NCBI GenBank assembly: GCA_024405855.1
Contig: JAKSNZ010000005.1
Coordinates: forward strand, 1-64,000
Reading direction: 5' to 3'
From: Paludibacteraceae bacterium
Lineage (GTDB): Bacteria > Bacteroidota > Bacteroidia > Bacteroidales > Paludibacteraceae
Length of the DNA stretch: 64,000 bases
The notes below the pieces were generated by a model that searched no databases, had not been told where the DNA came from, and was given only the letters and a program-made list of their open reading frames with translations. A program made the position numbers and the translations under genes. Shown in pieces: positions 1 to 64,000 of this stretch. Numbering within the stretch: position 1 is the first letter of the stretch; every line of letters starts with the position of its first letter.

Positions 1-48
1 TGGAGTCCCAAGGCTACAATGTTCCGCCAGTGGGCTACGCAAGTTTGA
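1..48 (+). pseudogene. RhuM-like fragment at window edge
   Basis: Frame 1 encodes 15 residues ending in ATMFRQWATQV before a TGA at 46-48. The FRQWAT core resembles the conserved WAT motif of RhuM/virulence-protein family members. A neighbouring frame stays open after the stop (FDKHLRNLLEDD), which would fit a frameshift. Because the fragment is cut by the window edge and very short, it could also be chance similarity. Confidence 0.25.
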
Positions 49-90
49 CAAGCATTTAAGAAACCTGCTTGAAGATGATAGTAATACCAC

Positions 91-140
91 TTACCTTAAA
101 CCAATCCCTGCCACTACAGGTGCGGTGGCAGGGAAGGTAA
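91..140 (-). terminator. Bipartite hairpin after the CNNM gene
   Basis: A perfect 10-bp stem (105-114 with 125-134, TCCCTGCCAC/GTGGCAGGGA) is flanked by a second 7-bp stem (91-97 with 134-140). It begins three bases beyond the stop codon of the CNNM gene, the expected place for a terminator. There is no clear U-tract on the minus strand, so the terminator role is inferred from structure and position. Confidence 0.5.
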
Positions 141-142
141 AA

Positions 143-1204
143 TCAACTGTTTTTCTTTTCTTTGAGTGCAATGGACTTTTTGCGTTTCTGACGTTGCTGC
201 CAGCGTTCACGAGCGTACTGACGCATATCAGTTACAACATCGCTCTCATCCATTATCTCTAACCCGAAGATGGTTTCAATAATGTCCTCCATTGTAACAA
301 TACCCTGAAAACAGCCGTACTCATCTATGATAAGTGCTATTTGGGATTTTTGTTTCAGCATGGAATCAAAAATATCTCCAATAGGCTTAGTTTCATTAAA
401 GAAAGGCATTGTACGCTTTATATCGCCAAGTTGTGTGGTGAATTTATCTTCAGCCAAATCCTCCAACGCATCGTCACGTAGAACATAACCCGTAATGTAT
501 TCAGGAGATTCTGAATATACAGGTATGCGTGAAAAGTGGTCGTATGCATCGGTCTGATAATATTCCTTTAATGTCATGCTTTCAGGTGCCACTGCCGATA
601 CCACGCGAGGTGTCATAATTTCACTGGCTTTTATGTCATTCAAACGCATTACATTACGGATGATAGTGTTTTCGTCCTCCTCAATTACACCTTCCGCCTT
701 GCCAACGTTAGCCATTGCTATAACCTCTTCACGCGATACGCTTGACTCTTCACTTTCAGGAAAAATATGAGATATCCATTCTATAAAAAGCACAACAGGG
801 TAAAGAATGAAAATCAATACCTTAATGGTGTTGGCGGTAAACCCTACAAGGTTTCTCCAATATGTGGTGCCTATGGTTTTAGGTATTATTTCTGAAAAAA
901 TCAGGATAAGTATGGTGACTATGGCACTTACAAGTCCAAACCATTGGCTTCCAAATACTAATGTGGCTTGCTGACCTACACCTGCCGCACCAATGGTGTT
1001 GGCTATGGTGTTTAATGAAAGTATAGCCGCTAAAGGACGCTCTGGTGCTGACTTGAATTTTAGCATCAATGTGGCACTTTTCCTGCCCTCCATCTCCAAT
1101 GAATGAAGATAGCTGATGGTGCTTGACATCAGAGATGCCTCCAATGTAGAGCAAAGAAAGGATACGGCCATAGCCGTAAAAAGAAATACAAAAAGTAATC
1201 CCAT
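143..1204 (-). CDS. CNNM/CBS-domain membrane protein (TlyC/CorC-like)
   Basis: 353 residues. The N-terminal ~150 residues form a DUF21/CNNM membrane domain with several hydrophobic segments and the conserved NTIANTIGAA stretch. A tandem CBS pair follows (about 195-320), beginning at EIMTPRV and ending near DEYGCFQGIVTMEDI. The family is associated with divalent metal (Mg/Co) homeostasis; annotation as hemolysin is historical. The C-terminal CorC_HlyC domain found in many relatives seems absent, since the protein ends about 30 residues after the CBS pair. It is last in the valS operon; its ATG overlaps the preceding stop by one base (TAATG). The substrate is not evident from sequence. Confidence 0.85.
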   Translation of the reverse strand: MGLLFVFLFTAMAVSFLCSTLEASLMSSTISYLHSLEMEGRKSATLMLKFKSAPERPLAAILSLNTIANTIGAAGVGQQATLVFGSQWFGLVSAIVTILILIFSEIIPKTIGTTYWRNLVGFTANTIKVLIFILYPVVLFIEWISHIFPESEESSVSREEVIAMANVGKAEGVIEEDENTIIRNVMRLNDIKASEIMTPRVVSAVAPESMTLKEYYQTDAYDHFSRIPVYSESPEYITGYVLRDDALEDLAEDKFTTQLGDIKRTMPFFNETKPIGDIFDSMLKQKSQIALIIDEYGCFQGIVTMEDIIETIFGLEIMDESDVVTDMRQYARERWQQRQKRKKSIALKEKKNS

Positions 1205-1578
1205 TAGTTTACACTCATTATACTGTCAACAACAAACTCACTAACCCCACGCCATACAATAGGTGCAATGTATTCTTTGTAGTGAAGTTCAACGTTTTTA
1301 CCTGAACAACGCATAAGAGAGTCTGCTACAGCCTTGTTTTCAACGCTGAACTTGAATTCATAACTTTGAATTGTGCCTGCAGTACCTTTCTTGAAACCTG
1401 ACTGAATCAGCTTGCCTTCGTATGTCTTGAAAATGTAGCCCTTGTAGGTGCAGTAGTTAAGTTCTCCTGCCTTTACACCCTCACCAAACACAAAGTAGTA
1501 TCTGATGTAGAAAAATATGCCTCCTCCAATAATAAGGATAGCAAGGATTATTGACCAAACTTTTGCTTTTGTACTCAT
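1204..1578 (-). CDS. Conserved small membrane-anchored protein
   Basis: 124 residues with one N-terminal transmembrane helix (about 8-30) and a soluble remainder containing two cysteines, probably exposed to the periplasm. I recall similar short proteins next to valS in Bacteroidales, sometimes mislabelled as a phosphogluconate dehydrogenase; no such fold is visible. It is coupled to valS upstream and the CNNM gene downstream by TAATG overlaps, so the three are almost certainly cotranscribed. Function unknown. Confidence 0.7.
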   Translation of the reverse strand: MSTKAKVWSIILAILIIGGGIFFYIRYYFVFGEGVKAGELNYCTYKGYIFKTYEGKLIQSGFKKGTAGTIQSYEFKFSVENKAVADSLMRCSGKNVELHYKEYIAPIVWRGVSEFVVDSIMSVN

Positions 1579-4196
1579 TATTTTAATGCTTTAAGTTTCT
1601 CTTTCAGACTCTGCAGTTTGCTCTCTGCATCGCTTTTCTTTTTGCGTTCACGCTCCACAATGTCAGGTGCGGCGTTGGCTACAAATCTTTCATTGTTAAG
1701 TTTTGCCATTACACCTTTTAGGAATCCTTCAAAACGCTCAATTTCAGCAATGGTCTTCTTCTTTTCCGCCTCAATGTCAATGTTTTCTGACATAGGAATC
1801 TCATACTCTGTGGTGCGTACAAGGAAAGATACAGCCATAGGGTCTTTGTCTGACGCCCTGCATATATCAGATATGTTACACATCTTAATAGTAATGCAGT
1901 CATATTCTGCATTATGTCCGTCAGAAAGTATGTTCAGTTTTATTGCGTTCTTTGCGGCAATGTTCTTCTGCAACCTTACACTTCTAATGGCGGCAATAAG
2001 TTCCTTAAGGTTCTCAAACTTGTCAAGCATGGCATTGTCAGGGGTGATGGCTTTTGGCCACTGAGCGGTCATAATGCTCTCCCCAGCCTTACGCTCATGT
2101 ATGCTTTGCCAAACCTCCTCACTTATGAAAGGCATAAACGGATGCAGCAGCAGACAAAGTTTTTCAAAGTATTCCAATGTTGCATTGTATGTTGCAGTGT
2201 CTATTGAATCGCCGTAGGCAGGCTTGACCATTTCAAGATACCAAGATGAAAATTCATCCCAGAACAGTTTATAGACTCTAAGCAGAGCCTCTGACAAACG
2301 ATACTTACTGAATTGGTCATCAATTTCAAGTATCGCCGCATTCAGTTTATGCTCAAACCATTTTACAGCGGCTGAGGCTGCACTGCTTTGTGCCTTGTCT
2401 TCAACTTTCCAACCTTTAACCAAGCGTAGAGCATTCCAAATCTTGTTGTTGAAGTTACGGCCTTGCTCACAGAGTGCCTCGTCAAAGTGTATGTCATTGC
2501 CCGCAGGTGCTGAAAGCATCATACCCATACGCACTCCGTCTGCACCGTAATCTGCTATAAGTTTCAGAGGGTCAGGAGAATTGCCCAAAGATTTTGACAT
2601 CTTTCTGCCTAACTTGTCACGCACGATACCTGTAAAATATACATTGCGGAAAGGCATATCGCCCATATACTCATAACCTGCCATAATCATACGGGCAACC
2701 CAGAAGAATATGATATCGGGTCCCGTTACAAGGTCACAGGTAGGGTAGTAATACTTGATTTCCTCATTGTTTGGGTTGTTTATTCCGTCAAACAGCGATA
2801 CAGGCCACAGCCAAGATGAGAACCATGTGTCAAGACAATCTTCATCTTGACGTAAATCACTTGCCTTCAGATTGTTGTTTCCTGTTTTCTTAATGGCAAG
2901 TTTCAAAGCCTCATCTATGTTTTCAGCCACTACAAAACCACCTTCAGGCAGATAATATGCAGGAATGCGGTGTCCCCACCAAAGTTGGCGGCTAATACAC
3001 CAATCCTTTATATTCTCCATCCAATACTTGTAGGTGCTTTTATATTTAGGCGGGTAGAATTTAAGTGCGTCTGTCATAACAGCCTCAAGTGCAGGTTTTG
3101 CAAGGTGCTCCATTTTCAGGAACCACTGCATTGACAGTTTTGGCTCTATGGCAACCTTTGTACGCTCTGATTTACCAACCTTGTTTGTGTAAGCCTCAAC
3201 CTTCTCCATAAGTCCTGCATTCTGTAGGTCAATCTCAATCTGCTTACGAACATCAAAACGGTCCATGCCCACATACATACCGGCAGCCTCGCTTATGGTG
3301 CCGTTATCGTTGAAAATATCTATTGTAGGCAGGTTGTATTTCTCGCCAAGCATATAGTCATTGACATCGTGGGCTGGAGTAACCTTCAGACAACCTGTAC
3401 CAAACTCAATGTCAACATACTCATCTTCAATTACAGGAATCTCACGGTTTACAAGCGGTACTATAACTTTTTTACCTCTAAGATGCTGGTTCTTTGGGTC
3501 TTTAGGGTTGATACACATAGCGGTATCGCCCATAATGGTCTCAGGACGGGTGGTTGCAACCACTGCATATCCGTCTTCACCAACAATCTTATATCTCAGG
3601 TAGTAAAGTTTGCTCTGTTCCTCTTCATAAATAACCTCCTCATCAGATAGGGCGGTAAGGGCTTTAGGGTCCCAATTAACCATACGCACGCCACGGTAAA
3701 TCAATCCCTTGTTATATAGGTCACAGAACACTTTTATAACGCTCTTACTACGGGTTTCATCCATGGTAAATGCTGTTCTGTCCCAATCACACGATGCTCC
3801 AAGTTTGCGTAACTGCTTTAGGATTATGCCGCCGTGTTCATCTGTCCAAGCCCATGCGTGTTTAAGAAACTCGTCACGTGTAAGGTCTGTTTTCTTAATG
3901 CCTTGCTCAGCAAGTTTTGCCACAACCTTAGCCTCTGTGGCTATTGAAGCGTGGTCTGTGCCGGGTACCCAGCAAGCGTTCTTCCCAAGCATACGGGCAC
4001 GGCGTATAAGAATATCCTGAATAGTGTTATTGAGCATGTGCCCCATGTGAAGCACACCAGTAACGTTTGGCGGGGGAATTACTATGGTGTAAGGCTCTCT
4101 GCCATCAGGCTTTGAGCTGAAAAGTTTGTTATCCAACCAATACTGATACCATTTTGCCTCAATCTCATTAGGGCTGTACTTAGATGCAAGTTCCAT
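1578..4196 (-). CDS. valS: Valyl-tRNA synthetase
   Basis: 872 residues, normal for ValRS. This class I synthetase charges tRNA-Val. The HIGH motif is HMGH at 50-53, just after PPPNVTGVL. The editing (CP1) domain follows, and the second signature KMSKS lies near residue 533 ([11 protein letters not shown]). The C-terminal ~65 residues are Lys/Glu-rich and predicted to form the coiled-coil arm typical of ValRS. It is the first gene of a three-gene operon. A TAACTTTG -7 box lies about 30 bases upstream of its ATG. Confidence 0.97.
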
Positions 4197-4226
4197 ATTT
4201 ATCTGATAGAATTTTCAAATAAACTA

Positions 4227-4234
4227 CAAAGTTA
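4227..4234 (-). promoter_or_regulatory. -7 box of valS operon
   Basis: Minus-strand TAACTTTG matches the Bacteroidota -7 consensus TAnnTTTG and lies 30 bases before the valS ATG. No clear -33 TTTG was found. Confidence 0.5.
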
Positions 4235-4246
4235 CAAAAAACGAGA

Positions 4247-4360
4247 GAAGATGCAAAAAAAACTTTGTTTTTTTGTAGTAATCTGACTTTTGATGTAACG
4301 CAAGCTTGCTTGCAGTTATGGAAAAAGTCAGATTACAAAAACGATAGTTTTTGCATCTTC
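4247..4360. repeat. Nested inverted-repeat element
   Basis: Two nested perfect 13-bp inverted repeats: 4247-4259 with 4348-4360 (GAAGATGCAAAAA) and 4278-4290 with 4324-4336 (GTAATCTGACTTT). The centre holds the palindrome GCAAGCTTGC. The 114-bp unit lies between the valS promoter and the end of the methyltransferase operon. It could terminate the R-M transcript or be a small non-autonomous palindromic element. Confidence 0.65.
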
Positions 4361-4369
4361 CGAGTGACA

Positions 4370-4402
4370 GTAACTTCTTTGAGCGAAGCGAAAAAAAGTT
4401 AC
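4370..4402. terminator. Second hairpin after the R-M operon
   Basis: GTAACTTCTTT (4370-4380) pairs with AAAAAAAGTTAC (4391-4402) with one mismatch. The loop GAGCGAAGCG is part of an 11-mer (GAGCGAAGCGA) that also occurs in the repeat inside the oxidoreductase gene at 22021-22119. It lies 33 bases past the stop of the last methyltransferase gene, so a terminator role is plausible. Confidence 0.35.
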
Positions 4403-4434
4403 ATTATACTACAATGAAGTGTCAATATTGTGGA

Positions 4435-5418
4435 TTAGTGTAGTGTCTTACATATCCATTCTGCTAAAATCTGACTTAATCGTGGTGGTACAGCATTACC
4501 TACCATTTTATATCCGTCCTGAATGTCAGAATATATAAAACGAAATGTATCAGGAAAAGTTTGTATTCGTGCACATTCACGCACGCTCAAACGGCGATAC
4601 AGATGCTCTTTGCCTTTTACAAAACGCCGTTGATTAAAGGATATAAATTCCATCTTTGGAGCCTGTGGATGCAAGGGTTCGTTTTTGGCTTGTGCTTGTA
4701 TTGTATATGATACTTCATCCCATCCTCTAACTCTATTTCTTGCCATAAAACGTTCGTCAAAAATTCCGTTGTAGACATCGTGGTTGAGATAGTTGTCATA
4801 ATTCTGCAAGACCGTCTCTCCATCAGTGTAGAAGCGAGGCTGTTCTACAATATCTCCAATGGCTTGACGTAATGTAATAATCTTATCGCTAGTTGGATTC
4901 GGTAAAAGACATGCTTTATTGAGCTCTTTCTTGATGCCTACAACCAACACCCTTTTCCTATCTTGTGGTATCTTGAAATCTTTTGCGTTTAGTAGAGCGT
5001 AAGTTACAATATATCCTGCTTCAAATAAAGTTGTTAAAAAAGAGTTGAATGTTTGAATATGCTGTGTTGCCAATATGCCTTCAACATTTTCAATTACAAA
5101 GAACTTGGGATGTTTTGCCTTAATTAGTCGGATATACTCTAAAAATACCCTTCCACGCATGTCTTTTAGACCTAACCCTTTTCCTCCTAAACTCCACGCC
5201 TGACAAGGAGGTCCACCAATAAAACCATCACAATCAGGAATATCAGATTCTTGTATTGTGCAAATATCTGCATTGCAGAAGATAGTTTTTGGATGGTTAT
5301 AACGATAGGTAGCTTCAATCGTAGTGTCAAATTCATTAGCCCACAATACATTAAATCCCGCTTTTTCAAATCCGAGATCCAAACCTCCACAGCCAGCAAA
5401 AAAAGAACAAATGTCCAT
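4435..5418 (-). CDS. DNA (cytosine-5) methyltransferase, second of the pair
   Basis: 327 residues with the ordered m5C methyltransferase motifs. Motif I is FFAGCGGLDLGFE. Motif IV is GGPPCQ with catalytic Cys72. Motif VI is IENV near 109-112, motif VIII is QDRKRV near 152, and motif X is GNAVP near 306. The target-recognition region starts ARNRVRGWDEVSYTIQA, related to but clearly different from the neighbouring HaeIII-type enzyme; it has AQAKNEP where that enzyme has ASGRQCQ. The recognition site may therefore differ from GGCC. The gene starts inside the stop of the upstream methyltransferase (TAATG). It is the last gene of the R-M operon. Confidence 0.9.
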   Translation of the reverse strand: MDICSFFAGCGGLDLGFEKAGFNVLWANEFDTTIEATYRYNHPKTIFCNADICTIQESDIPDCDGFIGGPPCQAWSLGGKGLGLKDMRGRVFLEYIRLIKAKHPKFFVIENVEGILATQHIQTFNSFLTTLFEAGYIVTYALLNAKDFKIPQDRKRVLVVGIKKELNKACLLPNPTSDKIITLRQAIGDIVEQPRFYTDGETVLQNYDNYLNHDVYNGIFDERFMARNRVRGWDEVSYTIQAQAKNEPLHPQAPKMEFISFNQRRFVKGKEHLYRRLSVRECARIQTFPDTFRFIYSDIQDGYKMVGNAVPPRLSQILAEWICKTLH

Positions 5419-6425
5419 TACTCTAGATGTACATTATGTGCTAGCAAACAATCAATTACACTGCGTGCTACATGAAAAGCCAAATTTACAGGTACGGCAT
5501 TCCCTATCATTTTATACCCATAATCCACTTCATCGTAGATAAATTGAAAATCATCAGGGAAACTTTGTACTCTTGCTACTTCACGTATGGTCATTCTGCG
5601 GTATAAATTTTCTTTGCCTGGTACAAAAATTTGCTTATTTACCCCTACTTTTATCATTTTGGGTGCCTGTGGATGCAACTGACATTGACGACCGCTTGCT
5701 TGTACGGTAAAACCAGGCTCATCCCAACTGCGTACACGATTACGTGACATAAAAATAGGAGAAAAAGAACCTGTAAAATACTCGTGGTTAGGAACAATAC
5801 ATTCCGTACCATTTGTTTTATTGTGCTCTTTTGCAGGAATGGCAGTTTTGCACAAATCCCAAATGGCTTCTCGTAAGGTGGGTTTGTGGTCTTGAGATTG
5901 AGGATATTCAAAATTGATTATGCCCAAGTCTTTACGGAAACCAATATAAAAAACCCGGTCTCTATCTTCTGGAACATCGTAATCATTAGCATTGAGCATT
6001 TTCAAATTAACATTATAACCAGCCTCATTAAATAAACGTAAGAAACATTCAACAGCATCGGAGTGACGGGATGCCAACATTCCTGAAACATTTTCAGCCA
6101 CAAAGAAAAAAGGTTGAGTAGCACGTAAAATGCGTATGTATTCGTAAAACAATTGTCCGCGTGCATCTTCAATGCCTCGTAGAGAGCCTGCTTCACTCCA
6201 AGATTGGCAAGGAGGACCACCTATAATACCCGTGATATGCTGAGGAAATATTTCTTCGTTAATATTGCGGATATCTCCTTCAATTAGATTGGTGTTTGGA
6301 AAATTGGCACGGAAAGTAGGGCATATTTTCTTATCCCATTCATTGGCGATTACAGTCCGAAATCCAGCGTTTTCGAAGCCTTTATCCAATCCACCTGCAC
6401 CACTAAAGAGACTAATCAGTTCCAT
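5418..6425 (-). CDS. HaeIII-type (GGCC) DNA cytosine-5 methyltransferase
   Basis: 335 residues from the ATG at 6425, chosen because [12 protein letters not shown] is the family N-terminus and the ATG overlaps the endonuclease stop (TAATG). Motif IV is [12 protein letters not shown] with catalytic Cys73; ENVSG, the EDRDRV motif and [10 protein letters not shown] are also present. The recognition region ([19 protein letters not shown], then [12 protein letters not shown]) nearly matches M.HaeIII as I remember it, which recognises GGCC. This enzyme should protect host DNA from the endonuclease encoded immediately upstream. Assignment of GGCC rests on remembered similarity, not a search. Confidence 0.93.
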
Positions 6426-7378
6426 TATCTCCAAATACAATTAATAGTTACGATACTGGCTGGCACACCCAGAATCTGCACATCAAACTTAAGTGATGGT
6501 TCGCATATAGTAGCTGCATTATGAAGGCGTAATGTAAATGACCATCCACCATTAAAATGCATCTCTAATGTATTCATATGCTCAGGAACGAATTCAAGAC
6601 TTAATAAGCGTGACGGGAATGTTGATATTGGAATTTCTATCTTAGGTTTGGCAGTTTGTGAAGGTAGGTTAAGAGTTCCATGCATATTGTGACCTTTTAT
6701 TTGGGTCAATCTTCTGGAATCCACACTAATTAGCTTGTAAAAATCAAAATGCCCTAAAAGATATTCTGCCATTTTTGTTGCGATAGTATTGTCTTGAGCA
6801 TATTGCATTTTTACTTCTTTCACAAAGGCTTTAAGAATAGGAATATATATATCATCCCACTTATTTGGCAATGACTCAAATGGGGTTCTTTTATTCCTTT
6901 CCTCATTTAAATAATTAAATATCGGTCGTATTTCATCGAAATATGTTTTTGAACAGGCTTTCCCATACCAAGTAAGACCAAAATTATTAGTTCGGCTTAA
7001 ACGGCTATGTTTAACTGCAAAGTGATTGTGTTTTATACTGAATCCTATTTCCCACTGTATATCCTTACGAATGACCAAAATGTCACGCACATCGCCATTC
7101 TTTCCTGCATCATCTGTTTGGAATAGAAGCAAAAGTTCATCTTCTCCAGGTTCTATTATACGAGGTTCTGCTTCAAAAATGGATTGAATGGTAGCTTTAG
7201 CACTTAAAAGGAACATATTTTGAGAATAAGAGTCTAAAGTATTCCATGCTCGTTCGTTTGCTTCGTATGCACTATTGTGCACAATTTTAACTTTTCGATA
7301 TAACTCAATGGCCTCCGAAAAAACAGTGATACATGCAAATTCATATGCACGTCCGTTGTCATTGCTCTTTGTACTCAT
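6425..7378 (-). CDS. HaeIII-family restriction endonuclease
   Basis: 317 residues from the ATG at 7378. The upstream in-frame stretch to 7429 overlaps the thioesterase gene and is not conserved-looking, and NGRAYEFA is a typical N-terminus for the family. Signature stretches are [30 protein letters not shown] and FGLTWYG, matching the HaeIII restriction endonuclease family as I know it. The charged residues in GDVRD and the [13 protein letters not shown] stretch are candidates for the nuclease centre. It would cleave GGCC. It is the first gene of the R-M operon, 34 bases after the thioesterase gene; no controller protein gene is present. Confidence 0.85.
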
Positions 7379-7412
7379 ATTTTTATATTTATAGATTAAA
7401 ATTAATAAACAA

Positions 7413-8141
7413 TTAGTGCATAACAACAATTTTCAGCAGTGTCAGAACTTTGCCTTCATGGTCAGTCATTTTAATGAAATATTCCTTCTCCAGTGCGGAA
7501 TGTATTTGAATTGTGACATCAGTCTCAGGTTTTGTCTCATTCAGATAGCTTATTTCAATTGATTTGACTCCACATTTCGCCACGATGTCATAGGGTAGTG
7601 CGTTTAATGCCCAAATAACATAACTTGTATTGTTTACATGACTGTTGCAGTCAATGTCAGAGTATGTTACATGATGTATGCACTCCTTTACAAGAGGAAG
7701 GTCATTCGGGAATCGTAATTTAATGTTACGGTCAACCATAGCATCTTCATTTACAATGCAGTCTGTCATTATTGGTTTAGGACGTGCAAGTGTGCGGGTC
7801 TTGTAATTGACTGTAGCCCAAATAGATGTTGATTTTATAAGCAGATTGCCGTTTGTATCGCATATTGTGTAGTCTCTATAGAACACAGGTCCCATTTGAC
7901 CTTTATGCCATGTCTGCATAACTACGTCCTGCATATTGCAAGGCATTTGCACAAACTCTGTGTTCATTTTAACAAGCATCCAAGCCATGTCGTCCTTGCG
8001 CAGGTCAAGTTGTCCGCAACCTTTTGCCTGAACATGTGCGGTGGCTATGTCTTGTGCCATATTCATAAACTCGTATGGCTTTAACTTAAAGTTAAGGTCA
8101 GTCTGATGAAAACCTATTTGATATGTTCTTGTATATTTCAT
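7413..8141 (-). CDS. Acyl-ACP thioesterase
   Basis: 242 residues forming two hotdog domains (about 1-130 and 150-242). The protein hydrolyses fatty acyl-ACP to free fatty acid in the cytoplasm. YSDIDCNSHVNNTSYVIWALNALP in the second half is the typical acyl-ACP thioesterase (FatA/FatB-like, PF01643) signature with conserved Asp, His and Asn residues; the first half begins YQIGFHQTD. It lies two bases after the acyl-CoA synthetase gene, which suggests released fatty acids are re-activated by that enzyme. The start ATG gives a normal N-terminus. Confidence 0.85.
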   Translation of the reverse strand: MKYTRTYQIGFHQTDLNFKLKPYEFMNMAQDIATAHVQAKGCGQLDLRKDDMAWMLVKMNTEFVQMPCNMQDVVMQTWHKGQMGPVFYRDYTICDTNGNLLIKSTSIWATVNYKTRTLARPKPIMTDCIVNEDAMVDRNIKLRFPNDLPLVKECIHHVTYSDIDCNSHVNNTSYVIWALNALPYDIVAKCGVKSIEISYLNETKPETDVTIQIHSALEKEYFIKMTDHEGKVLTLLKIVVMH

Positions 8142-8143
8142 TA

Positions 8144-9946
8144 CTAATTATACATTGCATCAATAACTGTCTTAAACATCTCATTTATAACCTTACGCTT
8201 TATTTTCAAGGTGTTGGTAAGGTGTCCTTGCTCCATTGTAAAACAAGACGGTAAAAGGGAGAACCTCTTTATTCTCTCATAACGGGCAAGGTGTCCGGTA
8301 CGCTTGTCAACTATTGATTTGAACAGCCTGTAGACTTCCGGTAACGCAATAAGCTCCTCATTGTCTTTCCATTTAAGGTTATGCTCCTTTGCCCATTGCT
8401 CCAGTTCGCTGAATTTTGGGACAATAAGCATTGAGACATATTTGCGTTCATTGCCAATGGCAACTGCCTGCTCCACAAAATTATCCTCAATCATAAGGTT
8501 TTCAAGTTGTTGAGGTGCAATAAATTTGCCTCCTGCTGTCTTGAACATATCCTTTATGCGGTCTGTTACATATAGGTTATTGTGCATATCAATGAATCCG
8601 CTGTCTCCCGTACGGAACCAACCGTCTTCAGTAAAGGCACGTTTTGTGGCATCGGGGTTATTGAAATAACCTTTTGTTAGAGTCTTGCCTTTAAGAAGAA
8701 TCTCTCCGTCTTGAGAAATCCTGACTTTTACATCAGGCATTATTCTGCCGGCTGAACCAATGACATAGTGAATGTTCTCAGACAGGAAACATGATACGGA
8801 GGCTGTTGATTCAGTAAGTCCGTAGCCATAGCAAAGATTCAGACCAATGGAGTGCATGTACTCATTGATTTCATCTGAAAGTTTTGCACCGGCACATGCA
8901 AAGAACCTGCCACGGTCAAGCCCTATCTCACGCTTGATTTTGTTGAACAACGGGCGAGAGAACATCTTATAGTATGCACTGACACTTGTGTTTGCATGTT
9001 TGTTATGGCGTTTGTAGTTCAGATTGTATTTTTTGCCTACCGCTAAAGCCCAATAGTAGAATTGTCTGGAAATAAAATTTGATTCATCAACTTTGCTCTG
9101 CACAGCGGCGTAAACTTTCTCCCAATACCTTGGAACAGCACACATAGCAGTTGGACGTACCTCTTTCATACACTCCTCAACATCTGACGGAAAATGACAT
9201 AGGTATATTGTAACTCCTTTATAGATACAGAAATATGTCCACGCTCTTTCAAAAACGTGTGAAAGCGGCAAAAATGAAAGGCTTATGTCTGATTTGTCAA
9301 TAAGAGAGAACCTCTCATTGTGAATGCGTATGAATTCAGTATAGTTTGACTGCCGTATCTCCACACCTTTAGGCTGTCCTGTAGTGCCTGAGGTGTACAG
9401 AATGTTCATCAAATCATCTTCGCTCTCCTTTGCCAATCTGTTCTCAAATTCAGTGTCAACGGCTTTGTCAAATGATTTTTTTAGCAACGATGTGTAGGTC
9501 TGTGCATCGTTGAACTCTGAAATGTCAGCCTCATCATCAAAAACCACAACCTTTTTTACAGGCTTTATGGCGTGTAGGGTTTCAAGTTGCTCAGTTTCTC
9601 CTACAAAGAGAACGTCAATTGATGCGTTGCTTATTATTGCGTTAAGTTGTGAAGGTGATGATGTTGCATATATAGGCACCGATACTGCCTTTATTGCAAA
9701 ATTGGCAAAATCAACAACCAGGTGCTGATACATGTTCTGAGAAAAGATGCCCACTCTGTCACCCTCTTTAACACCAAGAGATATAAGAGCCTTGCCAATA
9801 AGCCGCACTTCTGTGGCAAATGTGTTCCAACTGACAGGTTCCCACACATTTGTGTCATCATTCTTGTGGTAGATGAATGCCCTTTGACCAAATTTTTCAG
9901 CTTGCTGAAATATTATCTTGTTCAGATGTAGGATTTTCTTTTGCAT
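8144..9946 (-). CDS. Long-chain acyl-CoA synthetase (AMP-forming)
   Basis: 600 residues, normal for the FadD15-like long-chain ligases. It activates fatty acids to acyl-CoA using ATP. The AMP-binding P-loop is YTSGTTGQPKGVE near 185, the second motif is YGYGLTESTA, and TGDSGFID with DRIKDMFKTAGGKFIAPQ forms the hinge and C-terminal region. The start ATG at 9946 lies inside the end of rnc (50-base overlap), and the protein aligns from its first residues (LNKIIFQQAEKFGQRAFIYHK). It belongs to the acpP-fabF-rnc operon. Confidence 0.92.
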   Translation of the reverse strand: MQKKILHLNKIIFQQAEKFGQRAFIYHKNDDTNVWEPVSWNTFATEVRLIGKALISLGVKEGDRVGIFSQNMYQHLVVDFANFAIKAVSVPIYATSSPSQLNAIISNASIDVLFVGETEQLETLHAIKPVKKVVVFDDEADISEFNDAQTYTSLLKKSFDKAVDTEFENRLAKESEDDLMNILYTSGTTGQPKGVEIRQSNYTEFIRIHNERFSLIDKSDISLSFLPLSHVFERAWTYFCIYKGVTIYLCHFPSDVEECMKEVRPTAMCAVPRYWEKVYAAVQSKVDESNFISRQFYYWALAVGKKYNLNYKRHNKHANTSVSAYYKMFSRPLFNKIKREIGLDRGRFFACAGAKLSDEINEYMHSIGLNLCYGYGLTESTASVSCFLSENIHYVIGSAGRIMPDVKVRISQDGEILLKGKTLTKGYFNNPDATKRAFTEDGWFRTGDSGFIDMHNNLYVTDRIKDMFKTAGGKFIAPQQLENLMIEDNFVEQAVAIGNERKYVSMLIVPKFSELEQWAKEHNLKWKDNEELIALPEVYRLFKSIVDKRTGHLARYERIKRFSLLPSCFTMEQGHLTNTLKIKRKVINEMFKTVIDAMYN

Positions 9947-10691
9947 TCTCTATCTCTTCTCTAAGTGTTTTGCTTTTTAATGCTCTTACAGCCCTACGGG
10001 AGGCGTCCTGTTGCGATTCCTTTTTGCTGGAACCCGTACCTTCCCCAATTTTTATTCCCTGCAGATATACAGAGGTGTGAAAAGTGGTAAGATTGTTGTC
10101 TCTGTTGAACTCTTCTCCGTCAGTCTGGAACTCAAATGTAACTCTTTCTCTTTGAGCCCATTCTATAAGTTTTGACTTGAAGTTGATATCGTGTTTTGCC
10201 GCCTGGTCAATATTGATGTACCCCTCCTTTATCAACTTAAGTATGAATTGTTTGCATTTTCCGTATCCTCTGTCAAGGTATATGGCTCCCATAAGTGCCT
10301 CAAAGGCATTTCCGTTTATGTGTACTTTTGTGAAATTACGGGTGCATCTTTCATCAATACACATCAGACGGTCAAGCCCTATTGCTATGGCAAGAGCGTC
10401 AAGAGACATTCTTTGTACAATTCTTGAACGGATACTTGTAAGTTCCCCTTCTTTCTTGTTAGGGAATCTGTTGTATAATATATCAGCAACAATAGTACCT
10501 AAAACGGAGTCTCCAAGATACTCCAAACGCTCATTGTTCAAAGAGTGTCCGTCTTTCTGAAGATGAACCGATTTGTGTACAAGAGCAAGTTTGTAAACAG
10601 ACATGTCAATAGGTCTGAATCCAAGTAATTTCTTTAGACTGAAATAAGGCTCCTCTTTTTTAGAGAAAATGTTAGTTAACCTCAAAAACAA
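9897..10691 (-). CDS. rnc: Ribonuclease III
   Basis: 264 residues. Cleaves double-stranded RNA during rRNA and mRNA processing. The catalytic signature is NERLEYLGDSVLG near 57-69, with a second acidic site in NAFEALMGAIYLD. A double-stranded RNA-binding domain occupies about 165-240. The ORF opens with TTG at 10691; the first in-frame ATG (MSVYKLALVHKS) would remove the conserved stretch before it (KKLLGFRPID), so a TTG start at 10691 or 10685 is more likely. It follows fabF by seven bases, as is common in Bacteroidales. Confidence 0.93.
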   Translation of the reverse strand: MFLRLTNIFSKKEEPYFSLKKLLGFRPIDMSVYKLALVHKSVHLQKDGHSLNNERLEYLGDSVLGTIVADILYNRFPNKKEGELTSIRSRIVQRMSLDALAIAIGLDRLMCIDERCTRNFTKVHINGNAFEALMGAIYLDRGYGKCKQFILKLIKEGYINIDQAAKHDINFKSKLIEWAQRERVTFEFQTDGEEFNRDNNLTTFHTSVYLQGIKIGEGTGSSKKESQQDASRRAVRALKSKTLREEIENAKENPTSEQDNISAS

Positions 10692-10698
10692 AGCAAAA

Positions 10699-11955
10699 TC
10701 AGTTTGAGAACTTTTTGAATATTATTGCTGCATTAAGTCCTCCAAATCCAAATGTATTAGAAAGTGCAGCCCTAATACTTCTTTTTTGCGGTTTATTGAA
10801 GGTAAAGTTCAATTTATAGTCAATGTTCTCATCTTCTTCTCCTGTAAAGTTGATAGTGGGAGGAACAATGTCATTCTTAATGGCAAGCACAGTGGCAACC
10901 GCTTCCGCGGCTCCTGCGGCACCAAGAAGGTGACCTGTCATTGATTTTGTTGAACTTATATTGAGTTTATAGGCGTGTTCACCAAAAACCTCTTTTATGG
11001 CTTTTACTTCAGAAGCGTCACCAACAGGGGTTGATGTGCCGTGTGCATTTATATAATCAATGTCAGAAGGTTGCATGCCAGCGTCTTCCAAAGCGGACTT
11101 CATTACGATAACCGCTCCAAGACCTTCAGGATGCGAAGCAGTCAGGTGATATGCATCGGACGATGCTCCTTCGCCTGCAACTTCAGCATAGATTTTTGCA
11201 CCTCTTTTCAGAGCGTGTTCCAACTCTTCAAGAACAAGACATCCGGCACCTTCACCCATAACAAAACCATCTCTGCTTTTACAGAACGGACGTGATGCCG
11301 TTTCCGGAGAGTCATTTCTTGTGGATAAAGCGTGCATTGAGCCAAAACCACCAAGTGAGCAAGGTGTGAGGGGTGCTTCCGCACCACCTGAAATAATGAC
11401 ATCGGCCTTTCCAAGCCTAATAAGATTGAAAGCGGTGCCAAGTGCACTGTTGCTTGAAGCACACGCAGATGCACATACAAAGTTGGGTCCGTGAAATCCA
11501 TATTCAATAGAGATATGACCGCCAACAATGTTGCTTATCATTTTAGGTATCAGGAAAGGATTTATCATAGGAGTTCCGTCTCCTGCATAGAATTCAGCGG
11601 TCTGCTCTTCATAATAGGTCAATCCGCCGATACCTACACCGTAAATAACTCCTATTCTGTCAAGATTTTCAGTTTCAGTATTTAAACCAGAGTCTTTTAT
11701 CGCCTCTCTTGCCGCTACAACGCCATATTGGGTGAAACGGTCCATTTTTCTTGCCTCTTTACGGTCAAAATGCTCCTCTGGTTTGAATCCTTTAACTTCA
11801 CATGCAAATTGTGTCTTGTGCTTTGATGCATCAAAAAGAGCAACAGGTTTGGCTCCGCTCACTCCGTTTAACAAGGCATTCCAGTACTCCGGTACTGAAT
11901 TACCTATGGGAGTCAACGCACCCAAACCCGTTACAACAACTCTTTTTAGTTCCAT
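10699..11955 (-). CDS. fabF: 3-oxoacyl-ACP synthase II
   Basis: 418 residues, the normal KAS II length. Condenses malonyl-ACP with acyl-ACP in type II fatty acid elongation. The catalytic triad is visible: Cys about 165 in CASACASS, His about 303 in NAHGTSTP and His about 340 in MTGHLLGAAG. It is preceded by acpP with a three-base gap and followed by rnc, so the ACP substrate and the synthase are coexpressed. This is the housekeeping enzyme; a separate ketosynthase lies at 26652. Confidence 0.96.
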   Translation of the reverse strand: MELKRVVVTGLGALTPIGNSVPEYWNALLNGVSGAKPVALFDASKHKTQFACEVKGFKPEEHFDRKEARKMDRFTQYGVVAAREAIKDSGLNTETENLDRIGVIYGVGIGGLTYYEEQTAEFYAGDGTPMINPFLIPKMISNIVGGHISIEYGFHGPNFVCASACASSNSALGTAFNLIRLGKADVIISGGAEAPLTPCSLGGFGSMHALSTRNDSPETASRPFCKSRDGFVMGEGAGCLVLEELEHALKRGAKIYAEVAGEGASSDAYHLTASHPEGLGAVIVMKSALEDAGMQPSDIDYINAHGTSTPVGDASEVKAIKEVFGEHAYKLNISSTKSMTGHLLGAAGAAEAVATVLAIKNDIVPPTINFTGEEDENIDYKLNFTFNKPQKRSIRAALSNTFGFGGLNAAIIFKKFSN

Positions 11956-11958
11956 ACC

Positions 11959-12204
11959 TTATTTTGCTGCTGCAGCCTCAATAAACTTGATAGCCTCACC
12001 AACAGTTGTAATTTTTTCTGCCTCTTCCTCAGGTATCTTGATGTCAAATACCTTTTCAAACTCCATAATCATCTCAACAGTGTCAAGAGAATCTGCTCCA
12101 AGGTCTCCTGAAAAACTTGCTGAATCAATTACTTCTGATTCCTCAACACTAAGTTTGTCAACAATAATTGCCTTTACTTTTGCTGCGATAGAATTATCTG
12201 CCAT
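11959..12204 (-). CDS. acpP: Acyl carrier protein
   Basis: 81 residues, acidic. Carries acyl chains on 4'-phosphopantetheine attached to Ser39 within GADSLDTVE, the standard ACP attachment motif. First gene of the fatty-acid operon, with a TATCTTTG promoter box 49 bases upstream of its ATG. Confidence 0.97.
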
Positions 12205-12252
12205 AGTTGTAAAAATTTAAGTTAAAAATACTTTTTTTAGTTTTTATCGTTG

Positions 12253-12260
12253 CAAAGATA
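12253..12260 (-). promoter_or_regulatory. -7 box of acpP-fabF-rnc operon
   Basis: Minus-strand TATCTTTG exactly matches TAnnTTTG, upstream of acpP in the divergent acpP/purN intergenic region. Confidence 0.6.
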
Positions 12261-12354
12261 ATAAAATTTTTTGAAAAACGCAATCTATTTTATGCTCTTT
12301 ATAAATTGTTGATAAGTTTTGGGCTCAAACGCCATAAAGATTTTGCAATTTACT

Positions 12355-12362
12355 TAATTTTG
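12355..12362 (+). promoter_or_regulatory. -7 box of purN
   Basis: TAATTTTG matches TAnnTTTG and lies only 8 bases before the purN ATG, implying a very short leader. Confidence 0.45.
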
Positions 12363-12370
12363 TAACTGTT

Positions 12371-12940
12371 ATGAAACGATTGGTAATTTTGGCTTCGGGC
12401 AGCGGAACTAACGCTGAAAACATTGCTAAGTATTTCAGCAATGACAAAAATGTGGAGATTGTATCCATTCTCTCAAACAAGAAGGATGCGTATGTGCTTC
12501 AAAGAGCGGAAAACTTGGGCATAAAGCACTCTTCTTTTACAAAAAGTGAGTTTGAGGACGGTACAGTAACCTCACTTATTAAAAGTATGAACCCTGATTT
12601 GGTGGTTCTGTCGGGCTTTTTATTAAAGGTACCTGAATCAATGGTAAAGGCATTTCCTCACGCAATAGTGAACATACATCCTGCTCTCCTTCCTAAATTC
12701 GGAGGCAAGGGTATGTATGGAGACCGTGTTCATGAGGCTGTTGTGGCATCGGGTGAGAAAGAGAGCGGAATAACAATCCACTACATTGATGAGAATTATG
12801 ACCAAGGCACCACAATTTTTCAGGCAAAATGTGAAGTTCTGCCTACAGACACACCGCATGATGTGGCAACTAAAGTGCATGCACTTGAATATCAGTGGTT
12901 CCCAAAAATATTAGAAAATATTATAAAGGAGAAAGGATAA
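12371..12940 (+). CDS. purN: Phosphoribosylglycinamide formyltransferase
   Basis: 189 residues. Transfers a formyl group from 10-formyltetrahydrofolate to glycinamide ribonucleotide in purine synthesis. The N-terminus LVILASGSGTNAENI is the nucleotide-binding loop. NIHPALLPKFGGKGMYG carries the conserved catalytic Asn and His, and HYIDENYDQG carries the catalytic Asp. The length is typical. It opens a plus-strand group with dnaE 22 bases downstream. Confidence 0.95.
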   Translation: MKRLVILASGSGTNAENIAKYFSNDKNVEIVSILSNKKDAYVLQRAENLGIKHSSFTKSEFEDGTVTSLIKSMNPDLVVLSGFLLKVPESMVKAFPHAIVNIHPALLPKFGGKGMYGDRVHEAVVASGEKESGITIHYIDENYDQGTTIFQAKCEVLPTDTPHDVATKVHALEYQWFPKILENIIKEKG

Positions 12941-12962
12941 ATTTAATTTCTCATTTAATCAA

Positions 12963-15900
12963 ATGTTCACCCACTTACACGTACACTCCCATTACTCTGT
13001 CCTTGACGGAATGTCAAAGGTACAGGAACTTTTTGACCGTGCCAGAGAGCTTGGTATGACATCGCTTGCTCTGACTGACCACGGCAATATGTTTGGTATT
13101 AAGGAGTTTACGGATATTGTCAATAAATATAACGGCAATCCTGACAATCCGCCGTTTAAGGCAATAATAGGAGTGGAGGCATATTGTGCAAGGCGTACCC
13201 TGTTTGACAAGGACCCAAACTTCAAGGTTCATGACTATAGAAGAGACCGCGATGTTGCTATTGACCGTAGCGGATGGCACCTTATTCTTCTGGCAAAAAA
13301 CAAGAAAGGCTATCAGAACCTTTGCAAAATTGTGACGCAGGCATGGGTTGACGGCTTTTATGACCGTCCACGTATTGACAAAAACATATTGGAGGCACAC
13401 AAGGAGGGCTTGATTGTGTGCTCCGCTTGCCTCGGCGGAGAGTTACCTTATTATATATTGAGAGGACAGCTAGATGAGGCTGAAAAGTCGGCACAATGGT
13501 TCAAAAGTGTTTTTGGAGATGATTATTACATTGAACTTCAAAGACATAAGACAAATAAGCCCGGTGGCGATACAGAAACTTACGAGCGTCAGAGTGAGGT
13601 TAATCCTGTTCTTATTGAAATTGCCCGTAAGTATAATATTAAGATTATTGCCTCAAACGATGTCCACTTTGTGCTTGAAAAACATGCTGAGGCTCATGAA
13701 CGGTTGATATGTATAAGTACAGGAGCTAAACTGATTGATGAGAACCGTATGCGATACACCAAGCAGGAGTGGCTGAAATCGCCTGAAGAGATGGCTGAAA
13801 TTTTTTCAGATATACCTGAAGCCATTGAAAACACGCAGGAGATAGTTGACAAAATAGAGCCGTACAGCATCAACTCAGACCCCATTATGCCCAAATTTGA
13901 CATTCCTGCTGAATTTGGCACAGAGGAGGAGTATAGAAAACGGTTTACAGAGGAGGATTTGTTCAATGAATTCACCCGTAATGAAAAAGGTGAGGTTGTT
14001 TTGTCACAGGAAGCGGCAGAAAAGAAAATTGTGAAACTTGGAGGTTATGAAAAACTCTACAGAATAAAACTTGAAGCGGACTATCTTGCAAAACTTGCTT
14101 GGGATGGTGCAAAAATGCGTTATGGAGAGAATCTGAGCGATACCATAAAGGAGAACATAACTTTTGAGCTTCACACAATGAAGACAATGGGTTTCCCAGG
14201 CTATTTCCTTATTGTAATGGATTACATAAGGGCTGCAAGGGAGGAATTGGATGTAAGCGTTGGACCAGGTCGTGGAAGTGCGGCAGGAAGTGTGGTTGCC
14301 TATTGTTTAAGAATAACGGATATTGACCCGTTAAGGTATGACCTTCTGTTTGAAAGATTCCTGAATCCTGACCGTATATCATTGCCCGATATTGATGTTG
14401 ATTTTGATGATGACGGACGTGCCGCCGTGCTTGACTATGTTACACGCAAATATGGGAAGGAGCGTGTGGCTCATATTATAACGTATGGCACAATGGCAAC
14501 AAAGTCAAGTATTAAGGATGTTGGCAGAATACAGAATATACCGTTGCCCGATGTAAATAAGGTTGTAAGTTATGTTCCGTCCAAGTTCCCTGAAGACCCA
14601 AAGACAGGCAAGGCTCCTGCCGTAACGGTTGAGAACTGTATTAAGATGGTGCCTGAATTGCAGCAGGTAAGGTATGGGGGAGATGGTAATCCTATGTCTC
14701 AGGTGTTGGAGTATGCAGAGCAGTTGGAAGGCACTATAAGGCAGATAGGAATCCATGCGTGCGGTGTAATCATAGGTGCTGATGACCTTATTAAGTTTGC
14801 TCCGTTAAGTACGGTAAAAGATAAGAACACAGGCGAGGATGTGCTTGTAACAGAATATGACGGGCATGTGGTAGAATCGGTGGGGCTTATAAAAATGGAC
14901 TTCTTAGGTCTAAGCACATTGTCCATTATAAAGGAGGCGTTACATAACATAAAGATTACCAGAGGTATAGACCTTGATATTGACCATGTGCCAATAGATG
15001 ACCCTGTCACTTTCAAACTTTACGGAGAAGGCAGAACTATAGGAACATTCCAATTTGAGTCTCCAGGCATGCAGAAATATTTGCGGGAGTTAAAACCAAC
15101 TGTGTTTGAAGACCTTATAGCCATGAATGCTCTGTATCGTCCGGGACCTATAGAGTATATACCTGATTTCATTGACAGAAAACTTGGCAGAAAACCTATT
15201 GAGTATGACATTCCTGTAATGGAAAAGTACTTGAAGGATACATACGGCATTACCGTTTATCAGGAGCAGGTGATGTTGCTCAGCCGTTTGCTTTCAGGAT
15301 TTACAAGAGGTCAGTCAGATACGCTGCGTAAGGCAATGGGAAAGAAACAGCGTAAAGTGCTGGATGAACTTAAACCTAAATTCATTAACGGTGGTGTTGC
15401 AAACGGACATGACCCGCAAAAATTGGAGAAAATATGGTCAGATTGGGAGGCTTTTGCAAAATATGCGTTCAATAAGTCTCATGCCACTTGCTATGCTTGG
15501 GTGGCGTATCAAACTGCTTACTTGAAAGCAAATTACCCTGCTGAATACATGGCTGCCAACCTTACCCGCAATAAGGATGACATTACTGAGGTAACCAAAT
15601 TTATGGCTGAGTGTAAGGCTATGGGTATTAAGGTTTTGGGACCAGATGTCAACGAAAGTTATCTTCACTTTGTACCTAATGACAAAGGGGATATCCGTTT
15701 TGGACTTGGCGGTATAAAAGGAGTGGGAGAGGGAGCGGTTGAGGCTATTGTAAATGCAAGGCAAAATGGTGGCAGGTTCAAGGATATTTATGATTTCTTT
15801 GAAAGGGTGAATCTTTCAGCCTGCAATAAGAAAGCCATTGAGTGTCTTGTATATAGCGGTTCTTTTGATAATTTGGGCATTACAAGGGAGCAACTTATGG

Positions 15901-16841
15901 CTGATACAAAGCGCGGAATGAATATGATAGAGGTGCTGATGCACTATGGCAACACTTTTCAGCAGTCAAAGTCATCAATGCAGTATTCTCTATTTGGCGA
16001 TACCGTTGAAATACAACATCCTGCACTTTCTCAGGTTGCCCCGTGGGATACATTATTCAAATTGCGTAATGAGAGAGAGGTGATAGGAATGTATATATCG
16101 GCGCATCCGCTTGATAAATATAAAGTCATGCTTAATGCGTTAGGTGTCAAGCCTGTTTCCATTCTTGATGACAGAACTTCTCTTGTGGAGAAATATCCTG
16201 AGGGTACAAGGCTTTCATTTGGTGGTATCATTACTGATGTGACTGAAAAAATAGGCAGTAGCGGAAAGCCATTTATTACTATGGCACTCGAGGATTTTTG
16301 GGGTAACGGCTCATTTATTCTTGGCGGAAAGATGTTTAAGGAGTATCGCAATGTGTTTATGCCAAACATGTTTGTTTATGTTACAGGCGTTATGGCTGAA
16401 AGGTATCAGCGTAAAGAGGATAGAGATGCGGGCAAGCCTAAGGAGTATTCTTTCTCCGTTGATAGGATAGAACTCTTGGATGAGGTGCGAAGAGGCATAA
16501 GTTTTGATATAAATCTTGACATTCCGCTTGAAAGTGTGCAGACAGACTTGATAGAGACCTTGGGCGATTCTTTCCTGCAGCAACAGACTGCTGATGATAT
16601 TCCTGCCACAATATATGTAAATGTCTATGACAAGGAGACTCATTCTGTTGTTAATTTCAAGGGAAAGCAGAATGTAATGCTTAATGAAAAGGTCTTTGAT
16701 ATGTTGCAGTCATACGTTGGAAGTGAAGAAAATGTTTCAGACGATACACAACCGGCAGATGTAGGTTCTGATGATGATACGGTTGCCGCTCCTATGGGAC
16801 AAACAGAGTCAGTGCTTACATTCTCAATAAACGCCAGATAA
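12963..16841 (+). CDS. dnaE: DNA polymerase III alpha subunit
   Basis: 1292 residues. Main replicative polymerase. The PHP domain starts at residue 1 with HLHVHSHYSVLDG and LTDHGNMFG, retaining metal-binding His residues. The polymerase palm contains GPGRGSAAGSVV and PDIDVDFDDDGR near 474-486 with catalytic Asp residues. A clamp-binding sequence QYSLF lies near residue 1005. An OB-fold region follows (about 1070-1150), then a variable tail rich in Asp, typical of Bacteroidota DnaE. Only the DnaE type is present here, not PolC. Confidence 0.97.
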   Translation: MFTHLHVHSHYSVLDGMSKVQELFDRARELGMTSLALTDHGNMFGIKEFTDIVNKYNGNPDNPPFKAIIGVEAYCARRTLFDKDPNFKVHDYRRDRDVAIDRSGWHLILLAKNKKGYQNLCKIVTQAWVDGFYDRPRIDKNILEAHKEGLIVCSACLGGELPYYILRGQLDEAEKSAQWFKSVFGDDYYIELQRHKTNKPGGDTETYERQSEVNPVLIEIARKYNIKIIASNDVHFVLEKHAEAHERLICISTGAKLIDENRMRYTKQEWLKSPEEMAEIFSDIPEAIENTQEIVDKIEPYSINSDPIMPKFDIPAEFGTEEEYRKRFTEEDLFNEFTRNEKGEVVLSQEAAEKKIVKLGGYEKLYRIKLEADYLAKLAWDGAKMRYGENLSDTIKENITFELHTMKTMGFPGYFLIVMDYIRAAREELDVSVGPGRGSAAGSVVAYCLRITDIDPLRYDLLFERFLNPDRISLPDIDVDFDDDGRAAVLDYVTRKYGKERVAHIITYGTMATKSSIKDVGRIQNIPLPDVNKVVSYVPSKFPEDPKTGKAPAVTVENCIKMVPELQQVRYGGDGNPMSQVLEYAEQLEGTIRQIGIHACGVIIGADDLIKFAPLSTVKDKNTGEDVLVTEYDGHVVESVGLIKMDFLGLSTLSIIKEALHNIKITRGIDLDIDHVPIDDPVTFKLYGEGRTIGTFQFESPGMQKYLRELKPTVFEDLIAMNALYRPGPIEYIPDFIDRKLGRKPIEYDIPVMEKYLKDTYGITVYQEQVMLLSRLLSGFTRGQSDTLRKAMGKKQRKVLDELKPKFINGGVANGHDPQKLEKIWSDWEAFAKYAFNKSHATCYAWVAYQTAYLKANYPAEYMAANLTRNKDDITEVTKFMAECKAMGIKVLGPDVNESYLHFVPNDKGDIRFGLGGIKGVGEGAVEAIVNARQNGGRFKDIYDFFERVNLSACNKKAIECLVYSGSFDNLGITREQLMADTKRGMNMIEVLMHYGNTFQQSKSSMQYSLFGDTVEIQHPALSQVAPWDTLFKLRNEREVIGMYISAHPLDKYKVMLNALGVKPVSILDDRTSLVEKYPEGTRLSFGGIITDVTEKIGSSGKPFITMALEDFWGNGSFILGGKMFKEYRNVFMPNMFVYVTGVMAERYQRKEDRDAGKPKEYSFSVDRIELLDEVRRGISFDINLDIPLESVQTDLIETLGDSFLQQQTADDIPATIYVNVYDKETHSVVNFKGKQNVMLNEKVFDMLQSYVGSEENVSDDTQPADVGSDDDTVAAPMGQTESVLTFSINAR

Positions 16842-16897
16842 GTTGATAATGTTAATAACTTGTTTCAATTTATGTGGGAGACTAAAATAAAATTGTA

Positions 16898-16905
16898 TAT
16901 TTTTG
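16898..16905 (+). promoter_or_regulatory. -7 box of trxA
   Basis: TATTTTTG matches TAnnTTTG, 35 bases before the trxA ATG in the dnaE-trxA gap. Confidence 0.5.
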
Positions 16906-16939
16906 TCATTCGGAAATAGAAACTAAATTTTACAAAGAT

Positions 16940-17248
16940 ATGGAACTAAATGAACAGAATTTTCAAGAGACATTGAACAACAATGCGGTGGTTGTTGTTG
17001 ATTTTTGGGCAACTTGGTGCGGACCATGCAAAATGGTGGGACCTGTTATTGAATCACTTGCAAAGGATTATGAAGGCAAGGCTGTAATAGGTAAGGTTGA
17101 TATTGAGGAGAATGATGACATTACAACACAATACGGAATCCGTAATGTGCCTACAGTGTTGTTCTTTAAGAACGGTCAGTTGGTTGATAAGGTTGTTGGT
17201 GCAGGTCCACGCAGCATGTATGAGGACAAACTTAAAGCGTTGCTTTAA
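16940..17248 (+). CDS. trxA: Thioredoxin
   Basis: 102 residues, cytoplasmic with no signal peptide. Reduces protein disulfides through Cys27 and Cys30 of the WCGPC active site. The cis-Pro loop ([11 protein letters not shown]) is also conserved. The 3' end overlaps the convergent folE gene by 17 bases. Confidence 0.96.
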
Positions 17249-17837
17249 TATTGTTTGAACCTAACAGTGCAAATGCCTCTGCTCTTGCGGAGGCATTTTT
17301 GTCAAATATACCTCTGCAAATTGTGGTGATGGTTTTTGCTCCTGGTTTCTTTATGCCTCTTGCAGTCATGCAACTGTGTTCTCCCTCAACATAAACAGCA
17401 ACATCTTCACTGCCTGTTGCAAGAGAGATTATTTCTGCAATATCTGATGCAATACGCTCTTGAAGTTGAAGTCTGTGACACACCATTTCCGCTATTCTTG
17501 CAATTTTGCTTAAGCCGATGACCTTATCTTTTGGCTTGTAGATAACATTTACGGTCATATTGTACATAAGTGCAATATGATGCTCGCAAAAACTGAATAC
17601 AGGAATATCTCTTACTACAACATAGTTTCCGCATCGTGGCACGCACATGTCATCAGCGTCAAAAGTCTTTGAATATTTTTCAGCAATCTGACTGTTTGTG
17701 TATGCAATGCCCCTGAAAACCTCTTCGCACATACGGGCAACACGTTCAGGAGTTTCAGCAAGCCCTTCTCTTTCAGGGTCTTCACCTAATGCCAAAAGAA
17801 ACTCACGTGTAAGTTGCTTGATTTTTTCTGTATCCAT
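17232..17837 (-). CDS. folE: GTP cyclohydrolase I
   Basis: 201 residues from ATG 17837; the longer reading begins with GTG at 17846. Converts GTP to 7,8-dihydroneopterin triphosphate. Zinc and catalytic residues are visible in [10 protein letters not shown] and in [17 protein letters not shown]. The [14 protein letters not shown] helix is typical. It lies directly downstream of queE and queD, which suggests that in this operon it supplies the 7-deazaguanine (queuosine) pathway as well as, or instead of, folate. Confidence 0.94.
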
Positions 17838-17838
17838 T

Positions 17839-18489
17839 TTATACACCTCTTTTATTTGGTTCCCAAATGTATTTGTGCATTTGGAGTTGTAGTTTTATAT
17901 TGCAAAGTTTCTCAATTTTCATTCTTTCCACAACAGTTGCAGGCTCCATTTTACCAAAAACTGTACTGAAATAGACTTGTGTCAGTGTGTCAAGATTATA
18001 TTTTCCAACTATTTCAACCGCTCTGTTCAGGTCTGATTCTGACGCTATTACAAATTTATATGCATCAGTTTTCCGCACCGATGCCAAATTTGGAGTGTAC
18101 ATTCTATCCTCCATTCCGCTGTCAGGCAGTTTGTAGTCAACTACAAAATGAATGTTGCTCCCAATCCTGAACTGTTCAATGGGAATGGCTCCGTTAGTCT
18201 CAATATGTACCTGATAATCAGCAAGTCTTGACAGTAAACCTATTAGTCCTGGCTGTAACAGCGGTTCGCCACCTGTAAGGGTTACGTGTGTCATGCCTGT
18301 TGATTTTATATAGTCTGCTATTTCAGCGGCACTCATATCGGTGCAGTTAACTTCTTTTGCCTCCCAAGCGTAGGAAGTGTCGCACCATGCACAACGCAGA
18401 TTGCACCCTGCAAACCTTATAAACACAGATAACGCTCCTGCCGTAGGTCCTTCTCCGTCTATTGATATGAACTTTTCAATTACTTTCAT
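17839..18489 (-). CDS. queE: 7-carboxy-7-deazaguanine synthase
   Basis: 216 residues from ATG 18489. The longer reading uses TTG at 18513, and [15 protein letters not shown] is the normal family start. Radical SAM enzyme that rearranges carboxytetrahydropterin to CDG. The iron-sulfur cluster cysteines are C29, C33 and C36 (CNLRCAWC), followed by the SAM-binding GGEPLLQ motif. Its stop lies one base before the folE ATG, and it begins five bases after queD. Confidence 0.92.
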
Positions 18490-18494
18490 TTGTG

Positions 18495-18920
18495 TTATTG
18501 GCAGTAAATGCAACTGTTATTAGGGGTTTCAAATAGTTCCACTTCACTGACATTCAGCCCTTTTGACTTTAGCATATTGTAGATGTACCGGCTCATCTCC
18601 TCACATGTGGGGCGGAAAGGGGTCATAACAATAGAGAATGCGTTTGGCAGATTCTCCAACGCTTTTTTGGTGCTTCTGCCGTCTTCATTGTCCTCAATAA
18701 GAAGTTTGTGGTCAAAAAACGCCTCAACCTCTTTAAGTATCTCCTTAATTTTGCTGAAATCTTCAACCATTCCTCTTGTGTGTCCATCCTTTTGCAGTTC
18801 TTCACTGCATAGTGTGGCAACAAGTTTGTATCGGTGTCCGTGAATATTGGCACATTTGCCGTTATACCCACTCAAGTAATGTGCTGAATCAAATTCAATA
18901 ATGTTTTTTACTTTAAACAT
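18495..18920 (-). CDS. queD: 6-carboxytetrahydropterin synthase
   Basis: 141 residues from ATG 18920; the longer reading begins with GTG at 18953. Converts dihydroneopterin triphosphate to 6-carboxytetrahydropterin. Zinc ligands His14, His27 and His29 and catalytic Cys23 sit in FDSAHYLSGYNGKCANIHGHRY; the C-terminal PTCEEMSRYI and ETPNNSCIY motifs are also conserved. First gene of the queD-queE-folE operon. queC is not in this window. Confidence 0.92.
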   Translation of the reverse strand: MFKVKNIIEFDSAHYLSGYNGKCANIHGHRYKLVATLCSEELQKDGHTRGMVEDFSKIKEILKEVEAFFDHKLLIEDNEDGRSTKKALENLPNAFSIVMTPFRPTCEEMSRYIYNMLKSKGLNVSEVELFETPNNSCIYCQ

Positions 18921-19012
18921 ATTAAGGTAGGTTCTATTTATTAGTGTTTCCACAAAGCCTGGTTTTGTTTAGTGACAGGATGGTCTAATCGAACTGTCAG
19001 TAGTTTCGTCTG

Positions 19013-19020
19013 CAAAAGTA
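19013..19020 (-). promoter_or_regulatory. -7 box of queD operon
   Basis: Minus-strand TACTTTTG matches TAnnTTTG. It predicts a leader of about 85 bases before queD. Confidence 0.5.
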
Positions 19021-19033
19021 CAAATATTTTTAC

Positions 19034-19041
19034 TAATTTTG
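19034..19041 (+). promoter_or_regulatory. -7 box of gldD-like gene
   Basis: TAATTTTG matches TAnnTTTG. The predicted transcript start near 19048 favours translation from ATG 19067 over ATG 19052. Confidence 0.5.
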
Positions 19042-19066
19042 TAGCGGATTTATGACATTATTGCAA

Positions 19067-19630
19067 ATGAAGGTTAAATTTCTTATAACAGCAATGTTTC
19101 TTGCACTGATTTTGGTATCGTGTAACAGCAATACACCAAAACCAAGAGGGTATTTCCGTATTGCTTTGGATGAAAAAACATACGATACGGTAAATTTGCA
19201 GGAACCCGTTTCATTTGAATATCCGTCAAATGTGGCAAGAATTGTGTATCACAGGGCAGAAGAGGAGTTCTTTGATATTGAATACCCAAAGTATAATGCA
19301 AGAATATATTGCTCATATAAAGATATTGACGGAAATTTTTATGCCATATCTGAAGATTCCAGGAATTTTGTCTATAAGCATGTAATCAAGGCGGATGCCA
19401 TATCGGAGCAACCGTTTGAGGCACCTGAGCGGAGTATGTACGGTATTTTGTATTTGATAAAAGGAAATACCGCATCGCAAGTACAGTTTCTGCTGACTGA
19501 TAGCGTAAAACATTTTTTACGTGGGGCACTATATTTTAACAACAGACCTAATAAAGATTCCATTGCACCTGTGGCAGACTATATTACAGATGATATTGTA
19601 AGGTTAATGGAAACAGCGGAGTGGAAATAA
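19067..19630 (+). CDS. gldD: GldD-like gliding-motility lipoprotein
   Basis: 187 residues from ATG 19067, giving a standard lipoprotein signal with lipobox Cys19 (ILVSC). The start of the mature protein, PKPRGYFRIAL, and the C-terminal pattern (ALYFNNRPNKDSIAPVADYI, then VRLMETAEWK) match the GldD family as I know it. GldD is required for gliding and type IX secretion-linked motility in flavobacteria. In non-gliding Bacteroidales its role is uncertain. An alternative ATG lies at 19052. Confidence 0.8.
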   Translation: MKVKFLITAMFLALILVSCNSNTPKPRGYFRIALDEKTYDTVNLQEPVSFEYPSNVARIVYHRAEEEFFDIEYPKYNARIYCSYKDIDGNFYAISEDSRNFVYKHVIKADAISEQPFEAPERSMYGILYLIKGNTASQVQFLLTDSVKHFLRGALYFNNRPNKDSIAPVADYITDDIVRLMETAEWK

Positions 19631-19653
19631 TTATGAAAAAAATCAATATTTTT

Positions 19654-19684
19654 TTTGTTGATATGAAAATTTGATGTATCTTTG
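19654..19684 (+). promoter_or_regulatory. Promoter of tRNA-Asp/rpmE2 transcript
   Basis: TTTG at 19654-19657, 19 bases, then TATCTTTG at 19677-19684. This matches both Bacteroidota promoter elements and spacing, and gives a start a few bases upstream of the tRNA. Confidence 0.65.
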
Positions 19685-19711
19685 CAGTCGCTTTGGGAAT
19701 AAAATCTCAAT

Positions 19712-19785
19712 GGTGTGGTAGTTCAGCTGGTTAGAATGCCGCCCTGTCACGGCGGAGGTCGTGGGTTCGAGCCCCATCCACACCG
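19712..19785 (+). tRNA. tRNA-Asp (GTC)
   Basis: A 74-base cloverleaf. Acceptor stem GGTGTGG pairs with CCACACC, the D arm contains AGCTGGTTAG, the anticodon stem-loop is CCGCC-CTGTCAC-GGCGG with anticodon GTC, and the T arm contains GTTCGAG. The 3' CCA is not encoded. It lies 21 bases before rpmE2 and shares its promoter. Confidence 0.97.
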
Positions 19786-19806
19786 CAAATAAAATTGATT
19801 AAAACA

Positions 19807-20055
19807 ATGAAAAAAGGAATTCACCCAGAAAGTTATCGCCCTGTTGTTTTTAAGGATATGTCAAATGGCGATATGTTTTTGTCTCGTTCAACTGCAGCAA
19901 GCAAAGAGACAATTGAATATAAAGGAGAAACTTATCCTCTAATAAAACTTGATATTTCAAGTAGTTCACATCCTTATTATACAGGTAAATCAACTCTTGT
20001 TGATACAGCAGGACGTGTTGATAAATTCAATCAGAGATATAAGAGAAACAAATAA
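19807..20055 (+). CDS. rpmE2: Ribosomal protein L31, type B
   Basis: 82 residues from ATG 19807; a TTG reading at 19795 is less likely. [20 protein letters not shown] and the C-terminal [11 protein letters not shown] are diagnostic for L31. It lacks the zinc-binding cysteines of the zinc-dependent form and is therefore the type B (Zn-independent) paralogue. It appears to be cotranscribed with tRNA-Asp and ends before a strong terminator. Confidence 0.95.
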
Positions 20056-20078
20056 TTATAAACGTTTTATAGTAAAGA

Positions 20079-20111
20079 AAAGGAGTTCCCGTTTGGAAAC
20101 TCCTTTTTTTT
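20079..20111. terminator. Terminator between rpmE2 and lolA-like gene
   Basis: Stem AAAGGAGTT (20079-20087) pairs with AACTCCTTT (20098-20106), followed by a T run. An A-rich upstream flank could let it serve both converging genes. Confidence 0.8.
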
Positions 20112-20130
20112 ATTTAGGTTGGTTGAACAC

Positions 20131-20730
20131 TTAAAATGTACCGTTGGGTATAGCCGCTCCAAATTTCAGGTTGCTTAGGGTGTAGGTTGTAAAGTCTCCT
20201 GTAGGTTGGTGCAACTCCATATACTCAAGTGCATGGCTTGTTTTATTGTACCATAATACCACTTTATTGTAGCCTTTTGACACTTTCCCCTTTGCGGTAA
20301 GGGTGAATTTGTCATATTTGCCCTCTGATTTGTAATCAATGTTTGATGCTGACATTTCAGCAACCTCTTTAACATCTCCTTTCATGCTGAATATAAGAAG
20401 GTTGCGTAATGCTGTAAATTGAGAGCCTGCCTTTAGATTCTGTTTTATGCTTTTTTTGCCTGAATACATTGAAAGTGTAGTGTCAGTTATTTTGAAATAT
20501 TCACCTGCCGGCTCAGAATAAATCATGGACATTTTTTCACCTTCATAGTATAGTTTGCCCTTTTTGGCAACCTCTTTCTTTAGCATTTTAATACTTTTGA
20601 CCTCATCAAAATCACACACAATGTTCCTATATTTGGCATTGGTTGATTTAATGCCGCTAATTACGGCATCGTTTGCATAACACGATGCCATCATCATAAC
20701 ACCAAGAAACAATAATAATATTTTCTTCAT
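20131..20730 (-). CDS. LolA-like outer-membrane lipoprotein carrier
   Basis: 199 residues from ATG 20730; the frame continues upstream only through a heptad repeat array. The signal peptide is MKKILLLFLGVMMMASCYAN; a Cys at 17 could be a lipobox or part of a cleaved signal. The mature part has the LolA pattern: repeated beta strands, an FDEVKSIKMLKKEVAKKGKLYYEG-type first strand pair, and MSMIYSEPAGEYFKI. LolA-like proteins carry lipidated molecules through the periplasm. As last gene of the ketosynthase operon, it may handle the product of that pathway rather than ordinary lipoproteins. Confidence 0.75.
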   Translation of the reverse strand: MKKILLLFLGVMMMASCYANDAVISGIKSTNAKYRNIVCDFDEVKSIKMLKKEVAKKGKLYYEGEKMSMIYSEPAGEYFKITDTTLSMYSGKKSIKQNLKAGSQFTALRNLLIFSMKGDVKEVAEMSASNIDYKSEGKYDKFTLTAKGKVSKGYNKVVLWYNKTSHALEYMELHQPTGDFTTYTLSNLKFGAAIPNGTF

Positions 20731-20749
20731 AGCAGTAAATTTATAGTAG

Positions 20750-20816
20750 TTGACAGTTGACAATTGACAGTTGACAGTTGATAGTGAAAATTCATTGTCC
20801 ACTGTCCACTCTCCAC
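20750..20816. repeat. Two adjacent heptad repeat arrays
   Basis: Five copies of TTGACAR/TTGATAG at 20750-20784, then three copies of TGTCCAC/TCTCCAC at 20796-20816. The array ends at the fabG-like stop and would form part of the leader of the lolA-like gene. Confidence 0.85.
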
Positions 20817-21550
20817 TAAGTGTATAGTGCTCCATTAACAGCAATAACTTCTCCGTTTACATACGCTGCCTCTGGTGATGCCAAAAATGCCACAACTGCC
20901 GCAACCTCTTCAGGTGTTCCGAACCGCCCGGCAGGAATCTGTGCAGAAAGAGCCTTTTCATCAAGCCCTTCAACCATATCTGTCTTAACAAAGCCAGGTG
21001 CTACGGCGTTTACTGTAACACGTTTCTTTGCAACTTCCTGTGCCAATGCCTTTGTTGCGGCAATAAGTCCGCCCTTTGCGGCAGAGTAGTTTGTCTGTCC
21101 GGGCAAACCTTTCTGTCCTGAAAGAGAAGCCATGTTTACAATTCTACCATATTTTTTTATAAGCATAGGTTGAAGAAGCGGACGGGTTACATTGTAGAAT
21201 GAACCAAGGTTTGTGTTCAACACTTTTTGCCAATCTTCACTCTCCATCCATAGCATCAGGTTATCACGGCGGATACCGGCGTTATTTACAAGAACCTCAA
21301 TGTAGTCATCGGGGTGAGACGCCTGCCAGCCTTCAATTGCCGCTGTTGCCTGTTCTGTGCTGCTTACATCAAATTTAAGAAGTTCTCCTTCAGGATATCC
21401 TGCCTCTTTAATTTGTGAAAGAGTTTCATTTGCCGCGGCATCGTTGCCTGCATAATTTATTACTACTGAATAGCCCATAGAGGCTAATTTTAGAGAAACA
21501 GCTCTGCCTATTCCTCTGCTTCCTCCAGTTACCAATGCGAATTTATTCAT
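20816..21550 (-). CDS. 3-oxoacyl-ACP reductase (FabG-like)
   Basis: 244 residues, short-chain dehydrogenase fold. Reduces 3-oxoacyl-ACP with NADPH. Cofactor loop TGGSRGIGRAV near 8-18, NNAG near 90, and the Ser-Tyr-Lys catalytic set in MASLSGQKGLPGQTNYSAAK are intact. In this operon it is the expected ketoreductase partner of the ketosynthase at 26652. It could also serve general fatty acid synthesis, since no other fabG is in the window. Confidence 0.9.
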   Translation of the reverse strand: MNKFALVTGGSRGIGRAVSLKLASMGYSVVINYAGNDAAANETLSQIKEAGYPEGELLKFDVSSTEQATAAIEGWQASHPDDYIEVLVNNAGIRRDNLMLWMESEDWQKVLNTNLGSFYNVTRPLLQPMLIKKYGRIVNMASLSGQKGLPGQTNYSAAKGGLIAATKALAQEVAKKRVTVNAVAPGFVKTDMVEGLDEKALSAQIPAGRFGTPEEVAAVVAFLASPEAAYVNGEVIAVNGALYT

Positions 21551-21584
21551 ATTTTTCCTTTTGTTATATAGTTACATTTGTTCT

Positions 21585-23153
21585 CTATTCTTTTTCGTGA
21601 TTTTCAATTTTCAATTCTTTTATTATCTCTTTACAAGTGAACAGTGCTGTCATACTGACTCCCAAAACCCCGTGCAGGTTTAAATTCTGCCCTGTAAGAA
21701 GCAGGTTTTTTATGGGAGTGCGTGGTGTAAGGACAGTGGTCATCGGGGATTCAAAGTCCTTGCGTATGCCGTACGAACTGCCGTTTATTGTATTTGTATA
21801 AAGTTTATATGTAAGCGGTGTGCTTGTAAAAATGCGGTCAACGGCACCTGTCAAACCAGGTATCATTTGCTCAGCCATTCTTAAGCATTCCTCTGTCTTT
21901 TTATTCTTAAACTCAACATAATCCTCACCTCTATGTCCCATGGGTTTGTCTGCCCACCGCTCAACTTCGCTCCAAGCCATAGGTGTAATTATGTCTATGT
22001 TTTCAACATAGACATTATTACCTTCTCTATTGGGGGATACCCCCAAACCCCTACGTGCTTCGCACGGAGAACTGTCGTTCTCTGTCGCTTCGCTCCTTAA
22101 CTCCTTAACTCCTTGACCCTTATTTTTGGGGTAGTAGTGTATCAGCATCCTATCCGTCTTCCCCGGAGTATAGTTCCATAGGTCTGCATTCTCATAGATA
22201 TATAGGTTCTTATTAAGGTATGGAATGGCATCCGGTTTAAGTCTGATGTTTGCTGTAAAAGTGCCTATGGTGTTTTTTAGGTTCTGAATGCGTGAGCGAT
22301 ACACCCTCTTCAGATAAGGCGTCTCTTCTATAAGCCCAACTGTATATGACGGGTGTACATTACTTATAACCCATTTACATTCAATGGTTTCCTCTCCGTT
22401 TACCACGATTCCTGAAACTGCTCCTTCTGAATCAACTTTAATGGATGTTACATCGGTGTTTTTAAGAATAGTGCCACCCATAGCCTCTATATCGACAGCC
22501 AAATGCTCTGCTATAAGTGAGCCGCCACCGTCAAGCCTATATGCACCTCTTAGAAAAGAATCATTGATTTGGGCAAAAGTGTATAACGGCAGGTTTGGAG
22601 ACAACTCCATTTTCAGAGAAGTTCCGCATAGCACATCACGCAAACGGCTGTCTGTTATAGTATCGGTGAGGAATTTATAGGCACTTACACCAAAAAGTGA
22701 AGTGGAGTAGAAATCAGTGTCCTCTTTTGGATTCAGAGAGTCAAAAATATGGTCTCCTACACTTTTAAGCGTATCCACGTATTGCTTTATGTTATCCTTT
22801 TGGTCAGGAAAACGCTCTGTAAGTGCGGCTGCAAAGTCATTATGACCACCCATAAAAGGATAGCTTTCTCCGTCAATTACAACGGTGTCAAATTCATGGT
22901 CAAGTTTTTTCCAAGGCAGTTCCAATAGGTTAAAATAACTGAACAAGCGGTTCAGGCTCTCCCCATCGTTCATTGCCCCCACATAGTGAAAACCGGTGTC
23001 AAACGTAGCGGTACCACGCTTAAAAGTCTGAAGACAACCACCTAATACGGCGTTTTTCTCCACAATGCAGACTTTCATTCCGTTTTTAGACAGAATGTAT
23101 CCGCACTCAAGTCCTCCAAGACCTGCTCCAATTATAGCAACATCATACTTCAT
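21585..23153 (-). CDS. FAD-dependent oxidoreductase (CrtI/RetSat-like)
   Basis: 522 residues from ATG 23153, overlapping the exporter gene by 11 bases. The N-terminal dinucleotide-binding motif is VAIIGAGLGGLECGY, followed by EKNAVLGGCLQTF and FDTGFHYVG, typical of phytoene desaturase/retinol saturase-type flavoproteins. The C-terminus has KNLLLTGQNLNLHGVLGVSMTA. About 33 residues near 347-379 are encoded by an inserted structured repeat (22021-22119) that interrupts the expected sequence between NKGQ and NVYVEN without breaking the frame. Substrate unknown; a polyene or lipid is likely given the operon. Confidence 0.85.
   Translation of the reverse strand: MKYDVAIIGAGLGGLECGYILSKNGMKVCIVEKNAVLGGCLQTFKRGTATFDTGFHYVGAMNDGESLNRLFSYFNLLELPWKKLDHEFDTVVIDGESYPFMGGHNDFAAALTERFPDQKDNIKQYVDTLKSVGDHIFDSLNPKEDTDFYSTSLFGVSAYKFLTDTITDSRLRDVLCGTSLKMELSPNLPLYTFAQINDSFLRGAYRLDGGGSLIAEHLAVDIEAMGGTILKNTDVTSIKVDSEGAVSGIVVNGEETIECKWVISNVHPSYTVGLIEETPYLKRVYRSRIQNLKNTIGTFTANIRLKPDAIPYLNKNLYIYENADLWNYTPGKTDRMLIHYYPKNKGQGVKELRSEATENDSSPCEARRGLGVSPNREGNNVYVENIDIITPMAWSEVERWADKPMGHRGEDYVEFKNKKTEECLRMAEQMIPGLTGAVDRIFTSTPLTYKLYTNTINGSSYGIRKDFESPMTTVLTPRTPIKNLLLTGQNLNLHGVLGVSMTALFTCKEIIKELKIENHEKE
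22021..22119 (-). repeat. Structured repeat inserted in frame in the oxidoreductase gene
   Basis: Three consecutive hairpins: 22030-22046 (TTGGGGG/CCCCCAA), 22054-22066 (CGTGC/GCACG) and 22067-22082 (GAGAAC/GTTCTC). A tandem octad (AGGAGTTA on the minus strand, two copies plus a partial third) follows. This is intergenic-type repeat sequence, yet it is read through as about 33 residues of protein. Confidence 0.75.
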
Positions 23154-25575
23154 TCTTTTTATATAGCCACGGTTCAAGTGTATATGTTATCAGCAATGTT
23201 GCAAGCATACCAATAAGGGTTGTTAAACCTATAGAAGATATGGCTGGGTGTGTGGCAAATGTCAGTGAAGCAATGCTTACCACAAGCACTACCGCTGATA
23301 GGAATATCGCCGTTTTGTGATATGTAAGCAGTTGCGTGTTGCCTTTTTTGCCTGCTAACAGACCGTCCATAACAAATATACTGTAATCAACGCCAACACC
23401 AAATATGAATGTTGAAATTATAATGTTTATCAGGTTGAACTGCAAACCAAAAATATTCATTATTCCAAGCACTATGAACCAGCTTAGGAACATTGGTAGA
23501 AATGCTATGGTTCCAATAATAAGGCTTCTGAATGATATTAAAAGTACAATGAATACAAACAGTGTGGAAATCCAAAGCACAGTGTTAAAGTCATTGTTAA
23601 GTATCTGAACCATATCCTGCGTATAGAAGAACGGGTCAATAACCACTGTATGCGGTGTCTCCACTATCAACTCACTTGCGTGTCGGCGGTTCTCTTGTGT
23701 TATTTGAACAGGAGTGAACACCATATATGTGGAGTCTGTATATTCAATCCAATTACTCATTAAGCCTTCAGGTAAAATGTCTGCATCGTAGAGTAAAGAG
23801 GGCTGATATTCAGCATCAAGCATACCAAAGAAAGATACAAATGTATCTTCGTCAAATCCATATTTTTTTCCTGATTCAATAATGTTTTTCTTAACCTTAT
23901 CCTTTTTATCTTGTGTCCAATAGTTGTTCCAAGTGTTTATGCGTTCCGCTTGTGTATCGGTGTCAAGCAGAAGGGTGGAGGTGCATGCAAATCCTTGAAT
24001 CTCACCTGAATCCTTTATAGCGGCAAGCCTTTCATCAAGAGCCTTGTTATAAACCAACGCACTGTCAAGATTTTTTCCGGTAACGGCAAAATAGCCTGTA
24101 TAGTTGCCGTGTGCTGTTTTTTCAGACAGCATCTCGCTTGAACGTAGCACTTTTGGATTATGATAACCTATGTTTTTTAGGTCAGAGTCAAACTGCACGT
24201 TTCTTGACTCAAAAATACAAACGCCTGAAATTACAATCAGCACTATTACAAGCCATGTTTGCTTGTCAAGTGAGTATGAATTTATTTTTTCAAGCCATGC
24301 AAATGCTTTTTCAGAACGCTTGTTGTTGCTTGTGCTGAAGAATTGCGGCAGGAACAAGAGACAGAAAAGTGTGGTTCCAACCATAGCCAGCGATGCAAAA
24401 ATTCCAAAATCACGTAGTAGGGCTGATTCAGTAAACACAAGTCCCATAAACGCACCTATCGTAGTAAGGCTGCCTAAAATTACAGGCTTTGTCTGTTCCT
24501 TTATAACTGTTTCAGGGTCAGATACATATTTGTAATGCGTGATTACATGCAGACAATAACTGAGAGCCACTCCTAATATTATGGCTCCGATGCCAAGTGC
24601 CATAAGTGACATTGTGCCTTGTATCAGATACATAATGCCAAGTGCAAAAAACGCTCCGTAAATTACAGGGCATAGAAGCATTGGCATTGTAGATGCGTTC
24701 TTGAAGCAAAGTGAGATAAAAAGTATTACAAATAGTATTGATACTCCAAGTGTAAGAGCCAAATCCTTTTTGATTTGTCTTGAGTTGAAGACACTTGTGA
24801 TAGGCGCTCCATGGAACAGGACTTCAACATCAGGGTGAATTTCTGAAATGGAATCCACTTGATTTTCAATCTGCTTAGTAAGGCGAATGCCCGTCTTGGA
24901 GTCAAATGCCTTGAAGTTTGGACTTAGGAAAGCAATGCAGACTGTACTGTCAGGAGTAAAGAAGTGTCCTCCAATAATCTTATAGTTTCCTCCTAATGCA
25001 CTTGCAGCCTCTTTTGCCTTGTATCTAAGTGAATTTCTCAGTCCTACAGGGTCAAATTGAATGAGTTGTACGGCAGTTTCTGCATCGGCGGACTGAATCA
25101 TATCAAAATTCTCTGCCATTTGAGCATCGATGCTCTCCTTAGAAAAGGCGGAATCAAGTTTGGAATAGTCATTCTCTGTAAGAAATACAGGCACGTTTTC
25201 AAACAGATATTCAATGCCTGACATCATAAGTCCGTCATCAAGATAGTAGAGAATGTTGTTAATGGAGGAATCGGAGTCTGCCGCCAAAAGATTCTCACAA
25301 AATGTGTCGCAAGTCTCAGAAAGCAGGTCTGTGTTTACTGTAGAATCTTTAGTGGTGAAAAGAATGAAAACCTTATCCTTGACTTTCAGATTGTCAAATA
25401 CAAGTTGTTCGGAATCTCCTATTGTGTTTGAAGGAAGCAGTTTTGATATGTCCTCCTCATACGTTATTTGTAGTCCTAATGCCAGAAATATAAGAAAACT
25501 GCCTATTAGGGTAATGTAGAATACAATTTTGTGGCTTTTGAAAAAGCGGTATACAGACAGTGGAAATTTATACAT
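23143..25575 (-). CDS. MMPL/RND-family exporter
   Basis: 810 residues, inner-membrane. Two halves each have one N-terminal helix, a large periplasmic domain, then about five clustered helices, giving about 12 transmembrane segments (first cluster about 255-420, second about 640-800). This is the RND/MMPL lipid-exporter layout. GVALSYCLHVITHY and FGVGVDYSIFVMDG are the matching helix-4-type motifs of the two halves. MMPL proteins export lipids, polyketides or pigments. It lies between the dehydratase and the oxidoreductase and overlaps both, so it probably moves the locus product across the inner membrane. Confidence 0.87.
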   Translation of the reverse strand: MYKFPLSVYRFFKSHKIVFYITLIGSFLIFLALGLQITYEEDISKLLPSNTIGDSEQLVFDNLKVKDKVFILFTTKDSTVNTDLLSETCDTFCENLLAADSDSSINNILYYLDDGLMMSGIEYLFENVPVFLTENDYSKLDSAFSKESIDAQMAENFDMIQSADAETAVQLIQFDPVGLRNSLRYKAKEAASALGGNYKIIGGHFFTPDSTVCIAFLSPNFKAFDSKTGIRLTKQIENQVDSISEIHPDVEVLFHGAPITSVFNSRQIKKDLALTLGVSILFVILFISLCFKNASTMPMLLCPVIYGAFFALGIMYLIQGTMSLMALGIGAIILGVALSYCLHVITHYKYVSDPETVIKEQTKPVILGSLTTIGAFMGLVFTESALLRDFGIFASLAMVGTTLFCLLFLPQFFSTSNNKRSEKAFAWLEKINSYSLDKQTWLVIVLIVISGVCIFESRNVQFDSDLKNIGYHNPKVLRSSEMLSEKTAHGNYTGYFAVTGKNLDSALVYNKALDERLAAIKDSGEIQGFACTSTLLLDTDTQAERINTWNNYWTQDKKDKVKKNIIESGKKYGFDEDTFVSFFGMLDAEYQPSLLYDADILPEGLMSNWIEYTDSTYMVFTPVQITQENRRHASELIVETPHTVVIDPFFYTQDMVQILNNDFNTVLWISTLFVFIVLLISFRSLIIGTIAFLPMFLSWFIVLGIMNIFGLQFNLINIIISTFIFGVGVDYSIFVMDGLLAGKKGNTQLLTYHKTAIFLSAVVLVVSIASLTFATHPAISSIGLTTLIGMLATLLITYTLEPWLYKKNEV

Positions 25576-26425
25576 TTGTTTTGCACAAAGTTAGTTTAAT
25601 GTCAATGAATGTCTCTGTTTCATTGTAAACTGTACCTTGAACGGAAAATCCGTCTTCCATAGGACTGACAGATGCTTTGAAATAGAGAACGCTATGTTTG
25701 ATAGGTGTAATCAACGCCGTGTATCGGCATTGCTTTATATCGCTGATTGTCAGTTTTGTGTTGGTGTAATGCTCAATGCACTCCCTTAGCATGTTAAGAT
25801 TGCATACGCCAGGACATACAGGGTCATTAGGGAAGTGCCCTCTATAGACTTCACAATTAGGATTAAGTTTCACTGTTGAAACTATTTCTCCGTCCGATTC
25901 CTGTTTTTGAGCCAACAGGTCAAAATATTTTGAGGAATTGTGTTCAACAGTTGAGATGTTTGAAGCCTTTGAACCGTTACCATCTTCTATTGCAATCTTT
26001 AGTCCGGTAGTGCATACGGTTTCATTTTTGCAGGTTGTCTCCGCTTGTAGAAGAGTTACATTTCCAACAATACCCATTACCTTAATGTGCGTTGTCAGAC
26101 TTGAACCTGTCTTAGGAAATGAAATCAAATGAAATTTTTTAATTTCACCTATGTAACCTATTGGAGCGGGCTTTCCTTCAATGCGGGCTTGATAACCAGC
26201 AAAAGCCGAAGCCGATTGAGCGATATGCTCTATCAGTCCCGGCTCTGTGAATTTACCGTTTTTGCAAAACAGATTGTCCTCTTTGATGGTAAGTCCTGTT
26301 ATAGCCTCTTCAGAGGTGGATTCATAAAGGGTGTCCACCATCATAATAGGACTCCTTTGCGGAATCAGTTCCTTAATCTGTTCTCCAACAAACAGTGGAT
26401 TAAATGTGCTCTGCAATGTAGTCAT
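25568..26425 (-). CDS. Fused double-hotdog 3-hydroxyacyl-ACP dehydratase (ApeP-ApeI-like)
   Basis: 285 residues from ATG 26425; the longer reading begins with TTG. Two hotdog domains (about 10-140 and 165-285). Domain 1 starts LIPQRSPIMMVD and has Glu66 in PGLIEHIAQSAS, but no GHFPG histidine before it. Domain 2 has YRGHFPNDPVCPGV with His197, but Asn211 occupies the position 14 residues later where FabZ has its catalytic Glu. One His and one Glu would therefore form a single composite site. This resembles a fusion of the ApeP and ApeI dehydratase types. It overlaps the ACP gene by 26 bases and the exporter by 8. Confidence 0.8.
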   Translation of the reverse strand: MTTLQSTFNPLFVGEQIKELIPQRSPIMMVDTLYESTSEEAITGLTIKEDNLFCKNGKFTEPGLIEHIAQSASAFAGYQARIEGKPAPIGYIGEIKKFHLISFPKTGSSLTTHIKVMGIVGNVTLLQAETTCKNETVCTTGLKIAIEDGNGSKASNISTVEHNSSKYFDLLAQKQESDGEIVSTVKLNPNCEVYRGHFPNDPVCPGVCNLNMLRECIEHYTNTKLTISDIKQCRYTALITPIKHSVLYFKASVSPMEDGFSVQGTVYNETETFIDIKLTLCKTNV

Positions 26426-26639
26426 AAAGTTTACCAAAAGTGGTAAGCTGAGAAACTTCAGCAGGTTTGATTTTTACACCAAACTCATTCTCAATAAGGG
26501 CAACCATATCAACAATACTCAAACTGTCAAGTTGAAGTGCTTGCTTAATGTTTGCATCCGGTGTCATAACATCTGTTTCAACCTCAAATTCTTCACTAAG
26601 AAGAGTGTTCACTTTTTCAATAAGTTCTGCTTTTTCCAT
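26400..26639 (-). CDS. Acyl carrier protein of the ketosynthase locus
   Basis: 79 residues. The attachment site is Ser39 in LQLDSLSIVD, divergent from the GADSLD motif of the housekeeping ACP at 11959. That divergence suggests a dedicated carrier for the adjacent ketosynthase and dehydratase. It lies 12 bases after the ketosynthase gene. Confidence 0.9.
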   Translation of the reverse strand: MEKAELIEKVNTLLSEEFEVETDVMTPDANIKQALQLDSLSIVDMVALIENEFGVKIKPAEVSQLTTFGKLYDYIAEHI

Positions 26640-26651
26640 AATTTATAAAAG

Positions 26652-27869
26652 TTATAAGTTCTTTATAATCAAAGTACTATTAGTGCCGCCAAAGCCAAAT
26701 GAGTTAGACAGGAATGTGTCAAATTTCTTGCTTACACGTTTGCTTGGAATATTCAGTTTTGCTGAATCCTCATCAGGGTTCTCAAAGTTGATGTTAGGTG
26801 CAATAAAGCCGTTCTTCATCATTAATGTTGAATATATAACCTCCGATGCACCAGCCATCCACATTTCATGACCTGTTTGGGATTTTGTAGAAGTAACCTC
26901 TACATTATAGTCTCTAAATACATTATAAATTGCCTTTGCCTCATTTCTGTCTCCTACAGGAGTAGATGTTGCATGTGCGTTTATATAGCCAATTTCCCGT
27001 ATGTCAATGCCTGCGTCCTTGATTGCCATCTGAAGTGAACGGCTTGGACCGTCAACGTTAGGAACAGAAATATGGTCTCCGTTTGAAGAGAATCCATATC
27101 CAATAACTTCAGCAATGATAGGTGCACCACGGCGGACAGCAGATTCATAACTTTCAATTATTACAGTTGCGGCACCGCCTCCAGGAACAAGACCGTCTCT
27201 GTCACGGTCAAACGGACGTGAAGCCTTTGTAGGTTGGTCTTCTCTTGTAGAGAATGCACTTATGCCGTCAAAACTGCCCACTGCATACGGATTAACCTCT
27301 TGCGCTCCACCGCATACAACCATCTCCTGTAAACCATTACGGATTAGTAAAGTGCCAAGACCTATGGCATGAGAACCGCTTGCACAGGCACCTGAAACTG
27401 TAAGGTTAATACCTCTAAGCTTGAATATGCAGGCAAGGTTCATGGTTACGGTTGAGTTCATTGATTGGAATATGCCGCCTGAACCTACAAGTGTAGTGTC
27501 TTTTTTCTCCAACATGGTGGTGATACTACGGAAAACAGGTTCTGCAGAGCTGTCATTTCCATAAAGCAGACCAACTTCATTGGCATTCAAGTAATCTTGG
27601 TCAATTCCTGCATTCTTCAGTGCTTCTGCGGTTGCAACATAAGCATATTTTGCCTGCTCCGGCATATACACACGCTGACTACGGCTTAATTCCTTTTTCA
27701 AATCAGGCACTTCAAGATAGGATGTAAGTGCTGAACGGAATCCCATATCTTTACGGGCTTGGTCAAATACAATACCTGACTTGCCGTCATAAAGAGACTG
27801 TCTTACGGCATCCAAACCGTTACCCAGGCATGAATAAATGCCCATACCGGTAATTACTACACGTTTCAT
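26652..27869 (-). CDS. 3-oxoacyl-ACP synthase of the ketosynthase locus
   Basis: 405 residues of the FabB/FabF family. Condenses extender units with an ACP-bound chain. Catalytic Cys near 162 in SGACASGSHA, His in NAHATSTPVGD and a second His in STKSQTGHEMWMAGA are present. The GHEMWMAGASE context differs from the GHLLGAAG of the housekeeping FabF (10699), as is seen in specialised KAS enzymes. First gene of the operon running to the lolA-like gene. No chain-length-factor-like partner is present. Confidence 0.9.
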   Translation of the reverse strand: MKRVVITGMGIYSCLGNGLDAVRQSLYDGKSGIVFDQARKDMGFRSALTSYLEVPDLKKELSRSQRVYMPEQAKYAYVATAEALKNAGIDQDYLNANEVGLLYGNDSSAEPVFRSITTMLEKKDTTLVGSGGIFQSMNSTVTMNLACIFKLRGINLTVSGACASGSHAIGLGTLLIRNGLQEMVVCGGAQEVNPYAVGSFDGISAFSTREDQPTKASRPFDRDRDGLVPGGGAATVIIESYESAVRRGAPIIAEVIGYGFSSNGDHISVPNVDGPSRSLQMAIKDAGIDIREIGYINAHATSTPVGDRNEAKAIYNVFRDYNVEVTSTKSQTGHEMWMAGASEVIYSTLMMKNGFIAPNINFENPDEDSAKLNIPSKRVSKKFDTFLSNSFGFGGTNSTLIIKNL

Positions 27870-27899
27870 GTTTTCCTTGTAAATTTTTTGTTACAACTG

Positions 27900-27907
27900 C
27901 AAAGTTA
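27900..27907 (-). promoter_or_regulatory. -7 box of ketosynthase operon
   Basis: Minus-strand TAACTTTG matches TAnnTTTG, 30 bases before the ketosynthase ATG. Confidence 0.55.
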
Positions 27908-27915
27908 ATATTTTT

Positions 27916-27946
27916 TTTGATATTTGAGTAAAAATAAGTAATTTCG
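27916..27946 (+). promoter_or_regulatory. Promoter of efp
   Basis: TTTG at 27916-27919, 19 bases, then TAATTTCG at 27939-27946 (one mismatch to TAnnTTTG). Confidence 0.5.
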
Positions 27947-27992
27947 CCGCTGAAATTTTCAACAGTTCATTACAAATTCAATACAAATATTT

Positions 27993-28559
27993 ATGGCTAC
28001 AACAGCAGACATTAAAAATGGTATGTGTATTAAGTTCAATAACGGACTATACACAATTGTGGAATTCCTTCATGTTAAGCCAGGCAAAGGACCGGCTTTC
28101 GTGCGTACAAAACTTAGAAATGTTCAGACAGGCAGAATCCTTGAGAACACTTTCTCATCAGGTGTCAAACTTGATGTCGTAAGAATTGAGAAACGCCCTT
28201 ATCAGTATCTGTACAAGGATGATATGGGTTATAATTTCATGAATAATGAAACTTTTGAACAGGTTGCCATTGAGCATGACATTATAAATGGTGTTGATTT
28301 CCTGAAGGAGGGAGATATGGTTGACGTAACGGTTCACGCCGATACAGAAACAATCCTTTTTGCAGAACTTCCAATATCGGTTGTGCTTGAGGTAACTTAC
28401 ACAGAACCAGGTCTTAAGGGTGATACAGCAACTAACGCCTTGAAACCTGCTACAGTTGAAACAGGTGCTACAGTTAAGGTTCCTCTATTCATCAATACAG
28501 GTGATAAGATTAAGATTAACACATCTGACGGTTCATATTTGGAGAGAGTAAAGGAATAA
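27993..28559 (+). CDS. efp: Elongation factor P
   Basis: 188 residues, normal length. Relieves ribosome stalling at proline runs. The KOW-like N-terminal domain has [17 protein letters not shown] with the loop Lys that is commonly modified; the C-terminal OB fold ends [17 protein letters not shown]. Single gene with its own promoter and a strong terminator. Confidence 0.96.
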
Positions 28560-28581
28560 GATTACAAACAATCCAAGAAAA

Positions 28582-28616
28582 AGGGGAGACTACCAAAGTA
28601 GCCTCCCCTCTTTTTT
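28582..28616. terminator. Bidirectional terminator between efp and FKBP gene
   Basis: Stem AGGGGAG (28582-28588) pairs with CTCCCCT (28603-28609), extended by CTAC/GTAG. T run on the plus side and A run before it serve both converging transcripts. Confidence 0.85.
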
Positions 28617-28630
28617 GTAACATAATTGTA

Positions 28631-29488
28631 TTATTCAATTGAAATAAATTCAATTTCAAATATCAAAGTTGAGAAAGGTTTGATATTTCCTCTGTCTTGT
28701 GCCTTGTAGCCAAGTTGATAAGGAACATAAAGTTCAAATTTTGTGCCGGCAGGCATAAGTTGGAATCCTTCAGTCCATCCTGCAATTACACTTGTAAGAG
28801 GGAATGTTGAAGGTTCTCCACGCTTGTAGGAAGAATCAAACTCTGTGCCGTCAATAAGAGAGCCTTTATAGTTGACTTTAACTGTAGAGTTTTCTGTAGG
28901 CTTTTCTCCTGTACCCAAAGAGATTATCTTATATTGAAGTCCGCTCTCAGTAACCTGTACGCCCTCTTGTATCTTGTTGTTCTCAAGCCAAGCGATACCG
29001 GCAGCCTTGTTGTCAGCATATTTTGCCTCCATAGACTTTTCTAATGCTTCCTCTTGAGCCTTGTTTACAATCTGCTCTGCATCAGACATTGAAATAACGG
29101 TGGAATCTCCCTTCATAGCGGTAATGAAAGCATCAAAGAAAACAGCCTCATTAATAACTCTTGAAGAATCTGTACCAAGTATTCTTTCTCCAATCATAGG
29201 AAGCATTTGGTCTTTGACTTGTGCACCAAGTTGAACTCCGAACATATAGGCTTTCTCCTTGTCGCTTTTCTCCTTAATTCCCTCAAGAAATCCTTTGTAG
29301 ACCTCTTCAACATAGTTTGTGTCAACATTCATGTTGATGTATTGGTCAACACCTGTTGTGTACAAAACGCCAGCTGCATATGATATTGTATCAACATCAT
29401 TCTCCATCTTTGCAGATGTGTTCTTGCAGCTTGTCACAGTGAAAGCCGCTACTATAGCCGCCACACTCAAAAAAAACAGTTTTTTCAT
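28631..29488 (-). CDS. FKBP-type peptidyl-prolyl isomerase, lipoprotein
   Basis: 285 residues. Lipoprotein signal with lipobox TSC at Cys20. An FkpA-type helical dimerisation domain (about 30-170) precedes the FKBP domain (about 185-285, with NYKGSLIDGTEFDSS and VIAGWTEGFQLMPAG). Assists folding in the periplasm or at a membrane surface. First of three tandem FKBP paralogues by map position, last in transcription order. Confidence 0.92.
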   Translation of the reverse strand: MKKLFFLSVAAIVAAFTVTSCKNTSAKMENDVDTISYAAGVLYTTGVDQYINMNVDTNYVEEVYKGFLEGIKEKSDKEKAYMFGVQLGAQVKDQMLPMIGERILGTDSSRVINEAVFFDAFITAMKGDSTVISMSDAEQIVNKAQEEALEKSMEAKYADNKAAGIAWLENNKIQEGVQVTESGLQYKIISLGTGEKPTENSTVKVNYKGSLIDGTEFDSSYKRGEPSTFPLTSVIAGWTEGFQLMPAGTKFELYVPYQLGYKAQDRGNIKPFSTLIFEIEFISIE

Positions 29489-29517
29489 AATTAATAAAAG
29501 TTTAAAAAGTTAATGAT

Positions 29518-30204
29518 TTAATCAAATGATATCAGTTCCACTTCAAAAATAAGAGTTGCGTATGGAGGAATGGAGGCTCCTGCTCCGTATGCACCATAGC
29601 CTAATTCAGATGGTATGTAAAATGTGAATTTACTGCCAACAGGCATAAGTTGCAGACCTTCAGTCCATCCTTTAATCACTCCTGACAATTTGAATGAAGT
29701 AGGTTCTCCGCGGTCAATTGAACTGTCAAATTTGGTTCCGTCAGTAAGAAATCCCTCATAATGAACCTTTACTTTGCTGTTTGCGGTTGGTTTTGGACCG
29801 TCTCCCATTCTTACAACCTGATATTGCAATCCGCTTGGAGTTGTTTGTACACCCTCTCTTTTTTTATTCTCTTCAAGGAATTTTACTTCCTCTTCCTTTG
29901 CAGCCTTTGCTGCGGCATCTCTCAGTTCCTTAACGTATGCACGCATGTATTTGTTTGCACTGTCTGCACTCATAAGGGTTTGATTCCCAAAAATGACATC
30001 ACAGAAGGCTTTTGCGTAAATACCCTTATCATAGTTGTCTTTTTCAAGAGTCTCAAGCATTTGTGTCCCTATTGCAACGCCCATTGCATAACTTGCTGTG
30101 TCTGTTTTGGTTGCAAGTACCAACTGTGGCTCCGCAGGTTTCTTTGCAAATGCTGAGACTGCACACAGCAATGCAATCAATGATATTAATAATTTGTTAT
30201 TCAT
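29518..30204 (-). CDS. FKBP-type peptidyl-prolyl isomerase, periplasmic
   Basis: 228 residues. Sec signal peptide (MNNKLLISLIALLCAVSAFA) without lipobox Cys. Short FkpA-type N-domain (about 30-125) then FKBP domain (HYEGFLTDGTKFDSS, GWTEGLQLMPVGSKF, GYGAYGAGASIPPYATLIFEVEL). Periplasmic fold catalyst. It is preceded by the large hairpin at 30221-30334. Confidence 0.93.
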   Translation of the reverse strand: MNNKLLISLIALLCAVSAFAKKPAEPQLVLATKTDTASYAMGVAIGTQMLETLEKDNYDKGIYAKAFCDVIFGNQTLMSADSANKYMRAYVKELRDAAAKAAKEEEVKFLEENKKREGVQTTPSGLQYQVVRMGDGPKPTANSKVKVHYEGFLTDGTKFDSSIDRGEPTSFKLSGVIKGWTEGLQLMPVGSKFTFYIPSELGYGAYGAGASIPPYATLIFEVELISFD

Positions 30205-30220
30205 AATAGTTATAAGTAAG

Positions 30221-30334
30221 AAACTAATTTGTTAAATTTAATGAGTTATAGAGTGAACACTGCGAGCCGCCGCACATCGGGTTAATAGCGAGCAATTTGT
30301 TCACGGAATAATTCATTAAATTTAGAATTAGTTT
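30221..30334. repeat. Long inverted repeat between two FKBP genes
   Basis: Outer arms AAACTAATT plus AAATTTAATGA (30221-30244) pair with 30313-30334, interrupted only by a 4/2 internal loop. Inner arms GTGAACA (30253-30259) and TGTTCAC (30298-30304) close a GC-richer loop. The right arm covers the stop codon of the upstream FKBP gene. Confidence 0.75.
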
Positions 30335-30917
30335 ATATTACAGAAATAAGTTCAACATCAAAAATCAGCGTGGCGTGCGGAGGAATTGAACTGCCTGCAC
30401 CTCTTTCACCGTATGCAAGGTTTGACGGAATGAAAAGTCTCCATTTACTGCCTTCCGACATAAGCTGAAGAGCCTCAACCCAACCTTGAATAACCTGACT
30501 GACACCAAATACGGCAGGTTCACCCCTTTTAACGGAACTGTCAAAAATTGTGCCGTCAAGAAGCATGCCCTCATAGTGGCATTTAACCTTGTCAGTTGCC
30601 TTTGGCTTTTTGCCGTCACCCTCTTTCAAAACCTTATATTGAAGACCGCTTGCAAGTTCAATAACACCTTCCTCTTTCTTGTTCTTCTCTAAAAACGCCT
30701 TGCCAACCTCAATGTTCCTGCTGTTGATTTGGTTTGCCAAATCAGTAAAGAATTTGTCAAGTGTCTTTTTTGCATCATCGTAAGTCATTTCAGGTGTGGC
30801 GCCTTTCAAGACGTCAGATACACCCTTTGAGAATTTCTCCAAATTCAAATCCTTAATACCGCTGCTGAGCAAGTTGTTTCCTATGCTCAATCCTAATGCA
30901 TAACTTATTTTTTCCAT
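30333..30917 (-). CDS. FKBP-type peptidyl-prolyl isomerase, cytoplasmic
   Basis: 194 residues, starting MEKISYALGLSIGNNLLSSG with no signal peptide, so probably cytoplasmic. FkpA-like N-domain (1-85) and FKBP domain (HYEGMLLDGTIFDSS, GWVEALQLMSEGSKW, AYGERGAGSSIPPHATL). First transcribed of the three tandem paralogues. Confidence 0.92.
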   Translation of the reverse strand: MEKISYALGLSIGNNLLSSGIKDLNLEKFSKGVSDVLKGATPEMTYDDAKKTLDKFFTDLANQINSRNIEVGKAFLEKNKKEEGVIELASGLQYKVLKEGDGKKPKATDKVKCHYEGMLLDGTIFDSSVKRGEPAVFGVSQVIQGWVEALQLMSEGSKWRLFIPSNLAYGERGAGSSIPPHATLIFDVELISVI

Positions 30918-30939
30918 AATTATTGTTTTTTACGAGGTG

Positions 30940-30947
30940 CAAATTTA
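30940..30947 (-). promoter_or_regulatory. -7 box of FKBP gene cluster
   Basis: Minus-strand TAAATTTG matches TAnnTTTG, 22 bases before the ATG at 30917. Confidence 0.5.
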
Positions 30948-30969
30948 CAACTTTTTTATAAATTATTAG

Positions 30970-30977
30970 TACTTTTG
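30970..30977 (+). promoter_or_regulatory. -7 box of trmN6-aro operon
   Basis: TACTTTTG matches TAnnTTTG, upstream of trmN6 and divergent from the FKBP promoter. Confidence 0.5.
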
Positions 30978-31025
30978 CAGTAAATTGAAAATCCTTGTAT
31001 TCACAATGAAAAAATATAATGCGGC

Positions 31026-31742
31026 ATGTCTAACACTTACTTCAGATTCAAACAGTTTACAGTAAACCAGGACAGATGTGCAATGAAAGTTGGCACTGAT
31101 GGGGTGGTGCTGGGCGTTACAGTGAATTTTGAAGGGCATGAGAGGTTGGTTGATGTTGGAACGGGAACAGGTTTGGTATCGTTGATTGTAAAACAAAGAT
31201 ACCCGTCAGCACAAATAACGGCCGTTGAAATAAATGAGGAGGCGGCAAGGCAGGCATCGGAGAATTTTAAGGAATCACCTTGGGAAATAGATTGCATAAA
31301 TGACTCATGGCAACATTTTGCTTCAGTAATGGCATCTGAATCGCAAAAATTTGACGGAATATTCTGTAATCCGCCGTATTTTACAAATTCACTTAAGGCC
31401 CCGTCAGAGGATAGAAGTGTTGCAAGACACAATAATATGTTGCCTTTTAGCCATTTGTTAAAAGGTGTGGCGGAAGTTTTGAAAGAAAATGGCAGATTTT
31501 TTGTAATTTTGCCGTCCGATGACAAGAGTTCATTCTGTAGTCTGGCTTTTGATTACGGACTTCATTTAAGAAGCGTAGTATATGTGCATCCTGTAATTGG
31601 TGGCTTGCACAAAAGGGTGGTGATGGAATTTTCAAAAGAGGGGGCGGATATTGCAGATGAGGAGCATTTGTATATTGAAACAAGGGAGAGAAAGGTATAT
31701 ACACCTCAATTCAGGGAATTGACAAAAGATTTTTATTTATAG
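31026..31742 (+). CDS. trmN6: tRNA1(Val) (adenine-37 N6) methyltransferase
   Basis: 238 residues. SAM-dependent methyltransferase: motif I is LVDVGTGTGLVSLI and the catalytic motif is NPPYF near 116-120, typical of N6-adenine methylation. The N-terminus FRFKQFTVNQDRCAMKVGTDGVVLG is the YfiC/TrmN6 signature. It methylates A37 of tRNA1-Val in E. coli. It opens a transcription unit continuing into the aro genes, with six bases to aroC. Confidence 0.88.
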   Translation: MSNTYFRFKQFTVNQDRCAMKVGTDGVVLGVTVNFEGHERLVDVGTGTGLVSLIVKQRYPSAQITAVEINEEAARQASENFKESPWEIDCINDSWQHFASVMASESQKFDGIFCNPPYFTNSLKAPSEDRSVARHNNMLPFSHLLKGVAEVLKENGRFFVILPSDDKSSFCSLAFDYGLHLRSVVYVHPVIGGLHKRVVMEFSKEGADIADEEHLYIETRERKVYTPQFRELTKDFYL

Positions 31743-31748
31743 CATTAT

Positions 31749-32762
31749 ATGGCAAACAGTATTGGTAAAAATGTAATTCTTACTCTATTTGGAGAGTCTC
31801 ATGGAAGTGCTGTTGGAGTGGTTCTTGACGGAATGAGCCCAGGAATTGCCGTGAGTGAGGATTTTATTGCCGGGCAACTTTCAAAACGCCGTCCTCAAGG
31901 AGCCACTGAAACGGCAAGGGTTGAGAGTGACAACTTTCAGATTGTAAGTGGAGTGTTTAACGGGTACACCACAGGTGCCCCCATCTGTATCATTATTCCA
32001 AATGAGAATGTAAAAAGTTCTGATTATGATAAGAATTTTGGTATCGTCCGTCCGTCTCATGCTGATTATACCGCCCATGTAAAATATTGTGGTTTTGAGG
32101 ATTATAGGGGAGGTGGTCATTTTAGCGGAAGAATTACAGCTGGAATTGTGGCTGCCGGAGCCATTGCCATAAAGGCGTTAGAGAATAAGGGTATTAAAAT
32201 TAATACTGATATTTTAAGAAGCGGCGATGCCACCACCGATGCTGACATTACAGACAGAATACTGAATGCAAAAAATGAACAGGATTCAGTAGGTGGGGTT
32301 GTGCAGACAGTCATTACAGGAGTTGAGGCAGGAGTTGGAGAGCCATGGTTTGATTCACTTGAAGGAGTCATTGCAAATGCCGTATTCTCTATAGGTGGAG
32401 TTAAAGGCATTGAGTTTGGAGCGGGATTCAAGTTTGCCGATATGAAAGGTTCACAAGCCAACGATGCCTTCTGTATCAATGACGGAAAGATACAGACAAA
32501 AACAAACAATAACGGAGGCATTAACGGAGGCATTTCAAACGGTATGCCTATTGTATTCAATACAGCGGTAAAACCTACGCCTTCAATATCACAGCCACAA
32601 CAGAGCGTTGATTTTATAAAAGGAGAGGAGACAACGCTTGAGATAAAGGGCAGACATGACCCGGCAATAATCCGCAGAATATGTATTGTAATATCAAGCC
32701 TTGTTGCTGTGGTTTTGTGTGATATGTTAGCATGTAAGGCAGGTGCGGAGGCTTTGAAATGA
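31749..32762 (+). CDS. aroC: Chorismate synthase
   Basis: 337 residues, slightly short but complete. Converts EPSP to chorismate using reduced FMN. GESHGSAVGVVLDG at the N-terminus, RPSHADYTAHVKY, GGGHFSGRIT and the late GRHDPAIIRR are all family motifs. Overlaps aroK by four bases (ATGA). Confidence 0.96.
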   Translation: MANSIGKNVILTLFGESHGSAVGVVLDGMSPGIAVSEDFIAGQLSKRRPQGATETARVESDNFQIVSGVFNGYTTGAPICIIIPNENVKSSDYDKNFGIVRPSHADYTAHVKYCGFEDYRGGGHFSGRITAGIVAAGAIAIKALENKGIKINTDILRSGDATTDADITDRILNAKNEQDSVGGVVQTVITGVEAGVGEPWFDSLEGVIANAVFSIGGVKGIEFGAGFKFADMKGSQANDAFCINDGKIQTKTNNNGGINGGISNGMPIVFNTAVKPTPSISQPQQSVDFIKGEETTLEIKGRHDPAIIRRICIVISSLVAVVLCDMLACKAGAEALK

Positions 32763-33250
32763 CATGTGCAAAAAATATTGTGCTTTGCGGAATGCCTTCA
32801 TCGGGTAAATCTACAATAGGCAAGATGGTTGCAGATGTGCTTGGCATGCAGTTTGTTGATACAGATGCTTTGATTGTAGAACAAGAGGGTAAGGAAATTT
32901 CTGACATTTTTAGGACGGAAGGAGAGGCTTATTTTAGAAAAATTGAGGCGGGAATAGTAGAAAAAGTTTCCAAACAAAGCGGTGTAGTAATTTCATTAGG
33001 TGGAGGAGCGGTAATAAACCCTGAAAATGTTTCAAACATAAAAGTTGGGGGCAGATTGTACTGTTTGGAGCGTGATTTGGACAAGCTTACACCAACACAG
33101 GACAGACCGTTATCCGGCAACCGTGAGAAACTTGCTGAACTGTTTAAGGTGCGTATGCCAATATACAGACAGGTTGCTGATGTTTTTGTAGATAATAACG
33201 GTTCACCTGAAAATACGGTAAAAAAGATAATAGATGATTACAAAAGATAA
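32759..33250 (+). CDS. aroK: Shikimate kinase
   Basis: 163 residues. Phosphorylates shikimate. Walker A loop GMPSSGKST at 10-18, DTDALIVEQEG, FRKIEA and the SLGGGAV motif are present, with the lid Arg in TPTQDRPLSG. Translationally coupled to aroC (ATGA) and overlaps tyrA by 17 bases. Confidence 0.95.
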   Translation: MTCAKNIVLCGMPSSGKSTIGKMVADVLGMQFVDTDALIVEQEGKEISDIFRTEGEAYFRKIEAGIVEKVSKQSGVVISLGGGAVINPENVSNIKVGGRLYCLERDLDKLTPTQDRPLSGNREKLAELFKVRMPIYRQVADVFVDNNGSPENTVKKIIDDYKR

Positions 33251-34085
33251 GAAAATACTTATTGTGGGTCTTGGACTTATGGGAGGCAGTTATGCTTGTG
33301 CCTTGACAGATGCAGGATATGAAGTAGGTGCTGTCACAAGGTCTCAAAGTTCTATAGATTTTGCATTGAAAAAGGGTATAATAAGGCATGGAACATCTTG
33401 TGTGTCAAAAGAGTATGTAGAGCAATTTGACATTTTGGTATTCTCATTGTACCCTCACACTTTTATAAAGTGGCTGGAACAATATCAAGGATTTATAAAG
33501 GGTGGTGCCATGCTGACTGATGTTACAGGTGTAAAATGTTCTGTTGTGGATAAGGTACAGGATATGCTACGACCTGATTTGGAGTTTATAGGTGCTCATC
33601 CTATGTGCGGTAAGGAGACAAGCGGAGTTGAGTTTGCATCGGCTGATATATTTAATGGGGCAAACTATATAGTCACTCCAACTTCAAAAAACACAGAGAA
33701 GGCAATAGAGGATTGTGAGGAGATAGGCAGAATACTTGGATGCAGGAATATTTCAAGATTGTCTACGGCTGAACATGATGAGATGATTGGTTTTCTCAGC
33801 CAATTGACACACTGTATTGCAGTATCGTTGATGAACTGTAAGGATTCAAAAAATCTGGTAAGATTTACCGGCGATTCATTCAGAGACCTTACACGTATCG
33901 CCCACATAAATGAGACAATGTGGAGTGAACTTTTTATCATGAATAAAACTGAATTGCTAAGGCAGATGGACTTGTTTGCAGGTCAGTTTGAAAAAATGAG
34001 AAATGCAATTGAAAATGAGGATGTTGACACATTAAAACAAATGATGATAACATCAACTCAAAGAAGAGATTTTTTTAATAAATAA
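33234..34085 (+). CDS. tyrA: Prephenate dehydrogenase
   Basis: 283 residues. Oxidises prephenate to 4-hydroxyphenylpyruvate for tyrosine. NAD-binding motif ILIVGLGLMGGSYA, then DVTGVKCSV, GAHPMCGKETSG and QLTHCIAVSL with the catalytic His. No chorismate mutase or ACT domain is fused; a separate chorismate mutase lies at 44508. Within the aro operon. Confidence 0.92.
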   Translation: MITKDKKILIVGLGLMGGSYACALTDAGYEVGAVTRSQSSIDFALKKGIIRHGTSCVSKEYVEQFDILVFSLYPHTFIKWLEQYQGFIKGGAMLTDVTGVKCSVVDKVQDMLRPDLEFIGAHPMCGKETSGVEFASADIFNGANYIVTPTSKNTEKAIEDCEEIGRILGCRNISRLSTAEHDEMIGFLSQLTHCIAVSLMNCKDSKNLVRFTGDSFRDLTRIAHINETMWSELFIMNKTELLRQMDLFAGQFEKMRNAIENEDVDTLKQMMITSTQRRDFFNK

Positions 34086-34088
34086 GAT

Positions 34089-35120
34089 ATGCAGATGATA
34101 TTTAAGAGGGCTCTTTTTGAACCTGATGAAATTAAGAGAATGTACCCTATATCAGAAGAGGGTATGAATGCAAAGATGGCGAATGACAAGGCTATAAAGG
34201 CTGTGTTGAGCGGAGAGTCAGACAAGTTTCTACTTGTGATTGGACCGTGTTCCGCTGACCATGAGGATTGCGTTATTGACTACATTGGCAGACTACGTCC
34301 CGTACAGGACAAAGTTAAGGACAAGATAGTCATAGTTCCAAGAATATATACAAACAAACCAAGAACCACAGGTGCAGGATATAAAGGAATGTTGCATCAG
34401 CCAAATCCGTTGGCAGACCCTGATATTCACAAGGGATTGATTGCCATCAGGAAACTGCACATGCGTGCCATAAATGAGACAGGTTTTTCTTGTGCCGATG
34501 AAATGCTTTACCCTGAGAATCACCAGTTTCTTGCCGATTTGCTGTCATACGTAGCGGTAGGGGCAAGAAGTGTTGAAAACCAACAGCACAGATTAACGGC
34601 AAGCGGACTTGATTTGCCTGTAGGTATGAAGAATCCTACCAGTGGTGATATGTCTGTTATGATGAACTCAATTAAGGCGGCGCAAAGCGGACATACCTTT
34701 ATATATAGGAATTGGGAGGTTCAGAGTAAGGGGAATCCGTTTGCACATGCAATTTTAAGAGGCTATGTTGACAATGACGGCTACACACATCCAAACTATC
34801 ATTATGAGGATTTGTGTCATCTTGTAGAGTTGTACCACGATGCCCCAAATCTTAAAAATCCTGGCGTGATAGTGGATTGTAACCATTCAAATTCCGCAAA
34901 AAAATATTTGGAGCAGATTCGTATATCAAAAGAGGTGTTGCACAGCATGCGTCACAGCACTGATATAAAAACATTGGTAAAAGGCTTAATGATAGAGTCT
35001 TATATTGAAGACGGCGCACAAAAGACAGGTGAATGCACATACGGAAAATCCATTACTGACCCATGTCTTGGTTGGGAAAAAACTGAGAGGTTAATATATG
35101 AGTTAGCGGAACTATTATAA
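34089..35120 (+). CDS. 3-deoxy-D-arabino-heptulosonate 7-phosphate synthase (class I)
   Basis: 343 residues. First shikimate-pathway step from PEP and erythrose 4-phosphate. LVIGPCSADHEDCV, PRTTGAGYKGMLHQPN, GARSVENQQHR, GMKNPTSGD and VDCNHSNSAK are the motifs of the AroF/G/H (I-alpha) group. The metal-binding Cys is in GPCS, and further ligands are His and Glu residues near the C-terminus. No fused chorismate mutase. Three bases separate it from both neighbours, so it is firmly in the operon. Confidence 0.92.
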   Translation: MQMIFKRALFEPDEIKRMYPISEEGMNAKMANDKAIKAVLSGESDKFLLVIGPCSADHEDCVIDYIGRLRPVQDKVKDKIVIVPRIYTNKPRTTGAGYKGMLHQPNPLADPDIHKGLIAIRKLHMRAINETGFSCADEMLYPENHQFLADLLSYVAVGARSVENQQHRLTASGLDLPVGMKNPTSGDMSVMMNSIKAAQSGHTFIYRNWEVQSKGNPFAHAILRGYVDNDGYTHPNYHYEDLCHLVELYHDAPNLKNPGVIVDCNHSNSAKKYLEQIRISKEVLHSMRHSTDIKTLVKGLMIESYIEDGAQKTGECTYGKSITDPCLGWEKTERLIYELAELL

Positions 35121-35123
35121 TTT

Positions 35124-37019
35124 ATGGTTTGCACAAGTTTGCAAAATAAGTCGTTGCCTGAACTGCAAAAAATTTTAAGCAGTGGGGCTTTGGAGTTGGC
35201 AGAGATAAGGATAGACCTTTGTCCTGACATCTCTAATGACGAATTTCAAAAGATAGTTTCAACACATTCTATTATTGCAACTTGCAGAATTTCATCAATT
35301 ATGACGGCAGATGAGGCGGAACGCAAACTTATTTGTGCCGTTGAAACGTTTGCTGATTACATAGATGTTGAGATTGAGGCTCCTTCAGATATGGTTTGCC
35401 GTATAGCGGAGAAGTGTAGGACTTGGGGAGTAAACCTTATCCGCTCTGTTCACTTTTTTGACGGAACACCGTCTTTTGAGACATTGCATGACTGTGTGCT
35501 AAAGTGTCAGGAGGGCTACGCTGATATAATTAAGATAGTTACATACGCTCATAATACTGACGATGTTAAGGTTGTGCAAAAGTTATTCACACCTTCTCTT
35601 GCAGGCAAACTGACGGCGTTTTGTATGGGAGAGGCCGGCAAGCAAAGCCGAATGGACACTCTGAAATTTGGTGCACCATTCACATACGCTGCTCTGTCCG
35701 ATGCTGAGGCTACGGCGGCAGGGCAGTGGACAACTTCTCAAATGTTATCTTCATTATATGGAAATGATTTCCCGCAATATGGATTTGATAATAAAAATGT
35801 TGTGATTCCAACTTCAAAAAGTGTTGCACAGAGAGCGGTTGTAGCATCATTTTTGGCTGAAGGTGAGTCTGTTATAAGGGAGTATTCACCTTGTGGCGAT
35901 TCAGAATCGGCGTTGGCGTTAATCCGTAATTTAGGTTCTTCAGTATCGGTTGACGGCTCTGTACTTAAAATAGATGGTGAACATGACAGAATTCCGCAAG
36001 AGGTGTTTGTTGGAGAATCGGGGTTCCTTACAAGGTTTATTACACCGCTGTTGGCATTAAGTGGCAGACAAATAACCGTAAAAGGGGAGAAGACTCTTGT
36101 AGGCAGACCTCTCAAAGGTTTGTCTGAAACAATGAAGAGTTTTGGAGTTGAAATAGATAATGACAGTGTCCCGTTTACAATAAAAGGCAGACTAAAGGCA
36201 AGCAAGGCGGTTGTTTCAGGTGAATACGGTTCCCAACTTATCAGCGGTCTTATTGCCGCATTGCCTTTGCTGCAACATGATTCTGAAATAACAGTAAGAA
36301 ATCCCAAAAGTCTAATGTACATAATTATGACTATGAATGTACTTAGAAAGTTTGGAGTTGAAATTGAGTGTCAGCAGTCAGATGATGTGCTTCATTTGTT
36401 TATCAGAGGCGGACAGAAATATAAGCCTGCAAACATAAAATTGGAGGCAGATTGGAGCGGGGCGGCACCTATGTTGATAATAGGTGCGGTGTTTATGGGA
36501 ATAGAATTGAAGGATTTGTATATTGATTCAATTCAAGCGGATAAGCATATAATTAAGATTCTGCAAAATGCAGGTGCCAAGGTGTATGGCCGTGGTTCAA
36601 CAATAATTGCAAAGAAGTCTCCGCTGCACTCATTCAAAACTGATTTGAATCAGGCACCTGACCTGTTTCCTGTGGTTTCAGTGCTTGCCGCTTTTTCTGA
36701 GGGGGTAAGTGAAATAAGCGGTCTTGGCAGGCTTGCCGGTAAGGAATCAGACAGGGCAAAGGCAATAACTGAGATGCTTGCACAGTTAGGTGTCAAGTGT
36801 ACAAAAAACGGAGATACTTTAATGGTTGAGGGGCATTCACTGAGTTTTCGTTATGCAAATGGCAAATTGTTAAAGGGTGGAAACTACACATCTTCAAATG
36901 ACCATCGTATGGTTATGGCACTTAAAATAGCATCGCTTGGTGCAGACTCAAAAATAATAATTGATAATGAAGAGTGTGTTGCCAAATCATTTCCTGAATT
37001 CAATAAGTATTTTAAGTGA
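35124..37019 (+). CDS. AroD-AroA fusion: 3-dehydroquinate dehydratase / EPSP synthase
   Basis: 631 residues. Residues 1-215 are a type I dehydroquinase: RSVHFF carries the catalytic His near 113, ADIIKIVTYAH the Schiff-base Lys near 137, and FCMGEAGKQSRM is the family signature. Residues about 222-631 are a full-length EPSP synthase: VVIPTSKSVAQRAVVAS, GESGFLTRFITPLLAL, GSQLISGLIAALPLL, KESDRAKAITEML and NDHRMVMAL. One chain would catalyse two non-consecutive steps (DHQ to DHS, and S3P to EPSP). No internal stop or frameshift is visible. Confidence 0.92.
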   Translation: MVCTSLQNKSLPELQKILSSGALELAEIRIDLCPDISNDEFQKIVSTHSIIATCRISSIMTADEAERKLICAVETFADYIDVEIEAPSDMVCRIAEKCRTWGVNLIRSVHFFDGTPSFETLHDCVLKCQEGYADIIKIVTYAHNTDDVKVVQKLFTPSLAGKLTAFCMGEAGKQSRMDTLKFGAPFTYAALSDAEATAAGQWTTSQMLSSLYGNDFPQYGFDNKNVVIPTSKSVAQRAVVASFLAEGESVIREYSPCGDSESALALIRNLGSSVSVDGSVLKIDGEHDRIPQEVFVGESGFLTRFITPLLALSGRQITVKGEKTLVGRPLKGLSETMKSFGVEIDNDSVPFTIKGRLKASKAVVSGEYGSQLISGLIAALPLLQHDSEITVRNPKSLMYIIMTMNVLRKFGVEIECQQSDDVLHLFIRGGQKYKPANIKLEADWSGAAPMLIIGAVFMGIELKDLYIDSIQADKHIIKILQNAGAKVYGRGSTIIAKKSPLHSFKTDLNQAPDLFPVVSVLAAFSEGVSEISGLGRLAGKESDRAKAITEMLAQLGVKCTKNGDTLMVEGHSLSFRYANGKLLKGGNYTSSNDHRMVMALKIASLGADSKIIIDNEECVAKSFPEFNKYFK

Positions 37020-37027
37020 TTTTTGTA

Positions 37028-37035
37028 TAATTTTG
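37028..37035 (+). promoter_or_regulatory. -7 box of aspS
   Basis: TAATTTTG matches TAnnTTTG, 35 bases before the aspS ATG. Confidence 0.5.
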
Positions 37036-37070
37036 CGTAAATTTGTGGCTCTAATAAGAAATTTGACAGT

Positions 37071-38825
37071 ATGTACAGAACAGTGACTTGCGGTGCGCTT
37101 CGTGCCACCGATGCTAAAAAAAGTGTGACGCTTGCCGGTTGGGTGCAACGCATAAGAAAGATGGGCGGAATGACATTTGTTGATTTGCGTGACCGCTACG
37201 GCATAACCCAACTTGTATTCAGTGAGGATTCAAATGCTGAACTTTGTGCTCAAGCCAATGAACTTGGCAGGGAGTTTGTTATTCAGGTAAAGGGTGAGGC
37301 ATCGCTCCGCAGCAATCCAAACAAAAACATACCTACAGGTGAGATAGAGATTCTTGTAAGTGAGATGAATGTGCTTAACAAATCTCTTACACCACCTTTT
37401 ACAATAGAAGATAACACTGACGGCGGTGATGACTTGCGTATGGTATATCGTTACCTTGATTTACGCCGCACAGCAGTTCGCAAGAACCTTGAGTTACGCC
37501 ATAAAATGACAATGGAGGTACGCCGATACCTTGACAGCAAGGGCTTCCTTGAAGTTGAAACACCAATGCTTATTGGTTCCACACCTGAGGGTGCAAGAGA
37601 CTTCGTTGTTCCAAGCCGTATGAATCCAGGACAGTTCTACGCATTGCCGCAATCACCGCAAACGCTAAAGCAACTGCTTATGGTCAGCGGTTTTGACCGC
37701 TATTTCCAAATAGTAAAGTGTTTCCGTGATGAGGATTTGCGTGCCGACCGCCAGCCTGAATTCACCCAAATTGACTGTGAAATGTCATTTGTAGAGCAGG
37801 AGGATATAATAACCTTGTTTGAAGGTATGGCAAAACATCTTTTCAAGGAGTTGAGAGGCGTTGAGTTCAAAGATGATTTTCAGCGTATGACTTGGCAAGA
37901 TGCCATGAAATATTACGGAAGTGACAAACCTGACCTACGTTTTGGAATGCGCTTTGTAGAACTTATGGACACCCTTAAAGGTTTTGGCTTCAGCGTGTTT
38001 GATAATGCCACATATATTGGCGGTATCTGTGCAAAAGGTGCCGCAACCTATACCCGTAAGCAACTTGACGCTCTTACGGAGTATGTAAAACGTCCGCAGG
38101 TTGGAGCCAAAGGTTTGGTTTATGCCCGTATTGAGGCAGACGGCTCAGTTAAGTCAAGCGTTGATAAATTTTATTCACAAGATACATTGCAAGCCTTAAA
38201 GGTTAAGATGGAGGCTGAGCCGGGAGACCTTATTCTTATTCTCTGCGGCGATGACACTCAAAAGACTCAAAAGCAACTTAGTGAGCTAAGACTTAAGATG
38301 GGTGATGAACTTGGTCTGCGTGACCGCAATGTATTTGCTCCTCTATGGGTAGTGGATTTCCCGATGTTTGAATGGAGTGATGAAGAGAATCGCTTAATGG
38401 CAATGCACCATCCGTTCACACACCCTAAAGATGAGGATATACCACTTCTTGATACAGACCCTGCCGCAGTTCGTGCCGATGCGTACGATATGGTTATAAA
38501 CGGAGTAGAGGTTGGTGGCGGTTCCATCCGTATCCATGACCCTAAACTTCAAGCCAAAATGTTTGAGATTCTTGGTTTTACCCCAGAGAAGGCACAAGAG
38601 CAGTTCGGATTCCTGATGAACGCCTTTAAGTATGGTGCACCACCTCACGGCGGACTTGCATACGGTCTTGACCGTTGGGTAAGCCTGTTTGCTGGTCTTG
38701 ACAGCATACGTGACTGCATAGCGTTCCCAAAGAACAATAGCGGACGTGATGTTATGCTTGATGCACCTGCCCCACTTGACCAGAAACAGTTGGATGAATT
38801 GCAATTAGATGTTAAGGCAAAATAA
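37071..38825 (+). CDS. aspS: Aspartyl-tRNA synthetase
   Basis: 584 residues, the bacterial type with a GAD insertion domain. Class II enzyme charging tRNA-Asp. N-terminal OB-fold anticodon-binding domain (about 15-105), then motif 2 region [19 protein letters not shown] near 222-240 and motif 3 [16 protein letters not shown] near 526. Followed three bases later by mnmE. Confidence 0.97.
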
Positions 38826-38828
38826 GTT

Positions 38829-40205
38829 TTGAACACCATTTGTGCCATATCAACTCCAGCCGGTGTTGGAGGTATTGCTGTCATTAGGGTTTCAGGCCCC
38901 GATGCCATAGCCGTTTGCTCCTCAATTTTCCGCAGTAAACGCTCTCTTAAGGAGTTTGAGAGCCATACCGCCCATTACGGAACCATATTGGATGCTGACG
39001 GCAATGATATTGATGACTGCGTTGTAACCACATTTATAGCACCTCATTCATTTACAGGAGAGGATACTGTTGAGATAGCGTGTCACGGTTCTATATATAT
39101 TCAGCAAAGCATAATAAAGTCTCTTGTTAAGGCAGGGTGCCGTATGGCAGAGCCAGGAGAATTTACAAAACGTGCGTTCCTCAACGGAAAAATGGATTTG
39201 GTTAAGGCTGAAGCCGTTGCAGACCTTATCTCTTCATCCAATGCCGCCGCGCATAAGGTTGCTCTTAACCAAATGAGAGGGGGTATATCTTCAGAACTTG
39301 AAATTCTGCGTTCAAAGTTGCTTGACTTTACATCGCTGCTTGAACTTGAACTTGATTTTTCAGAGGAAGATGTTGAGTTTGCAAATCGTGGGCAGATGCT
39401 TGAACTTCTTGATACAATAAAGTGTAAAATAGAGTACCTTACCAAATCATTTGACGCTGGTAATGCAATTAAAAACGGAGTGGGAGTGGCAATAGTAGGG
39501 GAGACCAATGCCGGTAAATCAACATTGCTTAATCTTCTTGTAGGGGAGGATAGGGCAATAGTAAGTGATGTTCATGGCACTACACGCGATACAATAGAGG
39601 ATACTACCACTATAGACGGCTATCTTTTCCGTTTTATTGACACGGCAGGTATTCGTGAAACTTCTGACAAGATTGAGAATATTGGCATTAAACGCAGTCT
39701 GCAAACTATAGAGAAGGCTAATGTGGTGCTTTGGGTAATTGACTGCAAGAGTGTGAATGAGCATATTGACTGGATGGCAGGTAAGATAGTGCCTCTGTGT
39801 AAAGAGCGCAGTCTTGTGTTGGTTTTCAATAAAACAGATTTGCTCCCCGATGATGAGATTCCAACTCTTGAGAACCTTTTCTCTGACATTGACGCTCCGC
39901 ATATCTGCATTTCTGCAAAGCAAGGCACAGGCGTTGATACGCTAAAACAGCAACTGATTTCAGCCGCACACCTTGATAGCGTGCAAGGCGATGTTGTTAT
40001 TACAAACATGAGGCATTATGAGGCACTCTGCAATGCCCTCCGTGCCATAGAGAGGATTAAAAACGGACTTAACGCAGGTCTTAGCGGTGAACTTGTATCT
40101 ATGGATTTACACGATTGCCTTGACGCTCTTGGCTCCATAACGGGGCAAATACACTCTCAAGATGTACTTAACAACATCTTCTCTAAATTTTGCATCGGAA
40201 AATAA
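38829..40205 (+). CDS. mnmE: tRNA modification GTPase
   Basis: 458 residues starting with TTG. A TAA lies two codons upstream in frame and the TTG gives the standard N-terminus (NTICAISTPAGVGGIAVIRVSG), so TTG is almost certainly the start. With MnmG it installs cmnm5U at tRNA wobble positions. N-terminal folate-binding domain; G-domain with Walker A GETNAGKS near 223, GTTRDT, DTAGIRET and NKTD; C-terminal FCIGK with the conserved Cys. Immediately follows aspS. Confidence 0.96.
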   Translation: MNTICAISTPAGVGGIAVIRVSGPDAIAVCSSIFRSKRSLKEFESHTAHYGTILDADGNDIDDCVVTTFIAPHSFTGEDTVEIACHGSIYIQQSIIKSLVKAGCRMAEPGEFTKRAFLNGKMDLVKAEAVADLISSSNAAAHKVALNQMRGGISSELEILRSKLLDFTSLLELELDFSEEDVEFANRGQMLELLDTIKCKIEYLTKSFDAGNAIKNGVGVAIVGETNAGKSTLLNLLVGEDRAIVSDVHGTTRDTIEDTTTIDGYLFRFIDTAGIRETSDKIENIGIKRSLQTIEKANVVLWVIDCKSVNEHIDWMAGKIVPLCKERSLVLVFNKTDLLPDDEIPTLENLFSDIDAPHICISAKQGTGVDTLKQQLISAAHLDSVQGDVVITNMRHYEALCNALRAIERIKNGLNAGLSGELVSMDLHDCLDALGSITGQIHSQDVLNNIFSKFCIGK

Positions 40206-41942
40206 TCACCTTGCAATCAGTGCTACCGTACCACTTGGTTTGGTGAGGGTTATTGTGCCGTTACTTACTTGACATACTTCATCTGTATAGGCGTTTATAA
40301 CCTCTGTTCCATCTGCAAACGCTCCTCCTAAGTTAATTGGGACATTAGTTGGAGGCAGAACCTTAATTAAAACTACGTCTGTATTAAACTTTCTGACACA
40401 GGTTGTTGAGTCAATAGTGGTTTGCACACCCATTCCTACGGCTGGATGGTATTTACGGAAAGTACAAAGTTTACTATAATGCTCCATAAGTTCCAAATCC
40501 ATATTGCTCCAATCATAATCTGAGCGAAATGCTTGTGCGGCATCTACGTTATATTTTGCGTCAGACATTTGTCGGTTAACCTCATCGCCGTAGAAAATTT
40601 GAACGGCACCAGGTGAAAGTACAAACGATGTGGCACATTCAAAAGTTCTATCGGGGGCGGCGTCACGAAAATAGGCATTGTTCAAGTAACTGAATGGGAA
40701 CCAATCATTATGTGCGTTAAGGGAATCAGAGTATTGCTGCCAGGTGCTTACAATAGTATTGAGATTACCATCTTTAGGAAATTTCATATTTACCATAGAA
40801 CTGAATCCTGCTTTGGCATACTCTGGCAGGTAGGTTATAAAGGCATCCTCGTGGTCTCCCGTAAAGTACATACGGCTTGTCCATTTTGACGCCGGGTCAT
40901 CAGGGTGGGCGGCACGCCAGCGTACAAGGGCGGAATCACATTTATCATATAACTGACGCCAACGCCAATCTTCTGTATATTCCACAACATCACAACGGAA
41001 ACCGTCAAAGCCGAATTCCTCTACCCAAGCCGCAATCCAACTTGACACATAATCAAGCGGCGCGGCGTTACGGTCTGCACGCAACTCCTTTATTGTTTGC
41101 CAAGTGTAGGCATCGTTGTCTGAGCCTTCAGCAGCCCACTTATCCTTTAAGAATTGTGGAATTTTTACAGCGGTAGTCTTATCTGAACGGTAGTCTGGCA
41201 AACCATAAAGTGTGCATGTAAGTTGGTCATTGCAGTTACAATCCTTACCAAGACGCAGCCATTCATTTGTCCACCAACGCTCCCAACTCTCACTTGTGGC
41301 ATACCAAGCGTTATAATTCCAATCCTTTATATGCTCCGTAGCCTCAGCCTCTGTATTTACAGGAACAGGAGCGAATTTATATTGAAGTGCGTCAAGTAGT
41401 GTGGGGTATCCGGGGTCATTTATATTGGCACCCATCATAACCCTTATGCCTTGTGCGTGAAGTGTGTCCACAAAGGCGTGCAACTGCTCAACTGTACCGT
41501 AGTTCTTGTCTGTTTGCGTATAGTCAAACGGATAGTAGCCGTGATACCCGTAATGAGGAAAATCATTAACCTCTCCACTACCTGTCATCCAACCGTGAAT
41601 CTGCTCATACGGGTCTGTAATCCAAACTACATCAACGCCAAGATTTGTAAAATAGCCTTCTTTTGCTTTTTGCAGCATTCCTGCCCAGTCGCCTCCGTGA
41701 AATGTAGCGGCATTCATCTGCTCACTTCCATAATCAACTCGCCTGCCATAGTTTACATCGTTGGCTGAATCACCATTGCAAAAACGGTCTGTCATAACAA
41801 AATATACAGTAGCCTTAGCCCAATCAAAGTTATCGTGGGCGTCTGATATTTCAGTATTTTTATTTGTACAACCCGATACGGATAGTAATAGGATTACCCA
41901 CAATATAAGTTGCGAGATGGGATTTGATGATGTGTGTTTCAT
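40206..41942 (-). CDS. GH13 alpha-amylase-family lipoprotein with degenerate active site
   Basis: 578 residues. Lipoprotein signal with Cys25 (LLSVSGC), so surface or periplasmic. The TIM-barrel framework is MalS-like (VYFVMTDRFCNGD, FHGGDWAGM, HYGYHGYYPFDYTQTD). Conserved region I, usually DVVMNH, reads GANIND near 167. Region II keeps the nucleophile Asp (FRCD near 313). Region III has Asp or a shifted Glu in TGDHEDA where Glu is expected. Region IV, usually SSHD, reads NNAY near 417. Loss of three of four sites suggests it binds rather than cleaves glucan. Single gene. Confidence 0.85.
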   Translation of the reverse strand: MKHTSSNPISQLILWVILLLSVSGCTNKNTEISDAHDNFDWAKATVYFVMTDRFCNGDSANDVNYGRRVDYGSEQMNAATFHGGDWAGMLQKAKEGYFTNLGVDVVWITDPYEQIHGWMTGSGEVNDFPHYGYHGYYPFDYTQTDKNYGTVEQLHAFVDTLHAQGIRVMMGANINDPGYPTLLDALQYKFAPVPVNTEAEATEHIKDWNYNAWYATSESWERWWTNEWLRLGKDCNCNDQLTCTLYGLPDYRSDKTTAVKIPQFLKDKWAAEGSDNDAYTWQTIKELRADRNAAPLDYVSSWIAAWVEEFGFDGFRCDVVEYTEDWRWRQLYDKCDSALVRWRAAHPDDPASKWTSRMYFTGDHEDAFITYLPEYAKAGFSSMVNMKFPKDGNLNTIVSTWQQYSDSLNAHNDWFPFSYLNNAYFRDAAPDRTFECATSFVLSPGAVQIFYGDEVNRQMSDAKYNVDAAQAFRSDYDWSNMDLELMEHYSKLCTFRKYHPAVGMGVQTTIDSTTCVRKFNTDVVLIKVLPPTNVPINLGGAFADGTEVINAYTDEVCQVSNGTITLTKPSGTVALIAR

Positions 41943-42065
41943 AATAATATTAGATGAAGGTTAAACAATGCGAATGTACTAAATTTTTTCATAATTGCAA
42001 TATATAGTGGGATTTTTGTAATGATTTTGTAACATTCCTATGATTATATAATCATCTGAATGACA

Positions 42066-42090
42066 ATAGAGATTAAATGTATTTCTCTAT
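42066..42090. terminator. Weak hairpin downstream of truA
   Basis: ATAGAGA (42066-42072) pairs with TCTCTAT (42084-42090), 15 bases past the truA stop. No U-tract follows, so a terminator role is tentative. Confidence 0.3.
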
Positions 42091-42104
42091 GCAAAATTTA
42101 CTAA

Positions 42105-42854
42105 TCAGTACTCCACTTTTTCCAATACCAAACCTTTGGCTGGAACTGACATGCCTGCGGTGCAGCGGTCCTTTTTCTCAATGACTTCTGCAAACTGTTC
42201 TACTGTAAGTTTGCCTATACCTACATCAAGCAGTGTGCCTACAATGGCACGCACCATATTACGCAGGAAACGGTCTGCCTTAATGGTGAACTCCCAATGT
42301 ATGGGCGATGTCTGCTCCCAATGAGCCTCTGTTATGTGGCAGTTGTTTGTCTTTACATCGGTGTGGAGTTTGCTAAAACTTGTAAAATCTTCATACTCAA
42401 ACAGATACTTGCAAGCCTCATTCATTTTCTGAAAATCTACAGAAGGCTTTACCCGCATACGATACATACCCTCAAAAGGGTCTTTCTCTGTGGTTACATA
42501 GTATTTGTAGGTGCGAGATTTTGCACTGAAGCGGGCGTGCAAGTCATCGGGGACTTGCTTTATTGAAAATACTACAATGTCATTAGGCAGGTAGGCATTG
42601 AGCCTCTCTGTCAAAGTTTCAGCGGATAGAGAGTCAGTCTCATTTGAAAGAGGAATTTCCAAATCAAAGTGGGCGTACATATTACGGGCATGGACACCTG
42701 CATCGGTTCTGCCAGCACCCGTTATAGGGGTCTTACTACCCAATATATTACTTAGGGCAGTCTCTATAACCTCCTGAACGCTAACACCATTAGGCTGATT
42801 CTGCCATCCGTGGTAGTTCTCTCCGTTATATGCAAGATGTATAAAATATCTCAT
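42105..42854 (-). CDS. truA: tRNA pseudouridine(38-40) synthase
   Basis: 249 residues, normal length. Isomerises U38-U40 in tRNA anticodon arms. The catalytic Asp lies in GAGRTDAGVHA near 52; YNGENYHGWQNQPNG and the C-terminal FLRNMVRAIVGTLLDVG are family motifs. Single gene with its own promoter box. Confidence 0.96.
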   Translation of the reverse strand: MRYFIHLAYNGENYHGWQNQPNGVSVQEVIETALSNILGSKTPITGAGRTDAGVHARNMYAHFDLEIPLSNETDSLSAETLTERLNAYLPNDIVVFSIKQVPDDLHARFSAKSRTYKYYVTTEKDPFEGMYRMRVKPSVDFQKMNEACKYLFEYEDFTSFSKLHTDVKTNNCHITEAHWEQTSPIHWEFTIKADRFLRNMVRAIVGTLLDVGIGKLTVEQFAEVIEKKDRCTAGMSVPAKGLVLEKVEY

Positions 42855-42871
42855 ATAGTTGGTTTACAATG

Positions 42872-42879
42872 CAAATATA
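42872..42879 (-). promoter_or_regulatory. -7 box of truA
   Basis: Minus-strand TATATTTG matches TAnnTTTG, 17 bases before the truA ATG. Confidence 0.5.
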
Positions 42880-43018
42880 CCGAATATTAATTTATTATGC
42901 TAATATTTTTACGAGATTTCGGGAAGTTGTGATGTTCAAGATATATTAACATTTGTTGCATCTCCTTTGAAGCAGAAATGTATTCTGTTTCGCTCTTGCT
43001 TTTGGGATTACTTTTTTG

Positions 43019-43026
43019 TACCTTTG
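43019..43026 (+). promoter_or_regulatory. -7 box of cupin gene
   Basis: TACCTTTG matches TAnnTTTG, 27 bases before the cupin ATG at 43054. Confidence 0.5.
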
Positions 43027-43053
43027 CACACAAATTAAAAGACTGTATTGAAT

Positions 43054-43485
43054 ATGTCAAAATCAATTAAAAATCTACTGTTAGTGGTTGCGGTTTGCAT
43101 AGCCACATCTACTGCATTTGCGTATAATAATGGGGTTAGTGTAAGCGGCATCTCTGTATCTGACACTACAAGTGTGGGGCAAAAGTTTGTAATGCCTGAT
43201 TGTGATTCTCAGGTTACAATGTGTACTGTCACCTTTCCAAAAGGTGCAAGCACAGGGTGGCACTACCATAAAAACCTTGTTTTTGCTTTTGTTGAGAAGG
43301 GAACACTAAGAGTTGAGACAGAAGGCGGCTACACAGACTTTAATGTTGGTGACAATGTTTTTGAGATGCAGAACAAGATACACAATGGCAAAAATGTGGG
43401 CAAAGGCAAGGTTGTGCTAAAAGTGGTGTATGTAGGCTGCAAGGGTGAGGAGAACTCCATTATGGTTGACAGTCCGCAAAAATAA
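43054..43485 (+). CDS. Exported cupin-domain protein
   Basis: 143 residues from ATG 43054; a TTG reading at 43048 is less likely. Signal peptide ending ATSTAFA, so periplasmic. One cupin domain: GWHYHKNLVFAFVEKGTLRVETEGG supplies the metal-binding His residues of cupin motif 1, and NKIHNGKNVGKGKVVLKVVYVG covers motif 2. Such small cupins bind metal or act as dioxygenase-like enzymes; no substrate can be inferred. 18 bases separate it from the phosphoesterase gene. Confidence 0.75.
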   Translation: MSKSIKNLLLVVAVCIATSTAFAYNNGVSVSGISVSDTTSVGQKFVMPDCDSQVTMCTVTFPKGASTGWHYHKNLVFAFVEKGTLRVETEGGYTDFNVGDNVFEMQNKIHNGKNVGKGKVVLKVVYVGCKGEENSIMVDSPQK

Positions 43486-43503
43486 GAAAAACACACAAGT
43501 GAT

Positions 43504-44505
43504 ATGTACTGCACAATGCTTACATTAACAGCGGTTGTATTAGTGCTGATACTGGCGGCACTGCCTCACATTATATGGCTACTGCTGTATGTTATAGGAA
43601 AAATTTGTGGTTTCAAGGTGTCATACGCTCCATTTGGGTGGAGTGCATTAGGGTTGTCATTACTATGTGTACTGCTTCTTATCTACGGAACCTACATAGG
43701 CAGGTGGAAATTTAAGGTTACAGAGGTTGAGTATATAAACCACGATATACCAAAGGCCTTTGACCGATACAGAATAGTGCATGTTTCTGATTTACACCTA
43801 TCTACATTTAATGACAACAAGCAGAAATTTACAGAACTGATTGATACCATAAATGCCATTGAACCTGATTTGATATGCTTTACCGGCGATATGGTAACCA
43901 TCGGAAAAATAGAGGCTCAACCATACACCAATGATTTACAACGCCTTACAGCAAAAGATGGAGTAATATCCGTTTTAGGTAATCATGATTTTATGATTTA
44001 CACATTGGGCAGGTCAGAAAAGCCTAACGCCGATACAGACGCTGAGGTGGAGAAATTGACAGTGTATGAGAGAGACACTCTTGGGTGGAACCTGCTACGC
44101 AATGCACACCAAATTATACACAGAGGAAATGACTCCATAACTATTATAGGGGTGGATAACATAAACAGTTCAAATCAGGGATTCAAGACCATAAGCCGTG
44201 GCGATTTGCCTAAAGCGATGGCTGGCACAGACGGATTCCGCATATTGCTTACACATGACCCTTCACATTGGCAGGCGGAAGTTGTGCCACAAACTGACAT
44301 ACCATTGACACTCAGCGGACATACACACGCCGCGCAAGTGCGTATATGTGGCTGGACACCTGCAAGTTGGATGTTTAATGAGACAGACGGACTTTATAAA
44401 GTAGAAGACCAAACACTATACATTAACATTGGTTTAGGATGCACCGTACCATTCAGAATAGGTGCTAACCCTGAAATTACAATAGTTACATTAAAATCGG
44501 AGTAG
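43504..44505 (+). CDS. Membrane-anchored metallophosphoesterase (YkuE/YaeI-like)
   Basis: 333 residues. Two N-terminal membrane helices (about 5-30 and 38-60), then a calcineurin-like domain with all metal motifs: VSDLHLS, CFTGDMVT, VLGNHDFM, LLTHDP and LSGHTHAAQ. Relatives such as LpxG, YaeI and YkuE hydrolyse nucleotide-linked or lipid phosphates. Two bases separate it from the chorismate mutase gene. Confidence 0.88.
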   Translation: MYCTMLTLTAVVLVLILAALPHIIWLLLYVIGKICGFKVSYAPFGWSALGLSLLCVLLLIYGTYIGRWKFKVTEVEYINHDIPKAFDRYRIVHVSDLHLSTFNDNKQKFTELIDTINAIEPDLICFTGDMVTIGKIEAQPYTNDLQRLTAKDGVISVLGNHDFMIYTLGRSEKPNADTDAEVEKLTVYERDTLGWNLLRNAHQIIHRGNDSITIIGVDNINSSNQGFKTISRGDLPKAMAGTDGFRILLTHDPSHWQAEVVPQTDIPLTLSGHTHAAQVRICGWTPASWMFNETDGLYKVEDQTLYINIGLGCTVPFRIGANPEITIVTLKSE

Positions 44506-44507
44506 TT

Positions 44508-44777
44508 ATGAGAGAATTGGAAGATATAAGAAAAGATATTACATCTGTTGACAAACAGATGACAGAACTGTTTGAAAAGAGAATGCACCTTGCATCAGAA
44601 GTGGCTGAATATAAAAAGGCTCACGGATTGCCTATATTTGATGCAACCCGTGAGGCAAAAGTGCTTGAATGTGTATCGTCAAATGTAAAAGACGGCTCAC
44701 TTGGGCAGTATGCTGTAAAATTCTTTCAAAACCTTATGGAAGTTTCAAAGGAACTCCAAAAAACGCTCTACAAATAA
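44508..44777 (+). CDS. Chorismate mutase (AroQ type)
   Basis: 89 residues, all alpha-helical. Converts chorismate to prephenate. The N-terminal LEDIRKDITSVDKQMTELFEKRM helix with the Arg/Lys/Glu active-site set and EVAEYKKAHG are typical of free-standing AroQ. It supplies the activity not fused to the DAHP synthase or TyrA in the aro operon. Converges with the nitroreductase gene with a 10-base overlap. Confidence 0.87.
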   Translation: MRELEDIRKDITSVDKQMTELFEKRMHLASEVAEYKKAHGLPIFDATREAKVLECVSSNVKDGSLGQYAVKFFQNLMEVSKELQKTLYK

Positions 44778-45283
44778 CTTACAGTTTCAGAAATAGGTTT
44801 TCTGCTGAAATGGTTTGCAAGAGGTTCTCCGCCTTTTTCTGCAGCAAAACCAAGGTCAAGAAGCATTAGAATCTCCTCATTTTCAGGCAATCCCAATTCA
44901 TTATGAAGCGTGTCAGCCTGTATGCAGTTCAGCCAACAACTGTCAACACCTGCATTGGTTGCTCCCAGCATCAGGTGTGTTGCCACAATAGCGGCGTCCT
45001 CAATGCCTGACACACGCTTGCCGTCAGGGTATGTATATACATTTGTTTTGTCAAATGCTACAACAAGAACAGTAGGGGCTCCGTATCGGCAAGGCGTACC
45101 CTTATCAATTTTTGCAAGACCCTCCGCTGATTGAACAACATAAATATGCTGTTCCTGAAGGTTCTTTGCCGTAGGGGCAACTCTGCCTGCCTCAAGAATG
45201 GCATTCAGTTGCTCATTGCTTATTTGCTTGCCACTGTATTTCTTACAGGAATAGCGGTTCTTAATTACATCTGTAAATTCCAT
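44768..45283 (-). CDS. Nitroreductase-family protein
   Basis: 171 residues from ATG 45283, two bases after the pdxB stop. FMN-dependent nitroreductase fold: VIKNRYSCKKYSGKQIS at the N-terminus, GRVAPTAKNLQEQHIYVV, and GIEDAAIVATHLMLGATNAGVDSCW. Substrate unknown; relatives reduce quinones or nitro compounds. Probably cotranscribed with pdxB. Confidence 0.85.
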   Translation of the reverse strand: MEFTDVIKNRYSCKKYSGKQISNEQLNAILEAGRVAPTAKNLQEQHIYVVQSAEGLAKIDKGTPCRYGAPTVLVVAFDKTNVYTYPDGKRVSGIEDAAIVATHLMLGATNAGVDSCWLNCIQADTLHNELGLPENEEILMLLDLGFAAEKGGEPLANHFSRKPISETVSYL

Positions 45284-45285
45284 AG

Positions 45286-46239
45286 TTATAATAAATCCCT
45301 CCTTATAGGATAATTGTTTCTGAACCATTCAAATTTTTCAGGATTTGCCTTTAATGCCTTACTCTCCGATGCTATATCGTACCTTACAGAGTAATCTTTT
45401 GGCGGTAACCCAAGCATATCAACCGTAAAATTCAACCCAAGATTAAAATATTTTGATAAAGCGTTTACTGCCATTACCGTTCCGTTTGCCTTGCCGTCAA
45501 TGCTGTAGCCGGCAATGTGTGGGGTGGCAAGCACCGCTTTGTCAAGTAGAGAACGGTTTACCATAGGTTCACCCTCCCAGCAGTCAATGACAAACTTTTG
45601 GGTGGCGTTCAGCACATCAAAAGTATTTAATACCGCACCTCTTGAAGCGTTGATTATAACGGCATCAGGTTTGCATTTGAGTAGAAACGCTGAATTAACC
45701 AAATGATAGGTTGTCTCATCTAATGGGACATGTAGTGTAATTATATCAGCGTTTAAGGCAATATGTTCAAGGCTTACAAACGGCAGCTCGTCACCGTGCA
45801 TTTGGCGTGGAGGGTCATTAAGCAACACCTTCATTCCCAAGTTTTCAGCAACTTCCAGAACCTTTGAGCCAACATGACCTACACCCACAATGCCAATAGT
45901 CTTACCATTGAATGACGGCAGAACAAAGCGTATTGCCGCATCAATATAATTTGCCACCGATGCGGCATTACAGCCGGGGGCGTTAACCCAGGTTATGCCT
46001 TTACGCAGGCAATAGTCAGTGTCAATATGGTCATAACCAATGGTGGCAGTGGCTATGAATTTAACATTTGAACCTTCCAATAGTTCAGAATTGCACTTTG
46101 TGCGTGTGCGTATGATTAGGGCATCGGCGTACTTTACAGCAGAATGAGTGATTTCAAGAGGGTCAAGATAGGTTACATTGCAAACATTGTCAAGCAACCC
46201 TTTAATTAAAGGAATATGGCTGTCAATAATTACGTTCAT
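45286..46239 (-). CDS. pdxB: 4-phosphoerythronate dehydrogenase
   Basis: 317 residues. D-2-hydroxyacid dehydrogenase acting in pyridoxal phosphate synthesis. TATIGYDHIDTDYC, TIGIVGVGHVGSKV (NAD-binding), NASRGAVLNT and the catalytic TPHIAGYSIDGKANGT stretch, whose GKANGT is diagnostic for PdxB. Shorter than E. coli PdxB because the C-terminal dimerisation domain is reduced. Overlaps the S46-like gene by four bases (ATGA). Confidence 0.9.
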   Translation of the reverse strand: MNVIIDSHIPLIKGLLDNVCNVTYLDPLEITHSAVKYADALIIRTRTKCNSELLEGSNVKFIATATIGYDHIDTDYCLRKGITWVNAPGCNAASVANYIDAAIRFVLPSFNGKTIGIVGVGHVGSKVLEVAENLGMKVLLNDPPRQMHGDELPFVSLEHIALNADIITLHVPLDETTYHLVNSAFLLKCKPDAVIINASRGAVLNTFDVLNATQKFVIDCWEGEPMVNRSLLDKAVLATPHIAGYSIDGKANGTVMAVNALSKYFNLGLNFTVDMLGLPPKDYSVRYDIASESKALKANPEKFEWFRNNYPIRRDLL

Positions 46240-48284
46240 TGCTCAACACTCTGTATTGAAACCGCTTTCTCAACCTCTCCAAACTCCAATTCCTGTAAAA
46301 TATAAAGCACTTTAGAATAGTGTTGTAAAATGAACATGACATAATTAATGTCAAGCACATTAAGTCTTTGATATTTACCGTTGTACAAATACAGGTTGTC
46401 CAATGCTTCAAGATTAGTGGAAGTGGCAATACCTAAAAGTTCACCATTGAAATCATAGACACCATAACCCATTCTTCCTGCCGCCATATCACAATCAGTC
46501 ATAAATGAGGTGTTTAACTTGTGAGAGTGGGGCAGACTCTCATATAAATCAGATAAAAGCCTATCCGCTTCTGATTTTTGGTAAAGATAACTGTGATTGA
46601 ACATTCCGCTAAGAGTTGCAAAGTAATTTATATTTGTAACATCGTCAGGGGAATACCCTGCTATCTTGCCGTAACTCATACGTAATGAGTAGTTTGCATC
46701 AGGTGTTAATTGAAGTTGAGGGTTTTCAATTCCGCTACCCTCCTTGTAAAGCCTTGAAAGTCTTGATATTTCATCGTTGTCCTTAATGGACAGTATATAA
46801 TACGCTTTTCTGACTTTGTTTATTTCATTTACAAGCGATACCAACATATCAGCCTGAAGTGCGGCGTCAGTTGGCTTGTCAAGATACTTCATGTATCGTT
46901 TGTCATCAGTCAAAAGCGATTTTGAGAAAATGGCATCAATATATTTAGCCCTATTGCCTTTGTACTTCTTTTTCTCAACAGCAAAAACAGGTGCCGCAAG
47001 AGCGGAATCAACTTCAGTCTCAATAAAATCAAGAGTTCTCCATAACATCAACCGCTCATTATATTCATTAAAATCAACAAAGTATGTGTTGAGCCAATCA
47101 AAAATGTCATCCTCATTGTCATAGTTCATTTCAAGCATCAGATTTGCCGCATTCAGAGTGTTGACATTAATAGAAAGTGCGTTCAGATACTCATATACCT
47201 CAACAAATCCTTTTCTTTCAGAATATATTTTATTGAGTTTTGAAATCAAGTTTGCGTATCGCAGTACAAGAAAGAAACTTTTATTATTTGCCGCCCAAAC
47301 CGTAAAGTCATGCTCCTCCTCCTTTTTCATTTCAATGACATTGTTTTTCAGCAGATTATTTATTTCATTCTCTTTTGCAAAAATAGTTTTGTGAAAGTTC
47401 TTATATCCAATAGAGTCAATGTAATTCAGCACTTTAAGCTGAGCCGTAGGTTTTGTTATGTTTTTTTCAGTCAACTCCGATGCCAAAATCTGCCTGGAAC
47501 TCATGTTTGGAAATCCTAAAGAGAACACAAAATTCCCCTCTTTGTATGCGTTTTTGGAAATTACGGCGGCAAAGTCAGGAGTGTAAGGCTTGTTGGTCTT
47601 GTCAAATTGGGCAGGAGCGTTGTCTCTTGATGCGTAAATTCTCAAAATCACAAAGTCAGCGGCATGTCTCTCCTTTCTCAATTTGTCGTTTACAATGGAA
47701 GAAGGTGGCATATATACTAAACGGACATCTTGAAAACACTTATAAATGTAAAGATAATAGTTTCCTGTGCTTGTGGCTGAAACCGTTGCTTTATACCCCT
47801 TAGGAATAATTTCTTCTTGACAAATTTTGCTTGAAACAGAGTCAATTACAGCCTTTATTTCACTGTTGTTTGTCAGTTTTTGAATGGCTGGAGCAATTCT
47901 ATAAGAAACATCTTTAGTGCTTTTCAATATCCAAGCCCCGATACCAGACATAGGCACCTCCCTGAAAATAGAGTTGCTTTCAAATCCGTCTTCAGTATTG
48001 ATGGTGTCTGGCAAAGCCTTTTCAATAGCCTTGTAAGGTGCAATCAACAATCCTTTTTTTGATATGATTGTACCAGAATAACCACTTGTAAGATACACAG
48101 ATGCATCTTTTAGGCTGGCATTGTCATTGCTGTAAATGTCATCAATATCAATGTCCATTCCCATATCGCTCATGGCGGTTGATATGGAGTCCGGGATATT
48201 AGGAAGAATCCACATACCTTCATTGGCAAATGCCGTAGCGTATATTGCAGACAATAGTAATGTTATTATTGCTTTCTTTCTCAT
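46236..48284 (-). CDS. S46-family (DPP7/DPP11-like) protein with disrupted catalytic triad
   Basis: 682 residues from ATG 48284, with signal peptide (RKKAIITLLLSAIYATAFA). The framework is S46: NEGMWILPNIPD at the mature N-terminus, GYSGTIISKKGLLIAP, SLGFPNMSSRQ and a C-terminal NGELLGIATS. The usual catalytic His (TNHHC) is replaced by APYKA near 86-90, and the Ser in GGNSGSP is replaced by AGRMGYG near 620. The triad Asp (RHAADFVILRIYA) remains. Predicted inactive as a dipeptidyl peptidase; it may bind peptides or partner proteins. Coupled to pdxB by ATGA. Confidence 0.85.
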   Translation of the reverse strand: MRKKAIITLLLSAIYATAFANEGMWILPNIPDSISTAMSDMGMDIDIDDIYSNDNASLKDASVYLTSGYSGTIISKKGLLIAPYKAIEKALPDTINTEDGFESNSIFREVPMSGIGAWILKSTKDVSYRIAPAIQKLTNNSEIKAVIDSVSSKICQEEIIPKGYKATVSATSTGNYYLYIYKCFQDVRLVYMPPSSIVNDKLRKERHAADFVILRIYASRDNAPAQFDKTNKPYTPDFAAVISKNAYKEGNFVFSLGFPNMSSRQILASELTEKNITKPTAQLKVLNYIDSIGYKNFHKTIFAKENEINNLLKNNVIEMKKEEEHDFTVWAANNKSFFLVLRYANLISKLNKIYSERKGFVEVYEYLNALSINVNTLNAANLMLEMNYDNEDDIFDWLNTYFVDFNEYNERLMLWRTLDFIETEVDSALAAPVFAVEKKKYKGNRAKYIDAIFSKSLLTDDKRYMKYLDKPTDAALQADMLVSLVNEINKVRKAYYILSIKDNDEISRLSRLYKEGSGIENPQLQLTPDANYSLRMSYGKIAGYSPDDVTNINYFATLSGMFNHSYLYQKSEADRLLSDLYESLPHSHKLNTSFMTDCDMAAGRMGYGVYDFNGELLGIATSTNLEALDNLYLYNGKYQRLNVLDINYVMFILQHYSKVLYILQELEFGEVEKAVSIQSVEQ

Positions 48285-48308
48285 AAAATATGGGACGCTT
48301 AAAGACTG

Positions 48309-48316
48309 CAAAGTTA
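48309..48316 (-). promoter_or_regulatory. -7 box of S46-like gene
   Basis: Minus-strand TAACTTTG matches TAnnTTTG, 25 bases before the ATG at 48284. Confidence 0.5.
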
Positions 48317-48329
48317 CAAATTTTTTTAT

Positions 48330-48337
48330 TAATTTTG
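48330..48337 (+). promoter_or_regulatory. -7 box of UbiA-radical SAM operon
   Basis: TAATTTTG matches TAnnTTTG, 29 bases before ATG 48367. Confidence 0.5.
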
Positions 48338-48366
48338 CATGCCTTATCAAAATAAGAGGTTTATAT

Positions 48367-49437
48367 ATGGAAAACGAAAAAACAAAAGTATTGGAAGAAA
48401 AGTATTACCATGGCAAGACACGCGGTCTTTTCTTTTGGATAAGAAATTCAAGGTCAATAGCGTTGCCCCAGTCTTTTTTACCTGCATTAACAGCAACAAT
48501 ATTGTGTATAGGGCAGTCCGGCTTTGTTTGGTGGCTTGCAGTTTTGGCGGTATTAGGTGTTGCAATAGGGCATCTTGGCATGAATTTGGCTGATGACTAC
48601 TTTGATTATTTGCGTGACAGCCGTAACCGTGCCACACTTTCATCAACATCGGTCAGAGCCAGAATGGACAAATGCAGTTACCTTAATAACGGTCATGCCT
48701 CAATAACAGATTTACGTAATGCAATAATAGTTTTCCTTTCCATTGCAGGTACAATGGGTGCGGTTACGGTAATAGCTCAATATATAATAAACGGTTGGCA
48801 AAGTGCAGTGTATATAATTATTTATGCCTTGTTAGGTTTGTTTTTTGGCTTGAACTATTCAGGCGGACCATGCAAGTTCTGTTTTTGGGGATTAGGTGAA
48901 TTGGTCATAGGTCTTATGTTTGGTCCTTTGCTAATGCTTGGAGTGTCAGCCGCTTGTACAGGAGTGGGCTTTACATGGCCAATGGCAACACTAAGCGTTG
49001 GCATTGGGTTTATGGTAACAAACATTCTGTATGTCCACTCAGTAATGGAGGTCAAGGCAGATGCTGAACTTGATAAAATGACATTTGCCCGCCTTCTGCC
49101 AAATAATGGCGTCCGTCTTGTTTTTGTAGGTCTGTTTGCACTTATTCCGTTTGTGCTTCTTGGTATAGGTGTGGCACTTGGGTGGTGGACACCTTGGTAT
49201 CTGCTAACCCTTGTAACATTGCCAATGACCATATATCTTATAGTGTCTCTTACAAGATTCACTCAAGGCAAACCTACCAATGACAATCCCCGTTGGTGGA
49301 TGGGACCTATGACAGAGTTCCAAATATTCAAGGAGGCAGGACTTGATTGGTTTCTTATACGCTGGCTCCTTGCCAGAAATGTGGTGATGTACTTCTGTCT
49401 GATAATAATGATTGTGCAAATAATAACCTTATTATGA
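48367..49437 (+). CDS. UbiA-family prenyltransferase
   Basis: 356 residues from ATG 48367; the frame extends upstream through the divergent S46 gene but without a plausible start. About nine membrane helices. The first Asp-rich motif is DDYFDYLRD (D76, D77, D80, D84) and the second is KADAELDKM near 233. UbiA enzymes attach prenyl groups to aromatic or other acceptors. The motif context differs from the MenA I would expect in Bacteroidales, so menA is not assigned. Overlaps the radical SAM gene by four bases (ATGA). Confidence 0.85.
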   Translation: MENEKTKVLEEKYYHGKTRGLFFWIRNSRSIALPQSFLPALTATILCIGQSGFVWWLAVLAVLGVAIGHLGMNLADDYFDYLRDSRNRATLSSTSVRARMDKCSYLNNGHASITDLRNAIIVFLSIAGTMGAVTVIAQYIINGWQSAVYIIIYALLGLFFGLNYSGGPCKFCFWGLGELVIGLMFGPLLMLGVSAACTGVGFTWPMATLSVGIGFMVTNILYVHSVMEVKADAELDKMTFARLLPNNGVRLVFVGLFALIPFVLLGIGVALGWWTPWYLLTLVTLPMTIYLIVSLTRFTQGKPTNDNPRWWMGPMTEFQIFKEAGLDWFLIRWLLARNVVMYFCLIIMIVQIITLL

Positions 49438-50375
49438 TTTCATATCTTAAACAAACAGTTTATCTTGGTTTTTGGTTTTTCAGGGCAAGATTTCTTGGAC
49501 GTAAGGCTCCGCTACAGACAGTCCTGTTTATTACAGACAAGTGTAATTTAAGGTGTAAACACTGCTCCGTTTATGATAAGGCAGGCGGCAAGCATCGCAA
49601 GTTTAGTGATATAGTTGAGGATTTAAGATACTCCTATAATCTTGGCTCACGCTTTGTGGATATTGAGGGTGGCGAAACCACTTTATGGAAAGACGGCGAT
49701 AAAAACCTTAATGACATAATTGAGGCTGCACATAAAATAGGTTTCTTCTCAATAACCATCACCACCAATGCCCAGCAGGATTTCTCTTGGGTTAAGATGG
49801 ACTCACTATGGGTAAGTATGGACGGTGTGGGTAAATATCATGAGGCAGTCAGAGGAGAGGGTACTTGGGCTCGTTTGGAGAAGAATATAGCCGCATCGGG
49901 TCAGAAACACCTATCTGTAAATATGGTGGTAAATAACATTAATATTGATTCACTTGAAGATGCGTTGGAATATGCAAAAACAAATCCCGCCATAGAGATG
50001 ATTTCAATAAACATGCACACACCGTTCCCTGGTACTGAGTATCTTGCACTTACACAGCAGCAGAGAGATCATGTTATTGATACTGTAATTAGATACAAGA
50101 AAAAAGGATACCCAATAATGAACAGTTATTCCGGACTTAGAAAGATGCGTCATGTGGAAAAACTGAAGAACCGCTGTTGGGTTACAAACTTCATATATCC
50201 AAACGGAGAGCGTGGCTTGTGCGTAGGCATGAAACCGTCAATCCTTGACGGCTACACAACCTACACACCTACAGATATTTGCAGTAGGTGCGGTTTCTGT
50301 ATGAGTGGCGAAATGGCTTCCGTTTTCAACTTCTGCCCCGATACTCTGATGGCTGGGTTTAAGTTGAGAATGTAA
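49434..50375 (+). CDS. Radical SAM protein with C-terminal Cys-rich region
   Basis: 313 residues from ATG 49434. The SAM cluster motif is CNLRCKHC (C37, C41, C44), followed by the SAM-binding DIEGGETTLW. The C-terminus has CSRCGFC and a later FNFC, a SPASM/twitch-like arrangement for an auxiliary cluster. No peptide precursor gene is adjacent. Translational coupling to the UbiA gene implies both act on the same prenylated or to-be-prenylated compound, but the reaction is unknown. Confidence 0.82.
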   Translation: MISYLKQTVYLGFWFFRARFLGRKAPLQTVLFITDKCNLRCKHCSVYDKAGGKHRKFSDIVEDLRYSYNLGSRFVDIEGGETTLWKDGDKNLNDIIEAAHKIGFFSITITTNAQQDFSWVKMDSLWVSMDGVGKYHEAVRGEGTWARLEKNIAASGQKHLSVNMVVNNINIDSLEDALEYAKTNPAIEMISINMHTPFPGTEYLALTQQQRDHVIDTVIRYKKKGYPIMNSYSGLRKMRHVEKLKNRCWVTNFIYPNGERGLCVGMKPSILDGYTTYTPTDICSRCGFCMSGEMASVFNFCPDTLMAGFKLRM

Positions 50376-50378
50376 CTT

Positions 50379-51308
50379 TTATTTCCCGTAAAACATCTTT
50401 AGCGGCAGTTCCATACGGCTTGACCAATCTTTTTCACAGTGTCCTTGACCTGGGAAGAACTGTGATTGTAGGTGTGCTGAGTTATAGCCTAATGAATCCA
50501 CAAGGGTAACCAAAGCGTTAAAATATGGAATGTAGTTATAATCAACATCTTGGTCTCCGTTATCAATATAAAGTTTTCTGCCGTCTTGTTTTGGCATATT
50601 CTCTCTAACATAGCGGAATATGGCTTCAGCGTATGCAGGGCGGTCTTGCGTCATTCCTAAATGCGTGGATATGCAGCCTGCCATTCTAAATACATCGGGT
50701 TGCTCACAGAATGCGTAAAGAGATACTATACCTCCCATGCTTGAACCCATTATGGCTGTTTTTTCTGCCGCAGGGTTTGTTGCAAACAGAGAATCTGTAA
50801 ATGGCTTTACTGTGTTTGCTATTGCAGACACATACTCATCGCCACGGTAACGCCAACCGCTGATAGTGTCTGTAAAGGCACGTTCTAATGAATCTGTAAT
50901 GTATGGAATTGCCTTTTCTGGCATCATATCTCCTATACGGGTGTAGCCAAGGCAATGTATGCCCACAATTATTATAGGCTCAATATCTCCGTTCTTAATA
51001 AGTGCACCTGCGGTTTTGTCCATATCCCATGTTTGGTGGTTCCAAGTGGCAACGGTGTCAAAAATGTTCTGCCCGTCATGCATATAAAGTACAGGATAAG
51101 CCCCCGTGCCGTCATATCCATCGGGAGTCCACACATCAAGAGTAAGAGTATCGGCAAATGTGGAATCATATACGGCAAAACGGAACAGTTTTCCGCAATC
51201 AACACTATACGGCGATACAGGATAGTCTGCCGTGTCTTTACCTTTTTGGCATGCAGTCAAAAACAATGCCGCCATTAATAATAGAAGCGTGATTTTTTGT
51301 GTTTTCAT
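50379..51308 (-). CDS. Alpha/beta-hydrolase esterase lipoprotein (EstD-like)
   Basis: 309 residues from ATG 51308. Lipoprotein signal with lipobox LTAC. Esterase-D-type hydrolase: YPVLYMHDGQNIFD, nucleophile elbow GSSMGGI, NGDQDVDY with the likely Asp, and GQGHCEKDW with the likely His. Relatives are often carbohydrate or siderophore esterases. Convergent with the radical SAM gene; no polysaccharide locus is adjacent. Confidence 0.82.
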   Translation of the reverse strand: MKTQKITLLLLMAALFLTACQKGKDTADYPVSPYSVDCGKLFRFAVYDSTFADTLTLDVWTPDGYDGTGAYPVLYMHDGQNIFDTVATWNHQTWDMDKTAGALIKNGDIEPIIIVGIHCLGYTRIGDMMPEKAIPYITDSLERAFTDTISGWRYRGDEYVSAIANTVKPFTDSLFATNPAAEKTAIMGSSMGGIVSLYAFCEQPDVFRMAGCISTHLGMTQDRPAYAEAIFRYVRENMPKQDGRKLYIDNGDQDVDYNYIPYFNALVTLVDSLGYNSAHLQSQFFPGQGHCEKDWSSRMELPLKMFYGK

Positions 51309-51325
51309 AGCTAAGGAATTTTTTG

Positions 51326-51333
51326 CAAATATA
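51326..51333 (-). promoter_or_regulatory. -7 box of esterase gene
   Basis: Minus-strand TATATTTG matches TAnnTTTG, 17 bases before the ATG at 51308. Confidence 0.5.
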
Positions 51334-51368
51334 GTCAATTTTTTTCTGTTTTTATCATTGTAAAGTAT

Positions 51369-51376
51369 TATCTTTG
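51369..51376 (+). promoter_or_regulatory. -7 box of AmpG-like operon
   Basis: TATCTTTG matches TAnnTTTG, 26 bases before ATG 51403. Confidence 0.55.
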
Positions 51377-51402
51377 CATTCGTTAAAAAACTCTAAACTT
51401 TT

Positions 51403-52674
51403 ATGAAGTCTTCCTGGTCTTGGATACCCACCCTCTATTTTGCTGAGGGACTGCCATACGTTCTTGTTATGACCGTATCGGTAGTTATGTATAAAAATTT
51501 AGGATTGAGCAATACAGATATTGCTTACTACACAAGTTGGCTCTATCTGCCTTGGGTTATAAAGCCGATTTGGAGTCCGTTTGTTGATTTAATAAAGACA
51601 AAACGTTGGTGGATTATAACCACTCAGTTTCTGATAGGTGCAGGTATGGCAGGAATAGCCTTTTCATTGCCCGCACCGCTGTTCTTTCAGGCTTCACTTG
51701 CCTTTTTCTGGCTTATGGCATTCAGTTCGGCCACCCACGATATAGCCGCTGACGGTTTCTATATGATTGCACTTCCTGAGAGTGAGCAATCACTGTTTGT
51801 AGGCATCAGAAGTGTATTTTACAAGATAGCCACAATTTTTGGGCAGGGTTTGCTGGTCTTTCTTGCAGGTATTCTTATTGAAAAAGGACTTGGAGTTACA
51901 AATGCCTGGCAAATCATATTCTTTGCCACAGCGGCACTGTTTGTGCTAATAGCATTGTGGCATAAGTTTGTGCTGCCTAAACCTGCTAATGACTCAAATA
52001 AGTCAATTCAAAAGTTCGGAGACTTATTCTATACATTCTTTACAAAAAAGGGAATTTGGCTTGCCCTTGCGTTTATTCTGCTTTACAGATTAGGTGAGTC
52101 CCAACTTGCCAAAATCGCCTCTCCTTTTTTGCTTGATGACAGGGCGGTAGGCGGTCTTGGTGTCAACACAAGTATGGTTGGTGTGCTATATGGAACAGTG
52201 GGTGTGTTGGCACTGCTTGTAGGTGGCATATTAGGTGGTTGGCTTGCTTCCAGAAACGGTCTTAAATATTGGCTATGGCCTATGATTATATTTATGAATG
52301 TTCCTAATGTGGTGTATGTATATCTTGCACTATGCCAACCTGAAAACATATATATTATAGGCAGTTGCATAGCACTTGAGCAATTTGGCTACGGCGTAGG
52401 ATTTACGGCGTTTATGCTGTACCTTATATATGTTTCACAAGGTCCTTATCAAACAGCACACTATGCCCTGTGTACAGGATTCATGGCACTTGGAATGATG
52501 CTTCCGGGTATGGCGGCAGGTTGGGTGCAGGAGAATATAACATCGCTTGTAAGCACTCATTTAGCCTCTCTTGGCAATTACACTCTATTCTTTATTTGGG
52601 TGTGCCTTTGCACAATACCGGGCTTTATAATAGCGGCATTTCTTAAAATCCCAGAGGAGTTTGGAAGAAAATAA
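51403..52674 (+). CDS. AmpG-like MFS permease
   Basis: 423 residues with about 12 membrane helices. YFAEGLPYVLVMTVSVVMYKNLG at the N-terminus and TSWLYLPWVIKPIWSPFVD are close to AmpG, the inner-membrane importer of anhydromuropeptides. SATHDIAADGFY is also shared. In Bacteroidota, AmpG-like proteins can also serve other glycans. Six bases upstream of the GT-C-like gene; the nearby HIT-like and SpoIID genes support a cell-wall recycling role. Confidence 0.82.
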   Translation: MKSSWSWIPTLYFAEGLPYVLVMTVSVVMYKNLGLSNTDIAYYTSWLYLPWVIKPIWSPFVDLIKTKRWWIITTQFLIGAGMAGIAFSLPAPLFFQASLAFFWLMAFSSATHDIAADGFYMIALPESEQSLFVGIRSVFYKIATIFGQGLLVFLAGILIEKGLGVTNAWQIIFFATAALFVLIALWHKFVLPKPANDSNKSIQKFGDLFYTFFTKKGIWLALAFILLYRLGESQLAKIASPFLLDDRAVGGLGVNTSMVGVLYGTVGVLALLVGGILGGWLASRNGLKYWLWPMIIFMNVPNVVYVYLALCQPENIYIIGSCIALEQFGYGVGFTAFMLYLIYVSQGPYQTAHYALCTGFMALGMMLPGMAAGWVQENITSLVSTHLASLGNYTLFFIWVCLCTIPGFIIAAFLKIPEEFGRK

Positions 52675-52680
52675 AATCTT

Positions 52681-53820
52681 ATGGGTAAAAAATTAAATAT
52701 AACAACCTTTATTTTTATTATTGTAAATCTACTTTTTGTTGCAAAGTATTTGGCTAGGATAGTAGGACTATGGTGCATAGTGGCTGTTTTAGTAATATTG
52801 GCTTTGTATGTGATGTTTTTTAAATATGCTATGCCGTTTATAGTAGAAAGAAAAAAGTGGCACAAACCTATTTTCTTGTTCTTGCTCTGTCTTGTTTGCT
52901 CGGAAATATTTTTACAGTATTATATAAATCCTTTTTCTGTTAAAGTTGATAGGTGGTCAGCATTATATTATCCAATTCAGAATCTGTTAAACGGAAGTTA
53001 CCCATACGGTGCACAAACCCATCTTGGAGGTTACGCGTCACCATTCCCTATATGGTTGCTGATACATATTCCATTTTATTTGTGTGGAAATGTAGGACTT
53101 TCCTTTTTTGTATTTCTTGCTTTCTTCCTTTTAAGTGTATACAAAATCCAAGGGAAACAGTATTTGTTGCCTTGCTTTATTCTAATATCCATATCACCTG
53201 CAATATTATATGAAATAATGGTCCGTAGTGATTTGATAGGTAATATGTTATTGTTGGCTGGATTGATAAACATTGTGGTCAATAAAATCAACACTTGTTG
53301 GCTTGAAAAGAACTATTTGATTATTGCATTTGTATCAGGTTTGCTGATGTCAACAAGGCTTGTTTGTATAATTCCAATAGGAATGTTGATATTACCGTAT
53401 TTTTTCAAAATGGATGTAAAAAAGCAATTGTTGTTTGTTGTAGTGACTGCATTTGTTTTTATTTTGACTTTTCTTCCTTTTGTTATGATGGACTGGAATT
53501 TGTTTTGGAATTTTGAATATTCTCCGTGGATGTTACAGACAAGGCAAGGACATGTCATAGATTTTATCCTATTTGTTCCGCTGTTTTGCTATATGGGCTT
53601 GACATGGAAAAATTCAGAGATGGAGTATTATAGAAATGTAGCAACAATGCTTTTTGCTTTTATTTGTATTACATTTTTGCACACTATGTGCGTGACTGGC
53701 TCGTTTAATCTGTTCTCGGCTGCGTATGATATAACATATTTTACAATGTCCTTCCCGTTTTGCATCCTTTCAATTGTGTTGAAATACGTACACAATGCTT
53801 ATAGAGACACCTGTCTGTAA
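52681..53820 (+). CDS. Multi-pass membrane protein, GT-C glycosyltransferase-like
   Basis: 379 residues with 9-11 predicted membrane helices. A loop after about residue 90 (KVDRWSALYYPIQNLLNGSYPYG) with an Asp and Tyr-rich stretch recalls GT87/DUF2029-type membrane mannosyltransferases, which use polyprenyl-phosphate sugars. Similarity is weak and the activity is unproven. AT-rich and Phe-rich compared with neighbours. Its 3' end overlaps the convergent HIT-like gene by 22 bases. Confidence 0.6.
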   Translation: MGKKLNITTFIFIIVNLLFVAKYLARIVGLWCIVAVLVILALYVMFFKYAMPFIVERKKWHKPIFLFLLCLVCSEIFLQYYINPFSVKVDRWSALYYPIQNLLNGSYPYGAQTHLGGYASPFPIWLLIHIPFYLCGNVGLSFFVFLAFFLLSVYKIQGKQYLLPCFILISISPAILYEIMVRSDLIGNMLLLAGLINIVVNKINTCWLEKNYLIIAFVSGLLMSTRLVCIIPIGMLILPYFFKMDVKKQLLFVVVTAFVFILTFLPFVMMDWNLFWNFEYSPWMLQTRQGHVIDFILFVPLFCYMGLTWKNSEMEYYRNVATMLFAFICITFLHTMCVTGSFNLFSAAYDITYFTMSFPFCILSIVLKYVHNAYRDTCL

Positions 53821-54656
53821 ACGTCAATCAGAATATCTTTTGTAATCTTTTCAAAGTCCTCTTCCCTTGCCACTATAAGGTGTCCGGTCATATCTATGGC
53901 TCCTGGGCTGATAAGGATTTTTGTATCATCTTCAGCAAAGAATTGGCGTGGACGGTGGCATTTTCTTGGGAATATGGTAGTCATAAAACCGCCGTTCTTG
54001 TATTCGCAGAACATATTGATTTGTGGCTCGCAGACTTCTTCAAGGGTGGTGGCATTAGGGTTCCACTTGCCATCTGATAGTGTGCTTAAGGTATCTTTAA
54101 GTTTTGCCGCAGCCTTATCTTTGGTTTTGCAGAAGAAACTTATTTTGTTTATGAGACCTGGCATTGGGGTTTCAACGGGGAGTGTAAAGTATTCTGTACA
54201 ACCAAGTTGAAAATGGAAGTGGTCAGGGGCTGAGGCTCCTGATTTTGCTCCGTTATACAGAGCCACCCAACCTTTGCAAGCCTCTGCCAAATCAAAAAAA
54301 TCATCAATCTTATCAGAGTTCAGCTTTTGCAGTTCATGAATTTTTGAAATTACGGTAAAATGCTCCGTGCAAATGGGGAACGGATTTACACAAATATCAT
54401 ATCTGCCCTTAAAATCTATACTGCCTTGTTCCGTAGGGCGGTTTTTTTTACAAAGGAAACATGGTCTCTCCGCAATGCTTTTGGCATCAAGTTTTGCCAG
54501 CGATGACACCGCTCTTGCAGGGTTGAAGTGTACATAAATGGTGAATCCGTCAAACTTGAACTCTTTTGTGCGGACACTCCTTAATTTCTCATAATTGGTG
54601 GCGGCAAGAGGGTATACAAGCAGTTGCTCCTGTACATATTTGTGTAAATCGGTCAT
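53799..54656 (-). CDS. DUF4922 protein, HIT-superfamily nucleotidyl phosphorylase-like
   Basis: 285 residues from ATG 54656; the longer reading begins with TTG. A CxxC zinc site (PCFLCKKNRP near 70) and APDHFHFQLG near 145-155 match the HxHxQ catalytic pattern of GALT/ATP adenylyltransferase-type HIT enzymes. Such proteins transfer or phosphorolyse NMP groups on sugars or dinucleotides. Divergent from a SpoIID gene with nearly back-to-back promoters, a pairing that suggests a common pathway. Confidence 0.75.
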   Translation of the reverse strand: MTDLHKYVQEQLLVYPLAATNYEKLRSVRTKEFKFDGFTIYVHFNPARAVSSLAKLDAKSIAERPCFLCKKNRPTEQGSIDFKGRYDICVNPFPICTEHFTVISKIHELQKLNSDKIDDFFDLAEACKGWVALYNGAKSGASAPDHFHFQLGCTEYFTLPVETPMPGLINKISFFCKTKDKAAAKLKDTLSTLSDGKWNPNATTLEEVCEPQINMFCEYKNGGFMTTIFPRKCHRPRQFFAEDDTKILISPGAIDMTGHLIVAREEDFEKITKDILIDVYRQVSL

Positions 54657-54665
54657 AACGTAGTG

Positions 54666-54673
54666 CAAAGTTA
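54666..54673 (-). promoter_or_regulatory. -7 box of DUF4922 gene
   Basis: Minus-strand TAACTTTG matches TAnnTTTG just upstream of ATG 54656, giving a near-leaderless transcript. Confidence 0.5.
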
Positions 54674-54694
54674 CTTAATTGTTGCTTTTTTTAC

Positions 54695-54702
54695 TAACTT
54701 TG
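54695..54702 (+). promoter_or_regulatory. -7 box of SpoIID gene
   Basis: TAACTTTG matches TAnnTTTG, 12 bases before ATG 54715. Confidence 0.55.
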
Positions 54703-54714
54703 TGGGGCAAAGTT

Positions 54715-55887
54715 ATGAACATTAGCGTAGGAATATATAGCAGGTCAGAAATTCCCGTAGAGTTTTACGGAGATTTCAGAGGCTCGGACGGTCATATTTA
54801 CAATGGCAGTTATAAAATTACAGAACCTTGTGTTTTTGAACCTATTACTTCCGATGCCCGTTTTGAACTTAAAGATGTTACAATAGGCATAAACTTTCAT
54901 TGGCAACGTAATGAGAATCAGTGTTTTAAGGGGTCTCTCAGTGTAGTGCGTGATGGCGGCTTGCTTGCTGCCATAAATGTGCTTGACATAGAGGATTATC
55001 TGTGCAGTGTCATCTCGTCAGAAATGAGTGCCGCCTCAATGGTTGAACTGTTAAAGGCTCATGCCATAATTTCAAGAAGTTGGGCAATGCGTAAGATTTT
55101 GGAGAGGAAAAAGTCAGGCAAGAGCACAGCAACTGATGTTTCTCAAGATTCTGACGGCAGACATATTGCATGGTATGGAGCGGAGCCGCACACCCTTTTT
55201 GACGTATGTGCCGATGACCATTGTCAAAGGTATCAGGGTTTTACCAGAGCATTGCAGCCGCAGGTCATTGAGGCAGTCAATGCCACAAAAGGAATGGTGC
55301 TTGCATATAATGGTGAAATTTGCGATTGCCGTTTTCACAAGTGCTGTGGAGGCATGACTGAACGCTATGATGTTTGTTGGGAGAACGTTGAAGTGCCTTA
55401 TCTTCAGCCGGTTAAAGATGAATATTGTGGCAGGGCTACATCAAGGGTTTTGGAACAGGTGCTAAATGATTATGATTTTGAAACAAAGGGGTATTACCGC
55501 TGGTCTGTGGAGTATTCTCAGGAGGAATTGTCAACAATAGTGAAAAACCGTTCCTCAATTGATTTTGGAATTGTTCAAGATTTAGTACCTTTGCATCGTG
55601 GTTATTCAGGAAGAATTGATGAATTAAAAATTGTGGGGACAAAGAGAACATTGACCATAGGTAAGGAACTTGAAATAAGGAAATGGTTGTCAAATTCACA
55701 TCTGTACAGTTCCGCTTTTGAAATTGAAAGAACTTCTGAAGGTGGTTTCAGGCTTGTTGGCAAAGGATGGGGGCATGGAGTAGGGTTATGTCAGATAGGT
55801 GCTGCGGTTATGGCATCGGAAGGGAAAAACTATAAGGAGATTCTGAATTTTTATTACACCGATACACAAATAATTAATATAAATTAA
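54715..55887 (+). CDS. SpoIID/LytB-domain protein without signal peptide
   Basis: 390 residues from ATG 54715; the TTG reading at 54679 lies upstream of the promoter box. SpoIID/LytB fold: VLDIEDYLCSVISSEMSAAS, the central CRFHKCCGGMTE, and the C-terminal GKGWGHGVGLCQIGAAVMA. SpoIID proteins are lytic transglycosylases acting on peptidoglycan glycan strands lacking stem peptides. The N-terminus (MNISVGIYSRSEIP) has no export signal, so the protein may act in the cytoplasm on imported muropeptides. A DUF3467 gene follows directly. Confidence 0.85.
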   Translation: MNISVGIYSRSEIPVEFYGDFRGSDGHIYNGSYKITEPCVFEPITSDARFELKDVTIGINFHWQRNENQCFKGSLSVVRDGGLLAAINVLDIEDYLCSVISSEMSAASMVELLKAHAIISRSWAMRKILERKKSGKSTATDVSQDSDGRHIAWYGAEPHTLFDVCADDHCQRYQGFTRALQPQVIEAVNATKGMVLAYNGEICDCRFHKCCGGMTERYDVCWENVEVPYLQPVKDEYCGRATSRVLEQVLNDYDFETKGYYRWSVEYSQEELSTIVKNRSSIDFGIVQDLVPLHRGYSGRIDELKIVGTKRTLTIGKELEIRKWLSNSHLYSSAFEIERTSEGGFRLVGKGWGHGVGLCQIGAAVMASEGKNYKEILNFYYTDTQIININ

Positions 55888-55888
55888 C

Positions 55889-56191
55889 ATGGAACAGAAA
55901 GAAAATCAGTTGAATATTGAGTTGCCACAAGATGTGGCGGACGGAGTATATGCTAATCTTGCAATTATTGCACACTCTCCAAGTGAGTTTATTCTTGATT
56001 TTGTGCGTGTGGTGCCAAACGCTCCAAAGGCAAAGGTAAAATCACGCATAATTATGACACCTGAACATGCCAAACGCTTGTTAAACGCATTGCAGGATAA
56101 CATAGGCAAATATGAACAACAATACGGACAAATAAAATTTCCTGAACGCTCAGTCTCTTTCCCAATGGGATTTGGCGGCGGTAAGGCATAA
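55889..56191 (+). CDS. DUF3467 protein
   Basis: 100 residues, single small domain. DGVYANLAIIAHSPSEFILDFVRV and RIIMTPEHAKRLLNALQDNI are the DUF3467 pattern, common in Bacteroidota. It may bind nucleic acid or protein; no function is established that I know. One base after the SpoIID gene and five before era. Confidence 0.8.
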   Translation: MEQKENQLNIELPQDVADGVYANLAIIAHSPSEFILDFVRVVPNAPKAKVKSRIIMTPEHAKRLLNALQDNIGKYEQQYGQIKFPERSVSFPMGFGGGKA

Positions 56192-56196
56192 AAGTC

Positions 56197-57087
56197 ATGC
56201 ATAAGGCAGGTTTTGTAAATATAATAGGTAATCCTAATGTAGGCAAATCAACCATAATGAATGCGTTGGTGGGGGAGCGTATTTCAATAATCACATCCAA
56301 ATCACAAACTACAAGGCATAGAATTATGGGAATTGTCAACGGAGATGATTTTCAAATTGTGTATTCTGACACACCTGGGGTGCTGAAACCCAACTACAGG
56401 TTGCAGGAGTCAATGTTGGAGGCATCGGAGTCCGCTCTTACAGATGCAGACATTCTGTTATATGTTACAGACACCGTTGAATCGTATGACAAGAACAAGG
56501 ATTTTTTAGAGAAGGCAAAAAACTCAGGCATTCCTACATTCTTGATAATAAATAAGATAGATTTGCTGTCTGACCAAAAGGCACTTGAAGACCTTGTGGA
56601 TAAATGGCATTCCATTTTGCCCGATGCCCGCATAGTGCCAGCCTGTGCAAAGGAAAAATTTGGTATTGACACTCTGCTGACACAAATAAAGGAGTTGCTT
56701 CCTGAAAATCCGCCGTATTTTGATAAAGATGCCCTTACAGACCGCCCTGCACGTTTCTTTGTAACGGAAATAATAAGGGAAAAGATTTTGGAATTATATG
56801 ATAAGGAGATTCCATATTCATCAGAAGTGGTTGTGGAGCGTTTCAAAGAAGAGCCTTCAATAATAAGAATAAACGCAGTGATTTTTGTGGAGCGTGAATC
56901 TCAAAAGGGTATAATAATAGGCAGAGCCGGCTCAATGCTAAAAAAGGTGGGTACAGCAGCCAGAAAAGATATAGAGGCGTTTTTTGAAAAAAAAGTGTTC
57001 CTTGAACTCTTTGTTCAAGTGGAGAAAGATTGGAGAAACAGAGACAAGCAGTTAAAGAACTTTGGCTATCAACTTAAACAAGAATAA
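56197..57087 (+). CDS. era: GTPase Era
   Basis: 296 residues. Binds the 3' end of 16S rRNA during small-subunit assembly. G-motifs GNPNVGKST, SDTPGVL and NKIDLL, followed by a C-terminal KH domain (GIIIGRAGSMLKKVGTAARKDIE). Upstream of der with an octad repeat between them. Confidence 0.96.
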   Translation: MHKAGFVNIIGNPNVGKSTIMNALVGERISIITSKSQTTRHRIMGIVNGDDFQIVYSDTPGVLKPNYRLQESMLEASESALTDADILLYVTDTVESYDKNKDFLEKAKNSGIPTFLIINKIDLLSDQKALEDLVDKWHSILPDARIVPACAKEKFGIDTLLTQIKELLPENPPYFDKDALTDRPARFFVTEIIREKILELYDKEIPYSSEVVVERFKEEPSIIRINAVIFVERESQKGIIIGRAGSMLKKVGTAARKDIEAFFEKKVFLELFVQVEKDWRNRDKQLKNFGYQLKQE

Positions 57088-57088
57088 T

Positions 57089-57120
57089 CAGTTCACCGAT
57101 TCACCGAATCACCGCATAAC
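57089..57120. repeat. Octad repeat array between era and der
   Basis: Four successive octads, CAGTTCAC CGATTCAC then CGAATCAC CGCATAAC, fill the 42-base gap almost completely. Confidence 0.7.
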
Positions 57121-57129
57121 CAATAATAT

Positions 57130-58446
57130 ATGAGTATAGTAGCAATAGTAGGTCGCCCAAATGTAGGTAAGTCAACACTTTTTAACAGACTTACAGAGAC
57201 AAGGCGTGCCATAGTAAGTGAGGAGGCAGGCACTACCCGTGACCGTCAATACGGCAAGGTGGAGTGGGGTAAAAAGGAGTTCTCTTTAATTGATACCGGC
57301 GGACTTGTTGCCGGCAGCGATGATGTTTTTGAAGAGGAAATCAACCGTCAGGTGAATCTTGCAATAAAGGAGGCAGACCTTATTCTGTTTATGGTTGATG
57401 TTCAGCAGGGCGTCACCCACCTTGACATGGAGGTTGCAAACATTCTGCGTAACTGCAAAAAGCCTGTAATGCTTATTGCCAACAAGACAGACAATAATGA
57501 ACTTCAGTATGACGCACCTGAATTTTATAAATTAGGTATCGGAGACCCAATGTGTATATCGTCTGCAAGCGGATTCGGTACAGGAGACTTGCTTGATGAA
57601 ATCATAAAACTTCTACCAGAAAACTCTGAACCTGAGATAGATACAAATATTCCAAGAGTTGCCATCGTGGGCAGACCAAATGCGGGAAAATCATCGTTGC
57701 TTAATGCCCTTATGGATGAAGACCGCAATATTGTTACCGATGTTGCAGGTACAACCCGTGACAGTATCTACACTCGATACACAAAATTTGGTAAGGATTT
57801 CTATTTGGTTGATACGGCAGGCATAAGAAAAAAGTCAAAGGTTACTGAAGATATTGAGTTCTACTCAGTTATGCGTGCAATTCGTACAATTGAAAACTCC
57901 GATGTCTGCATTTTGCTTATTGATGCCACCAGAGGCATTGAGGCACAGGACCAAAATATTTTCTCACTTATACAAAAGAACAAGAAGGGGCTTGTGGTAT
58001 GTGTAAACAAGTGGGATATTGCTGAAAACAAGGAGCAAAAGGCAATCACTCATTTTGAGGAAACTATTAGGGAAAGGTTTTCTCCGTTTACAGATTTCCC
58101 CATTATTTTTATATCGGCAACCACAAAACAGCGTATCTATAAGGCTATTGAAATGGCTATGCAGGTTTATGAAAGCAAAAAGGTACACATTGGTGCGGGT
58201 CAGTTGAATGATTTCTTTTTGCCGCTTATTGAAAATTATCCGCCACCTGCATGGAAAGGTAAATATGTAAAAATAAAGTATGTAACGCAACTTCCTGATA
58301 CATACAACCCTACATTTATTTTCTTTGCCAACTTGCCGCAATACATTAAGGAACCGTACAAGCGTTTTCTTGAAAACAAACTGCGTGAGAAGTGGAACTT
58401 TTCAGGCGTGCCTGTACAACTGTTCTTCAGGGCAAAAAACAAGTGA
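57130..58446 (+). CDS. der: GTPase Der (EngA)
   Basis: 438 residues with two tandem G-domains: [17 protein letters not shown] (about 8-160) and [17 protein letters not shown] (about 176-340). A C-terminal KH-like domain follows. Needed for 50S ribosome assembly. Stops directly against the convergent ABC ATPase gene with no gap. Confidence 0.97.
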
Positions 58447-59097
58447 TTATATTATCAGCCCGTCCTTCATTGTTATGGTGCGGTCACTGATACTTGCTAT
58501 TGAGGCATCGTGGGTGACAACAAGAATAGTAAGCTTAAACTCATTCTTAAGATTTAGAAGAAGTTTGTTAAGTTCCTCTTTGTTTTGGGAGTCAAGGCTT
58601 CCTGATGGCTCGTCAGCCAATATAAGTTTTGGTTTGTTTATCAATGCTCTTGCAACTGCAACTCTCTGTTTCTCACCTCCGGAGAGTTGATTTGGCTTAT
58701 GGCTCAGGCGGTGGCTAAGCCCAAGATAATCAAGCAGTTCTTTTGCCTTTGCCTCTGCTTCTCCGCTCTTTCTGTGAGCAATCAACGCAGGAATTGTAAC
58801 ATTTTCCAATGCCGTAAATTCAGGCAAAAGTTGGTGGAATTGGAAAACAAAACCTATGTGTCGGCATCTGAAATCAGCAAGTGCGTTTGCACTTAGTTTG
58901 TTTATGTCAGTTCCGTCAATGACAATGTTTCCGCTGTCAGCCTTGTCTAAGGTACCTAAAATTTGTAGCAATGTGGTCTTTCCCGCACCGCTTGCTCCCA
59001 CAATGCTTACAAACTCCTCATTCTCAATATTAAGGTCTATGCCTTTCAGCACCTCAATCTCTCCAAAACTCTTCCTTATTCCTGTTGCAGTTATCAT
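58447..59097 (-). CDS. LolD/MacB-type ABC transporter ATPase
   Basis: 216 residues. Walker [10 protein letters not shown] near 34-42, Q-loop [16 protein letters not shown], signature [15 protein letters not shown], Walker [13 protein letters not shown]. The sequence fits the LolD/FtsE/MacB group, which drives lipoprotein release or export. No permease gene is adjacent, so its partner lies elsewhere. Confidence 0.87.
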
Positions 59098-59117
59098 AAT
59101 TTCATATTTTCATTCTG

Positions 59118-59125
59118 CAAATATA
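59118..59125 (-). promoter_or_regulatory. -7 box of lolD-like gene
   Basis: Minus-strand TATATTTG matches TAnnTTTG, 20 bases before the ATG at 59097. Confidence 0.5.
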
Positions 59126-59139
59126 GCAAAATTTTTGTT

Positions 59140-59147
59140 TATCTTTG
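59140..59147 (+). promoter_or_regulatory. -7 box of TPR gene
   Basis: TATCTTTG matches TAnnTTTG, 12 bases before ATG 59160. Confidence 0.5.
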
Positions 59148-59159
59148 CAAAAATTATTT

Positions 59160-59438
59160 ATGACCAAGGAATTAAAGAGCCATATTACATCTTTGCTTGA
59201 CAGAGGTAACGCCGATGCCGCAATAAAGGAGTTGGAGGCGTATGTGTCAGCATCGGGGAACGATGATGAGGCATACATGTTATTAGGCAATGCCTATAGA
59301 AAAAAGGAGAATTGGGAGGGTGCGTTGAACTCATATTCACGTGCCATTGAAATAAATCCTTCTTCTCCTGCAAAAGATGCCTACGATATGATTATTCAAA
59401 TCTTAAACTTCTACGATACAGACCGATATAACGTTTAA
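59160..59438 (+). CDS. Small TPR-repeat protein
   Basis: 92 residues from ATG 59160. The TTG reading at 59145 overlaps the promoter box. Tetratricopeptide helices: DDEAYMLLGNAYRKKENWEGALNSYSRAIEINP is one clear TPR unit, with a partial one before it. Protein-protein adaptor of unknown partner; no signal peptide. Confidence 0.75.
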   Translation: MTKELKSHITSLLDRGNADAAIKELEAYVSASGNDDEAYMLLGNAYRKKENWEGALNSYSRAIEINPSSPAKDAYDMIIQILNFYDTDRYNV

Positions 59439-59450
59439 CATACATTCAAA

Positions 59451-60683
59451 ATGAAAATAATCAGCTCTAAATCAGTTTTGCTAATGGCTGCATTGTCCGC
59501 CATGATGCTTGCTTTTGTGTCTTGTGAAAAAAATAAAGGTGGTAGTGATGAGCCGATTCCCATACAGTCAAATTTTACACCGACAGATACGGCATATATA
59601 GATTTGCCTGAGATTATTTCTGACATTACAATACTATCAAAGGAAACGGCGGAACTCATTCTTAACCTTATTGGAGTTGACTATCCACGAGTGATGTGGG
59701 TGTCAGGCACATATTCATCTATAGATGCGGACGGGAAACCTATTACATTATCAGGTAGCATAACATATCCTGTAAATGGTGATTTTAAGAGATACGTAGT
59801 GGTGTCACATTATACGGTGACATCTGATGCTGAGGCTCCGTCAAATCATTTTGCCATAGAGTCCATTCTCAGCTTTTTTGGTTATGCCGTTATAGAGCCT
59901 GATTATATTGGGTACGGTTCTACAAAGGATAAGATTCACCCATATTTAGTAATGGATTTGACAGCACGGAATCTATATGATATGTATGTGGCGGTTGTTC
60001 CTTATATGAATCAAAAAGGATTTAAACCTCAAAAGGATAATATATATGTGTTGGGCTATTCACAGGGTGGTAGCGGTGCTGCCGCACTTCAACGTCTTAT
60101 TGAAACCAAGCATACGCAGGATGTTACATTAGAATACTCTTTTTTAGGTGGAGGCATATATGACATAACCGCAATGTATAAAGGTTATGTAAAAAGTGAA
60201 TTTTTGGATTTCCCTTGTGGAGCCATTCTTTCCATGCAATCTATGATTGTGTACGGAAATTTGTCACTGAATATGAATGATATATTCCAACAACGTGTTG
60301 TAGATAATATAGACGAGTGGATAAATAGCAAGAAGTATAAAATTCAAGAGGTGAATGAATTAATAGGAACACAAAAAACAGCGGAAATATTTACTCAGGA
60401 AGGTATGGACTTGGAATCGGAGAAATCAAAACTGCTATGTGAGGCTTTAATGAAAAACTCAATTCTTTACACAGACTGGATTCCTAAAACGCCTACGTTT
60501 GTTATGCACTCAACAACAGATAACGTTGTCCTGTTTAGCGGAAATGCAGATGCCCTGCAACAGCATTGGGCAACTAATAACATTACATACGATTTTGATG
60601 AATATGGCACTCATTTTGCCACGGCACCCCTGTTCATCCTTAAAGCAATTGAAATAATGAAAAAGTTAGATGCTGAATACTAA
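59451..60683 (+). CDS. Lipase-like alpha/beta-hydrolase lipoprotein
   Basis: 410 residues. Lipoprotein signal with lipobox FVSC. Secretory-lipase-like hydrolase: PDYIGYG, nucleophile elbow GYSQGG, a late TPTFVMHSTTDNVV with the likely Asp, and YGTHFATAP with the likely His. Probable esterase or lipase on the outer-membrane or periplasmic side. Its stop overlaps the tcdA ATG (TAATG). Confidence 0.82.
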   Translation: MKIISSKSVLLMAALSAMMLAFVSCEKNKGGSDEPIPIQSNFTPTDTAYIDLPEIISDITILSKETAELILNLIGVDYPRVMWVSGTYSSIDADGKPITLSGSITYPVNGDFKRYVVVSHYTVTSDAEAPSNHFAIESILSFFGYAVIEPDYIGYGSTKDKIHPYLVMDLTARNLYDMYVAVVPYMNQKGFKPQKDNIYVLGYSQGGSGAAALQRLIETKHTQDVTLEYSFLGGGIYDITAMYKGYVKSEFLDFPCGAILSMQSMIVYGNLSLNMNDIFQQRVVDNIDEWINSKKYKIQEVNELIGTQKTAEIFTQEGMDLESEKSKLLCEALMKNSILYTDWIPKTPTFVMHSTTDNVVLFSGNADALQQHWATNNITYDFDEYGTHFATAPLFILKAIEIMKKLDAEY

Positions 60684-61402
60684 TGGATTTTACAGAACGT
60701 ACACAATTACTGATAGGAGAAGAGGGTGTCAGCAGGCTTTCTAATGCAAGAGTGCTTGTGGCTGGCACGGGAGGAGTTGGTGCATACGCCGCTGAAATGA
60801 TTTGTAGGGCTGGTGTAGGGCATATAACCCTTGTTGATTCTGACACTGTAAAGCCAAGTAACATAAACCGTCAGTTGCCTGCACTTCACAGTACAATAGG
60901 TGAATATAAGGTTGATTTATTGGCTGAAAGGTTCAAAGATATTAACCCCGATGCGGAAGTTGTAGCAATAAAGGAGTTTTTAGATGACACCAATTTGCAG
61001 CAGATAATGTCTGAAGGTTTTGATTATGTTATTGATGCCATAGATTCCATTACTCCAAAGATACACCTTATTGAATACTGCCTGAAAAATAAGGTCAAGA
61101 TAATATCTTCAATGGGTGCCGGTGGCAGATTAGACCCTTCAAAGGTGCAGGTTGCAGACATTTCAAAGACATACCAATGCTCACTTGCCAGAACAGTGCG
61201 TGAGCGTTTGAAAAAGGACGGCATAAGCAAAGGTCTTAAGGTTGTATTCAGTTCTGAACCCGTAAAAAAAGATTCCGTCATTGAGGTTAATGATGAAAAG
61301 TGCAAACGCTCCACCACAGGAACTATAAGCTATATTCCTGCGGTTTTTGGGTGCTATCTGGCATCGGAAGTAATCACTTATTTTTTGCAGAATAAAAAAT
61401 AG
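60683..61402 (+). CDS. tcdA: tRNA threonylcarbamoyladenosine dehydratase
   Basis: 239 residues of the ThiF/E1 superfamily. ATP loop GTGGVGAYAAEMICRAGVG near 29-47, SNINRQLPAL and DAIDSITPKIHLI. The sequence fits TcdA/CsdL, which cyclises t6A to ct6A in tRNA. Translationally coupled to the upstream lipase-like gene, although the functions look unrelated. Confidence 0.9.
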   Translation: MDFTERTQLLIGEEGVSRLSNARVLVAGTGGVGAYAAEMICRAGVGHITLVDSDTVKPSNINRQLPALHSTIGEYKVDLLAERFKDINPDAEVVAIKEFLDDTNLQQIMSEGFDYVIDAIDSITPKIHLIEYCLKNKVKIISSMGAGGRLDPSKVQVADISKTYQCSLARTVRERLKKDGISKGLKVVFSSEPVKKDSVIEVNDEKCKRSTTGTISYIPAVFGCYLASEVITYFLQNKK

Positions 61403-61406
61403 TTTG

Positions 61407-61414
61407 TAACTTTG
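61407..61414 (+). promoter_or_regulatory. -7 box of FISUMP lipoprotein gene
   Basis: TAACTTTG matches TAnnTTTG, 35 bases before ATG 61450. Confidence 0.5.
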
Positions 61415-61449
61415 TAACCAGATAATATAACTAATAATATTAATAAATT

Positions 61450-62133
61450 ATGAAAACAGTAAAATTTATTTTAGCAATGGCTACAGTGCTGATTGCACTG
61501 ACAGGCTGTGAGAAGAAAACCCCTGTAGAGCAGGAGTCTAAAGGTGAAGAGGAACAGAAAGTAACTACAGGTTATGCAGAAGTTAAAGCGGAGGCTGGCG
61601 TTCCTGAGAATAAGGTTAAGTGGATTCAGCTGTGGGCTGACGGACCTAAGTTTGCTGAATTCAATGTAGGAGCTACCGCTGTAGGAGAGTATGGTGGCTA
61701 CTATGCGTGGGGTGGCAGCCAGGATAAGGTAGATGACCACTACACAGGTTCAAAAAATATCCAAGGCGGTGACTTTGACACAGCAAAAAACTTGTGGGGC
61801 TCAAAATGGAAAATGCCAACAAAGAAAGACTTAGAAAATCTGATTAAAAACTGCAATACAGAGTGGACAACCAACTATAACAATACAGGTAAGGCTGGTA
61901 GAGTGTTTACGGGTAAGACTGAAGGCTACACAGGGAACTCTATCTTTATACCTGCTGCAGGGTTATGTATCTTTGGTACTATCAACGATGCAGGCAGTAA
62001 CGGTCAATGTTGGAGTGCTACTCCTAATGACAGTAGTACAGCCTATTACATAACAGTAAGTGAAGCAAAAACAGCTTCTTACTCTTTCAATCGTAGCAGA
62101 GGGTTCTCTGTTCGTGCAATTTTGGCAGAGTGA
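61450..62133 (+). CDS. FISUMP-type surface lipoprotein
   Basis: 227 residues. Lipoprotein signal with lipobox LTGC, then a Lys/Glu-rich linker. The main domain (about 45-227) has FNVGATAVGEYGGYYAWGG, SKWKMPTKKDLENLI, GNSIFIPAAG and NGQCWSATPN, a pattern typical of Bacteroidota FISUMP (Fibrobacter major paralogous) proteins. Likely surface-exposed; function unknown. Followed by a clear terminator. Confidence 0.75.
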   Translation: MKTVKFILAMATVLIALTGCEKKTPVEQESKGEEEQKVTTGYAEVKAEAGVPENKVKWIQLWADGPKFAEFNVGATAVGEYGGYYAWGGSQDKVDDHYTGSKNIQGGDFDTAKNLWGSKWKMPTKKDLENLIKNCNTEWTTNYNNTGKAGRVFTGKTEGYTGNSIFIPAAGLCIFGTINDAGSNGQCWSATPNDSSTAYYITVSEAKTASYSFNRSRGFSVRAILAE

Positions 62134-62180
62134 TATATTTTAGTTAACAGAGAGGCAATTCCTCCTATGTCATTGAATCA

Positions 62181-62223
62181 GCGGGTCAAGGTTTCATTGG
62201 AAACTTTGACCTGCTTGTTTTTA
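62181..62223 (+). terminator. Terminator of FISUMP lipoprotein gene
   Basis: GCGGGTCAAGGTTTC pairs with GAAACTTTGACCTGC across a four-base loop (two wobble positions), followed by TTGTTTTTA. A standard intrinsic terminator. Confidence 0.85.
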
Positions 62224-62296
62224 TATGCGTTCTAATATAATTAGTGCATAAATTAAAAAAATATAGTAGAAAGTATATAATTTAAGAAAATATTTG

Positions 62297-62304
62297 TATC
62301 TTTG
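62297..62304 (+). promoter_or_regulatory. -7 box of hipB-like operon
   Basis: TATCTTTG matches TAnnTTTG, 21 bases before the hipB-like ATG; it would be the site controlled by the HipB-like repressor. Confidence 0.55.
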
Positions 62305-62325
62305 CAGTTGATATAATATAAAACT

Positions 62326-62535
62326 ATGGTTAAAACTGCACTAACACAAACTATAAAGGGGTTGCGAAAGCAACATAATATGACACAGACAGACCTTGCT
62401 CTTAAGGCTGGAGTGGGTTTGTGCTTTGTAAGGGAATTAGAGCAGGGCAAGAATACGGTGCGTATGGATAAGGTGAACCAAGTGCTTAATCTGTTTGGTT
62501 ATGAACTATCCGCCACTAAAATTGATAACAAATGA
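62326..62535 (+). CDS. HipB-like HTH antitoxin/repressor
   Basis: 69 residues. Cro/C1-type HTH: IKGLRKQHNMTQTDLALKAGVGLCFVRELEQGK matches HipB. Expected to bind its own promoter and control the downstream kinase genes. Overlaps the HipS-like gene by four bases (ATGA). Confidence 0.88.
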   Translation: MVKTALTQTIKGLRKQHNMTQTDLALKAGVGLCFVRELEQGKNTVRMDKVNQVLNLFGYELSATKIDNK

Positions 62536-62864
62536 GGCAAGCCGCCATATATTACAAAGAGACATTTGCCGGTATTCTGAAAGAAGAGGATGACGGGTAT
62601 AGTTTTGAGTATGAAAAGGAGTACTTGTCAGACTCAAGTGCAATGCCCATAAGTCTTACATTACCATTGTCAGAGACCAAATATAGCAGTGCTGTGCTGT
62701 TTCCTTTCTTTGACGGTCTTATTCCAGAGGGTTGGTTATTGGAGATAGCCATAAAGAATACAGATATTTCAATACTTGACAGGATGTCATTGCTGTTACT
62801 ATGCTGTAAAGATTGCATCGGGGCTGTAAGTGTAAGACAAATAAATAATTCCAAAGATGAGTAA
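62532..62864 (+). CDS. HipS-like protein (HipA N-terminal subdomain)
   Basis: 110 residues corresponding to the small N-terminal subdomain of HipA as a separate gene: AIYYKETFAGILKEEDDGYSFEY, SLTLPLSETKYSS, LFPFFDGLIPEGWLLE and CIGAVSV. In HipBST systems this part (HipS) acts as the antitoxin for the separate kinase. Overlaps the kinase gene by eight bases. Confidence 0.85.
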   Translation: MRQAAIYYKETFAGILKEEDDGYSFEYEKEYLSDSSAMPISLTLPLSETKYSSAVLFPFFDGLIPEGWLLEIAIKNTDISILDRMSLLLLCCKDCIGAVSVRQINNSKDE

Positions 62865-63783
62865 ATGTTTGTTTTGCTATAAGGAATTAGAGAACGGAGA
62901 ACAAGATTTTCACAAATCGTGTGCCAAGAAGTTTTTTGGAAGTTCCGTTGTGCCATCTTTGGACTACACTAAAGATGATATGGATGCTTTGGCACTCAGC
63001 ATTATAAAATCACAAACCACACTTACCGGAGTGCAACCAAAACTTTCATTGCATCTGAATACTTTAGACGGAACCAAGAAACTTACAATAGTGGGGCTTT
63101 GGGGAGACTATATTTTCAAACCTCAATCAGAACATTATGCACAACTGCCTGAAATAGAGGATTTGACAATGCATCTTGCAGAGAGTGTCAAGATTCAGAC
63201 TGTGCCACACTCACTAATTAGAATGAAAGATGGAGCGTTAGGGTACATAACAAAGAGGATTGACAGGGATAATTCAGGTAAAATTGCTATGGAGGATTTC
63301 TGCCAACTTACAGAGCGTCAGACAGAATACAAATATAGGAGTTCGTATGAGCAGATAGGCAAGGCTATTGAGAGATATTCTGCCCAACCTAATCTTGATA
63401 AGGTGAATTTTTTTGAGACGGTATTGTTCTCCTTTATCACCGGGAACAACGATATGCATCTTAAGAACTTCTCTTTATATAGTACAAACGAGAAGGATTT
63501 TATGCTTACTCCTGCATACGATTTACTTAATGCCGCAATAATAAATCCAGCCGATAAAGAGGAGATGGCACTGACTGTCAATGGTAAAAAAAGCAGATTA
63601 AAAAAACAGGATTTTATTGTTTTTGCAAGTAACTTGGGAATTTCAACTAAAATTGCTGAAAATATAATGAATAAGATGCTTAATGCTGTTCCTAAGTGGA
63701 AAACTATGATAGAAGATTCTTTTTTGAGCGAAGAACTTAAGTTGGCATATATTCAATTGATTGAGGAACGGATAAAAAAATAA
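62857..63783 (+). CDS. HipT-like Ser/Thr kinase toxin
   Basis: 308 residues. HipA-family kinase core without the N-terminal subdomain. A Cys/His zinc-ribbon-like start (CLFCYKELENGEQDFHKSC, residues 4-22) precedes it. Gly-rich ATP loop TTLTGVQPKLSL near 54-65, catalytic GNNDMHLKNF near 197-206, metal-binding PAYDLLN near 220. HipT kinases phosphorylate an aminoacyl-tRNA synthetase (TrpS in E. coli); the target here is unknown. Confidence 0.87.
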   Translation: MSKCLFCYKELENGEQDFHKSCAKKFFGSSVVPSLDYTKDDMDALALSIIKSQTTLTGVQPKLSLHLNTLDGTKKLTIVGLWGDYIFKPQSEHYAQLPEIEDLTMHLAESVKIQTVPHSLIRMKDGALGYITKRIDRDNSGKIAMEDFCQLTERQTEYKYRSSYEQIGKAIERYSAQPNLDKVNFFETVLFSFITGNNDMHLKNFSLYSTNEKDFMLTPAYDLLNAAIINPADKEEMALTVNGKKSRLKKQDFIVFASNLGISTKIAENIMNKMLNAVPKWKTMIEDSFLSEELKLAYIQLIEERIKK

Positions 63784-63799
63784 TTCATACATTTACTAC

Positions 63800-63938
63800 C
63801 TTTACTCGCACCTTACAGGTGCTCGTGAAGATTCCAACTGCGTTGTATGTAACTTTACTCGCACCTTACAGGTGTTCGTGAAGATTCCAACTGCGTTGTA
63901 TGTAACTTTACTCGCACCCTGCGGGTGCTCGTGAAGAT
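63800..63938. repeat. Three 53-bp tandem repeats with hairpins
   Basis: Units begin at 63800, 63853 and 63906; the third diverges after 63938. Each contains a hairpin: GCACCT-TAC-AGGTGC, then GCACCT-TAC-AGGTGT with a G-T pair, then GCACCC-TGC-GGGTGC with both sides changed. The covariation supports a selected RNA or DNA structure. It follows the hipT-like gene by 16 bases. Confidence 0.85.
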
Positions 63939-63958
63939 AGGATGCATTATGACAGAAC

Positions 63959-63977
63959 CAAAAATGTTCCATTTTTG
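63959..63977. repeat. Short inverted repeat at window end
   Basis: CAAAAATG (63959-63966) and CATTTTTG (63970-63977) with a three-base loop. Could be an AT-rich terminator; no other feature was found in the last 60 bases. Confidence 0.35.
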
Positions 63978-64000
63978 AAAAACATGTGTTGTATGGGCTT

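Follow-up and report, generated by a model that had tools for sequence, protein, structure and literature searches.

An in-frame hairpin-rich repeat in a CrtI/RetSat-like gene of Paludibacteraceae and the inverted copy of host DNA beside it

Introduction

The window analysed here is a 64,000-nt stretch of a Paludibacteraceae bacterium, contig C45 of MAG G000 (1.76 Mb, 95.65% complete). Within it, an oxidoreductase gene contains a run of palindromes of the kind expected between genes, which raises the question of whether a repeat has inserted into a coding sequence and, if so, how it arrived. Elements of this sort have precedents. The RPEs of Rickettsia, 105-146 bp long, occur in 19 reading frames and also between genes (PMC2229807); short in-frame palindromic repeats have already been reported in several phyla, and REPs of CGTC type in Bacteroidetes (PMC3733652).

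Results

The repeat is an in-frame insertion larger than its palindromic part

The initial annotation proposed a palindromic repeat inserted in frame in a FAD oxidoreductase gene, and the sequence is as described, in frame in ORF 21585-23177(-). The bounds given for it, 22021-22119, do enclose repeat sequence. However, the residues NVYV, taken as host, are encoded by an additional segment, X' (22005-22021), and the whole insertion spans window positions 22005-22122 on the minus strand. In order from NKG to IDIITP, it comprises an array of octads (22122-22093), the GC-rich core termed E (22096-22021), and X' (22021-22005). The core measures 76 nt; counting the array and X' as well brings the element to about 118 nt. 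The features are as follows.

21585..23177, minus strand: host gene, FAD-dependent oxidoreductase, CrtI/CrtD/RetSat-like; probable start ATG at 23153
22093..22122, minus strand: octad array (GGAGTTAA)n on the 5' side of the element; TRF, period 8, 3.9 copies; differs between G000 and G002
22021..22096, minus strand: E core of 76 nt, with four hairpins and, at the 3' end, a box ending AGAAGG; defined by genomic copies, alignment and covariation
22087..22093, minus strand: hairpin 1, GC-GAA-GC; covariation helix 1, 96% of cells paired
22067..22082, minus strand: hairpin 2, GAGAAC-GACA-GTTCTC; covariation helix 2, compensatory changes among copies at all six pairs
22054..22066, minus strand: hairpin 3, CGTGC-GAA-GCACG; covariation helix 3
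22030..22046, minus strand: hairpin 4, TTGGGGG-TAT-CCCCCAA; covariation helix 4
22005..22021, minus strand: X', inverted copy of downstream host sequence, 16/17 complementary, translated within NNVYV; absent in G003 and G012
21985..22001, minus strand: X, downstream host arm encoding N-I-D-I-I-T; aligns with host sequence of E-less homologues

The best NCBIfam match of the host gene is CrtD, below the cut-off, and the top Foldseek match of its protein is the gamma-carotenoid desaturase 4rep. Its neighbours (window 20131-27869) include genes for FabG, an MMPL exporter, a ketosynthase and a hotdog dehydratase, a set reminiscent of aryl polyene clusters.

The closest homologue of the protein, from G002 (87% identity), carries the insert in frame. 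The protein alignment shows no insert in G003 (75% identity), G012 (65%) or any other homologue for which the correct ORF was read (L022, L026-L037, L039-L046); the rows L021, L023, L024, L025 and L038 took up a neighbouring ORF and are uninformative. Thus the segment is not a stretch of ordinary residues present in all homologues, the alternative against which the initial annotation had set its claim.

An AlphaFold2 model built from a 23-sequence alignment has a pLDDT of 85.5 overall and of about 28 for insert residues 346-377, flanked by strands 335-342 and 382-392; on this prediction the insert is a disordered turn joining two beta strands. A single-sequence structure model of the protein was uninformative (pLDDT 31). 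With the frame intact, the insert residues, including ELRSEATENDSSPCEAR, are probably translated in the cell.

Over the 96-nt insert G000 and G002 differ at 3 sites, and dS is 0.05 versus 0.77 in the host flanks, where dN is 0.09; the crtI-like gene is under purifying selection. The low insert dS could be read as a sign that the nucleotides of the in-gene copy are strongly constrained. We rejected this reading, which is suggestive only, because alignment columns 202-290 elsewhere in the host gene are equally similar between the two genomes. Short-tract recombination could explain the value for the same reason.

A separate case of repeats in coding sequence may exist in a lipoprotein-like protein (L306-L313; G000:C34:58274-59359 and orthologues). 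Its linker seems to encode in-frame tandem repeats of intergenic type that differ by species: the octad in G000, KGQGTRVKGQG in G010 and STNHRITESPNHH in G003.

E belongs to a dispersed family of covarying hairpins

Family E combines an octad array with four hairpins that covary and, at the 3' end, the box GGGG..CCCC..TAAAAAAGG. A genome search, the second check proposed initially, recovered other copies: a 108-nt query matched G000 at 16 places, with E<1e-5 at eight (best BLAST E=8.5e-18), and the 76-nt core matched other loci at 83-93%. The 11-mer GAGCGAAGCGA at 4381-4391, earlier read as a recurrence, is present but is accompanied by no other part of E and is not a copy. It lies just beside a region upstream of valS (window 4229-4400) that contains nested long inverted repeats with stems of 13 and 14 bp and loops of 88 and 31.

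The end-box pattern has 11 matches in G000 and none in a reversed control; overlapping counts give 35 boxes in G002, 14 in G003 and 0 in G012. Core matches across the genus are found in G000, G002, G003 and G010, with G005 marginal. With two mismatches allowed, the box occurs in 0/392 other sampled Bacteroidales genomes. An exact GTDB scan added boxes from another three Bacteroidales MAGs; these lie at tRNA 3' ends, and a long inverted repeat comes after each (scores 17, 23 and 24).

The four hairpins are supported by 26 aligned copies, in which covariation exceeds both shuffled and slid controls: 42 cells changed on both sides, against a shuffle mean of 11, and none of 500 shuffles scored as high. 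Folding the in-gene stretch as a single RNA gives a result only slightly out of the ordinary (z -1.7), so the structural evidence for E is covariation among copies rather than folding energy. Rfam 15 gave no match above gathering score in the ten element loci searched. Of all the copies gathered, just the orthologous crtI-like pair fall within long open frames that belong to a recognisable gene, and the remaining frames listed over E copies are short.

Other small repeats were seen in these genomes. CGTC-ended repeats such as CGTCATCTCGAGCATAGCGAGAGATC, which resemble CGTC-tagged REPs, lie upstream of E at L007, L004 and L012. Another small element, made up of TTTTAAC-GAGCCGTAGGCGAG-GTTAAAA and (ATGATGT)n, lies after E and in tandem with it at L086, L092, L094, L104 and L108 (G002/G010). 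A different hairpin-rich repeat, ending AAAAAGG or AACAAGG, occurs in G001 at L296 (G001:C17:114824) and L267 (argG); at the tRNA locus it has an X'-E-X' layout, and it is possibly another E subfamily.

E is usually accompanied by an inverted copy of the downstream flank of its locus

The more unusual feature of the insertion, overlooked by the initial annotation, is the locus-specific inverted flank copy. Directly 3' of E, most copies carry the reverse complement of sequence slightly further downstream. Stems scoring at least 14 follow 27 of 51 E copies, which are partly orthologous between species and therefore not all independent; controls reach this score at 1/2000 window positions and in 1/2040 shuffles (0.05%), and the left flank of E at 1/54. 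In many copies below the threshold, a GAGCCGTAGGCGAG hairpin is enclosed by a shorter stem.

The downstream arm X is the start codon region at lpxB, pheS, trkA, lysC, ackA, argG, glgA, gcvH and sdr; elsewhere it is a tRNA or tmRNA 3' end or, in the crtI-like gene, mid-gene sequence. At start-codon loci of nineteen genes in six genomes, with an E box counted within 140 nt, stems of at least 14 are present in 17/26 loci with a box and 2/72 without. Long inverted repeats as a general start-codon feature were rejected: the 64-kb window has only three perfect stems of at least 12.

E-less orthologues of lpxB, ackA, lysC, gcvH, glgA and sdr retain X and lack X' (for example lpxB in G003, lysC in G002 and G010, ackA in G003 and G010). 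At lysC the stop and start codons are adjacent in E-less species, so the loop is also new. The association has exceptions: in G003, mfp and omp12 carry X' although no E box is present; at tRNA-Cys the G012 box is degenerate and G001 has a palindrome without a standard box, so that the palindrome may precede E at this locus.

Loops at start codons cluster near 30-35 or 66-68 nt. E-X'-E-X' arrays are present at L109, L114 and L121. By inspection, the flank left of E is directly duplicated at murC (about 20 nt), lysS (about 60) and L107 (about 80). The E-X'-loop unit, together with the first murC codons, occurs a second time in G003, at L060 (G003:C22), ahead of an unrelated ORF.

The two arms change together. 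The tRNA-Cys stem has three sequences at one position (G000; G002/G003; G010), each perfectly matched; matched X/X' changes are C to T at L048/L095, A to T at trkA and GAC to GAT at crtI, and a 2-nt difference at glgA is matched between the arms. Either selection or fold-back correction explains this covariation.

At lysC (L005/L080) and mfp (L008/L088) the species share identical E-bearing intergenic segments, while a few per cent of the adjoining coding DNA differs; the pattern hints at either constraint or a recent transfer.

Discussion

Origin of the insertion and of X'

On balance we think it probable that E is a non-autonomous REP/RPE-like family whose insertion is accompanied by an inverted flank copy, most likely through fold-back template switching. 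A hairpin-rich repeat of this Paludibacteraceae genus would have inserted in frame in the CrtI/RetSat-like gene before the G000/G002 split, at a beta turn that may tolerate extra residues, and the same event would have written X' from adjoining host DNA. During replication, a nascent strand stalled at a hairpin could fold back and copy its own flank, giving X', then copy E and rejoin the template; fold-back correction could later keep diverging X and X' complementary.

Template switching is favoured because X' is target-specific, because the signature is indifferent to whether the target is a start codon, a tRNA or the middle of a gene, and because candidate movers were missing. A Y1/RAYT transposase or a reverse transcriptase was rejected as the mover: no Y1 transposase (PF01797) was found in G000, G002, G003 or G010, MAGs that are themselves incomplete (G002 82%, G003 78%), and no reverse transcriptase (RVT_1) in G000. 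A mobilising enzyme could still have been missed, since the MAGs are incomplete and only these two families were sought. The proposed mechanism leaves some observations aside. Template switching alone does not explain the spread of E itself, a single fold-back does not predict the new loop at lysC, and X' at G003 mfp and omp12 and the G001 tRNA-Cys palindrome stand without the standard box.

A broader version, which we put forward tentatively and as somewhat less probable than the narrower one, posits a Bacteroidales family of small mobile palindromic elements in which each insertion, at genes, at tRNAs and once within coding sequence, would write an inverted target-flank copy as a target-specific hairpin arm.

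The most serious competing account, though we consider it rather unlikely, makes E and X' a mobile regulatory cassette of 5'-UTRs or 3' ends: X' would pair in the RNA with the ribosome-binding and start region or the tRNA 3' end and control translation or processing, the hairpin being kept by selection and not by mutation. X spans the start codon at eight of the genes named above (all but sdr), and this position, like the clustered loop lengths, looks non-random and could mean function; the hairpins covary, which could equally stem from selection, and at lysC and mfp the intergenic segments are identical where the coding flanks differ by a few per cent. Yet E with X' is also present within a coding sequence and at the 3' ends of tRNAs and tmRNA, no obvious theme unites the genes, and sister-species orthologues lack the signature.

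It is improbable that X'-loop-X palindromes were there before E and that a putative hairpin-preferring transposase or recombinase moved E into them. The tRNA terminator palindromes of relatives lacking a standard E box (G001 tRNA-Cys) and the G003 mfp palindrome would fit this order of events, but E-less orthologues of crtI, lpxB, lysC, ackA, gcvH, sdr and glgA have no palindrome, and the E-bearing genomes no Y1 transposase. Ordinary loop length variation or an assembly artefact, unrelated to any mobile repeat, is scarcely credible: homologues do vary in this turn, but two independently binned MAGs have the insert with the frame intact, and the genomic copies matching the 76-nt core at 83-93% contradict it.

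Relation to known repeats

The likeness to Rickettsia noted initially holds as an analogy, not as membership. Like RPEs, E is a palindromic repeat found between genes and in frame within a protein gene. Its length is of the order of 100 nt, 76 nt for the core and about 118 nt for the whole insertion, against 105-146 bp in RPEs. It differs in its unrelated phylum, in having four small hairpins instead of one long stem-loop, in the one coding site found (in two sister species) and in its locus-specific inverted flank copy.

GTAG and CGTC REPs are short and mostly intergenic, with some in genes, and show compensating stem variants; the CGTC type is reported from Bacteroidetes with no dedicated transposase (PMC3733652). 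E shares the short palindromic form, the mostly intergenic location and the compensating stem bases, but is a 76-nt four-hairpin unit without a conserved end tag, in genomes in which no RAYT was found. In place of a GTAG terminal tag, copies read CGTAGGGG, CGCAGGGG, CGAGGGGG or CGCGGGG before hairpin 4; the 26 aligned copies have no conserved CGTC at either end, where CGTC REPs have that tag with one stem of 8-9 bp and a 4-5 nt loop.

MITEs have common terminal inverted repeats and short direct target duplications, whereas the arms of E are locus-specific and, by inspection, only some loci (murC, lysS and L107) have direct duplications, which are long. The BrickBuilt MITEs of Porphyromonas gingivalis (PMC5771137) are also small repeats in a Bacteroidales genome, a likeness drawn from their description only. 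Template switching has been proposed to create and maintain hairpins (PMC8794818). The hairpins described there likewise involve a de novo inverted copy of adjoining DNA and arms kept complementary by matched changes; here, unlike there, the inverted copy is repeatedly tied to one repeat family. Searches of the open-licence literature yielded no Bacteroidota example of a palindromic insert that is in frame and has an arm copied from the flank, a negative that is weak evidence that none exists.

With this insertion the range of protein-invading palindromic repeats comes to include a gene of Bacteroidota, and its empty and filled sites offer a two-state comparison for a protein absorbing such an insert. 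The inverted flank copy provides a testable footprint of spread for small repeats without a known transposase, a matter left open for CGTC REPs (PMC3733652). If X' is functional, some species would carry a hairpin covering the start codon at many housekeeping genes, and their sisters would not.
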